NCBI GenBank assembly: GCA_012520615.1
Contig: JAAYNX010000203.1
Coordinates: 1-32,402, forward strand
Direction of reading: 5' to 3'
Source: Clostridiaceae bacterium
GTDB lineage: Bacteria > Bacillota > Clostridia > DSM-8532
Length of the DNA stretch: 32,402 nucleotides
In this document: piece by piece, positions 1 to 32,402 of the stretch
Position numbering within the stretch: position 1 is the first letter of the stretch
Layout: each line of letters starts with the position of its first letter
Notes under the pieces: generated by a model
Databases searched by the model: none
What the model was told of the DNA's origin: nothing
The model's input: only the letters and a program-made list of their open reading frames with translations
Position numbers and translations under genes: made by a program

Positions 1-504
1 AAATTTTACAATGCACAGAATATAGTTGTGGATCCAGTAATGGTTTCCACAAGCGGTTCAAAACTTCTTAAGGATGATGCGGTGGAAGCCTTGAAAAGTT
101 GTTTATTTCACCAAGCAATTTTATTAACACCTAATATTCCGGAAGCTGGTGTCTTAACAGGCTTATCCATATTAAATGAAGAAGATATGATTCATGCGGC
201 AGAAAATATCAGTAATGAATTCGGCTGTGCCGTTCTCTTAAAAGGTGGTCATAATATAAATGATGCTAATGACTTATTGTATTGGAATCATAAGTATCGC
301 TGGTTTATAGGGGAGAGAATTGACAATAAAAATACTCATGGAACCGGATGTACGTTATCCAGCGCCATTGCTTCATTTCTTGCTAAAGGTATGGATTTGG
401 AAAAATCAATCCAATTGGCGAAGGAATATATATCAGGCGCATTGAGAGCAATGCTAGACTTAGGAAAAGGAAGCGGCCCGCTAAACCATATGTGGAATAT
501 ATGA
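1..504 (+). CDS. thiD: Hydroxymethylpyrimidine (phosphate) kinase, 5' truncated by window
   Basis: The reading frame is open from base 1, so the gene begins upstream of the window and 167 C-terminal residues are visible. A GTG at 28 is internal, because the family motif VVDPVMVSTSG spans it. The protein phosphorylates hydroxymethylpyrimidine and its monophosphate for thiamine synthesis in the cytoplasm. Visible ribokinase-fold signatures are DPVMV..SG followed by LL, LLTPNIPEA, LLKGGH and the anion-hole/catalytic motif GTGCTLSSAIAS; the ending GKGSGPLNH is typical of ThiD. Pyridoxal kinase (PdxK) is the main alternative, but the DPVMV and GKGxGP segments favour ThiD. No other thiamine gene is in the window. 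Confidence 0.9.
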   Translation, partial: KFYNAQNIVVDPVMVSTSGSKLLKDDAVEALKSCLFHQAILLTPNIPEAGVLTGLSILNEEDMIHAAENISNEFGCAVLLKGGHNINDANDLLYWNHKYRWFIGERIDNKNTHGTGCTLSSAIASFLAKGMDLEKSIQLAKEYISGALRAMLDLGKGSGPLNHMWNI

Positions 505-543
505 TTAACAATTACGTTATAATTCATTTTTAGGTGTAAAATA

Positions 544-552
544 TGCTATACT
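544..552 (+). promoter_or_regulatory. Candidate extended -10 promoter for the ABC exporter genes
   Basis: TGC-TATACT fits an extended -10 (TGnTATAAT), 35 bases before the GTG start at 587. The hexamer 17 bases upstream (TCATTT) is a poor -35, so this is a tentative call. Confidence 0.4.
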
Positions 553-586
553 TATTTCGTCTATTTGGTTTATTTCGGAGGAACTT

Positions 587-2308
587 GTGACAAAACTGCT
601 AATTTACTTCAAAGGTTATATTAAAGAAAGTATATTCGGTCCTCTTTATAAATTGCTGGAAGCTACTCTTGAGCTTTTTGTGCCTCTTGTAATTGCGGCA
701 ATTATCGATAAAGGTATTTCAAACGGTGATATTAGCTATATTATTCGTATGAGCTTGATATTAGTCGGCCTTGGCATTGTAGGTCTTGTTTTTTCCATTA
801 CTGCCCAATACTATGCGGCTAAAGCGGCGGTAGGGTTTATAAAGAAATTAAAGCAAAAATTATTCTCTCATATTCAAAGCTTTTCTTTTTCCGAGCTTGA
901 TACAATCGGCACCCCTACTATGATAACCAGAATGACAAGTGACATGAATCAATTGCAAACCGGAGTAAACCTTACATTGAGACTTTTGCTGCGCTCACCC
1001 TTTATTGTGCTGGGGGCAATGGTAATGGCGTTTACCATTGATGCAAAAGCAGGTTTAATATTTTTAGCAGCAATTCCGGTTCTTTCTGTAGTTGTCTTTG
1101 GAATTATGATTTGGTGCATTCCTCTTTACAAGAAGGTTCAAGAAAGGCTGGACAAAGTTCTGGGCGTAACAAGGGAAAATCTTACCGGAGTCCGTGTTAT
1201 ACGGGCTTTTAATAAGGAAGATGATGAAATTAAAGACTTTGAAGATAAAAATGACGAACTTACAAATATGCAGAATCTTGTAGGTAGAATATCATCTTTA
1301 ATGAATCCTATTACTTATGTCATTATAAACCTTGCAATAATCACGCTTATATATACCGGTGCAATTCGTGTTGAAGCAGGTATTATTACACAGGGTGCAG
1401 TTGTTGCGTTATATAATTACATGACTCAAATTCTTGTTGAGCTAATTAAACTTGCAAATCTAATAATTAATATTACTAAGTCTGTAGCTTGCGGTAATCG
1501 CATACAAGCTATACTTGAGATTAAGCCGGATTTTAAACATACAGATAAAGCACCTGTTCAGCTTAAAACAGATATTATGGTTGAATTTAAAGACGTATAT
1601 CTCCGATACAAAAATGCCGGGGATGATTCTCTTACGAACATCAGTTTTAAAGCAAGAAAAGGCGAAACTATCGGCATCATAGGTGGCACAGGATCAGGGA
1701 AATCATCTCTCGTTAATATGATAACACGCTTCTATGATGCAACAAAGGGTGAAGTTCTTTTAGAAGGCATTAATGTCAAGGATTACCCCGTAGAACAACT
1801 GCGTAATAAAATCGGCATAGTTCCTCAAAAAGCTGTGTTATTTAAGGGCACAGTGAGAGAAAATATTCGTTGGGGAAAAAATGACGCTTCTGATGAAGAG
1901 ATTAATGAAGCGCTTGTTCTTGCACAGGTAAAAGAAACGGTTGATTCTAAAGGAGGACTGGACTTTGAAATCGAGCCGGGAGGCAGAAATCTTTCAGGGG
2001 GCCAAAAACAAAGGCTTACCATAGCCAGAGCATTAGTAAAAAAACCAGAAATACTGATTTTAGATGACAGTGCATCTGCACTTGACTATGCGACTGATGC
2101 TGCCTTGCGTAAATCTATCAGGGAGATGCACCATGCGTGTACAGTTTTTATAGTATCTCAAAGAACTTCTTCAATTCAGCACTCAGATAAAATCATTGTG
2201 CTTGATGACGGTGCAATAGCAGGTATTGGCAAACATCAGGAACTTTTAGAATCCTGCTTGGTATATCGTGAAATATATAATTCTCAATTCAAGAAAGAGG
2301 GTGGATAG
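587..2308 (+). CDS. ABC exporter half-transporter, subunit with degenerate catalytic residues
   Basis: A 573-residue protein with an N-terminal six-helix exporter domain (about residues 1-310) and a C-terminal ATPase. Walker A is GGTGSGK at 366-372 and the signature LSGGQ at 469-473 is canonical. The catalytic glutamate after Walker B is Asp494 (LILDDS), and the H-loop histidine is replaced by Gln525 (VSQRTS). This is the pattern of the TM287/BmrC-type partner in heterodimeric exporters, where one ATP site is inactive. The start is GTG at 587, supported by the GGAGG about 6-10 bases upstream. The partner gene begins two bases after this stop. Substrate is unknown; drugs, lipids or peptides are all possible. 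Confidence 0.9.
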   Translation: MTKLLIYFKGYIKESIFGPLYKLLEATLELFVPLVIAAIIDKGISNGDISYIIRMSLILVGLGIVGLVFSITAQYYAAKAAVGFIKKLKQKLFSHIQSFSFSELDTIGTPTMITRMTSDMNQLQTGVNLTLRLLLRSPFIVLGAMVMAFTIDAKAGLIFLAAIPVLSVVVFGIMIWCIPLYKKVQERLDKVLGVTRENLTGVRVIRAFNKEDDEIKDFEDKNDELTNMQNLVGRISSLMNPITYVIINLAIITLIYTGAIRVEAGIITQGAVVALYNYMTQILVELIKLANLIINITKSVACGNRIQAILEIKPDFKHTDKAPVQLKTDIMVEFKDVYLRYKNAGDDSLTNISFKARKGETIGIIGGTGSGKSSLVNMITRFYDATKGEVLLEGINVKDYPVEQLRNKIGIVPQKAVLFKGTVRENIRWGKNDASDEEINEALVLAQVKETVDSKGGLDFEIEPGGRNLSGGQKQRLTIARALVKKPEILILDDSASALDYATDAALRKSIREMHHACTVFIVSQRTSSIQHSDKIIVLDDGAIAGIGKHQELLESCLVYREIYNSQFKKEGG

Positions 2309-2309
2309 C

Positions 2310-4043
2310 ATGAATAACGGAACATTAAAAAAAGTTTTTAGATATATTAAGCGCTATCGTATTTTGCTATTACTCTCCATCATTCTTGCCGCTGTTACTG
2401 TTTCGCTAACCTTATATATTCCTATTCTTGTCGGTAGAGCCATAGATTACATTGTTGGCAAAGGGAATGTTAATTTTGATATTGTTTTAAAGTTGTTGCT
2501 TATAATCGGAATAATTGCATCAATTACAGCTTTTCTGGAATGGTTAATGAATGTTATAAATAACAGAATCGCATATCATGTTATTCGGGATGTTCGCGAT
2601 GAGGCATTTAAAAAAATACAGATACTGCCTTTAAAGTATTTAGATAAAAAGCCTCCTGGCGAAATAGTAAGCCGTGTAATTGCAGATGCGGATCAGTTCG
2701 CCGAAGGCTTACTTATGGGATTTACCCGGCTGTTCACAGGGGTTGTTACTATTTTAGGAACTTTCTTATTTATGCTTTCGATTAACTGGATGATAACTGC
2801 TGTTGTAGTTTTATTAACCCCGCTTTCTTTGCTTGTTGCCCGCTTTATTGCAAATCGTACCTATAACATGTTTAAACTTCAATCGGAAATAAGGGCAAAG
2901 CAAACATCTTTTATTGATGAAATGATAAGCAATCAAAAGGTTGTACAGGCATTCAACAATGAGGATAAGGTGCAAGAAAAATTTGATAAGATAAATGAAG
3001 ACTTGGAAAAGAGCTCATTGCGAGCAATTTTTTATTCATCAATTACTAATCCGGGTACAAGATTTATAAACAGTGTAATTTACGCAGGTGTTGGCTTAAC
3101 CGGAGCATTAGCTGCCGTTAGCGGAGGAATTACGGTAGGGGGGCTGACCAGTTTTCTAAGTTATGCAAATCAGTATACAAAGCCCTTTAATGAGATTTCA
3201 GGTGTTATTACCGAGCTACAGAATGCTCTTGCTTGCGCAGCAAGAATTTTCGAGCTTATCGAGGAGGAACCCCAGATTCCCGATTCTGACAATGCAATTA
3301 TACTTAATAAAGTAAGTGGCAAGATTGAACTAGAAAATGTGGAATTTTCATATACAAACCGTAGTAAACTTATACAGAACCTTAATCTTCATGTAAAACA
3401 AGGTCAAAGAGTTGCCATTGTTGGACCCACCGGAAGCGGTAAAACAACTGTTATCAATTTACTTATGCGTTTTTATGATGTAAACAATGGCAGCATTAAA
3501 ATGGAAAACCATGATATACGCAACATAACAAGAAAGAGCCTAAGAAAAAACTATGGAATGGTTCTGCAAGAAACCTGGCTAAAAACCGGATCGATACGTG
3601 AGAATATTGCTATGGGAAACCCTCAAGCAACCGAAAAAGAAATAATTGAGGCTGCGAAATTTGCCCATGCCCACAGCTTTATCAAGCGTCTGCCAAATGC
3701 CTATAATACAGTAATTGGTGAGGATGGAGGAAGCCTGTCCCAAGGTGAGAAACAGCTTTTATGTATTGCACGGGTGATGATAAGTCTTCCACCAGTTTTA
3801 ATTTTAGATGAAGCTACATCATCCATCGATACCCGTACCGAGCTTAAAATACAAGAGGCTTTTGCGAAAATGATGAAGGGGAGAACCAGCTTTATAGTTG
3901 CACACAGACTTTCAACCATTAGAGAGGCAGATATAATACTTGTTATGAAGGATGGTTCCATTATTGAACAGGGAAAACATGATGAACTTCTTGCAAGGAA
4001 CGGTTTCTATGCAAGCCTATATAATAGCCAATTTGCCATATAG
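2310..4043 (+). CDS. ABC exporter half-transporter, subunit with the active Walker B
   Basis: A 577-residue ABC exporter half-transporter. The ATG at 2310 is preferred over an in-frame ATG at 2268 because it has a GAGGGTGG ribosome binding site and follows the stop of the first subunit. Walker A is GPTGSGK at 372-378, Walker B ends with catalytic Glu501 (LILDEATSS) and the H-loop is His532 (VAHRLST). The signature is degenerate, LSQGE at 476-480, instead of LSGGQ. The degenerate signature faces the defective Walker B site of subunit 1, while this subunit's intact Walker B faces the partner's intact LSGGQ. That leaves one consensus and one degenerate ATP site, as known for TM287/288 and BmrCD. 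Membrane located. Confidence 0.92.
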   Translation: MNNGTLKKVFRYIKRYRILLLLSIILAAVTVSLTLYIPILVGRAIDYIVGKGNVNFDIVLKLLLIIGIIASITAFLEWLMNVINNRIAYHVIRDVRDEAFKKIQILPLKYLDKKPPGEIVSRVIADADQFAEGLLMGFTRLFTGVVTILGTFLFMLSINWMITAVVVLLTPLSLLVARFIANRTYNMFKLQSEIRAKQTSFIDEMISNQKVVQAFNNEDKVQEKFDKINEDLEKSSLRAIFYSSITNPGTRFINSVIYAGVGLTGALAAVSGGITVGGLTSFLSYANQYTKPFNEISGVITELQNALACAARIFELIEEEPQIPDSDNAIILNKVSGKIELENVEFSYTNRSKLIQNLNLHVKQGQRVAIVGPTGSGKTTVINLLMRFYDVNNGSIKMENHDIRNITRKSLRKNYGMVLQETWLKTGSIRENIAMGNPQATEKEIIEAAKFAHAHSFIKRLPNAYNTVIGEDGGSLSQGEKQLLCIARVMISLPPVLILDEATSSIDTRTELKIQEAFAKMMKGRTSFIVAHRLSTIREADIILVMKDGSIIEQGKHDELLARNGFYASLYNSQFAI

Positions 4044-4084
4044 ATATTATTGGTACAGAAAAACTACCAATGTAGGGAGGAAAT

Positions 4085-5074
4085 ATGCTGACAGTATTCA
4101 AAAAACGTCCATCAATAATAATTAAGGCTCAGGAAGCAAAATTCAAACCTCATTTTTTAATTCAAATTTTAATTTTTTTAGGTGTGTTTCTTGCTATACA
4201 GGTAGCAATGCTTATTCCCTTATTTATATATGGCTTAATTTATATTCTAAAGATAGATGGCAGTGAAATGCTACAAACGGAAGACCCAGACGCATTAGCA
4301 GAATTTTTGTTTAGATTTCGAAACGAACTGATTCTACCAGCGCTTATATGTACTGCCTTAACGACTATATTAACAATAATATATTGCAGGGCTATTGAAA
4401 AACGCAGTCTATACTCCATGGGATTTGTAAGGAAAAAGGCTGTTAAAGATTATCTTGCCGGTGCGGGAATCGGAATTATCATGTTTGGTGTTGCCGTATT
4501 AATAGCCTTTTTATCTGGAACCCTTTCATATAACGGTTTTGTTCTGGGAAACGGTATTAATCTTCTACTAGCATTTTTAGTCGGCTTTATTATTCAAGGA
4601 ATGAGCGAAGAGGTGCTTTTAAGAGGATATTTTATGGTTTCTGTGGCGAGTAAATACTCAATTCTTCTGGCTGTAATATCTAACTCTTTAATCTTTGCTC
4701 TACTTCATATTTTCAATAACGGAATTGCTTTACTTCCTTTAATAAACTTAGTTTTGTTTGGAATATTCGCATCAATATACACATTGAAAATGGATAGCAT
4801 TTGGGGAATAAGCGCAATCCATACAACCTGGAATTTCGCACAAGGAAATATTTTTGGTATAAAAGTAAGCGGGATTAATGCACAGGTATCATTGTTTTCA
4901 TTTAAGTCAAGTGAGGCGGGGAAGATAATAAACGGTGGTTCTTTTGGGCTTGAAGGCGGCCTTGCGGTTACCACAGTTTTAATATTGAGTATTATAATTA
5001 TATTGAGCATAGAAGGCAGAAACCTTAGTAATGATATAAACGAGACTCATGATCTTGTAAATTACGAAGTATAG
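4085..5074 (+). CDS. CPBP-family intramembrane metalloprotease
   Basis: A 329-residue polytopic membrane protein with several hydrophobic segments. The three motifs of the CPBP (CAAX protease and bacteriocin-processing, Rce1-like) family are present: Glu175-Glu176 with Arg180 (SEEVLLRG), His208 in FALLHIF, and His246 with Asn250 in HTTWNF. These are expected to bind the catalytic metal. The start ATG has a GGGAGG site just upstream. It lies 41 bases after the exporter genes on the same strand, so co-transcription is likely. CPBP proteins beside ABC exporters often process or give immunity to exported peptides, but no precursor peptide gene was found here, so the role is open. Confidence 0.85.
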   Translation: MLTVFKKRPSIIIKAQEAKFKPHFLIQILIFLGVFLAIQVAMLIPLFIYGLIYILKIDGSEMLQTEDPDALAEFLFRFRNELILPALICTALTTILTIIYCRAIEKRSLYSMGFVRKKAVKDYLAGAGIGIIMFGVAVLIAFLSGTLSYNGFVLGNGINLLLAFLVGFIIQGMSEEVLLRGYFMVSVASKYSILLAVISNSLIFALLHIFNNGIALLPLINLVLFGIFASIYTLKMDSIWGISAIHTTWNFAQGNIFGIKVSGINAQVSLFSFKSSEAGKIINGGSFGLEGGLAVTTVLILSIIIILSIEGRNLSNDINETHDLVNYEV

Positions 5075-5087
5075 TTGTTTTTTACTA

Positions 5088-5116
5088 TTGATTTTTTTAT
5101 ACTATTGTTATATCAT
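5088..5116 (+). promoter_or_regulatory. Sigma-A-type promoter of the lacI-type regulator operon
   Basis: TTGATT at 5088-5093, a 17-base spacer, then TATCAT at 5111-5116. Transcription would start near 5123, inside the first palindromic operator (5122-5137). This placement is what steric repression by the regulator would require. Confidence 0.6.
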
Positions 5117-5121
5117 ATAGA

Positions 5122-5137
5122 ATGTAATGGATTACAT
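5122..5137. promoter_or_regulatory. Operator O1, LacI/cre-like palindrome
   Basis: ATGTAAT-GG-ATTACAT, 7-bp perfect arms around a GG centre. It lies directly after the -10 of the promoter and so covers the predicted transcription start. It shares both arms with the second palindrome at 5189-5204. LacI-family proteins bind such odd/even palindromes, commonly with a central CG. Confidence 0.7.
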
Positions 5138-5188
5138 AAAATTTATAACAGCATAATTAAACAAAAACAAATATTTTTTTACTTATTA

Positions 5189-5204
5189 ATGTAATCGATT
5201 ACAT
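5189..5204. promoter_or_regulatory. Operator O2, perfect LacI/cre-like palindrome
   Basis: ATGTAATCGATTACAT is a perfect 16-bp palindrome with a central CG, ending one base before the GGAGG ribosome binding site of the regulator. The centre-to-centre distance to O1 is 67 bases. It also resembles a CcpA cre site, so either autoregulation by the downstream LacI-type protein or catabolite control (or both) is possible. Confidence 0.75.
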
Positions 5205-5214
5205 TGGAGGAAAT

Positions 5215-6207
5215 ATGAGTACTATTCAAGATGTTGCAAAATTAGCGGGTGTTTCTGTGGCAACAGTGTCACGTGTTTTAAACAATAGTAATCTCGTCAG
5301 CCAAGATACAAAAAAATTAGTAGAAGAAGCCATAAAAAAACTCGATTATCAGCCTAATTTATTAGGTCGTAATTTACGACGCTCGGAAACTAAAATGATA
5401 CTTGTTCTTTTGCCCAATATTTCAAATCCTTTTTACAGTAAAGTAGTTAAAGGAATCGAGAAAGTAGCCCATAATAATGGTTATAATGTTATGCTATGCA
5501 ATACTGATTCTGATGCAAAAAGAGAACGAATGTATCTGGATCTTCTAAAAAATCATTTAACAGATGGTGTTATTTTTATGGCTCCCAAAATTGAAAAAGC
5601 GGAGCTTGCCGAGATAGGAAAGAACTATCCTGTTGTCCAATGCTGTGAATATAAAGAAGGTACTGGAGTTCCGTATGTTTCCATAGATAATTTTTCTGCA
5701 TCATATATGGCTGTGAAACACCTTATAGATATTGGGCACCGTAGAATTGCATTTTTAGGATGTGAAAGTAAGTTTAATTCGGCTATGCAAAGAAAAAATG
5801 GCTATATTAAAGCACTGGAAGATCATGAAATAAATTTCGATGATTCGATTGTTTTATACGGAGATTATACCTTTAATAGCGGTTTTAGTGTAGGACATAA
5901 ACTAATGGCTCTTAAAAATCGTCCAACGGCACTATTTGCCATTTCTGATTTTATGGCAATTGGCGTTATAAAGGCAATAAAAGAAAAGGGTTTAAAAATA
6001 CCTGATGACTTTGCGGTTATGGGATTTGATAATATCAGCTTTACCTCAATGTATGATCCCATGGTAAGTACCATTTCCCAACCAAGATATGATATGGGAA
6101 GAGCGGCCATGGAATTAATACTGAAGCAACTGCAAGGCGTGCAATGCAACTATGAGGAATTACTTTTAGAACACGAATTAATAATCCGTGAATCAACGGT
6201 AAAATAG
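5215..6207 (+). CDS. LacI-family transcriptional regulator
   Basis: A 330-residue protein with an N-terminal helix-turn-helix and hinge at about residues 2-60 (TIQDVAKLAGVSVATVSRVL, then LDYQPNLLGRNLR) and a periplasmic-binding-protein-like effector domain. Length is typical of the family. The start ATG follows GGAGGAAAT. Two near-identical palindromes at 5122-5137 and 5189-5204 straddle its leader, so autoregulation is inferred. The dehydrogenase gene begins 10 bases after the stop, with GGGAGG between, so the regulator is the first gene of the operon it probably controls. The effector is expected to be a sugar, but cannot be named from sequence. Confidence 0.93.
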   Translation: MSTIQDVAKLAGVSVATVSRVLNNSNLVSQDTKKLVEEAIKKLDYQPNLLGRNLRRSETKMILVLLPNISNPFYSKVVKGIEKVAHNNGYNVMLCNTDSDAKRERMYLDLLKNHLTDGVIFMAPKIEKAELAEIGKNYPVVQCCEYKEGTGVPYVSIDNFSASYMAVKHLIDIGHRRIAFLGCESKFNSAMQRKNGYIKALEDHEINFDDSIVLYGDYTFNSGFSVGHKLMALKNRPTALFAISDFMAIGVIKAIKEKGLKIPDDFAVMGFDNISFTSMYDPMVSTISQPRYDMGRAAMELILKQLQGVQCNYEELLLEHELIIRESTVK

Positions 6208-6217
6208 GGAGGTTTAT

Positions 6218-7303
6218 ATGGAGAAAAAATTAAAAGTAGCTATCATCGGGTGCGGGGGAATTGCTTTAGGCAAACATATGCCCGGTCTCGCCAAACTTAA
6301 ATCAGTTGAAATGATAGCTTTTTGTGATCAAAGTGAAGAAAACGCCATTAAAGCTATGAAAAAATTTGGTACAGCGGATGCTAAGGTTTACTCAACTTAT
6401 AAGGAACTATTAGACAACCCGGAAATTGATGTGGTTCATATCTGTACTCCAAATAAGACACACGCTGATATAGCTGTATATGCAATGGAAGCCGGGAAGC
6501 ATGTTATGTGCGAAAAACCTATGGCAAAAAACTCCAAAGAGGCAAAAAGAATGCTCGAAGCCAGCAAAAGAACCGGTAAAAAGCTTACGATTGGTTATCA
6601 AAACCGTTTCAGGAATGACTCAATTTACCTTAAAAAGGCATGCCAAAGAGGAGATTTAGGAGAAATATATTTTGCTAAAGCACATGCTATAAGGCGTAGA
6701 GCGGTACCTACCTGGGGTGTGTTTTTAAATGAAGATGAGCAAGGAGGAGGTCCGCTGATTGACATCGGAACCCATGCCCTTGATCTTACACTTTGGATGA
6801 TGAACAATTACAAACCAAAATATGTTGTGGGGAATACATACCATAAACTTGGCAAACGGCCTAATGAGGCAAATGCCTGGGGTTCATGGGACCCTGAAAA
6901 ATATAAAGTAGAAGATTCAGCTTTTGGTTTCATAACCATGGAAGATGGCGCTACCATTTTTTTAGAATCAAGCTGGGCGCTGAACACCTTAGATGAAGGT
7001 GAAGCAATTACAACTCTTTGCGGCACTGAGGGCGGGGCTGATATGAAGGATGGTCTAAGGCTTAACGGTGTTGAGTTTTCAAGAATGTATACAAAAAAAC
7101 CTGTTTTAGAAGCAGGGGGTGTGGCCTTTTACGATGGTGAGGATGAATCGGCTGCAGACAGAGAAATCAGGTCTTGGATTGAATGTATTTTAAATGATAC
7201 CGAGCCTATTGTAAAACCCGAAGAAGCTTTAGTAGTAACAGAAATTTTGGAAGCTATCTATGAATCGTCCCGTACAGGCAAGCCTGTTTATTTTAATAAT
7301 TAA
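6218..7303 (+). CDS. Gfo/Idh/MocA-family NAD(P)-dependent sugar oxidoreductase
   Basis: A 361-residue protein with an N-terminal Rossmann fold (VAIIGCGGIALGKHMPGL near residues 7-24) and the family motif CEKPMAKN near residue 95, whose Lys is the usual catalytic residue. The GGGPLIDIGTHALD segment around residues 172-186 supplies the usual Asp/His pair. The enzyme likely oxidises or reduces a hydroxyl of a sugar, sugar acid or cyclitol with a nicotinamide cofactor in the cytoplasm. It sits between the LacI regulator and a TIM-barrel isomerase, suggesting oxidation followed by isomerisation, epimerisation or cleavage. Inositol or 3-keto-sugar chemistry are possibilities, but the substrate is not decided by the sequence. 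Confidence 0.9.
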   Translation: MEKKLKVAIIGCGGIALGKHMPGLAKLKSVEMIAFCDQSEENAIKAMKKFGTADAKVYSTYKELLDNPEIDVVHICTPNKTHADIAVYAMEAGKHVMCEKPMAKNSKEAKRMLEASKRTGKKLTIGYQNRFRNDSIYLKKACQRGDLGEIYFAKAHAIRRRAVPTWGVFLNEDEQGGGPLIDIGTHALDLTLWMMNNYKPKYVVGNTYHKLGKRPNEANAWGSWDPEKYKVEDSAFGFITMEDGATIFLESSWALNTLDEGEAITTLCGTEGGADMKDGLRLNGVEFSRMYTKKPVLEAGGVAFYDGEDESAADREIRSWIECILNDTEPIVKPEEALVVTEILEAIYESSRTGKPVYFNN

Positions 7304-7334
7304 ATTTAAATAATAAAATTAAAGGGGAAAATTT

Positions 7335-8255
7335 ATGGAACTTGGATTCTTAACTGTATGTCTTGGAAATATGCCGCTAAAAGAAAAAGCAAAATGGGCT
7401 GGTGAAAACGGGTTTAAGGAATTAGAGGTGGCATGTTGGCCAAAAAGCAATACCCGTGACTATTCCTCCTGTGATCTCGATGTAGAAAATTTCACAGAGC
7501 AAGATGCGAAAATAATAAATGAGTATTTAAAAGAATATGGACTTACCATATCTTCTCTGGCTTACTATGATAATAATCTTCACAAAGACCTAGCCAAGCG
7601 CACTTTAATTAATAATCATGTTAAGAAATGTATTGATGCTGCAAATATGCTCGGAGTTCAGGCAGTAGGCACTTTTACAGGCAGAAACATTGATAAGAGT
7701 ATTAAGGATAATTTTGACGAGTTCGAAGTAGTATTTAAAGACCTTATTTCATATGCAGAGAATAAAGGCGTTCGTCTGATGATAGAAAACTGCCCAATGG
7801 AAGGATGGCAAGCGGCTGGACAACCTGGGAACATCTCTTTTACTCCCGAATTATGGGAAGAAATGTTTAGAAGGATTCCAAGCAAAAATTTTGGTCTTAA
7901 TTTTGACCCATCCCATTTATTGTTTCAACTTATAGACTATATACCACTGATAGAGAAATTTAAGGATAGAATATTTCATGTTCATGCTAAAGATTCAGAG
8001 GTTTATCAAGATAAACTTAAATACTACGGTGTTTTTAATTGCCAGCTAGGCGGTCATAACGAGGGCTATTGGAGATTCCGTATGCCGGGATTAGGCCAGG
8101 TTGACTGGGAAAAATTCTTAAAGGCGCTAGATGATATAGGGTACAACGGAGTTGTTAGTATCGAACATGAAGACCCTTTATACGAAGGAAGCGAAGAAAA
8201 AGTAAAAGAAGGTTTGATTATCGCCAGAAAGCATTTAGAACAATATATGAAGTAA
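7335..8255 (+). CDS. Sugar phosphate isomerase/epimerase-like TIM-barrel protein
   Basis: A 306-residue protein of the xylose isomerase-like / AP endonuclease 2 superfamily. The likely metal ligands are Glu151 (MIENCP), Asp191 (NFDPSH), His217 (HVHAKD) and Glu277 (SIEHED), in the order expected for this barrel. It is the last gene of the LacI-led transcript, 31 bases after the dehydrogenase, with AAAGGGG upstream of the ATG. Pairing with a Gfo/Idh/MocA enzyme is common in cyclitol, rare-sugar and 3-keto-glycoside pathways. It may isomerise, epimerise or perform a metal-assisted elimination on the dehydrogenase product. No kinase, transporter or glycosidase accompanies the pair. Confidence 0.87.
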   Translation: MELGFLTVCLGNMPLKEKAKWAGENGFKELEVACWPKSNTRDYSSCDLDVENFTEQDAKIINEYLKEYGLTISSLAYYDNNLHKDLAKRTLINNHVKKCIDAANMLGVQAVGTFTGRNIDKSIKDNFDEFEVVFKDLISYAENKGVRLMIENCPMEGWQAAGQPGNISFTPELWEEMFRRIPSKNFGLNFDPSHLLFQLIDYIPLIEKFKDRIFHVHAKDSEVYQDKLKYYGVFNCQLGGHNEGYWRFRMPGLGQVDWEKFLKALDDIGYNGVVSIEHEDPLYEGSEEKVKEGLIIARKHLEQYMK

Positions 8256-8275
8256 AGACTCACATGTAAAATATA

Positions 8276-8490
8276 GGGCCTGCCTAAAAACTATTTATAC
8301 AATGATAAATGAATCCAATTTTTGACTTAGTTTGAACCGCAGTAGATGTCATGTGTGGAGCGGAGCATGGATTGCGGAGCGCCGCGAATAATTTCCGGAT
8401 GAAATTCCTGAGCGGCACACATGACATCTACTAGAGGTTCGGCTGTTGAATTCATAGCAGTGTAACAGCAAAATAGTTTTGAGACTGCCC
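8276..8490. repeat. 215-bp imperfect inverted repeat, MITE-like or large hairpin element
   Basis: The whole interval between the convergent isomerase and rubrerythrin genes folds on itself. The outer ends match inverted: GGGC plus 6-7 variable bases plus AAAACTATTT at 8276-8296 and its complement at 8471-8490. A middle block pairs at 8309-8318 and 8446-8455 (9 of 10). A perfect 17-bp arm, AGTAGATGTCATGTGTG, lies at 8341-8357 with its complement at 8416-8432. The roughly 58-base loop holds smaller hairpins and is more GC-rich than the surroundings. No reading frame fills it. Ends starting GGGC with (T)CTCAAAA-like sequence recall transposon termini, but no clear target duplication is seen. It could also act as a bidirectional terminator. 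Confidence 0.72.
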
Positions 8491-8504
8491 TTGTGTATTA
8501 AGAT

Positions 8505-9098
8505 TTAATAAGTTTCAACAAACAATTCAAAGTGAGCTTGAGCATGTGCGCATGCAGGGCAAAGATCTGGAGCTTCCTCGCCTTCATGTATATATCCGCA
8601 ATTTCCGCATTTCCAGAATACCTTACCGTCTTTTTTGAATACAGTTCCATCCTCTATATTCTTAGCTAATTTATTAAAACGGATCTCATGCTTTTCTTCG
8701 GCAGAGGCAATGCTTCTATAAACCTGTGCTATTTCCGGGAATCCTTCTTTATCTGCAATATCAGCAAATTGCGGATATAGAATGCTCCATTCCTCATTTT
8801 CACCATGGGCAGCAGCCTTGAGATTATCAAGTGTTGTACCTTGAGCTACAGGAAATCCGGCTTGAATTTCAATGTTTTGAGGCAATTCACCATCGAAGCC
8901 TGCCAGCAAGAATTTAAAGAATCTTTTTGCGTGTTCCTTTTCGTTATCAGCTGTTTCACTGAAAATATTTCTAATCTGCTTATAACCCTCTTTATCCGCA
9001 ACAGAGGCATAGAAATTGTAACGATTTCGTGCCTGAGACTCACCTGCGAAGGATTTCATTAGGTTTACTGCGGTTTCTGTTCCTTTTAAGCTTTTCAT
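8505..9098 (-). CDS. rbr: Rubrerythrin
   Basis: A 197-residue protein with an N-terminal ferritin-like diiron domain (Glu20 in AGESQARNRY, the Glu53-x-x-His56 pair, and a second E..EEKH element near residue 130) and a C-terminal rubredoxin-like domain with two Cys-x2-Cys knuckles (CGNC and CPAC) for one iron. It reduces hydrogen peroxide in the cytoplasm of anaerobes, using electrons from rubredoxin or NADH-linked carriers. Length matches classical rubrerythrin. A strong TAGGAGGTAAAT site precedes the ATG. It is monocistronic, with its own promoter at 9130-9158, and the hairpin element ends 14 bases after its stop. Confidence 0.96.
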   Translation of the reverse strand: MKSLKGTETAVNLMKSFAGESQARNRYNFYASVADKEGYKQIRNIFSETADNEKEHAKRFFKFLLAGFDGELPQNIEIQAGFPVAQGTTLDNLKAAAHGENEEWSILYPQFADIADKEGFPEIAQVYRSIASAEEKHEIRFNKLAKNIEDGTVFKKDGKVFWKCGNCGYIHEGEEAPDLCPACAHAQAHFELFVETY

Positions 9099-9129
9099 TT
9101 ATTTACCTCCTAAAAGAAATATTTTCTTT

Positions 9130-9158
9130 ATTTTATCAGAATAAATGCCTTTTAACAA
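9130..9158 (-). promoter_or_regulatory. Promoter of rubrerythrin
   Basis: On the minus strand TTGTTA, a 17-base spacer and TAAAAT, about 30 bases upstream of the rubrerythrin start. Good spacing and near-consensus hexamers. No obvious PerR-type palindrome was recognised. Confidence 0.58.
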
Positions 9159-9211
9159 TTCAATAGAAAAATATTACTCAATAAAAGACCTTATATTCCA
9201 GTAGCTTTATA

Positions 9212-9220
9212 TGATAGAAT
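9212..9220 (+). promoter_or_regulatory. Candidate extended -10 promoter of the flavoprotein gene
   Basis: TGA-TAGAAT fits an extended -10 element 33 bases before the ATG at 9254. The matching -35 is weak, so this is tentative. Confidence 0.35.
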
Positions 9221-9253
9221 TAAACCGACAAATACAATTGTGGGGTTACGATA

Positions 9254-10327
9254 ATGCAATATGACATCGCAATAATAGGCGCAGGGCCTGCAGGAGTTGC
9301 TTTGGCTTCTTTTCTATCCAAGCAGTATAGAATTCTTCTTTTAGACAGACGAGATCTTATTGATGGTGAAAACCAAAAGGCAAAATGTTGTGGAGGGCTT
9401 CTTGCTCCTGATGCACAAAAAATGCTTGGTAGAATGGGGCTTGCTGTGCCTAAAAGTGTTCTTGTAGATCCTCAAATATTTTTAGTACGAACCATAGATT
9501 TTGATAATTATTTAGAAACCTTTTATCAGCGTTACTATTTTAATATGAGCAGATTTTCCTTCGATGAATGGTTAGTTTCTTCAATCCCTGACAATGTTGA
9601 TTTGGCATTAGGTTGCAGGTTTACTTCCTTAGTTGAATGTAAGGATGGGTATGAGCTTGCATTTTTGTATAAAAATAAAATATATACCGAAAGAGTCAAG
9701 CTGATTATTGGTGCGGATGGTGCATGGTCAAAAGTTCGCGACCAGATTTACGGAGAAAATAATAATTTGAAAAAATATATTGCCATACAGGAATGGTTTG
9801 AAACAGATAAAAACCTTCCATATTACGGAGCAATTTTTGATAGTAGCATAACTGATTTTTACTCATGGACTATACCAAAAGAAGGAAAGCTTATTATCGG
9901 CTCTGCGCTTGCGCCGCAAAAAGAGGCCAATAAGAAGTTTGAGAGTTTAAAAAGTAAGCTAAGGGAATATGGTATAGTTTTTGGCAATTGTATTAAAAGA
10001 GAGGGCGCTTATTTAATCAGGCCCACAAGAAAAGACATTGTTACAGGAAATGATCATGCAGCATTAGTTGGAGAAGCAGGTGGCTTTATAAGCCCCAGCT
10101 CCGCCGAGGGAATAAGCTTTGCTTTAAAGAGCGCTTATGCATTAGCTATGAGCCTAAACGAAGGAATAGGGGATTTTCAGAAAAGATATAGAAAAAATCT
10201 TCGTCCTGTTTTAAGGTCTATAACATTCAAGGAATTGAAAAGCCCGGGCATGTATAACAAAACAATTAGAGGTATGGTTATGAAAAGCGGAATACTAAGC
10301 TGTAAACGGCTCTTTAATCAGGATTAG
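9254..10327 (+). CDS. FAD-dependent oxidoreductase, geranylgeranyl reductase-like
   Basis: A 357-residue flavoprotein. The FAD-binding GAGPAG is at residues 9-14, followed by a family-typical KCCGGLLAPDAQ, GADGAWSKVR near residue 155, and the second FAD motif LVGEAGGFISPSSAEGIS near residue 275. These are features of the geranylgeranyl reductase / p-hydroxybenzoate hydroxylase-like family, whose members reduce isoprenoid double bonds or hydroxylate aromatics. The cysteine pair in the CCGG segment is a family hallmark. Its stop overlaps the last 14 bases of the minus-strand glycosyltransferase gene. A link to polyprenyl lipids of the neighbouring operon is inference only; the two are on opposite strands. 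Confidence 0.82.
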   Translation: MQYDIAIIGAGPAGVALASFLSKQYRILLLDRRDLIDGENQKAKCCGGLLAPDAQKMLGRMGLAVPKSVLVDPQIFLVRTIDFDNYLETFYQRYYFNMSRFSFDEWLVSSIPDNVDLALGCRFTSLVECKDGYELAFLYKNKIYTERVKLIIGADGAWSKVRDQIYGENNNLKKYIAIQEWFETDKNLPYYGAIFDSSITDFYSWTIPKEGKLIIGSALAPQKEANKKFESLKSKLREYGIVFGNCIKREGAYLIRPTRKDIVTGNDHAALVGEAGGFISPSSAEGISFALKSAYALAMSLNEGIGDFQKRYRKNLRPVLRSITFKELKSPGMYNKTIRGMVMKSGILSCKRLFNQD

Positions 10328-11300
10328 TGTTTTGTTTGATACTATAACGTGGCCCTTGGCGCTCTTCCATATTTCTTAGCTCGTTGATAATATAGAGGGG
10401 ACGCCCCTTAGCTTCGTCGTATATGCGACCGATATACTCACCGATAATACCTAGCATAAGAAGTATTATGCCATTAAAGAAAAGACTTACCGCAATTAAC
10501 GAGGTCCATCCGGATTGTGATGTTTCAGGGAAGAATAACTTTTGAATGAGTACAGCTATTAAGTAAATAAAGCTGATACCAGAGAGAATAGCACCTATAT
10601 ATGATGCCAATTTAAGCGGTTTATAGGAAAAAGACATAATACCGTCCATTGCAAGCTTAATCATTTTTTTTAGCGGATACTTAGTTTCACCCGCAAAACG
10701 CTCGTTTCGCTCAAACTCTATGGCAATTTGTTTAAAACCAACCCAACTCATTAAGCCTCTGACATATCGGCTACGCTCTGGAAGTTGTTTCAGAGCCTCA
10801 CACACCTTGCGGTCGATTAGCCGAAAATCTCCTGTATCAACGGGTATTTCAACGTTGGTAAGGCTGCGAAGAATCCTGTAATAAGCCTTTGCGGTAAATT
10901 TCTTAAAGGCTGTTTCACCTTGTCGTGATTTTCTTTTTCCATAAACTACGTCATAACCTTCACGCCATTTTTTTATCATATCCGGAATCAACTCGGGAGG
11001 GTCCTGAAGGTCACCATCGATAATAACCATACATTCTCCCGCCGCATAGTCCATACCTGCAGTAATTGCTATTTGATGCCCAAAATTTCGGGCGAAATCT
11101 ATCATTTTAATATTCGTGTCTTTATTGCATAAATCATTTATTATAGCTCTTGTATTATCACGGCTGCCATCATTTATAAAAATGATTTCATAGCCCTCTC
11201 CTATACTACTCATTACTTGGGTTAATCTACGATGAGTTTCTATTATTACAGCTTCCTCATTATACATTGGCACAATTACGGAACATAAAATTTTATCCAT
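10314..11300 (-). CDS. GtrB/DPM1-like polyprenyl-phosphate glycosyltransferase (GT2)
   Basis: A 328-residue family 2 glycosyltransferase. The catalytic domain starts SVIVPMYNEE (residues 7-16), carries FINDGSRDNT at 41-50, the metal/nucleotide motif DGDLQDPPE at 95-103, and continues to about residue 220. Two C-terminal transmembrane segments follow (about 230-255 and 265-290), as in GtrB, YfdH and ArnC-like enzymes. It would transfer a sugar from a nucleotide donor to polyprenyl phosphate on the cytoplasmic face. It is the last gene of the minus-strand operon, 39 bases after the flavoprotein gene, with TAGGAGG before the ATG. Together with the GtrA protein and two GT-C enzymes it suggests lipid-linked sugar supply. 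The sugar is unknown. Confidence 0.9.
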   Translation of the reverse strand: MDKILCSVIVPMYNEEAVIIETHRRLTQVMSSIGEGYEIIFINDGSRDNTRAIINDLCNKDTNIKMIDFARNFGHQIAITAGMDYAAGECMVIIDGDLQDPPELIPDMIKKWREGYDVVYGKRKSRQGETAFKKFTAKAYYRILRSLTNVEIPVDTGDFRLIDRKVCEALKQLPERSRYVRGLMSWVGFKQIAIEFERNERFAGETKYPLKKMIKLAMDGIMSFSYKPLKLASYIGAILSGISFIYLIAVLIQKLFFPETSQSGWTSLIAVSLFFNGIILLMLGIIGEYIGRIYDEAKGRPLYIINELRNMEERQGPRYSIKQNTNPD

Positions 11301-11339
11301 GACAGCCTCCTAAAATGCAATGTTTCACCAATTAGTATA

Positions 11340-12731
11340 CTATAAATTTTCCAGTATTTCATTTGCTGCTTTTTCTCCTAATCTTACCGCATAGTTCAAT
11401 CCTCTGTCCTCTGGGTATATTTGCGGCATTGAAGCCAAATAAAGTCCTTCTATCGGAGTTTTTATAGCCGGCATTTTTTTGCCATAATCAAGCGTAATGA
11501 CAGGTTGTGCAAATGGTGCCCGACTTAAAGTGATATTCTTTATAATGCCATCTTTAATATCAGGAAATACCTTTTTTAATCCCTTAATAAATTTTTTGAT
11601 TACACATTGATCCGGTGCAGAATATAAAGGATTAGAAACATCCAAGTACCTGGAAAGATATACAATATGAGAATCGTAACCTCTCAATCCTACTAGATTC
11701 GTATGCTCAACTATGAGAACGAAGGGTAAACCTTCTTGCGCTACAGTAATCCAATAATATGGTGAAAGGCTCTCTGAAAGCTCTAAAATAAGACAAATGT
11801 TCGCTTTATAGGCAATACTATTGAGTGATTTTTTATAATGAGCCAAATGGTTTTCTTCATCTTTTGGTTGATGGGCAGGGCTTTCTATCGCTGATGGGGG
11901 ATTTTTCCCCGCTTCGAGGTTTAATAAATCAGTTCCTGCAGAATCTTGTAAAACACTTGAAAGGATGGTTGGCGAGCTTGTAAACAATACCTTATCATAG
12001 CTAGCTTTAGAATCTTGTGTTAAAACTTCAAACAAATCTTTTTCAGCCTTGCTTATTTTCGTGACCTCTTTATTTAACAGTATATTTCCGCCATTTTTAA
12101 TTATTTGTTCTCCTATTTTATCTATAACACTTTTAAAAGCTCCGTCTATATAACCTAGCATCTCTTTGTTTAAACTCTTTCCTCTTGAAGTACCCCGAAG
12201 CTTAAGCTTATTCCAAATCCATGTGCCGGAGATACTATTGCTATCAAAATCAAATTTAGATTTAATAAGAGGCTCCCATACCTTTTCCCAGACATCTTTC
12301 CCTGACCGCTTAATAATCCATTCTTTGGCGGTAATCGATTCAAAGGTTGAGTAGTCATTAATAAATCTTGAACAGAGTACCATGATGCCCATACGAATCC
12401 TAGAAATCAATGAAAGGGGCTTAAAAAGCAAAAGATCAAGAGGTGTAGTAAAAGGGTAGAGGTTATCATTAATATAAATTGCATTTTTAGGTTCGTACCA
12501 ATTAATCAGGTTATTTATATTAAGCTCATCAATTAGAGCCAGAAATTCAGAATCGCTTACAAAGATATGATGATAAAAGCGGTCTATGGCTTCAGATCCA
12601 ATATTCACCGAAGATGATAATCCTCCTAAATAATTTTCTTTTTCATATAGAGTAACTTTATGTCCGCTTTGCGATAGTCTTAAACCGGCGGTCAAACCGG
12701 TCAAACCCGCTCCTATAATTGCTATATTCAT
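11340..12731 (-). CDS. FAD-dependent amine-oxidase-fold protein (UGM/protoporphyrinogen-oxidase-like)
   Basis: A 463-residue flavoprotein with the N-terminal dinucleotide-binding motif IAIIGAGLTGLTAG (about residues 3-16), YEKENYLGGLSSS near 33-45, and a C-terminal FAD segment (LYLASMPQIYPEDRGLNYAVRLG). Proteins of this type recur in glycan clusters beside GT2 and GtrA genes; the fold is shared with UDP-galactopyranose mutase and amine oxidases. The substrate is not known, but a lipid-linked or nucleotide sugar would suit the context. About residues 260-295 form a polar, low-complexity stretch between two well-structured segments, apparently an inserted loop. It lies 15 bases after the GtrA gene in the same operon. 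Confidence 0.8.
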   Translation of the reverse strand: MNIAIIGAGLTGLTAGLRLSQSGHKVTLYEKENYLGGLSSSVNIGSEAIDRFYHHIFVSDSEFLALIDELNINNLINWYEPKNAIYINDNLYPFTTPLDLLLFKPLSLISRIRMGIMVLCSRFINDYSTFESITAKEWIIKRSGKDVWEKVWEPLIKSKFDFDSNSISGTWIWNKLKLRGTSRGKSLNKEMLGYIDGAFKSVIDKIGEQIIKNGGNILLNKEVTKISKAEKDLFEVLTQDSKASYDKVLFTSSPTILSSVLQDSAGTDLLNLEAGKNPPSAIESPAHQPKDEENHLAHYKKSLNSIAYKANICLILELSESLSPYYWITVAQEGLPFVLIVEHTNLVGLRGYDSHIVYLSRYLDVSNPLYSAPDQCVIKKFIKGLKKVFPDIKDGIIKNITLSRAPFAQPVITLDYGKKMPAIKTPIEGLYLASMPQIYPEDRGLNYAVRLGEKAANEILENL

Positions 12732-12746
12732 AATATCCGTCCTGTT

Positions 12747-13205
12747 TTATTTATATATTACTTTTTTATAAAGGATGAAGTTCCATGAAATTATAAAGAA
12801 CATAATCAAAATTTTGGGAAGATATAATACCTGCCAAGATCCTTCTCCGCTTAAGACAGCTAAAATATAACGGATTGCGGAAAACAGCAATATATTGCCC
12901 ACTATCAGATTGAAGAAGAAAAGAATACCATATAGAATTAACTGCCTTTTAAAGTTTGTTTTTGATTTGAATGAAAAGAACTTGTTTAGCAGAAAATTCA
13001 GCCAGAATATAATGGTATAGACCAAAATATTAACCATTACTTCACCTATTGGTATTATATTTCTGAGTACAATAAAAAGGGTATATTCAATTGAAAAGCA
13101 AAGCACTCCAACAAAAATATACCTGAAAAATTGAGCCAGCGAATCAGGGGTAAAAAGTTTTTTCAGTATTGGCAGAGTGCAAAGCCATTCTAATAGATTT
13201 TTCAT
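12747..13205 (-). CDS. GtrA-family membrane protein
   Basis: A 152-residue protein with four predicted transmembrane helices, beginning at about residue 22 with FFRYIFVGVLCFSIEYTLF, which is typical of GtrA. Members are thought to flip or help transfer polyprenyl-phosphate-linked sugars across the membrane, usually paired with a GtrB-like glycosyltransferase. That partner is present two genes downstream in the same operon. The start has GGAGGTTAATCAC a few bases upstream. The gap to the preceding membrane glycosyltransferase gene is 18 bases. Confidence 0.88.
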   Translation of the reverse strand: MKNLLEWLCTLPILKKLFTPDSLAQFFRYIFVGVLCFSIEYTLFIVLRNIIPIGEVMVNILVYTIIFWLNFLLNKFFSFKSKTNFKRQLILYGILFFFNLIVGNILLFSAIRYILAVLSGEGSWQVLYLPKILIMFFIISWNFILYKKVIYK

Positions 13206-13223
13206 TTGTGATTAACCTCCAAA

Positions 13224-15050
13224 TTACCATTCCCAACGAGGGAGAAGCTGTATTATATTTAAATATACTCTAGGAACCTCAAGCCCCGATAATAGCGGGT
13301 AATAAATAATGAACAACAATAAGAACACTATTAAAAAGATTTCTGTGAATTTGCGGCTAATTATATTCTTTTCTTCTAAATATCTAAAAAGAATACCAAC
13401 CATTAATATGAGAAAGGGAATACAGGAAAAATAGTGGTATATAAAAGTAATTTTTCTCGGAGCAATGACCCAAGGTAGGTATTGCGATAAATAACCTATT
13501 ACAGGAAACAATAACAGCTTGTTTTCGCCAAGAAAGTTTCTTTTCTTAAAAAGGCTTGCCAGTAAAGACCATAGTATTATAAAAAACGCAACAAAACCAA
13601 TCCAGAACAGCAATGGATGACCAAAACCGGCGATAGCAGCTCCCCAATTAGCAGGAAGTAAAGCCCCCTGAAAATAGAAAATAGGGCGTATATCCAAAGG
13701 CCATTCATACCATGGTGAAGCATAGGGATGAGATTCAACAACACCCTTATGATATTCAAACATACTTTTAACCGACGCTAATACCGATTCTAGAAGGCTT
13801 ATGTTATTTTCTTTATAGTCTATGGGAATAAAAGATAAAACATATATGGTAATAGGAATAACAATAAAGAATATAATGCAGAACAGGCATGTTAAGAAAA
13901 AATATTTACTTAACCAACCACTAAGTTCTTTAGATTTAATTTTTCTTGAAATTCCTTCATTATTAATTCTCAAATTTAATTGATTATTAAGATCATTATA
14001 CTCATAACCTCTTGATAAGAAAAACAGTATTGCCAGACCTGAGGCTCCATAGAGTGCAATCCATTTTGTTGCCCCGCCCAGACCAAGAAAGATACCACTC
14101 AATAGTAGGGGAATTATGGATTTAAAAAATCCACGTTCATAAGATTTAGAATCATAGTAATCAAACATAAAATAGAACATCATCATTATAAATAATACAG
14201 TATAGCTGTCTATGGTGGCTAGACGAGTCTGAGTAAAATGCATAAAGTCAAACATCATTAAGTAAGTGCAGAAAAATGCCCAGAAGGTGTTTTTAAAGAA
14301 ACGCTTAGCAATAATATACATCAAGGGAATCATAGCTGCACCAAATAGGGTTCCCATGATTCTCCAGCCGAAAGGATTCATACCAAAGATACTTATTCCA
14401 AAAGCTATAATGGTTTTACCAAGGGGAGGATGAGTGTTTTCATAAAGGATATCCCGTTTCTCAAGCTGTTCTAAAGCAGTTCGTGGAAAATAAATCTCGT
14501 CAAAATAAGTGCCGTTTAAAACAGTCGGGCGATCGGGAACCAACTCTTGCTCATCAAACAATTTTTCGACACCCACAGTTGATGGTTCTGTTGTTGTAGT
14601 AAATCCGGTCAATAGATTCTCACCGCTAAAAAAACCGATTTCAAGGTACTCGGCTTTGTAAAATCTGTTTTTATCGTGTTCTATATCAGTTCTTAAATAT
14701 CTGTTTGTAAATCTTAGCTTATCGGTTGTTACAGTATCAGTGGTATAATGCCATTTAAATACCGACTTCATATCCAGATAGGAATAAGGTTTAAATTCTC
14801 CATCTTGATTAGCCTCTATTTCCAAACTTCCAAAACAGCCCCATTCATGCCCAAGACCGCCAAATAACATGATTTTATCAATAGTAACTTCCTTACCAAA
14901 ATCAACTACAAAACTTTCGTTCAGAGTATTGGGTTCCCAACCGGATTTTGGAGCATCAAAAGAGCCGAGATTAATCAATGCAATAATCAAATATATAATA
15001 GTCATTATTGTCATAATTATTGTATCTTTTTTATTTATCTTTCCAGTCAT
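13224..15050 (-). CDS. PMT-like GT-C glycosyltransferase (GT39) with beta-sandwich-like insert
   Basis: A 608-residue polytopic membrane protein. TM1 is about residues 10-29. The usual catalytic Asp-Glu of the first extracytoplasmic loop is Asp184-Glu185 (TYFDEIYFPRT), followed by NTHPPLGK, as in protein O-mannosyltransferases and related GT39 enzymes. Between TM1 and this site lies an extra domain of about 150 residues, with SFVVDFGKEVTIDKIMLFGG and later LEIEANQDGEF and LRFTNRYLR; this resembles an F5/8 type C (discoidin) sugar-binding sandwich. The protein likely moves a sugar from a polyprenyl phosphate carrier onto a protein or glycan outside the cell. Its ATG overlaps the stop of the upstream gene (ATGA), so the two are translationally coupled. 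Confidence 0.87.
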   Translation of the reverse strand: MTGKINKKDTIIMTIMTIIYLIIALINLGSFDAPKSGWEPNTLNESFVVDFGKEVTIDKIMLFGGLGHEWGCFGSLEIEANQDGEFKPYSYLDMKSVFKWHYTTDTVTTDKLRFTNRYLRTDIEHDKNRFYKAEYLEIGFFSGENLLTGFTTTTEPSTVGVEKLFDEQELVPDRPTVLNGTYFDEIYFPRTALEQLEKRDILYENTHPPLGKTIIAFGISIFGMNPFGWRIMGTLFGAAMIPLMYIIAKRFFKNTFWAFFCTYLMMFDFMHFTQTRLATIDSYTVLFIMMMFYFMFDYYDSKSYERGFFKSIIPLLLSGIFLGLGGATKWIALYGASGLAILFFLSRGYEYNDLNNQLNLRINNEGISRKIKSKELSGWLSKYFFLTCLFCIIFFIVIPITIYVLSFIPIDYKENNISLLESVLASVKSMFEYHKGVVESHPYASPWYEWPLDIRPIFYFQGALLPANWGAAIAGFGHPLLFWIGFVAFFIILWSLLASLFKKRNFLGENKLLLFPVIGYLSQYLPWVIAPRKITFIYHYFSCIPFLILMVGILFRYLEEKNIISRKFTEIFLIVFLLLFIIYYPLLSGLEVPRVYLNIIQLLPRWEW

Positions 15051-16348
15051 GGTTTATCTCCTCTTATGTGTTTGTTAGGTTTTATAAAAGCTATATAACC
15101 TTGATAAATAGAAACCGCATAGCTTGCAAGTACCAAGAATGAAAAAAGAAATGCAAGGCCATCCCGGCGTTCTAACCAATATATTTCTCTAAAAGAGATT
15201 ATATACAAATATAGTTGATTTATAAATACCGAAAAGCTGACTAGAGCAAGTGGAAGCAAATGTCTTAGTTTATATACACAGGCTAATGTAATAAAAATTA
15301 TAGCAGGCAACAGGTAGCGCTCGTGCATTTTTGTCATGAAAAAGAAGGCACTGAACTGAACAAGGTAAGAAAAATAAGCTATTGCATATGTTGACGCCTT
15401 ACCTTTTGATAAGCAAATAAACGCATATATAGTTCCTGCAATCATTAAAATATTACCCCAGGTAAAATAGTTTAGACCTAAAAAAGGGAGAACATCAGGC
15501 TGAATTTGCCCTTTGAGGAGAAACCAAAAATTAAAAGCATTAGCTGTGGCATATGGATAATCTTTTATGCTGTTAAAATATAGCTCAAATAGCCAATAAA
15601 GCGGATCAATAAAAGAAGGAAGTTTATTTGCCAGGCTTGTAGGCAAATAGAACGGCAGAACGATTGCATAGTATAAAAAAAGCCCTGATAATATCCCTGT
15701 AATTAATCGGACAAAAGATTTTAAATCTAATCTGAAATCTCTAAAGTAGAGATATATTACAACCGGTAATAGCAGTCCGCTTTGAGGCTTTGTTAAAACC
15801 GAAATAAGAAAAAGCAAAGCGGCGAGGTTGTGTTTTTTGTAAACAAAGAGTGTAAGAACCCCTATAAGCATAGTTGCCGGAATAGAATCAAATTGCCCCC
15901 AGACCGATGAATTGAAAAAAACTCCGGGATTTACTAAGTATAGTAAAGCCAAAAATGTACCCGATTTTATTCTGTTTTCCTTCCTAGAAATTATAATTAG
16001 AAGCCAAGCGCCTATAAACTCGAATAAAACTGACCAAAGCTTTATAAGATATGCGTGTAAAGCTGGTGAAACCGAAAAATTATTTGCAATTATTCCGGTT
16101 AACCATAAAAAATACTGAAAAAAAGGTGCATATACTACATGAAAGCCAGATGAACCATAGAATTGAGAAGGCCCGTATTCAGCCAAATACTTGCTCCAAG
16201 CAACATAGCCGGCCATATCAATAGGGTAAGGTTTTATACAGGTTATAATAATACGAAAAATAACAATAAGAAATGAAGCGAGTATAAACATTTCAGAGTT
16301 TTTTTTGTTATAATTACTATGATTAATTTTGAGGCTTGTTTTCTGCAC
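15047..16348 (-). CDS. GT-C membrane glycosyltransferase (GT87/DUF2029-like)
   Basis: A 433-residue protein with about ten hydrophobic segments. The first extracytoplasmic loop carries YPIDMAGYVAWS, with a candidate catalytic Asp44, and later motifs are NPGVFFNSSVWGQFDS (about 140-155) and TKMHERYLLPA near residue 345. Both are typical of GT-C mannosyltransferase-like enzymes that use polyprenyl-phosphate sugars. It is the first gene of the minus-strand operon. The start is GTG at 16348-16346, chosen because CGGAGG precedes it by six bases; no better ATG is available. The 3' end overlaps the next gene by four bases. Donor and acceptor are unknown. Confidence 0.82.
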   Translation of the reverse strand: MQKTSLKINHSNYNKKNSEMFILASFLIVIFRIIITCIKPYPIDMAGYVAWSKYLAEYGPSQFYGSSGFHVVYAPFFQYFLWLTGIIANNFSVSPALHAYLIKLWSVLFEFIGAWLLIIISRKENRIKSGTFLALLYLVNPGVFFNSSVWGQFDSIPATMLIGVLTLFVYKKHNLAALLFLISVLTKPQSGLLLPVVIYLYFRDFRLDLKSFVRLITGILSGLFLYYAIVLPFYLPTSLANKLPSFIDPLYWLFELYFNSIKDYPYATANAFNFWFLLKGQIQPDVLPFLGLNYFTWGNILMIAGTIYAFICLSKGKASTYAIAYFSYLVQFSAFFFMTKMHERYLLPAIIFITLACVYKLRHLLPLALVSFSVFINQLYLYIISFREIYWLERRDGLAFLFSFLVLASYAVSIYQGYIAFIKPNKHIRGDKP

Positions 16349-16391
16349 GGTATCCTCCGTAGGTTAAGTTTCATTATTATATACCATACTC

Positions 16392-16420
16392 TTTATAGCA
16401 TGTGTATCATTGTAAAACAA
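16392..16420 (-). promoter_or_regulatory. Promoter of the glycosylation operon (proximal)
   Basis: On the minus strand TTGTTT, a 17-base spacer and TATAAA, with the start site expected near 16385, about 40 bases before the GTG start. It lies downstream of the terminator-like hairpin at 16429-16486, so it can drive the operon independently of upstream transcription. Confidence 0.5.
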
Positions 16421-16428
16421 AAACAAGC

Positions 16429-16486
16429 AAAAAAAAAGCACCATAGGGATTTATTTATAAAATAATAGCAATCCTAATTTTGGTGC
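16429..16486 (-). terminator. Rho-independent terminator in the leader of the glycosylation operon
   Basis: On the minus strand the arm GCACCAAAATTAGGATT pairs imperfectly with AATCCCTATGGTGC (six outer pairs, a four-base bulge, then four and three pairs), followed by nine Ts. The plus-strand side has no T run, so it acts on minus-strand transcription only. No minus-strand gene precedes it, which makes it either an attenuator or the end of a small RNA. Confidence 0.6.
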
Positions 16487-16545
16487 AAATGGAAATAATA
16501 TAAAACTTCTACATATATAAAAGGAGGAATAAATAACTTATTTAT

Positions 16546-16568
16546 ATTATACCATTAAACGATCGTTT
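16546..16568 (-). promoter_or_regulatory. Distal minus-strand extended -10 promoter with palindromic operator
   Basis: TGG-TATAAT on the minus strand (16554-16546) is a perfect extended -10. The perfect palindrome AAACGATCGTTT (16557-16568) lies immediately upstream, within the spacer region, where a bound repressor would block the polymerase. A transcript from here would start near 16539 and meet the terminator at 16486-16429 after about 110 bases. No regulator gene is adjacent. Confidence 0.45.
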
Positions 16569-16671
16569 CTAATGTTACTTTTTGATTAAAATTATTAACA
16601 AAAGATGAACAAAACCTTTTTGACTATTGAATATACAATCGTCTGATGTTTGCTTTTTCATACTGTTTAGT

Positions 16672-16700
16672 TTATTATAGGTAGTGTTAATTTATATAAT
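16672..16700 (+). promoter_or_regulatory. Candidate promoter of thrC
   Basis: A perfect TATAAT at 16695-16700 with a weak TTATTA 17 bases upstream; the ATG follows 38 bases later. The region shows no T-box specifier or antiterminator. Confidence 0.42.
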
Positions 16701-16738
16701 GTGAACATAAAAAATTAGATAAATTTTGGAGTGTTTTT

Positions 16739-18238
16739 ATGACAATTTATGAGAGTACAAGGGGCGGTAAAGAAGGGATAACCTCTGCTGAAGCAATTAA
16801 GAGAGGAATTGCTCCAAATGGGGGATTATATGTTCCACAACAAATAAAAGAGCTTACTCTAGAAAAAATTACAGACTTAGTAAATATGTCTTACTCACAA
16901 CGGGCGGTAAGTATATTAAAACTGTTCTTAGAGGATTACACCGAAGAAGAACTCACTGATTGCGTAAATAAAGCTTATAACACTACTAGCTTTTCAAATA
17001 GCGACATTGCTTCTGTGAAGTCTATTAATGATAGCATGCATATTTTGGAGCTTTGGCATGGTCCGACCTGCGCTTTTAAAGACATGGCCCTGCAAATACT
17101 ACCTCACTTTTTGGTTAAAGCGATGGAGAAAACCGGAGAAAAAAGTGAAGTTGTTATTCTTGTTGCAACCTCCGGAGATACTGGCAAAGCTGCATTAGAA
17201 GGCTTCGCCGATGTTGATGGAACGCAAATTATGGTATTTTATCCCGTGGATGGTGTTAGCGAGGTTCAGAAATATCAGATGATAACCCAAACCGGGAAAA
17301 ATGTAAACGTATTTGGGGTTAAAGGTAATTTTGATGATACCCAATCTGGAGTAAAAAAAATATTCACTGATCAAGATTTGAAAAAGGAAATGGAAGCAAG
17401 AGGGTTAAAGTTTTCATCGGCCAATTCAATAAATTGGGGAAGACTTGTACCTCAGATAGTATATTATTTTTCAGCATATGCCGACCTTATTAAGCTTAAT
17501 CGTATAAAAGCTGGTGACAAAATTAATTTTGTAGTGCCCACAGGTAACTTTGGCAATATTTTAGCAGGCTTCTATGCAAAACTTATGGGGCTTCCCGTAA
17601 ATATGTTTATATGCGCTTCTAATGATAACAATATCCTGACTGATTTTATCAGAACAGGGAGTTATGATAAACGCAGAGAGTTTGTAAAAACTGTGTCTCC
17701 TTCAATGGATATACTAATATCCAGTAACCTTGAAAGGCTTTTGTACGAACTTACTGAACATGATGACAAAGAAGTTTCACAGTGGATGAATCAATTAAAT
17801 GAGTTTGGCCACTACAAAATTGGGAAAAATATATTAAATGAAATACATAAGCATTTTTGGGCAGGTTGGTCAAACCAGGATGAAACACTGAAGACTATTG
17901 AATGTGTTTATTCCGATTATAATTACGTATTGGACACACATACAGCTGTTGCTGTTGATGTTTACGATAAATATGTAATTACTACTGGAGATTTAACCCC
18001 TTCCGTGGTATTATCAACTGCAAGTCCTTTTAAGTTTAACACCAGTGTATGCAAAGCACTTTTTGGGGCTGAAAAGATAGCTGACAAATCTGAGTTTGAA
18101 CTGCTAGAGCTTTTATCAAAAGAGTGTAATTTGCCTATACCTGCTGGGCTTAAGGATTTAAACGAAAAGACTGTACTTCATAATACTGTATGCGAAAAAT
18201 ATGAAATGAAAACTGTCGTAACTAAAAACCTTTTGTAA
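16739..18238 (+). CDS. thrC: Threonine synthase
   Basis: A 499-residue PLP enzyme that converts O-phosphohomoserine to threonine in the cytoplasm. The N-terminus MTIYESTRGG...APNGGLYVP is family-specific. The PLP lysine is Lys114 in HGPTCAFKDMALQ, followed by ATSGDTGKAALEGF for phosphate binding. The length matches the long threonine synthase class (as in E. coli and yeast, with an N-terminal lid domain) and not the short B. subtilis type. The hprK gene starts 13 bases downstream, with its AAGGAG site overlapping the end of thrC, so the two may be co-transcribed. No homoserine kinase or dehydrogenase gene is nearby. Confidence 0.96.
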   Translation: MTIYESTRGGKEGITSAEAIKRGIAPNGGLYVPQQIKELTLEKITDLVNMSYSQRAVSILKLFLEDYTEEELTDCVNKAYNTTSFSNSDIASVKSINDSMHILELWHGPTCAFKDMALQILPHFLVKAMEKTGEKSEVVILVATSGDTGKAALEGFADVDGTQIMVFYPVDGVSEVQKYQMITQTGKNVNVFGVKGNFDDTQSGVKKIFTDQDLKKEMEARGLKFSSANSINWGRLVPQIVYYFSAYADLIKLNRIKAGDKINFVVPTGNFGNILAGFYAKLMGLPVNMFICASNDNNILTDFIRTGSYDKRREFVKTVSPSMDILISSNLERLLYELTEHDDKEVSQWMNQLNEFGHYKIGKNILNEIHKHFWAGWSNQDETLKTIECVYSDYNYVLDTHTAVAVDVYDKYVITTGDLTPSVVLSTASPFKFNTSVCKALFGAEKIADKSEFELLELLSKECNLPIPAGLKDLNEKTVLHNTVCEKYEMKTVVTKNLL

Positions 18239-18251
18239 AGGAGTATTTAAT

Positions 18252-19202
18252 ATGGCAATTGAATTAACACAGGGTGTCAAATTATCGAAGATAGTAACAG
18301 AATTAGCGTTAGAAAAACTATACTATTTAGATGAACATGATGATATTAAGATTGAGACGTCGGATATTAATCGTCCGGGACTTCAATTAGCCGGCTTTTT
18401 TGAATATTTTGGGGTTGATAGAATTCAGATTATAGGTAAGGTTGAAATGACCTATCTTGATCAATTAGATGCACAAACGCGTTCCCAAAGCATTCGAAGG
18501 CTATTTTCCACCGGTATACCCTGTGTGGTTCTGGCAAGGGGAATAGAGCCATATAGTGAAATGATACAATATGCAAAAGAGTTCAATGTTCCATTTTTGC
18601 GCACCAATGAAGACACCTCTCGTTTTAGTAGCAGCCTAATAGCATATTTGAATGTTGAGCTTGCTCCTATGGAGACATTGCATGGAGAACTTATTGAGGT
18701 ATACGGTGAAGGAGTTTTGATACTTGGTGAAAGCGGAGTTGGTAAAAGTGAAACAGCGCTGGAACTGGTAAAGCGTGGTCATAGGCTTGTCGCCGATGAT
18801 TTAGTTGAGGTTAGAAGAGTATCAAGCAAGACCCTTGTTGGATCAGCACCTGAAATTATACGCCACTTTATTGAAATTCGCGGAATAGGAATATTGGATG
18901 TAAAATATCTTTATGGTGTAGGTTCTGTCAAAATTACTGAGGGGATTGCTCTTGTTATTAATATGGAAATATGGGATCCTCAGAAGCATTATGAGAGGCT
19001 TGGAACAGAAGAATTAACCACTGAGATTCTGGGAATTAAAGTACCTTCTTTGACAATTCCCGTCCGTCCAGGCAGAAACCTTGCAATAATTATTGAGGTT
19101 GCTGCTATGAATAACAGACAGAAAAAAATGGGATATAATGCTGCACAGGCGTTTACTAAAAAGATTACGGAAGATATTCAAAAAAGTGCAGAACTTATTT
19201 AA
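18252..19202 (+). CDS. hprK: HPr kinase/phosphorylase
   Basis: A 316-residue bifunctional enzyme that phosphorylates and dephosphorylates Ser46 of HPr, the main signal of carbon catabolite control in Bacillota. The N-terminal domain is followed by the catalytic domain, with His144 (TLHG), the P-loop GESGVGKS at 159-166, LVADDLVEV just after, and the HprK signature EIRGIGILDV from residue 208. Length is normal. It opens the hprK-murB-rapZ-yvcK-whiA block that links carbon status to cell-wall precursor synthesis. The substrate HPr or Crh is not encoded in the window. Confidence 0.97.
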   Translation: MAIELTQGVKLSKIVTELALEKLYYLDEHDDIKIETSDINRPGLQLAGFFEYFGVDRIQIIGKVEMTYLDQLDAQTRSQSIRRLFSTGIPCVVLARGIEPYSEMIQYAKEFNVPFLRTNEDTSRFSSSLIAYLNVELAPMETLHGELIEVYGEGVLILGESGVGKSETALELVKRGHRLVADDLVEVRRVSSKTLVGSAPEIIRHFIEIRGIGILDVKYLYGVGSVKITEGIALVINMEIWDPQKHYERLGTEELTTEILGIKVPSLTIPVRPGRNLAIIIEVAAMNNRQKKMGYNAAQAFTKKITEDIQKSAELI

Positions 19203-19280
19203 TAACAAAATAAGTAATTAAATAGAGTTTTCAAAAAATATAAATTATTAGTATTAGGTAAATTCAAGGAGTGGAATCTT

Positions 19281-20195
19281 TTGCATAAAAATGATATTTA
19301 CAGTGAGCTTGAAGCCCTTTGTGGTTCATGTACCATTCTAAGAGATGTTCCGATGAAAGAACACACAACAATGAAGGTAGGCGGAAAAGCAGCTCTTATG
19401 ATTATACCTGAATCAATTTCTTGTATTCAAAAGTTTATCGCTTTCTTAAAAAATACTGAAATACCGTATATGATAATAGGGAATGGATCAAATCTCATCT
19501 TTCGTGACAGCGGTTATAATGGTGTTATTATTAAACTTGGTGCGGCTTTATCTGCAATTGAGGTCAATAATAATATAATTTCAGCAATGGCAGGTTCTTC
19601 CCTTGCTCATGTTGCCAGTGTTGCACTGGAGCATTCACTTACCGGATTAGAATTTGCTTCAGGCATTCCGGGAAGTATAGGCGGAGCTGTTTGTATGAAT
19701 GCGGGGGCCTATGACGGAGAAATGAGACAAGTTGTTGAAGAGTCCCTCTGCATCGATAAAGACGGAAATTTGATTACTCTAAAAGGTAATGAACACAATT
19801 TTTCCTATAGACACAGTAGATTACAGGATGATGACTTAACGTGCTTACAAGTTAAATTACGGCTTGAAAAGGGAGAAAAGAGCTTAATTCAAGCAAAGAT
19901 GAATGAATTAAATGCGAGACGACGTGAAAAGCAGCCATTGAATTTCCCTAGTGCAGGAAGCATTTTCAAACGTCCTCCCGGCAGCTTTGCAGGGAAACTG
20001 ATTGATGACTGTGGATTACGGGGTACAAAAATTGGCGGGGCGCAGGTATCGGATAAGCATTGCGGATTTATCGTAAATACAGGCAATGCAACAGCAGAAG
20101 ATATAATATCACTAGTTGAATACGTGCGAGATTCGGTTTATAAGAGCTCTGGCATTAAGCTAGAACTTGAGGTGAAAATAGTCGGGGGTAGCTAA
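19281..20195 (+). CDS. murB: UDP-N-acetylenolpyruvoylglucosamine reductase
   Basis: A 304-residue FAD enzyme that reduces UDP-GlcNAc-enolpyruvate to UDP-MurNAc with NADPH, the second step of peptidoglycan precursor synthesis. The FAD-binding segments are visible: HTTMKVGGKA, IGNGSNLIFRD, GIPGSIGGAVCMNAGAYDGEM and FSYRHSR. The catalytic SAGSIFKRPPG and the closing LELEVKIVG are also present. The start is TTG at 19281, chosen for the AAGGAGTGG about 7 bases upstream and because the family N-terminus begins close to here; no ATG fits better. The rapZ gene follows after two bases. Confidence 0.96.
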   Translation: MHKNDIYSELEALCGSCTILRDVPMKEHTTMKVGGKAALMIIPESISCIQKFIAFLKNTEIPYMIIGNGSNLIFRDSGYNGVIIKLGAALSAIEVNNNIISAMAGSSLAHVASVALEHSLTGLEFASGIPGSIGGAVCMNAGAYDGEMRQVVEESLCIDKDGNLITLKGNEHNFSYRHSRLQDDDLTCLQVKLRLEKGEKSLIQAKMNELNARRREKQPLNFPSAGSIFKRPPGSFAGKLIDDCGLRGTKIGGAQVSDKHCGFIVNTGNATAEDIISLVEYVRDSVYKSSGIKLELEVKIVGGS

Positions 20196-20197
20196 AT

Positions 20198-21073
20198 ATG
20201 GAATTACTTATCATCACAGGCATGTCAGGCGCAGGAAAAAGTCTTGGAGTTAAATACTTTGAAGATATTGGTTATTTCTGTGTCGATAATCTTCCGCCTT
20301 CCTTAATTCCTAAATTTGCAGAAGTAATTATGCACGGAAAATCAAATATGGACAAGATTGCCCTTATTATAGACATCCGTGGTGGTGCAATGTTTTTGGA
20401 TCTTTTACCGGCTTTGGCTACCTTGGTAGACATGGATATAAAATATAAAATCTTATTTTTAGATGCATCAGATGCAGTTTTAGTAAAGAGATTCAAGGAA
20501 AGCAGGCGTATGCACCCACTTTCTCAGGAAGGCCGCATATCTGACGGCATAGCAGAGGAAAGAAAAATACTGAAAACAATTAAAGACAAGGCTGATGTAA
20601 TTATTGACACATCAAATATGAATCCACGTCAACTAAGAGAAGCAATAACAGATCATTTTGTCAAAGGAAAAAGCTTCACAGGGTTGCTGGTTAATATTGT
20701 TTCTTTTGGCTTTAAGTACGGCATTCCGATAGATAGCGACCTAGTATTTGATGTTAGATTTATTCCCAACCCGTACTATATTCCTGAGCTCAAAGCTAGG
20801 ACAGGTCTGGAGACAGAAGTAGTTGACTATATTGTCAGCTTTCCTGAGGCAAGAACTTTTATAAATAAGCTAAATGATATGATTAGTTTTCTGTTGCCAC
20901 AATATGTTAAGGAAGGGAAGAGCCAGATAGTAATCGCCATAGGCTGCACAGGGGGCAAACATCGTTCTGTTGCAATTGCCAACAAGTTATATAAAAGACT
21001 AAAACGTAAAGGAATCAATGCAATTATTGAACATAGGGATATTACCCTTGATGATAGAGGTGGAACACTATGA
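20198..21073 (+). CDS. rapZ: RNase adapter / nucleotide-binding protein RapZ
   Basis: A 291-residue P-loop protein. Walker A is GMSGAGKS at residues 8-15, followed by FEDIGYFCVDNLPPSL, and the C-terminal domain contains GCTGGKHRSVA from residue 249. In Gammaproteobacteria RapZ targets the small RNA GlmZ; in Gram-positive bacteria (YvcJ) it binds nucleotides and a role in cell-envelope precursor control is suspected. It starts two bases after murB and its last four bases are the start of yvcK (ATGA), so translation is coupled. Its ribosome binding site lies inside the end of murB (GGGGG at 20184-20188). Confidence 0.96.
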   Translation: MELLIITGMSGAGKSLGVKYFEDIGYFCVDNLPPSLIPKFAEVIMHGKSNMDKIALIIDIRGGAMFLDLLPALATLVDMDIKYKILFLDASDAVLVKRFKESRRMHPLSQEGRISDGIAEERKILKTIKDKADVIIDTSNMNPRQLREAITDHFVKGKSFTGLLVNIVSFGFKYGIPIDSDLVFDVRFIPNPYYIPELKARTGLETEVVDYIVSFPEARTFINKLNDMISFLLPQYVKEGKSQIVIAIGCTGGKHRSVAIANKLYKRLKRKGINAIIEHRDITLDDRGGTL

Positions 21074-22326
21074 GATCACTTAAGTGGTTTCAAATTGGTT
21101 TAAGATTTAAAAATTGGTTGATTAGCGGTGTTTTGGGTCTGCTTTTCTTAATAACCTCTTTGGTTGTTCTATTGTTAAATGCCGATATTACTCCTTTACA
21201 ATGGGCCATTTCTTTGTTAATGGCGGTTTTAGGTATATACGGCATATTATTTTGTTTTAGAAAAATATTTATGAAGTTTGTTAGTGTCTATTCCAACGGG
21301 ATTATGAAAAAGCCTTCAAACGTCAGTGAAATCAGAGACATAATTTATAGAAGAAAAATTCTTTCTCAAGGAGCTAAAGTAGTTACTATTGGTGGGGGAA
21401 CAGGAACGTCCACATTACTTAGAGGGTTAAAGTCATATACAAGCAATATTACAGCTATTGTAACAGTTGCAGATGATGGTGGTGGATCTGGTGTTTTGAG
21501 AAGTGATTTAGGAATACTACCCCCCGGTGATATACGAAACTGTATGCTTGCCCTTGCCGAAACAGAACCGGTTTTGGAAAAGCTTTTATCGTATAGATTT
21601 ACCGAAGGCTCCTTAAAAGGACAAAGTTTCGGTAATCTTTTTTTAGCCGCCATGAATGGCATCTCTAATAGTTTTGAAGAAGCCGTAAAGTATATGGGGG
21701 ATGTATTGGCTATTACCGGAAGGATTTACCCGGTAACGGAAGATAATATTTTTCTTGTAGCCGAATTGGAAGACGGAACTCAAATACGTGGTGAATCAAG
21801 AATTGGTGCTCACAATAGAACCCATCCCGGTAAAATAAAGCAGGTAATGTTGGATAAAACATCTGTTGCTCCGGTTAAACAAGCAATTGATGCAATTTAC
21901 GAAGCTGACGTAATTGTGCTAGGTCCAGGAAGTCTCTATACAAGCGTAATTCCGAATTTATTAGTCGAAGGAGTAGCAAAAGCCATTTCAGAATCCCGCG
22001 CTATAAAGGTATATGCTTGTAATATTATGACCCAGCCGGGAGAAACCGAAAACTATACAGTGGGGGATCACATTGAAGCCATATATTCTCATGTAGATAC
22101 ACCTTTTATCGATGTTTGCATTGCAAATAACGGAAAAATACAATCAGATATACTAAAAAAATATCAAAATGATGGATCTATACCAGTTGCTATTGACAAC
22201 CAGACTATAAAAAAACTAGGTGTGCGGCTGGTAGAAAAGAATTTAGTCAAAATCCGCAAAGACTTTGTAAGGCATGATTCGGATCATTTAGCACAGACTA
22301 TTATGGAATTAACGAAAATCAATTAA
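21070..22326 (+). CDS. yvcK: YvcK/GlmR family gluconeogenesis factor, UDP-sugar binding
   Basis: A 418-residue protein with two N-terminal transmembrane helices (about residues 15-35 and 40-60) followed by the CofD/YvcK domain. That domain begins TIGGGTGTSTLLRGLK around residues 106-121 and continues with VADDGGGSG and LPPGDIRNCM. In B. subtilis GlmR binds UDP-GlcNAc and stimulates GlmS, steering carbon to peptidoglycan; it is needed for growth on gluconeogenic carbon. The membrane-anchored N-terminus is absent from the B. subtilis protein but known in other Bacillota. The start overlaps the end of rapZ by four bases. Expected position: inner face of the membrane. Confidence 0.95.
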   Translation: MRSLKWFQIGLRFKNWLISGVLGLLFLITSLVVLLLNADITPLQWAISLLMAVLGIYGILFCFRKIFMKFVSVYSNGIMKKPSNVSEIRDIIYRRKILSQGAKVVTIGGGTGTSTLLRGLKSYTSNITAIVTVADDGGGSGVLRSDLGILPPGDIRNCMLALAETEPVLEKLLSYRFTEGSLKGQSFGNLFLAAMNGISNSFEEAVKYMGDVLAITGRIYPVTEDNIFLVAELEDGTQIRGESRIGAHNRTHPGKIKQVMLDKTSVAPVKQAIDAIYEADVIVLGPGSLYTSVIPNLLVEGVAKAISESRAIKVYACNIMTQPGETENYTVGDHIEAIYSHVDTPFIDVCIANNGKIQSDILKKYQNDGSIPVAIDNQTIKKLGVRLVEKNLVKIRKDFVRHDSDHLAQTIMELTKIN

Positions 22327-22419
22327 CTTACATAATCAAACTGTGTGAACTGCAGCCAAAATAAATTTATACAAGTTTAGCTGCTATAGCCTGCAACGTA
22401 GCGCACAGGGAGGTACGTT

Positions 22420-23367
22420 ATGTCATTCTCAATGGAAATTAAAAGCGAGCTAACTAGGATGGAGAGTACAGATATTTGTTGTAAAAAATATGAACTTGCA
22501 GGTATTATCAGGGCAGGTATTGCAGTCAACAAATATAAGGGCAATCCGCGGCTACTCTTTATAACTGAAAATGCGTCACTTTCAAGACATTTATTTTCAC
22601 GGGTAAAAGAGCTGTATAAGAACAGTCCGGACATTTTTATGCTTAAAACCCGACGCTTTCGTACCCATACAGTTTATCGCTTGGAATTTACACATCTCCT
22701 GGCCGATGAAATGACTGCTGTGCTTAAAAATATGGGTATCTCCCTTACGGAAAATTACGAAAAGCTATCTTATGAGAACATCGATATTATGAACAGATGC
22801 TGCAAAAGAGCGTATTTAAGAGGTTGTTTTATGGCAACCGGCTCAATTTCTGACCCAGATCGCTTCTACCACTTGGAAATAACATTTCCAAATTTGCTTC
22901 TTGCCACGGAATATATAGACTTATTAAAAGAATTTGATGTTGAATCAAGGCATATTGTAAGGAAAGGCCATTATTTGGTGTATCTTAAAGAAGGTCAGGA
23001 AATTGTTGATTTTTTAAATGTTATAGGAGCTCACAATGCACTTATGAAGCTTGAAAATATCAGGATAATGAAAGAAATGCGAAACCAGGTAAACCGTATT
23101 GTAAATTGTGAAACTGCAAACCTTGAAAAAACAGTAAACGCATCGGTTCGCCAGGTTGATAGTATTAAATTCATAGCTGAAACAAATGGCTTAGAAAGTC
23201 TTCCGGAAAACCTACGCGAGATAGCAAGTTTACGGCTAGAAAATCCTAGCGTAAGCCTAGCGGAGTTAGGACAAATGCTGACCCCCGTATTATCAAAATC
23301 GGGCGTTAATCATCGATTAAAGAAGATTGACAGCATTGCAGAAAACATGAGATTAAATAAAAATTAA
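22420..23367 (+). CDS. whiA: WhiA, DNA-binding protein
   Basis: A 315-residue protein with an N-terminal degenerate LAGLIDADG homing-endonuclease-like domain (about 1-200; CCKRAYLRGCFMATGSISDP is typical) and a C-terminal helix-turn-helix (about 240-305) with LRLENPSVSLAELGQMLTP and SGVNHRLKKI. It controls division and sporulation genes in actinomycetes and affects division and chromosome segregation in B. subtilis. The ATG is preceded by CAGGGAGGTACG. It follows yvcK by 93 bases. In B. subtilis the next gene is crh; here that place is taken by an unknown lipoprotein. Confidence 0.96.
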   Translation: MSFSMEIKSELTRMESTDICCKKYELAGIIRAGIAVNKYKGNPRLLFITENASLSRHLFSRVKELYKNSPDIFMLKTRRFRTHTVYRLEFTHLLADEMTAVLKNMGISLTENYEKLSYENIDIMNRCCKRAYLRGCFMATGSISDPDRFYHLEITFPNLLLATEYIDLLKEFDVESRHIVRKGHYLVYLKEGQEIVDFLNVIGAHNALMKLENIRIMKEMRNQVNRIVNCETANLEKTVNASVRQVDSIKFIAETNGLESLPENLREIASLRLENPSVSLAELGQMLTPVLSKSGVNHRLKKIDSIAENMRLNKN

Positions 23368-23465
23368 ATATTAAAATAAATCGCATAGATACATCGTGTT
23401 ACATTTATATTGGCTATCAAAATTTCTATAAAATACAGAAATATATGGTTTTGTTTAACATTATG

Positions 23466-23474
23466 TGGTATAAA
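23466..23474 (+). promoter_or_regulatory. Candidate extended -10 promoter of the lipoprotein gene
   Basis: TGG-TATAAA, an extended -10 about 34 bases before the ATG at 23508. The -35 region is weak. Its position would place an alternative upstream start (23445) outside the transcript. Confidence 0.4.
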
Positions 23475-23507
23475 AGCTATATAAAACTTGTAAGTGAGGT
23501 AGTTTCT

Positions 23508-24644
23508 ATGCAGAGAAAATATTTATCTTTGGTATTAATCTTTGCTCTGATTTTTGTTATTAGTTTTTCAGGCTGTTCCAGAAATACGAAAGGCGATAAT
23601 AAGATACCCGGTACAAACAATGAACTTCTTGAATGCAATTGGGTCATGAAGGTGGATCAAACCGTTCAAAGAAAATATGATGACGGTATGACAGTAGAAC
23701 ATACATTGGTTCTCATAGCTGAAAAGAATGGTGGTACAGATGTTTCTGGTACGTATAACGGAGCCTTATATCTTGGTTCAAAACTGGATATCTCCGAATT
23801 TTCTAATGAAATAGTGGATATGTCAGGAGGTTTTGACGTACATGCATTTGGGAACAACCTCACTTTCGATGTTGTTTCGTTTGAACTCGACAAATACACG
23901 GGTTATGGCAAAAAGGAAGGCGATCTTGGCATTCCCCCTCTCGTAGAGTATGAATCTATGGCCACATTCACACAGGAAATGACAGGTACAGGCGTACTGA
24001 ATCCCTATATTAAAGGCAAACCAGCAGGTAGTGTAAGCGGCGGGATTAATGAGACTGGTTCAGGGTCGGCTCCGGTACCAATAAGAATCGCTATTATATC
24101 GGGTAAAGTCCGTGTAGATTTCCCAACATTGGATATCGGTAAATCTTTTGAGGGACAATTGCTTGGTGTTCCGATAGGTGACAGCAAGCAATATGATGAA
24201 ACTATGGACAAAATAGAAGAGTTAAAGGAAAAAACAGAGGGTAATAATGATGGCCCATCGAAAGATGAAGGCGATCTGGGTGACCTAGGTGGTCTTGGCG
24301 GCATAATGGGACAGATGGGCACCAATCTGCCAATGCCAGATTCATTCCCTTCGGATGAAATCCCTGTAATGCCTGATGTTAGTATTATTAACGTATATGA
24401 AAACGATACAAAAAAGAATGTGCGGATAATGTTTGGCACAGATAAAGAATATGAAGAAGTTCTGGATTTTTATGAGGAAGAATTTATAAGCAAGCTTGAA
24501 GACGAACCGACCAAGATTGATGTAGATGGTGGAATCATGTACATGTGTAAATCAGAAGGTTATAAAAACATCACTATCATGATAATGGAGGATCCATCAA
24601 AAACCTATAAATCAATGGTTATGCTGGAAGTATTAAAAAAGTAA
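23508..24644 (+). CDS. Predicted lipoprotein of unknown function
   Basis: A 378-residue protein with a lipoprotein signal: basic N-terminus, hydrophobic core and a lipobox ending at Cys23 (FSGC). The ATG at 23508 is preferred to an in-frame ATG at 23445 because GTGAGG lies 8 bases upstream and the signal peptide then has normal length. The middle part is beta-rich by appearance (alternating hydrophobic strands). A low-complexity Asp/Gly/Leu/Met linker lies at about 254-272, followed by a Met/Pro-rich segment (PMPDSFPSDEIPVMPD) and a compact C-terminal domain. It would face outward, anchored to the membrane. No family was recognised. It may be an envelope sensor or adaptor, but nothing proves this. 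Confidence 0.72.
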   Translation: MQRKYLSLVLIFALIFVISFSGCSRNTKGDNKIPGTNNELLECNWVMKVDQTVQRKYDDGMTVEHTLVLIAEKNGGTDVSGTYNGALYLGSKLDISEFSNEIVDMSGGFDVHAFGNNLTFDVVSFELDKYTGYGKKEGDLGIPPLVEYESMATFTQEMTGTGVLNPYIKGKPAGSVSGGINETGSGSAPVPIRIAIISGKVRVDFPTLDIGKSFEGQLLGVPIGDSKQYDETMDKIEELKEKTEGNNDGPSKDEGDLGDLGGLGGIMGQMGTNLPMPDSFPSDEIPVMPDVSIINVYENDTKKNVRIMFGTDKEYEEVLDFYEEEFISKLEDEPTKIDVDGGIMYMCKSEGYKNITIMIMEDPSKTYKSMVMLEVLKK

Positions 24645-24873
24645 ACTTCAATACCATTACAGATCTTCCTTAAGCGGGGCGCCATAGCACCTAGTTAAGA
24701 AACGAATTGTATTATTGAAAGAAAAAATAGAAAAACGTCACTATTAAATAGGGAGTTAGGCTTTGGGATCTACAAATGCAAGTAAAGTATTCCGGGCAAT
24801 GATGCTCAATTTAAACTTACTTAAAATCCTTACTTGGTATAAGCACTTACAAATCATATTAGTCTAGTGAAAG

Positions 24874-25215
24874 TTATTTTTCAATGTACCAGTTATACTT
24901 CCAAACCCAATACTTACGCCCGACAATTACTAAGTCGATTTTTTCATTATCTGCTATTATACTTATTGGAATAAATACTTTATGATAGCTCCAATGAATA
25001 TCATCAAAGGCAGAATCAAAATCGACTTGGTAGTTTTTATATTCTTTATCGAGCAGCTCATAAAAACTTGATAGATTATCGTCTATTAAACATCTCTTAT
25101 AGCCGCCGGCACAGGGGCCAACATCAAAATTTATCGACGTAAAATGACCGACCAGAAAATACAATACTATAATAATGATTAAGAATCTAAAAATTACTTT
25201 TGATATCTTGGCCAT
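24874..25215 (-). CDS. Small membrane-anchored protein of unknown function
   Basis: A 113-residue protein with one N-terminal hydrophobic segment (about residues 8-26, signal anchor or uncleaved signal) followed by a polar domain with two cysteines (CAGGYKRC), aromatic residues and a Trp-rich end (YWVWKYNWYIEK). The ribosome binding site, GAGGTTG, is moderate. A good promoter lies at 25246-25274. The gene is monocistronic and is opposite in direction to its neighbours. No family was recognised; the exported domain suggests an extracytoplasmic role. Confidence 0.6.
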   Translation of the reverse strand: MAKISKVIFRFLIIIIVLYFLVGHFTSINFDVGPCAGGYKRCLIDDNLSSFYELLDKEYKNYQVDFDSAFDDIHWSYHKVFIPISIIADNEKIDLVIVGRKYWVWKYNWYIEK

Positions 25216-25245
25216 AACAACCTCAAAGAGTTTTATTTCATCTCT

Positions 25246-25274
25246 ATATTAACAATAAAAATAAATGTAGTCAA
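25246..25274 (-). promoter_or_regulatory. Promoter of the small membrane-anchored protein
   Basis: On the minus strand TTGACT, a 17-base spacer and TAATAT, about 30 bases upstream of the ATG at 25215. This near-consensus promoter supports the small gene being real. Confidence 0.6.
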
Positions 25275-25350
25275 CTATGAGCAGTAATGCAATATAATTG
25301 CTATTAATGTCAGATACTGACGTATTTGATATGATATTAAAAATCCCTAA

Positions 25351-25388
25351 GACGCACCCTCCAAAGGTGGCGTTTTTTGTTTTTTTAT
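25351..25388 (+). terminator. Terminator-like hairpin upstream of spoIIA
   Basis: ACGC-ACC pairs with GGT-(G)-GCGT (one bulged G) around a seven-base loop and is followed by TTTTTTG and a further T run. It lies immediately before the sigma-H-type promoter and would shield spoIIA from transcription entering from the left. The stem is short, so confidence is moderate. Confidence 0.55.
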
Positions 25389-25395
25389 TTAAAAT

Positions 25396-25424
25396 AAAGG
25401 AAGGATGCGGGAAATAAAGAAATT
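25396..25424 (+). promoter_or_regulatory. Candidate sigma-H promoter of the spoIIA operon
   Basis: AAAGGAAGG at 25396-25404, an 11-base spacer, then AAAGAAATT at 25416-25424. The B. subtilis sigma-H consensus is RnAGGAwWW and RnnGAATww, and spoIIA is a sigma-H target there. The -10 differs by one base. The start site would fall near 25432, just upstream of the ATG at 25456, which supports that start. Confidence 0.5.
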
Positions 25425-25455
25425 GATAACTAATAGGGAAGCAGAGGTGAAGCAG

Positions 25456-25764
25456 ATGGATGTAAGATTTAAAAGGGACGGTATTGCACTTATTGTTACA
25501 ATCGAGGGAGACATTGATCATCACACATCAAAGATACTTAAAGAAAGAATCGATAGTAAATTTATTATCGAACCTGTTAAAGATATGATACTAGATTTAT
25601 CCCGTGTAACTTTCATGGATAGTGCCGGTATCGGATTGATTATGGGAAGAAGACAGAGAGTTTCCAGTGTAGGAGGAAAATTAAGCATAATAAATCCAAA
25701 ACCAGAAATCATAAAGATGTTAAAAATGTCCAATGTAGATAAATTAGTTAGAACAGATGTCTGA
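25456..25764 (+). CDS. spoIIAA: Anti-sigma F factor antagonist SpoIIAA
   Basis: A 102-residue STAS-domain protein. The phosphorylated serine is Ser56 in FMDSAGIGLIMGR, matching Ser58 of B. subtilis. The ATG at 25456 is preferred to an in-frame ATG at 25405, because AGAGGTGA lies six bases upstream, the family N-terminus starts here, and the earlier ATG would fall inside the predicted sigma-H promoter. Unphosphorylated SpoIIAA frees sigma F from SpoIIAB in the forespore; SpoIIAB phosphorylates it and SpoIIE (not in this window) dephosphorylates it. The operon order is spoIIAA-spoIIAB-sigF. Confidence 0.96.
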   Translation: MDVRFKRDGIALIVTIEGDIDHHTSKILKERIDSKFIIEPVKDMILDLSRVTFMDSAGIGLIMGRRQRVSSVGGKLSIINPKPEIIKMLKMSNVDKLVRTDV

Positions 25765-25803
25765 GATAATTAAAAAAGTCTTAGTATTGAGAGGTTAGAA
25801 ATT

Positions 25804-26232
25804 ATGCAACCAGTAAACAAAATGAAAACGGAGTTTATTAGTAAATCAGTCAACGAGGGGTTTGCACGTGTTGTTGCTGCTTCATTTGTAGCCCAAGCGG
25901 ATCCTTCCATAGATATTTTGGCCGATATCCGGACTGCTGTATCAGAGGCTGTGACTAACGCCATAATTCATGGTTATGAGGAAAAGGATGGAATTATCAC
26001 AATGGAGTGCATTCTATATTCGGACCATGTAAGCATTACAATAGAAGATTTTGGGAAAGGTATTGATGATATAGAGAAGGCTAAAGCTCCACTTTATACT
26101 TCCCGCCCGGAGCTTGAGCGTTCGGGAATGGGATTCACCGTTATGGAAACCTTCATGGATAGTCTAGAAGTTGAGTCAGTACCGGGTAAAGGTACAAAAA
26201 TACATATGACAAAACAATTAGAGTATAGGTAG
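25804..26232 (+). CDS. spoIIAB: Anti-sigma F factor and serine kinase SpoIIAB
   Basis: A 142-residue GHKL-fold kinase. The N-box has Glu48 and Asn52 (AVSEAVTNAIIHG), the G1 box is DFGKGIDD near residue 83, and the G2 region is SGMGFTVMETFMD near residue 110. It binds and inhibits sigma F in the predivisional cell and phosphorylates SpoIIAA. AGAGGTTAG precedes the ATG, and sigF starts eight bases after its stop. Length is that of the family. Confidence 0.97.
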   Translation: MQPVNKMKTEFISKSVNEGFARVVAASFVAQADPSIDILADIRTAVSEAVTNAIIHGYEEKDGIITMECILYSDHVSITIEDFGKGIDDIEKAKAPLYTSRPELERSGMGFTVMETFMDSLEVESVPGKGTKIHMTKQLEYR

Positions 26233-26240
26233 GCTTATAT

Positions 26241-26975
26241 ATGAACAATACAAGTCACGAGTCGTCCTTGGATTTGGTTAAAAGGGCTCAAAACGGCGAT
26301 GTAGATGCACGTAATGCCCTTATAGATAAAAACACGGGATTGGTTTGGAGTGTCGTACGAAGGTTCAGAAACCGAAATGTTGAAACTGAAGATCTTTTTC
26401 AAATAGGTTGTATAGGTCTTATTAAGGCTGTCGACAAATTTGATTTGTCCTTCAATGTCCAATTTTCAACTTATGCAGTACCAATGATACTCGGTGAAAT
26501 CCGTAGATATTTCAGAGATGATGGAATTATTAAGGTCAGCAGAAGTTTGAAAGAATTATCAATAAAAGCCAGAGATATAAGCGAGAAGCTGGAGCAGGAC
26601 ATGGGAAGGCCACCCAGTATTAAAGAGTTGGCTGAAGCACTGGGGGAGGAGCCTGAAAATGTTATTCACGCTATGGATGCTTCACGTACTCCCGAATCAC
26701 TGTTTAAGGAATACGATGACGAGGATGGTTCAGAAAACCGACTAATAGACAGAATAGTATCACAGGACAATGATAGGGAATCGGAAACCGTGGAAAAGAT
26801 ATCACTTTATAGTGCATTAAAGCAACTCCCAAGACGTGAAAAAGACCTTATATGGATGCGCTATTATTCAGGAGAGACACAGCAGAAGGTCGCTCAAAAA
26901 CTGGGCATTTCACAAGTCCAGGTATCTAGGCTAGAAAAAAAGATTCTAGAGCTGTTAAAAGGAATGCTTAATTAG
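26241..26975 (+). CDS. sigF: RNA polymerase sigma factor SigF (SpoIIAC)
   Basis: A 244-residue sigma-70 family factor, the first forespore-specific sigma factor. Region 2 is clear: EDLFQIGCIGLIKAVDKFD, then FSTYAVPMILGEIRRYFRDD near residues 75-95. Region 3 includes VSRSLKELSIKARDISEKL, and region 4 ends with an HTH (GETQQKVAQKLGISQVQVS). Third gene of the operon, eight bases after spoIIAB. The ribosome binding site is weak (TAGGTAGG), which suggests translational coupling with spoIIAB. Its presence marks the organism as a spore former. No clear terminator follows in the 82 bases before the convergent neighbour. Confidence 0.97.
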   Translation: MNNTSHESSLDLVKRAQNGDVDARNALIDKNTGLVWSVVRRFRNRNVETEDLFQIGCIGLIKAVDKFDLSFNVQFSTYAVPMILGEIRRYFRDDGIIKVSRSLKELSIKARDISEKLEQDMGRPPSIKELAEALGEEPENVIHAMDASRTPESLFKEYDDEDGSENRLIDRIVSQDNDRESETVEKISLYSALKQLPRREKDLIWMRYYSGETQQKVAQKLGISQVQVSRLEKKILELLKGMLN

Positions 26976-27057
26976 TGCCTAATAATTCGGTGATTATGTA
27001 AACATTAGTAAGCAGTGTATAATGATAGTTTTCCCACAGTCTGTTTTAGCATAATTA

Positions 27058-28407
27058 CTATTTTATTTTTCTAGCCTCAAGATAGAAGCGCTTTTCTGAA
27101 GCTTCTCCCATAGAAAATGTTTTTCTCGGAAGAGCCCCGTCAAGTATAACGGTTTTAAAAAGGTCATTTTTATTCATATTTGAAAGAAAAAAACCGATAT
27201 TGCCAGGCTGTTTTCCGAGCTTTTCTGTGACGTCTTCACCGTGGACATAGTCAATCCCTACTTGATTATTACTTTTTATATAATCATCAAGAAAGTTCTG
27301 AAGTGTACCAACGTCAATATTATATAAAGGACATTCAACGATCATATAACCATAGCCCTTTTCAGTAACAAATTTAATGGCATGGCCTGATGTAGCCGGT
27401 TTTTCTGAACCATATGCAATACTAACATTGCAACCCTGGTTTTTATAAAAAGAGATAAATGAATCGAATAAATGCTCATGATTCACATTAAAAACCACAC
27501 GATGAATAGGTTCGAATACAAGACCGCTATCATGAACATTTACAATCTCCACAAGTGCATAACGGGCAGGATGGTCTGCTAACTCATTTTCGCTCAATGT
27601 TTTTTTAATATTCTCCCAACATGATTTTGCTGTCGCAAGTGAGTGATTTCCATCGCCCACAGCAAATAAGAGTACCCCATAATCATCGTTCACATTATAG
27701 CGCGATTTAAAATCTTCTTTATCAACAAGCTTATAAAGTGCGTTTGCCACACCTTCAATTAAACTCTCTTCACAGACCTTCCAACCTTTTATGCTACCGC
27801 TTTGTTTCATTAAATCAAAAGAATATACTTTTTCTAATGAGTCTGTTTTTGCAACAAGAGGTTCAATTACTGTTTTATTAGCATCATCAATAAGAACCAT
27901 AATATGAGGTAATTCCAATTGAGCATTTTCTCTGATACGAATACGGGGAGGAAGACGGTCAATTATTGTTCCCTCAGTAGCACGAATAAGACTCTGTGAG
28001 CCTTTACTAAAATCATAACGATCAAGGTCGATAGATAACATAAGCCCATGCCGTTTATGGCCGCTATTAAACGTTCTTTCAACAAGTATAAGTGAATTGT
28101 TATGTTCGCACAATAAGTTGTTATTAAGATATGTTGTCATGTTGTCGTTAATATTATTTATTCTAGCAGTTTTTTCTTCTTCTGTCTCACTCTCAAGATA
28201 GGCTTCAGGAAATATTAATCTCAGTGTAGACGGACTTTCGCCTACAAAACTGTCTACGTCCTTCCAATACTCAGGCTCTGATGTATATTGGTCACAAGCG
28301 ACAACAGCCCAACGCTGCATATTAACGTTTTGTCCGGGCAATAATACAGAAGAAATATTAATGCCTAAATCGTTTTTCATTTTTTCAATCAAACTCGTTT
28401 TAATCAT
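27058..28407 (-). CDS. DUF1015 family protein
   Basis: A 449-residue protein of the DUF1015 family, in the variant that begins with a WAVVACDQYTSEPEYW segment. The hallmark GDGNHSLATAK is at about 251-261, and VEIVNVHDSGLVFEPIHRVV follows. The ATG at 28407 is preferred to a longer frame opening at 28443, because GGAATGGAGAA lies just upstream and the extension runs through a hairpin in the leader. The family is a conserved probable enzyme, and its reaction is not established. It often lies near D-3-phosphoglycerate dehydrogenase genes elsewhere, but not here. Monocistronic, with a near-consensus promoter at 28493-28521. Confidence 0.88.
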   Translation of the reverse strand: MIKTSLIEKMKNDLGINISSVLLPGQNVNMQRWAVVACDQYTSEPEYWKDVDSFVGESPSTLRLIFPEAYLESETEEEKTARINNINDNMTTYLNNNLLCEHNNSLILVERTFNSGHKRHGLMLSIDLDRYDFSKGSQSLIRATEGTIIDRLPPRIRIRENAQLELPHIMVLIDDANKTVIEPLVAKTDSLEKVYSFDLMKQSGSIKGWKVCEESLIEGVANALYKLVDKEDFKSRYNVNDDYGVLLFAVGDGNHSLATAKSCWENIKKTLSENELADHPARYALVEIVNVHDSGLVFEPIHRVVFNVNHEHLFDSFISFYKNQGCNVSIAYGSEKPATSGHAIKFVTEKGYGYMIVECPLYNIDVGTLQNFLDDYIKSNNQVGIDYVHGEDVTEKLGKQPGNIGFFLSNMNKNDLFKTVILDGALPRKTFSMGEASEKRFYLEARKIK

Positions 28408-28421
28408 AAAAATTCTCCATT

Positions 28422-28440
28422 CCGACGCTAATAGCGGCGG
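28422..28440 (-). other. Short GC-rich hairpin in the DUF1015 leader
   Basis: On the minus strand CCGCCGCT-ATT-AGCGTCGG pairs seven of eight positions around a three-base loop, one base before the GGAATGGAG ribosome binding site. No T run follows, so it is not a terminator. It may protect or modulate the mRNA start. Confidence 0.5.
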
Positions 28441-28492
28441 CACAAATATTAGTCAAAATTTTACCTATCGGATATAAGGTTTATCATGGTTA

Positions 28493-28521
28493 ATTTTAGA
28501 GCAACGTAATATAACTGTCAA
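28493..28521 (-). promoter_or_regulatory. Promoter of the DUF1015 gene
   Basis: On the minus strand a perfect TTGACA, a 17-base spacer and TAAAAT. Predicted leader of about 80 bases with a GC-rich hairpin at 28422-28440 just before the ribosome binding site. Confidence 0.75.
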
Positions 28522-28598
28522 ACACTTCATGCATTTAATTCATGTATTTTGAAACAATAAAAGTAAAGAAAAAGTATTTTTTTAAGGAGGTAACTTTT

Positions 28599-28775
28599 AT
28601 GAAAATGGGTTTTGGAAGCGGTGTTTTTCTAGGAGCTATGGTTGGAGCCGCTTTTTCATTAATGGCGGAAGAAAATTTTAGAATGGATCATTCTATGAGA
28701 GCTATGAGAAGAACCGGTAGAAATATTAGAAGATGTGCAGGAAGAGCATTTATGGCTATGCGACACATGATATAG
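28599..28775 (+). CDS. 58-residue Met/Arg-rich small protein with a glycine-rich membrane segment
   Basis: The ATG at 28599 follows a perfect AAGGAGGTAAC, so it is preferred to an in-frame ATG at 28542. The protein starts with a small-residue hydrophobic stretch (GSGVFLGAMVGAAFSLMA) that could span the membrane. A strongly basic, Met- and Arg-rich tail follows (MRAMRRTGRNIRRCAGRAF) with one cysteine. A strong terminator lies 78 bases downstream, so it is probably a monocistronic unit. The position just upstream of alaS, and the composition, recall small YrzQ/YtxH-like proteins of Bacillota, but identity is not shown. Function unknown. Confidence 0.75.
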   Translation: MKMGFGSGVFLGAMVGAAFSLMAEENFRMDHSMRAMRRTGRNIRRCAGRAFMAMRHMI

Positions 28776-28852
28776 CTTTAAGATTATTTTCATCTTAGGC
28801 AGATTATTTATTTTATTACTATTAATCATGTGTGAATCAAATCGAAATATTC

Positions 28853-28891
28853 GAATGGGGAGAAAAAAGAAAACTCCCCATTCTTTTTTTT
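28853..28891 (+). terminator. Strong rho-independent terminator after the small protein gene
   Basis: A perfect ten-pair stem, GAATGGGGAG with CTCCCCATTC, an 11-base A-rich loop and eight Ts. It separates the small protein gene from alaS. Confidence 0.9.
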
Positions 28892-28923
28892 ATTTAATAA
28901 AGTTAAATAAAATCCAGTCTTGC

Positions 28924-28953
28924 TTGACGTTAATAACCGGGTTTGGGTATACT
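28924..28953 (+). promoter_or_regulatory. Promoter of alaS
   Basis: TTGACG, an 18-base spacer and TATACT. The start would be near 28960, leaving a leader of about 65 bases, too short for a T-box. This alaS therefore seems not to be controlled by tRNA-sensing attenuation. Confidence 0.7.
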
Positions 28954-29025
28954 TATCTATGTTATAAATGGTGTACGAAAAGTGAGATTTAATAACGATA
29001 CTTAAAAGAGAGGTCGGAATATACT

Positions 29026-31662
29026 ATGCATAAATACGGATTAAATGAATTGAGAGAGATGTATCTGTCTTTTTTTGAAAGCAAGGATCATATACGGTTG
29101 CCCAGTTTTTCACTAGTTCCGCAAAACGATCCAAGTATTTTATTGATTAATGCCGGGATGACCCCTTTAAAACCATACTTTACTGGCCGCGAGGTTCCGC
29201 CAGGAAAGCGCGTAACTACGTGCCAAAAATGTATTCGTACGCCCGATATTGAAAACGTAGGAAAAACATCACGTCACGGTACATTTTTCGAAATGCTAGG
29301 TAATTTTTCTTTTGGTGACTATTTTAAGAAACAGGCAATTCCGTGGGCATGGGAGTTTATGACTAAGGTTCTTGAGATACCTGAAGAAAGACTTTATGTA
29401 TCTATCTATGAAGAGGACGATGAGGCATATGACATATGGCACAAGGATGTTGGTCTATCGCCGGACAAAATTTTCCGTATGGGAAAAGAGGATAATTTTT
29501 GGGAACATGGCACAGGGCCTTGTGGACCATGCTCCGAGATATATTTTGACAGAGGTGTAGATAAAGGCTGCGGTAAACCCGATTGTAAGGTGGGGTGTGA
29601 ATGCGACCGTTTTATCGAGGTATGGAACAATGTGTTTACACAGTTTGATAAACAGGAAGACGGCACATATCTTGAACTTGAAAGCAAAAATATTGATACT
29701 GGTATGGGGCTGGAACGTTTAGCTTGCGTAATGCAGGATGTAGACAATATATTTGAGGTAGATGCAATCCGAGCCATTCTTGATCATGTTTGCAAGATAG
29801 CTGGTGTATCTTATGGCAAGGTGTATAAAAAGGATGTTTCTATCCGTGTGATAACAGACCACGTTCGCAGTGTGACCATGATGGTTTCTGATGGCATCCT
29901 TCCTTCAAACGAAGGTCGTGGATATGTGTTAAGAAGACTTTTGAGAAGGGCTGCGCGCCATGGAAGGCTTCTTGGAATAAACCGGATGTTTTTATCGGAA
30001 ATAGTTGATACCGTAATAGATTGTTTTGGAAAAGCTTATCCAAACCTTGTTGAGAAACAGGAATATATTAAAAAAGTCATAAGTCTTGAGGAAGAGCGCT
30101 TCTATACAACAGTAGATCAGGGCATGATTATTCTTGAAGATTATATGAAGCAGGTTCGGGAAAACGGTTCAAATCAATTGACCGGTGAAATGGTATTCAA
30201 GCTTCATGATACATTTGGATTCCCGATGGATTTAACCAGAGAAATAGCATCCGAAAATAACCTTGCCATAGATGAGGCAGGCTTCCAAAACGAGATGAAG
30301 ATTCAAAAAGAAAAGGCTAGGGAAGCTCACAAAAACAAAGAAGGCTCAGCTTGGGAAAAGGACCTGTTTGCCAATACCGATAAGACTGCAACAACTAAAT
30401 TTGTAGGGTACACTGGATATACGAGCGAAAGTACGGTTCAATTCATTGTTTTAAATGACGAATTAACTGAAAATGCCCAACAGGATGACCATGTTACAAT
30501 TGTTTTAGACTTAACTCCTTTTTATGCGGAAAGCGGCGGGCAAGCAGGCGATACTGGGGTTATTTACAACAATAACTTCAAAATGGAGGTTCATGACTGT
30601 AAAAAAACTTCCGACGGTAAATTCCTTCATATAGGAAAAATAGTAAGCGGTGCTGTGCATGTTGGCGAGAAAGTATCTGCTTCCATTGACATCGATAAAC
30701 GTAAAGCTACGGCCAGAAACCATACTACGACCCATTTACTCCATAAAGCATTGAAAAATGTATTAGGTGATCATGTAAATCAGGCAGGATCAATGGTAAA
30801 TCCCGAAAGATTACGTTTTGACTTTACACATTTTTCTTCTATGACTCAGGAGCAGATTGAGGCTGTAGAAAATGAAGTCAACACAAAGATTTTAGAAAAC
30901 TTATGTGTAAACACCAATGAAATGACTATAGACGAGGCTAAAAAGGCAGGCGCCACAGCACTTTTTGATGAAAAATACGGTGATACAGTTCGTGTTGTAT
31001 CTGCCGGTGATTACAGCATGGAATTATGTGGCGGTACACATTTAAGTTCTACAGGCGAAGCCGGGCTTATTAAAATATTAAGTGAAAGCGGGATTTCGGC
31101 AGGGGTAAGGAGAATTGAAGCTCTAACCGGATTTAACGCAATCAGTTATTACAAGGAAAAAGAAAATGTTTTAAAACACGCATCTGAAGCGGCTAAGACT
31201 TCTACAGATGAGCTTGTTAAAAAAATAGAAAACCTATTTGACGAAATCAAGACCTCTAAAAAAGCGCTTGAAGAAGTAAACTCAAAGATGGTGAATAGTT
31301 CTCTTGATAGTTTTATTGTAAACGCTAAAACCGTTAAAGGAATGAAAATCGTTGCGGCAAAACTAACAGGTCTTGACATGAATGCTCTCAGAAATGCATC
31401 GGATACACTGAAGAATAAAATAGGTTCTGGTGTTATTATTCTGGTTTCTGATAAAGATGGCAAAGTCAATTTAATCGTATCGGCTACTAAAGATGCTGTT
31501 GCTGCCGGTATCCATAGCGGTAATATAATTAAAGAAGCTGCGGCGGCATGTGGCGGAGGCGGCGGCGGCAGGCCTGATATGGCTCAAGCAGGTGGCAAGG
31601 ATCCTTCAGGCATGGACAAAGCCCTTGAAATTGCAGAAAAGAAAGCCATTGAAATGATATAA
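29026..31662 (+). CDS. alaS: Alanyl-tRNA synthetase
   Basis: An 878-residue class II synthetase, full length for bacteria. The N-terminal catalytic domain shows FSLVPQNDPSILLINAGM, the GKTSRHGTFFEMLGNFSFGDYF region and GMGLERLACVMQ. The editing domain has the zinc ligands His566, His570 (HTTTHLLH), Cys668 and His672 (CGGTH). The C-terminal domain ends with a glycine-rich CGGGGGGRPDMAQAGG. It charges tRNA-Ala and clears mischarged Ser and Gly. An AGAGAGGTCGG site precedes the ATG. HIT and rpsU genes follow on the same strand. Confidence 0.98.
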   Translation: MHKYGLNELREMYLSFFESKDHIRLPSFSLVPQNDPSILLINAGMTPLKPYFTGREVPPGKRVTTCQKCIRTPDIENVGKTSRHGTFFEMLGNFSFGDYFKKQAIPWAWEFMTKVLEIPEERLYVSIYEEDDEAYDIWHKDVGLSPDKIFRMGKEDNFWEHGTGPCGPCSEIYFDRGVDKGCGKPDCKVGCECDRFIEVWNNVFTQFDKQEDGTYLELESKNIDTGMGLERLACVMQDVDNIFEVDAIRAILDHVCKIAGVSYGKVYKKDVSIRVITDHVRSVTMMVSDGILPSNEGRGYVLRRLLRRAARHGRLLGINRMFLSEIVDTVIDCFGKAYPNLVEKQEYIKKVISLEEERFYTTVDQGMIILEDYMKQVRENGSNQLTGEMVFKLHDTFGFPMDLTREIASENNLAIDEAGFQNEMKIQKEKAREAHKNKEGSAWEKDLFANTDKTATTKFVGYTGYTSESTVQFIVLNDELTENAQQDDHVTIVLDLTPFYAESGGQAGDTGVIYNNNFKMEVHDCKKTSDGKFLHIGKIVSGAVHVGEKVSASIDIDKRKATARNHTTTHLLHKALKNVLGDHVNQAGSMVNPERLRFDFTHFSSMTQEQIEAVENEVNTKILENLCVNTNEMTIDEAKKAGATALFDEKYGDTVRVVSAGDYSMELCGGTHLSSTGEAGLIKILSESGISAGVRRIEALTGFNAISYYKEKENVLKHASEAAKTSTDELVKKIENLFDEIKTSKKALEEVNSKMVNSSLDSFIVNAKTVKGMKIVAAKLTGLDMNALRNASDTLKNKIGSGVIILVSDKDGKVNLIVSATKDAVAAGIHSGNIIKEAAAACGGGGGGRPDMAQAGGKDPSGMDKALEIAEKKAIEMI

Positions 31663-31803
31663 GTTAGGACATCAGACGATGTAAAACTGCTTTGCTGTGC
31701 AAATCGTGTTTAAGCAGAGTGCTTGCTGTGATTTTAATAGGAGCATAATGACAAATGTTTTACTTCGCATAGAATAGCAGTATTCAAATAAGGAGGTGAA
31801 AAA

Positions 31804-32148
31804 ATGGACAATTGTCTTTTTTGTCGTATAATTAAAGGTGAAATACCCTCGACTAAGGTATATGAAGATGAATATGTTTATGCTTTCAAGGATATTAATC
31901 CTGCCACACCAGTACATGTGCTGGTTGTCCCTAAAGTTCATATAGATAGTCTTGAGGGGCTGAACGATAATAACATTGAAAACGTTCTTCACATACATCG
32001 AGGAATAAAGAAAGTTGCCGAGATAACCGGGATAAATAAAGACGGTTACAGAGTGATAGTTAATTGTGGAGAAGGCGCAGGACAGACGGTATATCATCTT
32101 CATTATCATGTTCTGGGCGGAACAAAAATGAATGAAAAAATAATATAA
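31804..32148 (+). CDS. Histidine triad (HIT/HinT-like) nucleotide-binding protein
   Basis: A 114-residue HIT protein with the N-terminal CLFCRIIKGEIPSTKVYED and the catalytic triad His98-Leu-His100-Tyr-His102 (HLHYHVLGG). Likely a purine nucleoside phosphoramidase or a dinucleotide hydrolase that acts in the cytoplasm. AAGGAGGTG precedes the ATG closely. It lies 141 bases after alaS with no clear terminator between, and the rpsU promoter follows immediately. Confidence 0.95.
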   Translation: MDNCLFCRIIKGEIPSTKVYEDEYVYAFKDINPATPVHVLVVPKVHIDSLEGLNDNNIENVLHIHRGIKKVAEITGINKDGYRVIVNCGEGAGQTVYHLHYHVLGGTKMNEKII

Positions 32149-32171
32149 TTATTTTGCTTGATAAAAATGTA

Positions 32172-32201
32172 TTGACGCTTTCAAAACCACTATTATATAA
32201 T
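32172..32201 (+). promoter_or_regulatory. Promoter of rpsU
   Basis: TTGACG, an 18-base spacer and a perfect TATAAT. Transcription would start near 32208, giving a leader of about 85 bases. Confidence 0.78.
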
Positions 32202-32249
32202 AGATTACGTGCTGTAACATGGTTTACCATTCTACACTGACTGGATAAA

Positions 32250-32290
32250 TCCCCTGGCACGGCGGCATGTACGTAACAGAGGGGAGGGAT
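32250..32290 (+). promoter_or_regulatory. Possible ribosome-binding-site-sequestering hairpin in the rpsU leader
   Basis: TCCCCT at 32250-32255 can pair with AGGGGA at 32280-32285, which is part of the purine-rich ribosome binding region, or ATCCC at 32249-32253 with GGGAT at 32286-32290. The two pairings exclude each other. This could make rpsU translation adjustable, but the stems are short. Confidence 0.3.
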
Positions 32291-32294
32291 AGAT

Positions 32295-32402
32295 GTGTCT
32301 GAAGTAAGAGTTAAGGAGAACGAATCCCTTGACAGTGCGCTGAAAAGATTTAAGAGACAATGTGCGAAGGCAGGCGTTCTCGCTGAAGTGAGGAAGAGAG
32401 AG
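32295..32402 (+). CDS. rpsU: 30S ribosomal protein S21, 3' truncated by window
   Basis: Starting at GTG 32295 the frame reads [20 protein letters not shown] and continues with [15 protein letters not shown] to the window end (36 codons). This is the N-terminal half of bS21, a small basic protein of the 30S subunit that acts in translation initiation. The GTG overlaps an out-of-frame ATG (32293) and follows GAGGGGAGGGAT. It has its own promoter at 32172-32201. The normal length is about 58 residues, so roughly 20 are outside the window. Confidence 0.92.

Follow-up and report, generated by a model that had tools for sequence, protein, structure and literature searches.

A MITE-like structured element, probably inserted in an intrinsic terminator between convergent isomerase-like and rubrerythrin genes of a Clostridiaceae bacterium

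The window analyzed here is the whole 32,402-nucleotide stretch of contig JAAYNX010000203.1, from a Clostridiaceae bacterium whose draft genome we call G000; 13 congeners, G001–G013, were compared with it. A sugar isomerase-like gene and a rubrerythrin gene converge in this window on a 215-bp inverted repeat, the features of which are listed in Table 1. The initial annotation had described this repeat as three paired blocks that almost exactly fill the space between the two stops. Both descriptions were borne out, as the gap from 8255 to 8505 consists almost entirely of this structure, and the outer arms, the middle block, and the 17-bp stem were each found at the positions given for them. The predicted fold of 8276-8490 has a free energy of -75.3 kcal/mol, compared with a mean of -51.0 kcal/mol (SD 4.3) for 200 dinucleotide shuffles, none of which was equally stable (0/200, z -5.6). 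The 215-bp inverted repeat is real but, in the best reading, composite, with the arms of a terminator outside and a mobile repeat inside.

Table 1. Features of the convergent gap, with positions in the window
Feature	Position	Strand	Sequence or pairing	Remarks
Sugar isomerase-like gene (xylose-isomerase-like TIM-barrel protein)	stop at 8255			Convergent with the rubrerythrin gene
215-bp inverted repeat	8276-8490			Fills most of the gap between two convergent stops
Left outer arm	8276-8296		GGGCCTGCCTAAAAACTATTT	Putative half of a pre-existing terminator hairpin
Subfamily A dispersed element	8297-8469	+		~173 bp, ends uncertain by several bases
P0 left arm	8309-8318		ATGAATCCAA	Pairs with 8446-8455
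Subfamily A core	8334-8440	+		107 bp; main repeated unit; covariance model match, 87 bits
P1	8334-8338/8436-8440		GAACC/GGTTC	Part of the subfamily A core
P2	8341-8357/8416-8432		Perfect 17-bp stem	Part of the subfamily A core
P3 hairpin	8359-8380	+	AGCGGAGCATGGATTGCGGAGC	Stems GC/GC and GCA/TGC; 3x3 internal loop GNA/GNA; loop NGGAT
P4 hairpin	8383-8414	+	CGC/GCG, AATTTC/GAAATT	Tandem G-A internal loop; pentaloop CGGAT
P0 right arm	8446-8455		TTGAATTCAT	Partner of 8309-8318
Right outer arm	8470-8490		AAAATAGTTTTGAGACTGCCC; minus strand, GGGCAGTCTCAAAACTATTTT	Starts ~15 nt past the rubrerythrin stop
Rubrerythrin gene	ends 8505			Opposite neighbor of the repeat, convergent

The inner part of the repeat is dispersed through the genome. 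BLAST with the 215 bp yielded 20 matches in G000, namely the repeat itself and 19 other places, and many of the good matches span positions 59-165 or 59-187 of the query, corresponding to the GAACC...GGTTC core. Most good copies of this core are 80-93% identical. Longer likeness was seen at locus L002, which is 80% identical over window positions 8300-8485, and at L004, which is 82% identical over 8287-8438. A further 19 BLAST matches were present in G001, while those in other congeners were partial and confined to the inner stretch. A covariance model (CM) of the inner fold described below gave 25 matches in G000, spread over many contigs, and its counts for the congeners were 50 in G001, 47 in G011, 28 in G010, 19 in G005, 14 in G013, 7 in G003, 3 in G007, and 1 in G006; neither the five remaining congeners nor 27 less related genomes held any. 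When 391 genomes of the class were searched with the CM, with fewer candidates scored per genome, congeners alone matched and the ~380 others did not. Within this sample, the superfamily is thus confined to a single genus, where its patchy spread points to gain and loss. As expected of a MITE, the element is short (a 107-bp core in ~173 bp), non-coding, and multicopy, with its 25 CM matches lying in unrelated places. After removal of duplicates, the gaps holding copies were convergent in 20 cases, tandem in 40, and divergent in 5. No match of the element was found in the plasmids, phages, or viral contigs searched.

The copies fall into three subfamilies with unlike outer stems and a common inner part: subfamily A, to which the window copy belongs, has GAACC/GGTTC; subfamily B has GGTGCC/GGCACC; and subfamily C has AGCGGC/GCCGCT. 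A fourth form, D, is present in Gracilibacter and Peptococcaceae MAGs. Alignment of the inner 70 nt of 30 A, B, and C copies defined a shared fold made up of the top of P2 followed by hairpins P3 and P4. The consensus of P3, AGC-GNA-GCA-NGGAT-TGC-GNA-GC (also GCGNAGC-ANGGAT-TGCGNAGC), is nearly invariant across subfamilies and phyla except at its N positions, and its pairs never vary in the 30 copies. The consensus of P4 comprises CGC/GCG, a tandem G-A internal loop, and a stem capped by the pentaloop NGGAY, which reads C[NGGAY]G over the copies and CGGAT in the window. Pairs in P4 and P2 do change on both sides, in 76 cells compared with 29 in shuffles (0/500), with slid controls giving 4-39 cells. 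In the P4 helix at 42-47/53-58 of A2, four of six pairs changed on both sides and 90% of cells were paired; helix 1 was only 63% paired because the pairing of subfamily B is offset by one position.

Such a fold bears on the suggestion, also made in the initial annotation, of a processed RNA. More broadly, the repeat could be an immobile structured RNA held by selection, whether a regulatory or processed RNA or a bidirectional terminator, and the very stable fold, the paired changes across subfamilies, the recurrence of P3 across phyla, and the frequency of convergent gaps are all consistent with this. Paired changes are, however, not proof of selection, since template switching in DNA palindromes, as in quasi-palindrome repair, could also produce them. 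Nor did the other evidence favor an RNA. Rfam at gathering cut-offs gave no match for the window element, for the A, B, C, or D loci, or for the Kuenenia and gamma loci discussed below. G-T and A-C departures from pairing were about equal as distinct events (40 vs 34, p 0.56), which gives no clear indication that one RNA strand is under selection; counted by cells, an excess of G-U over A-C had appeared (104 vs 56), and it was discarded on the count of distinct events. A strand bias relative to tandem genes, apparent in the redundant set, likewise disappeared once duplicates were removed (23 vs 17). The core is without a terminator-like site, and the copies are patchy, dispersed, and nested. 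The processed RNA is therefore not supported, and we consider an immobile RNA of any of these kinds a distinctly improbable account of the repeat.

Movement could be followed in subfamily C. Its copies in G000, G007, G011, and G013 are bounded by CAGACTGTGCGAAAACT and its complement; this end has 37 matches in G000, where the backwards control has none. Full-length C elements measure ~215 bp; those of 84-124 bp appear to have lost internal sequence. Both ends were present in 22 copies, and in 8 of these the 4-mers on either side were identical, against an expectation of 0.4-0.8 (0/5000 shuffles); no such excess of identity was seen at lengths 2, 3, 5, 6, and 7. These 4-mers were centered on CG in 15/22 copies on the left and 13/22 on the right, indicating the target NCGN. 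At locus L007, a C element is nested in an A element and flanked left and right by TCGA, and taking out the C insert restores the A core, which then aligns end to end at 91% identity. The inverted ends, the 4-bp NCGN duplications, and the nested copy together prove that subfamily C is a transposable element, which is mobilised whole and duplicates a 4-bp NCGN target on insertion. In the draft genomes of six congeners, where C ends up to 400 bp apart were joined into pairs, no transposase gene was seen within the pairs or next to an end. The suggestion that the repeat is a MITE was largely upheld for the interior, as regards multiple copies, patchy distribution, and a sister subfamily with ends and duplications; the parent transposon that went with it was not found by the C ends in these six genomes. 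We also note a lone C end, CAGACTGTGGGAAAACT, on the minus strand of the window at 27027-27043, just after a sigma-factor-like gene that stops at 26975; no matching partner turned up within 400 bp of it.

For subfamily A, the copies keep a left module, GATAAATGAAT, and a right module, ATTCATAGCAATGAC, and the ATGAAT/ATTCAT modules are common to the A copies of G000 and G001. The aligned-flank scan established neither sharp ends nor a target duplication for this subfamily; when applied to A and B for target duplications, it returned shared-repeat artefacts only. As the flanks of A gave no duplication, we infer its mobility, and subfamily A would have moved in a way comparable to C. At L189, a direct repeat of ~31 bp (AGAAACCTTGCAACCGCTTCATTACGTTTAC) flanks an A core and is followed by half a core, which is a local tandem duplication.

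The outer arms of the window repeat have a separate history in our reading, and several observations tie them to rubrerythrin. The 21-mer of the right arm occurs a single time in G000 and was not found in G001, G011, or G007, with up to three mismatches allowed in each search. When joined, 8276-8296 and 8470-8490 form a single hairpin in computed folds of the rubrerythrin strand, with a free energy of -22 to -24 kcal/mol. The rubrerythrin orthologues of G002, G007, and G011 are each followed, within ~20 nt 3', by a simple terminator hairpin free of the element. That of G007 reads GGGCTGTCTCAAAA, where the window has GGGCAGTCTCAAAA at the equivalent place, and GGGCNGTCTCAAAA is present at several repeat-free sites, including this G007 terminator. 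Putative empty sites, for which the initial annotation had suggested looking, are the rubrerythrin terminators of these three relatives, though the gene next to rubrerythrin, on the opposite side of the terminator, differs between G000 and its relatives, so that the empty site is deduced from the terminator and not from full synteny. Given the element-free orthologous terminators, the unique arm, and the joined-arm hairpin, the outer block is best read as a split terminator, the two arms being the putative halves of the rubrerythrin terminator parted by the element. This split terminator is probably still working as a long hairpin. No terminator-like site was found in 8150-8620, and the repeat itself has neither a U-tract nor a terminator signal. 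The bidirectional terminator proposed in the initial annotation therefore holds good for the outer arms, which resemble a rubrerythrin terminator, and not for the repeat between them. In G001, the rubrerythrin terminator (L132) has its own inserted hairpin in the loop, at first sight unrelated to the window element.

A different division of the locus would make the whole 215 bp mobile, with the outer arms as its terminal inverted repeats. The A copy L002, likewise located in a convergent gap, carries outer arms of faint similarity (GGGCAATTTAAAAC ... TTTTGAGACAATTC), a likeness that would in principle allow the arms to be ends of the element. Against this, the flanks of most other A copies, namely L004, L164, L016, and L011, are unrelated, the 21-mer is unique in G000, and GGGCNGTCTCAAAA stands at sites free of the element. 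We rejected the outer arms as element ends on the last two grounds, and regard a mobile unit of 215 bp as unlikely.

The explanation we favor, at a probability of roughly 78%, is that a non-autonomous, MITE-like structured element of ~173 bp inserted in the intrinsic terminator between the isomerase-like and rubrerythrin genes. The element would have landed in the terminator hairpin, parting it into the two outer arms. The enzyme acting in trans may have been a DDE-type transposase, which would leave inverted ends and the 4-bp NCGN duplication of subfamily C; the label "DDE-type" is used here because of that duplication and those ends only. Such a transposase would have come from elsewhere and would now be lost or unrecognised here. 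A palindromic element of this kind most likely settles in places that can bear an insertion, mainly 3' of genes, and its P3/P4 fold may be kept through recognition of the folded strand, as single-stranded DNA or RNA, and not through coding content. Small structured repeats account for a noticeable share of the DNA between bacterial genes, and only in a few cases is it clear if the fold serves movement or rides along. Subfamily C offers a defined donor and a defined target (NCGN) for a transposition assay, and in the window a terminator has probably been split by an element of this sort, with an effect on the two convergent genes that could be measured.

Hairpins of this kind also call to mind two candidate protein partners. 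Motifs of the GCGNAGC kind form very stable DNA mini-hairpins, and HUH transposition is not known to leave 4-bp target duplications like those of subfamily C. As an intergenic repeat rich in hairpins and with two GCGNAGC motifs, in a genus where several members have RAYT-like genes, the element might be of the REP/REPIN type, moved by a RAYT (a Y1 HUH transposase) as folded single-stranded DNA. However, Y1_Tnp is absent from the repeat-bearing G000, G003, and G013 and present in G002 and G004, which have no copies, and the G001 RAYT has an unrelated repeat, GGGGTCAGGCTTTTGA, on its flanks. We rejected the RAYT link because Y1_Tnp presence does not track copy number and because of this unrelated flanking repeat, and the target duplications of subfamily C further argue that transfer by a RAYT is very unlikely. 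The repeat unit, at least 107 bp, is also larger than the 20-40 bp of REP units (PMC3733652). In G001, the RAYT-like Y1 transposase gene lies at L127 1315-2470 between inverted copies of GGGGTCAGGCTTTTGA.

The second candidate partner is CsrA, whose sites carry GGA in hairpin loops. The P3 loop, ANGGAT, and the P4 loop, C[NGGAY]G, resemble such sites, and the element could serve as a decoy or binding site for CsrA/RsmA through the GGA of its two loops. Yet four of the five genomes richest in copies (G000, G001, G011, and G005) lack PF02599, the CsrA family, and congeners without copies do have it. CsrA binding was rejected as the main role in the genus on the strength of these absences, unless a CsrA-like protein has gone unrecognised, and we give it almost no credence. 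CsrA is missing from 4/14 congeners overall, these same four and thus including the repeat-richest, perhaps through coincidence or motility loss.

The P3 hairpin extends beyond the genus. With the search pattern GCGNAGCANGGATTGCGNAGC, for which the backwards control gave 0 matches, we detected 10 matches in a Gracilibacter genome, 7 in a Peptococcaceae genome, 9 in a Kuenenia-labelled MAG, and 1 in Sulfuricaulis (at most one mismatch). Another four matches came from 2 of ~370 further gammaproteobacterial genomes, and each of three genomes from another family of the phylum had 10-14. MAGs are named here by the titles of their records, and the gammaproteobacterial class follows that of the Sulfuricaulis record. 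The recurrence may reflect shared ancestry, horizontal spread, or convergence. P3 is accompanied elsewhere by NGGAN-loop hairpins inside outer stems, and outside the gammaproteobacteria these stems have a mean length of 19-23 bp with 1-2 mismatches and a sequence that differs from copy to copy. It is conceivable, although we would put the odds somewhat against it, that the P3/P4 module (GCGNAGC-ANGGAT-TGCGNAGC plus an NGGAN-loop hairpin) is a portable structure read by a widespread factor as folded single-stranded DNA or RNA. If true, mobile palindromes of Clostridia, a Kuenenia-labelled planctomycete MAG, and gammaproteobacteria would share one apex on freely changing stems. The combination of different outer stems with one inner double hairpin gives a testable handle, as the module could serve as bait to capture its reader. 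In the Peptococcaceae MAG, a group II intron at L275 2541-2795 (RF02005, 146 bits) lies close to a D-type element.

Among known systems, the RUP, BOX, and SPRITE repeats of Streptococcus pneumoniae are short intergenic Firmicute repeats that fold tightly, with their ends paired; they are commoner between convergent genes and insert into one another, and RUP, of ~107 bp, has inverted ends and target duplications (PMC3049150). The window family is likewise folded, intergenic, and nested, with 20 convergent against 5 divergent gaps and no strand bias. Unlike those repeats, its subfamily C makes a 4-bp NCGN duplication and its inner fold spans subfamilies and phyla, and we claim no shared sequence. 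In the Bacillus cereus group, the repeats bcr1-bcr18 include the MITE-like bcr1-3 as well as bcr10 and bcr18, which have conserved RNA folds (cited in PMC3446304). These too are families of intergenic repeats, but the hosts are others, and the GCGNAGC/NGGAN module is not among the bcr features noted from that source. The GTAG/CGTC-tagged REP elements, of which the GTAG ones are linked to RAYT, are palindromic and intergenic with several families per genome, as here, and measure 20-40 bp (PMC3733652); the window family differs in its size of 107-215 bp, in having no RAYT link, and in the 4-bp duplications of subfamily C. A catalogue of stem-loop repeats in the 40 bacterial genomes known in 2008 includes many of 31-200 bp, with Clop-1 and Clot-1 from clostridia (PMC2267715), and the likeness to our family, as intergenic stem-loop repeats, is by description and not by sequence. 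In general habit, the window family resembles BOX/RUP/SPRITE and bcr, without evidence of relation. Searches of open-access literature found no description of the repeat family, which is weak evidence of novelty as subscription papers and repeat databases were outside this search. Finally, a second abundant short palindromic repeat, AGATTCTTCGCTTCGCTCAGAATGACA, together with its variants, was seen beside many copies in G001 and G011 (e.g., L180 and L096); it often adjoins A, B, and C copies and has apparently been amplified together with them.
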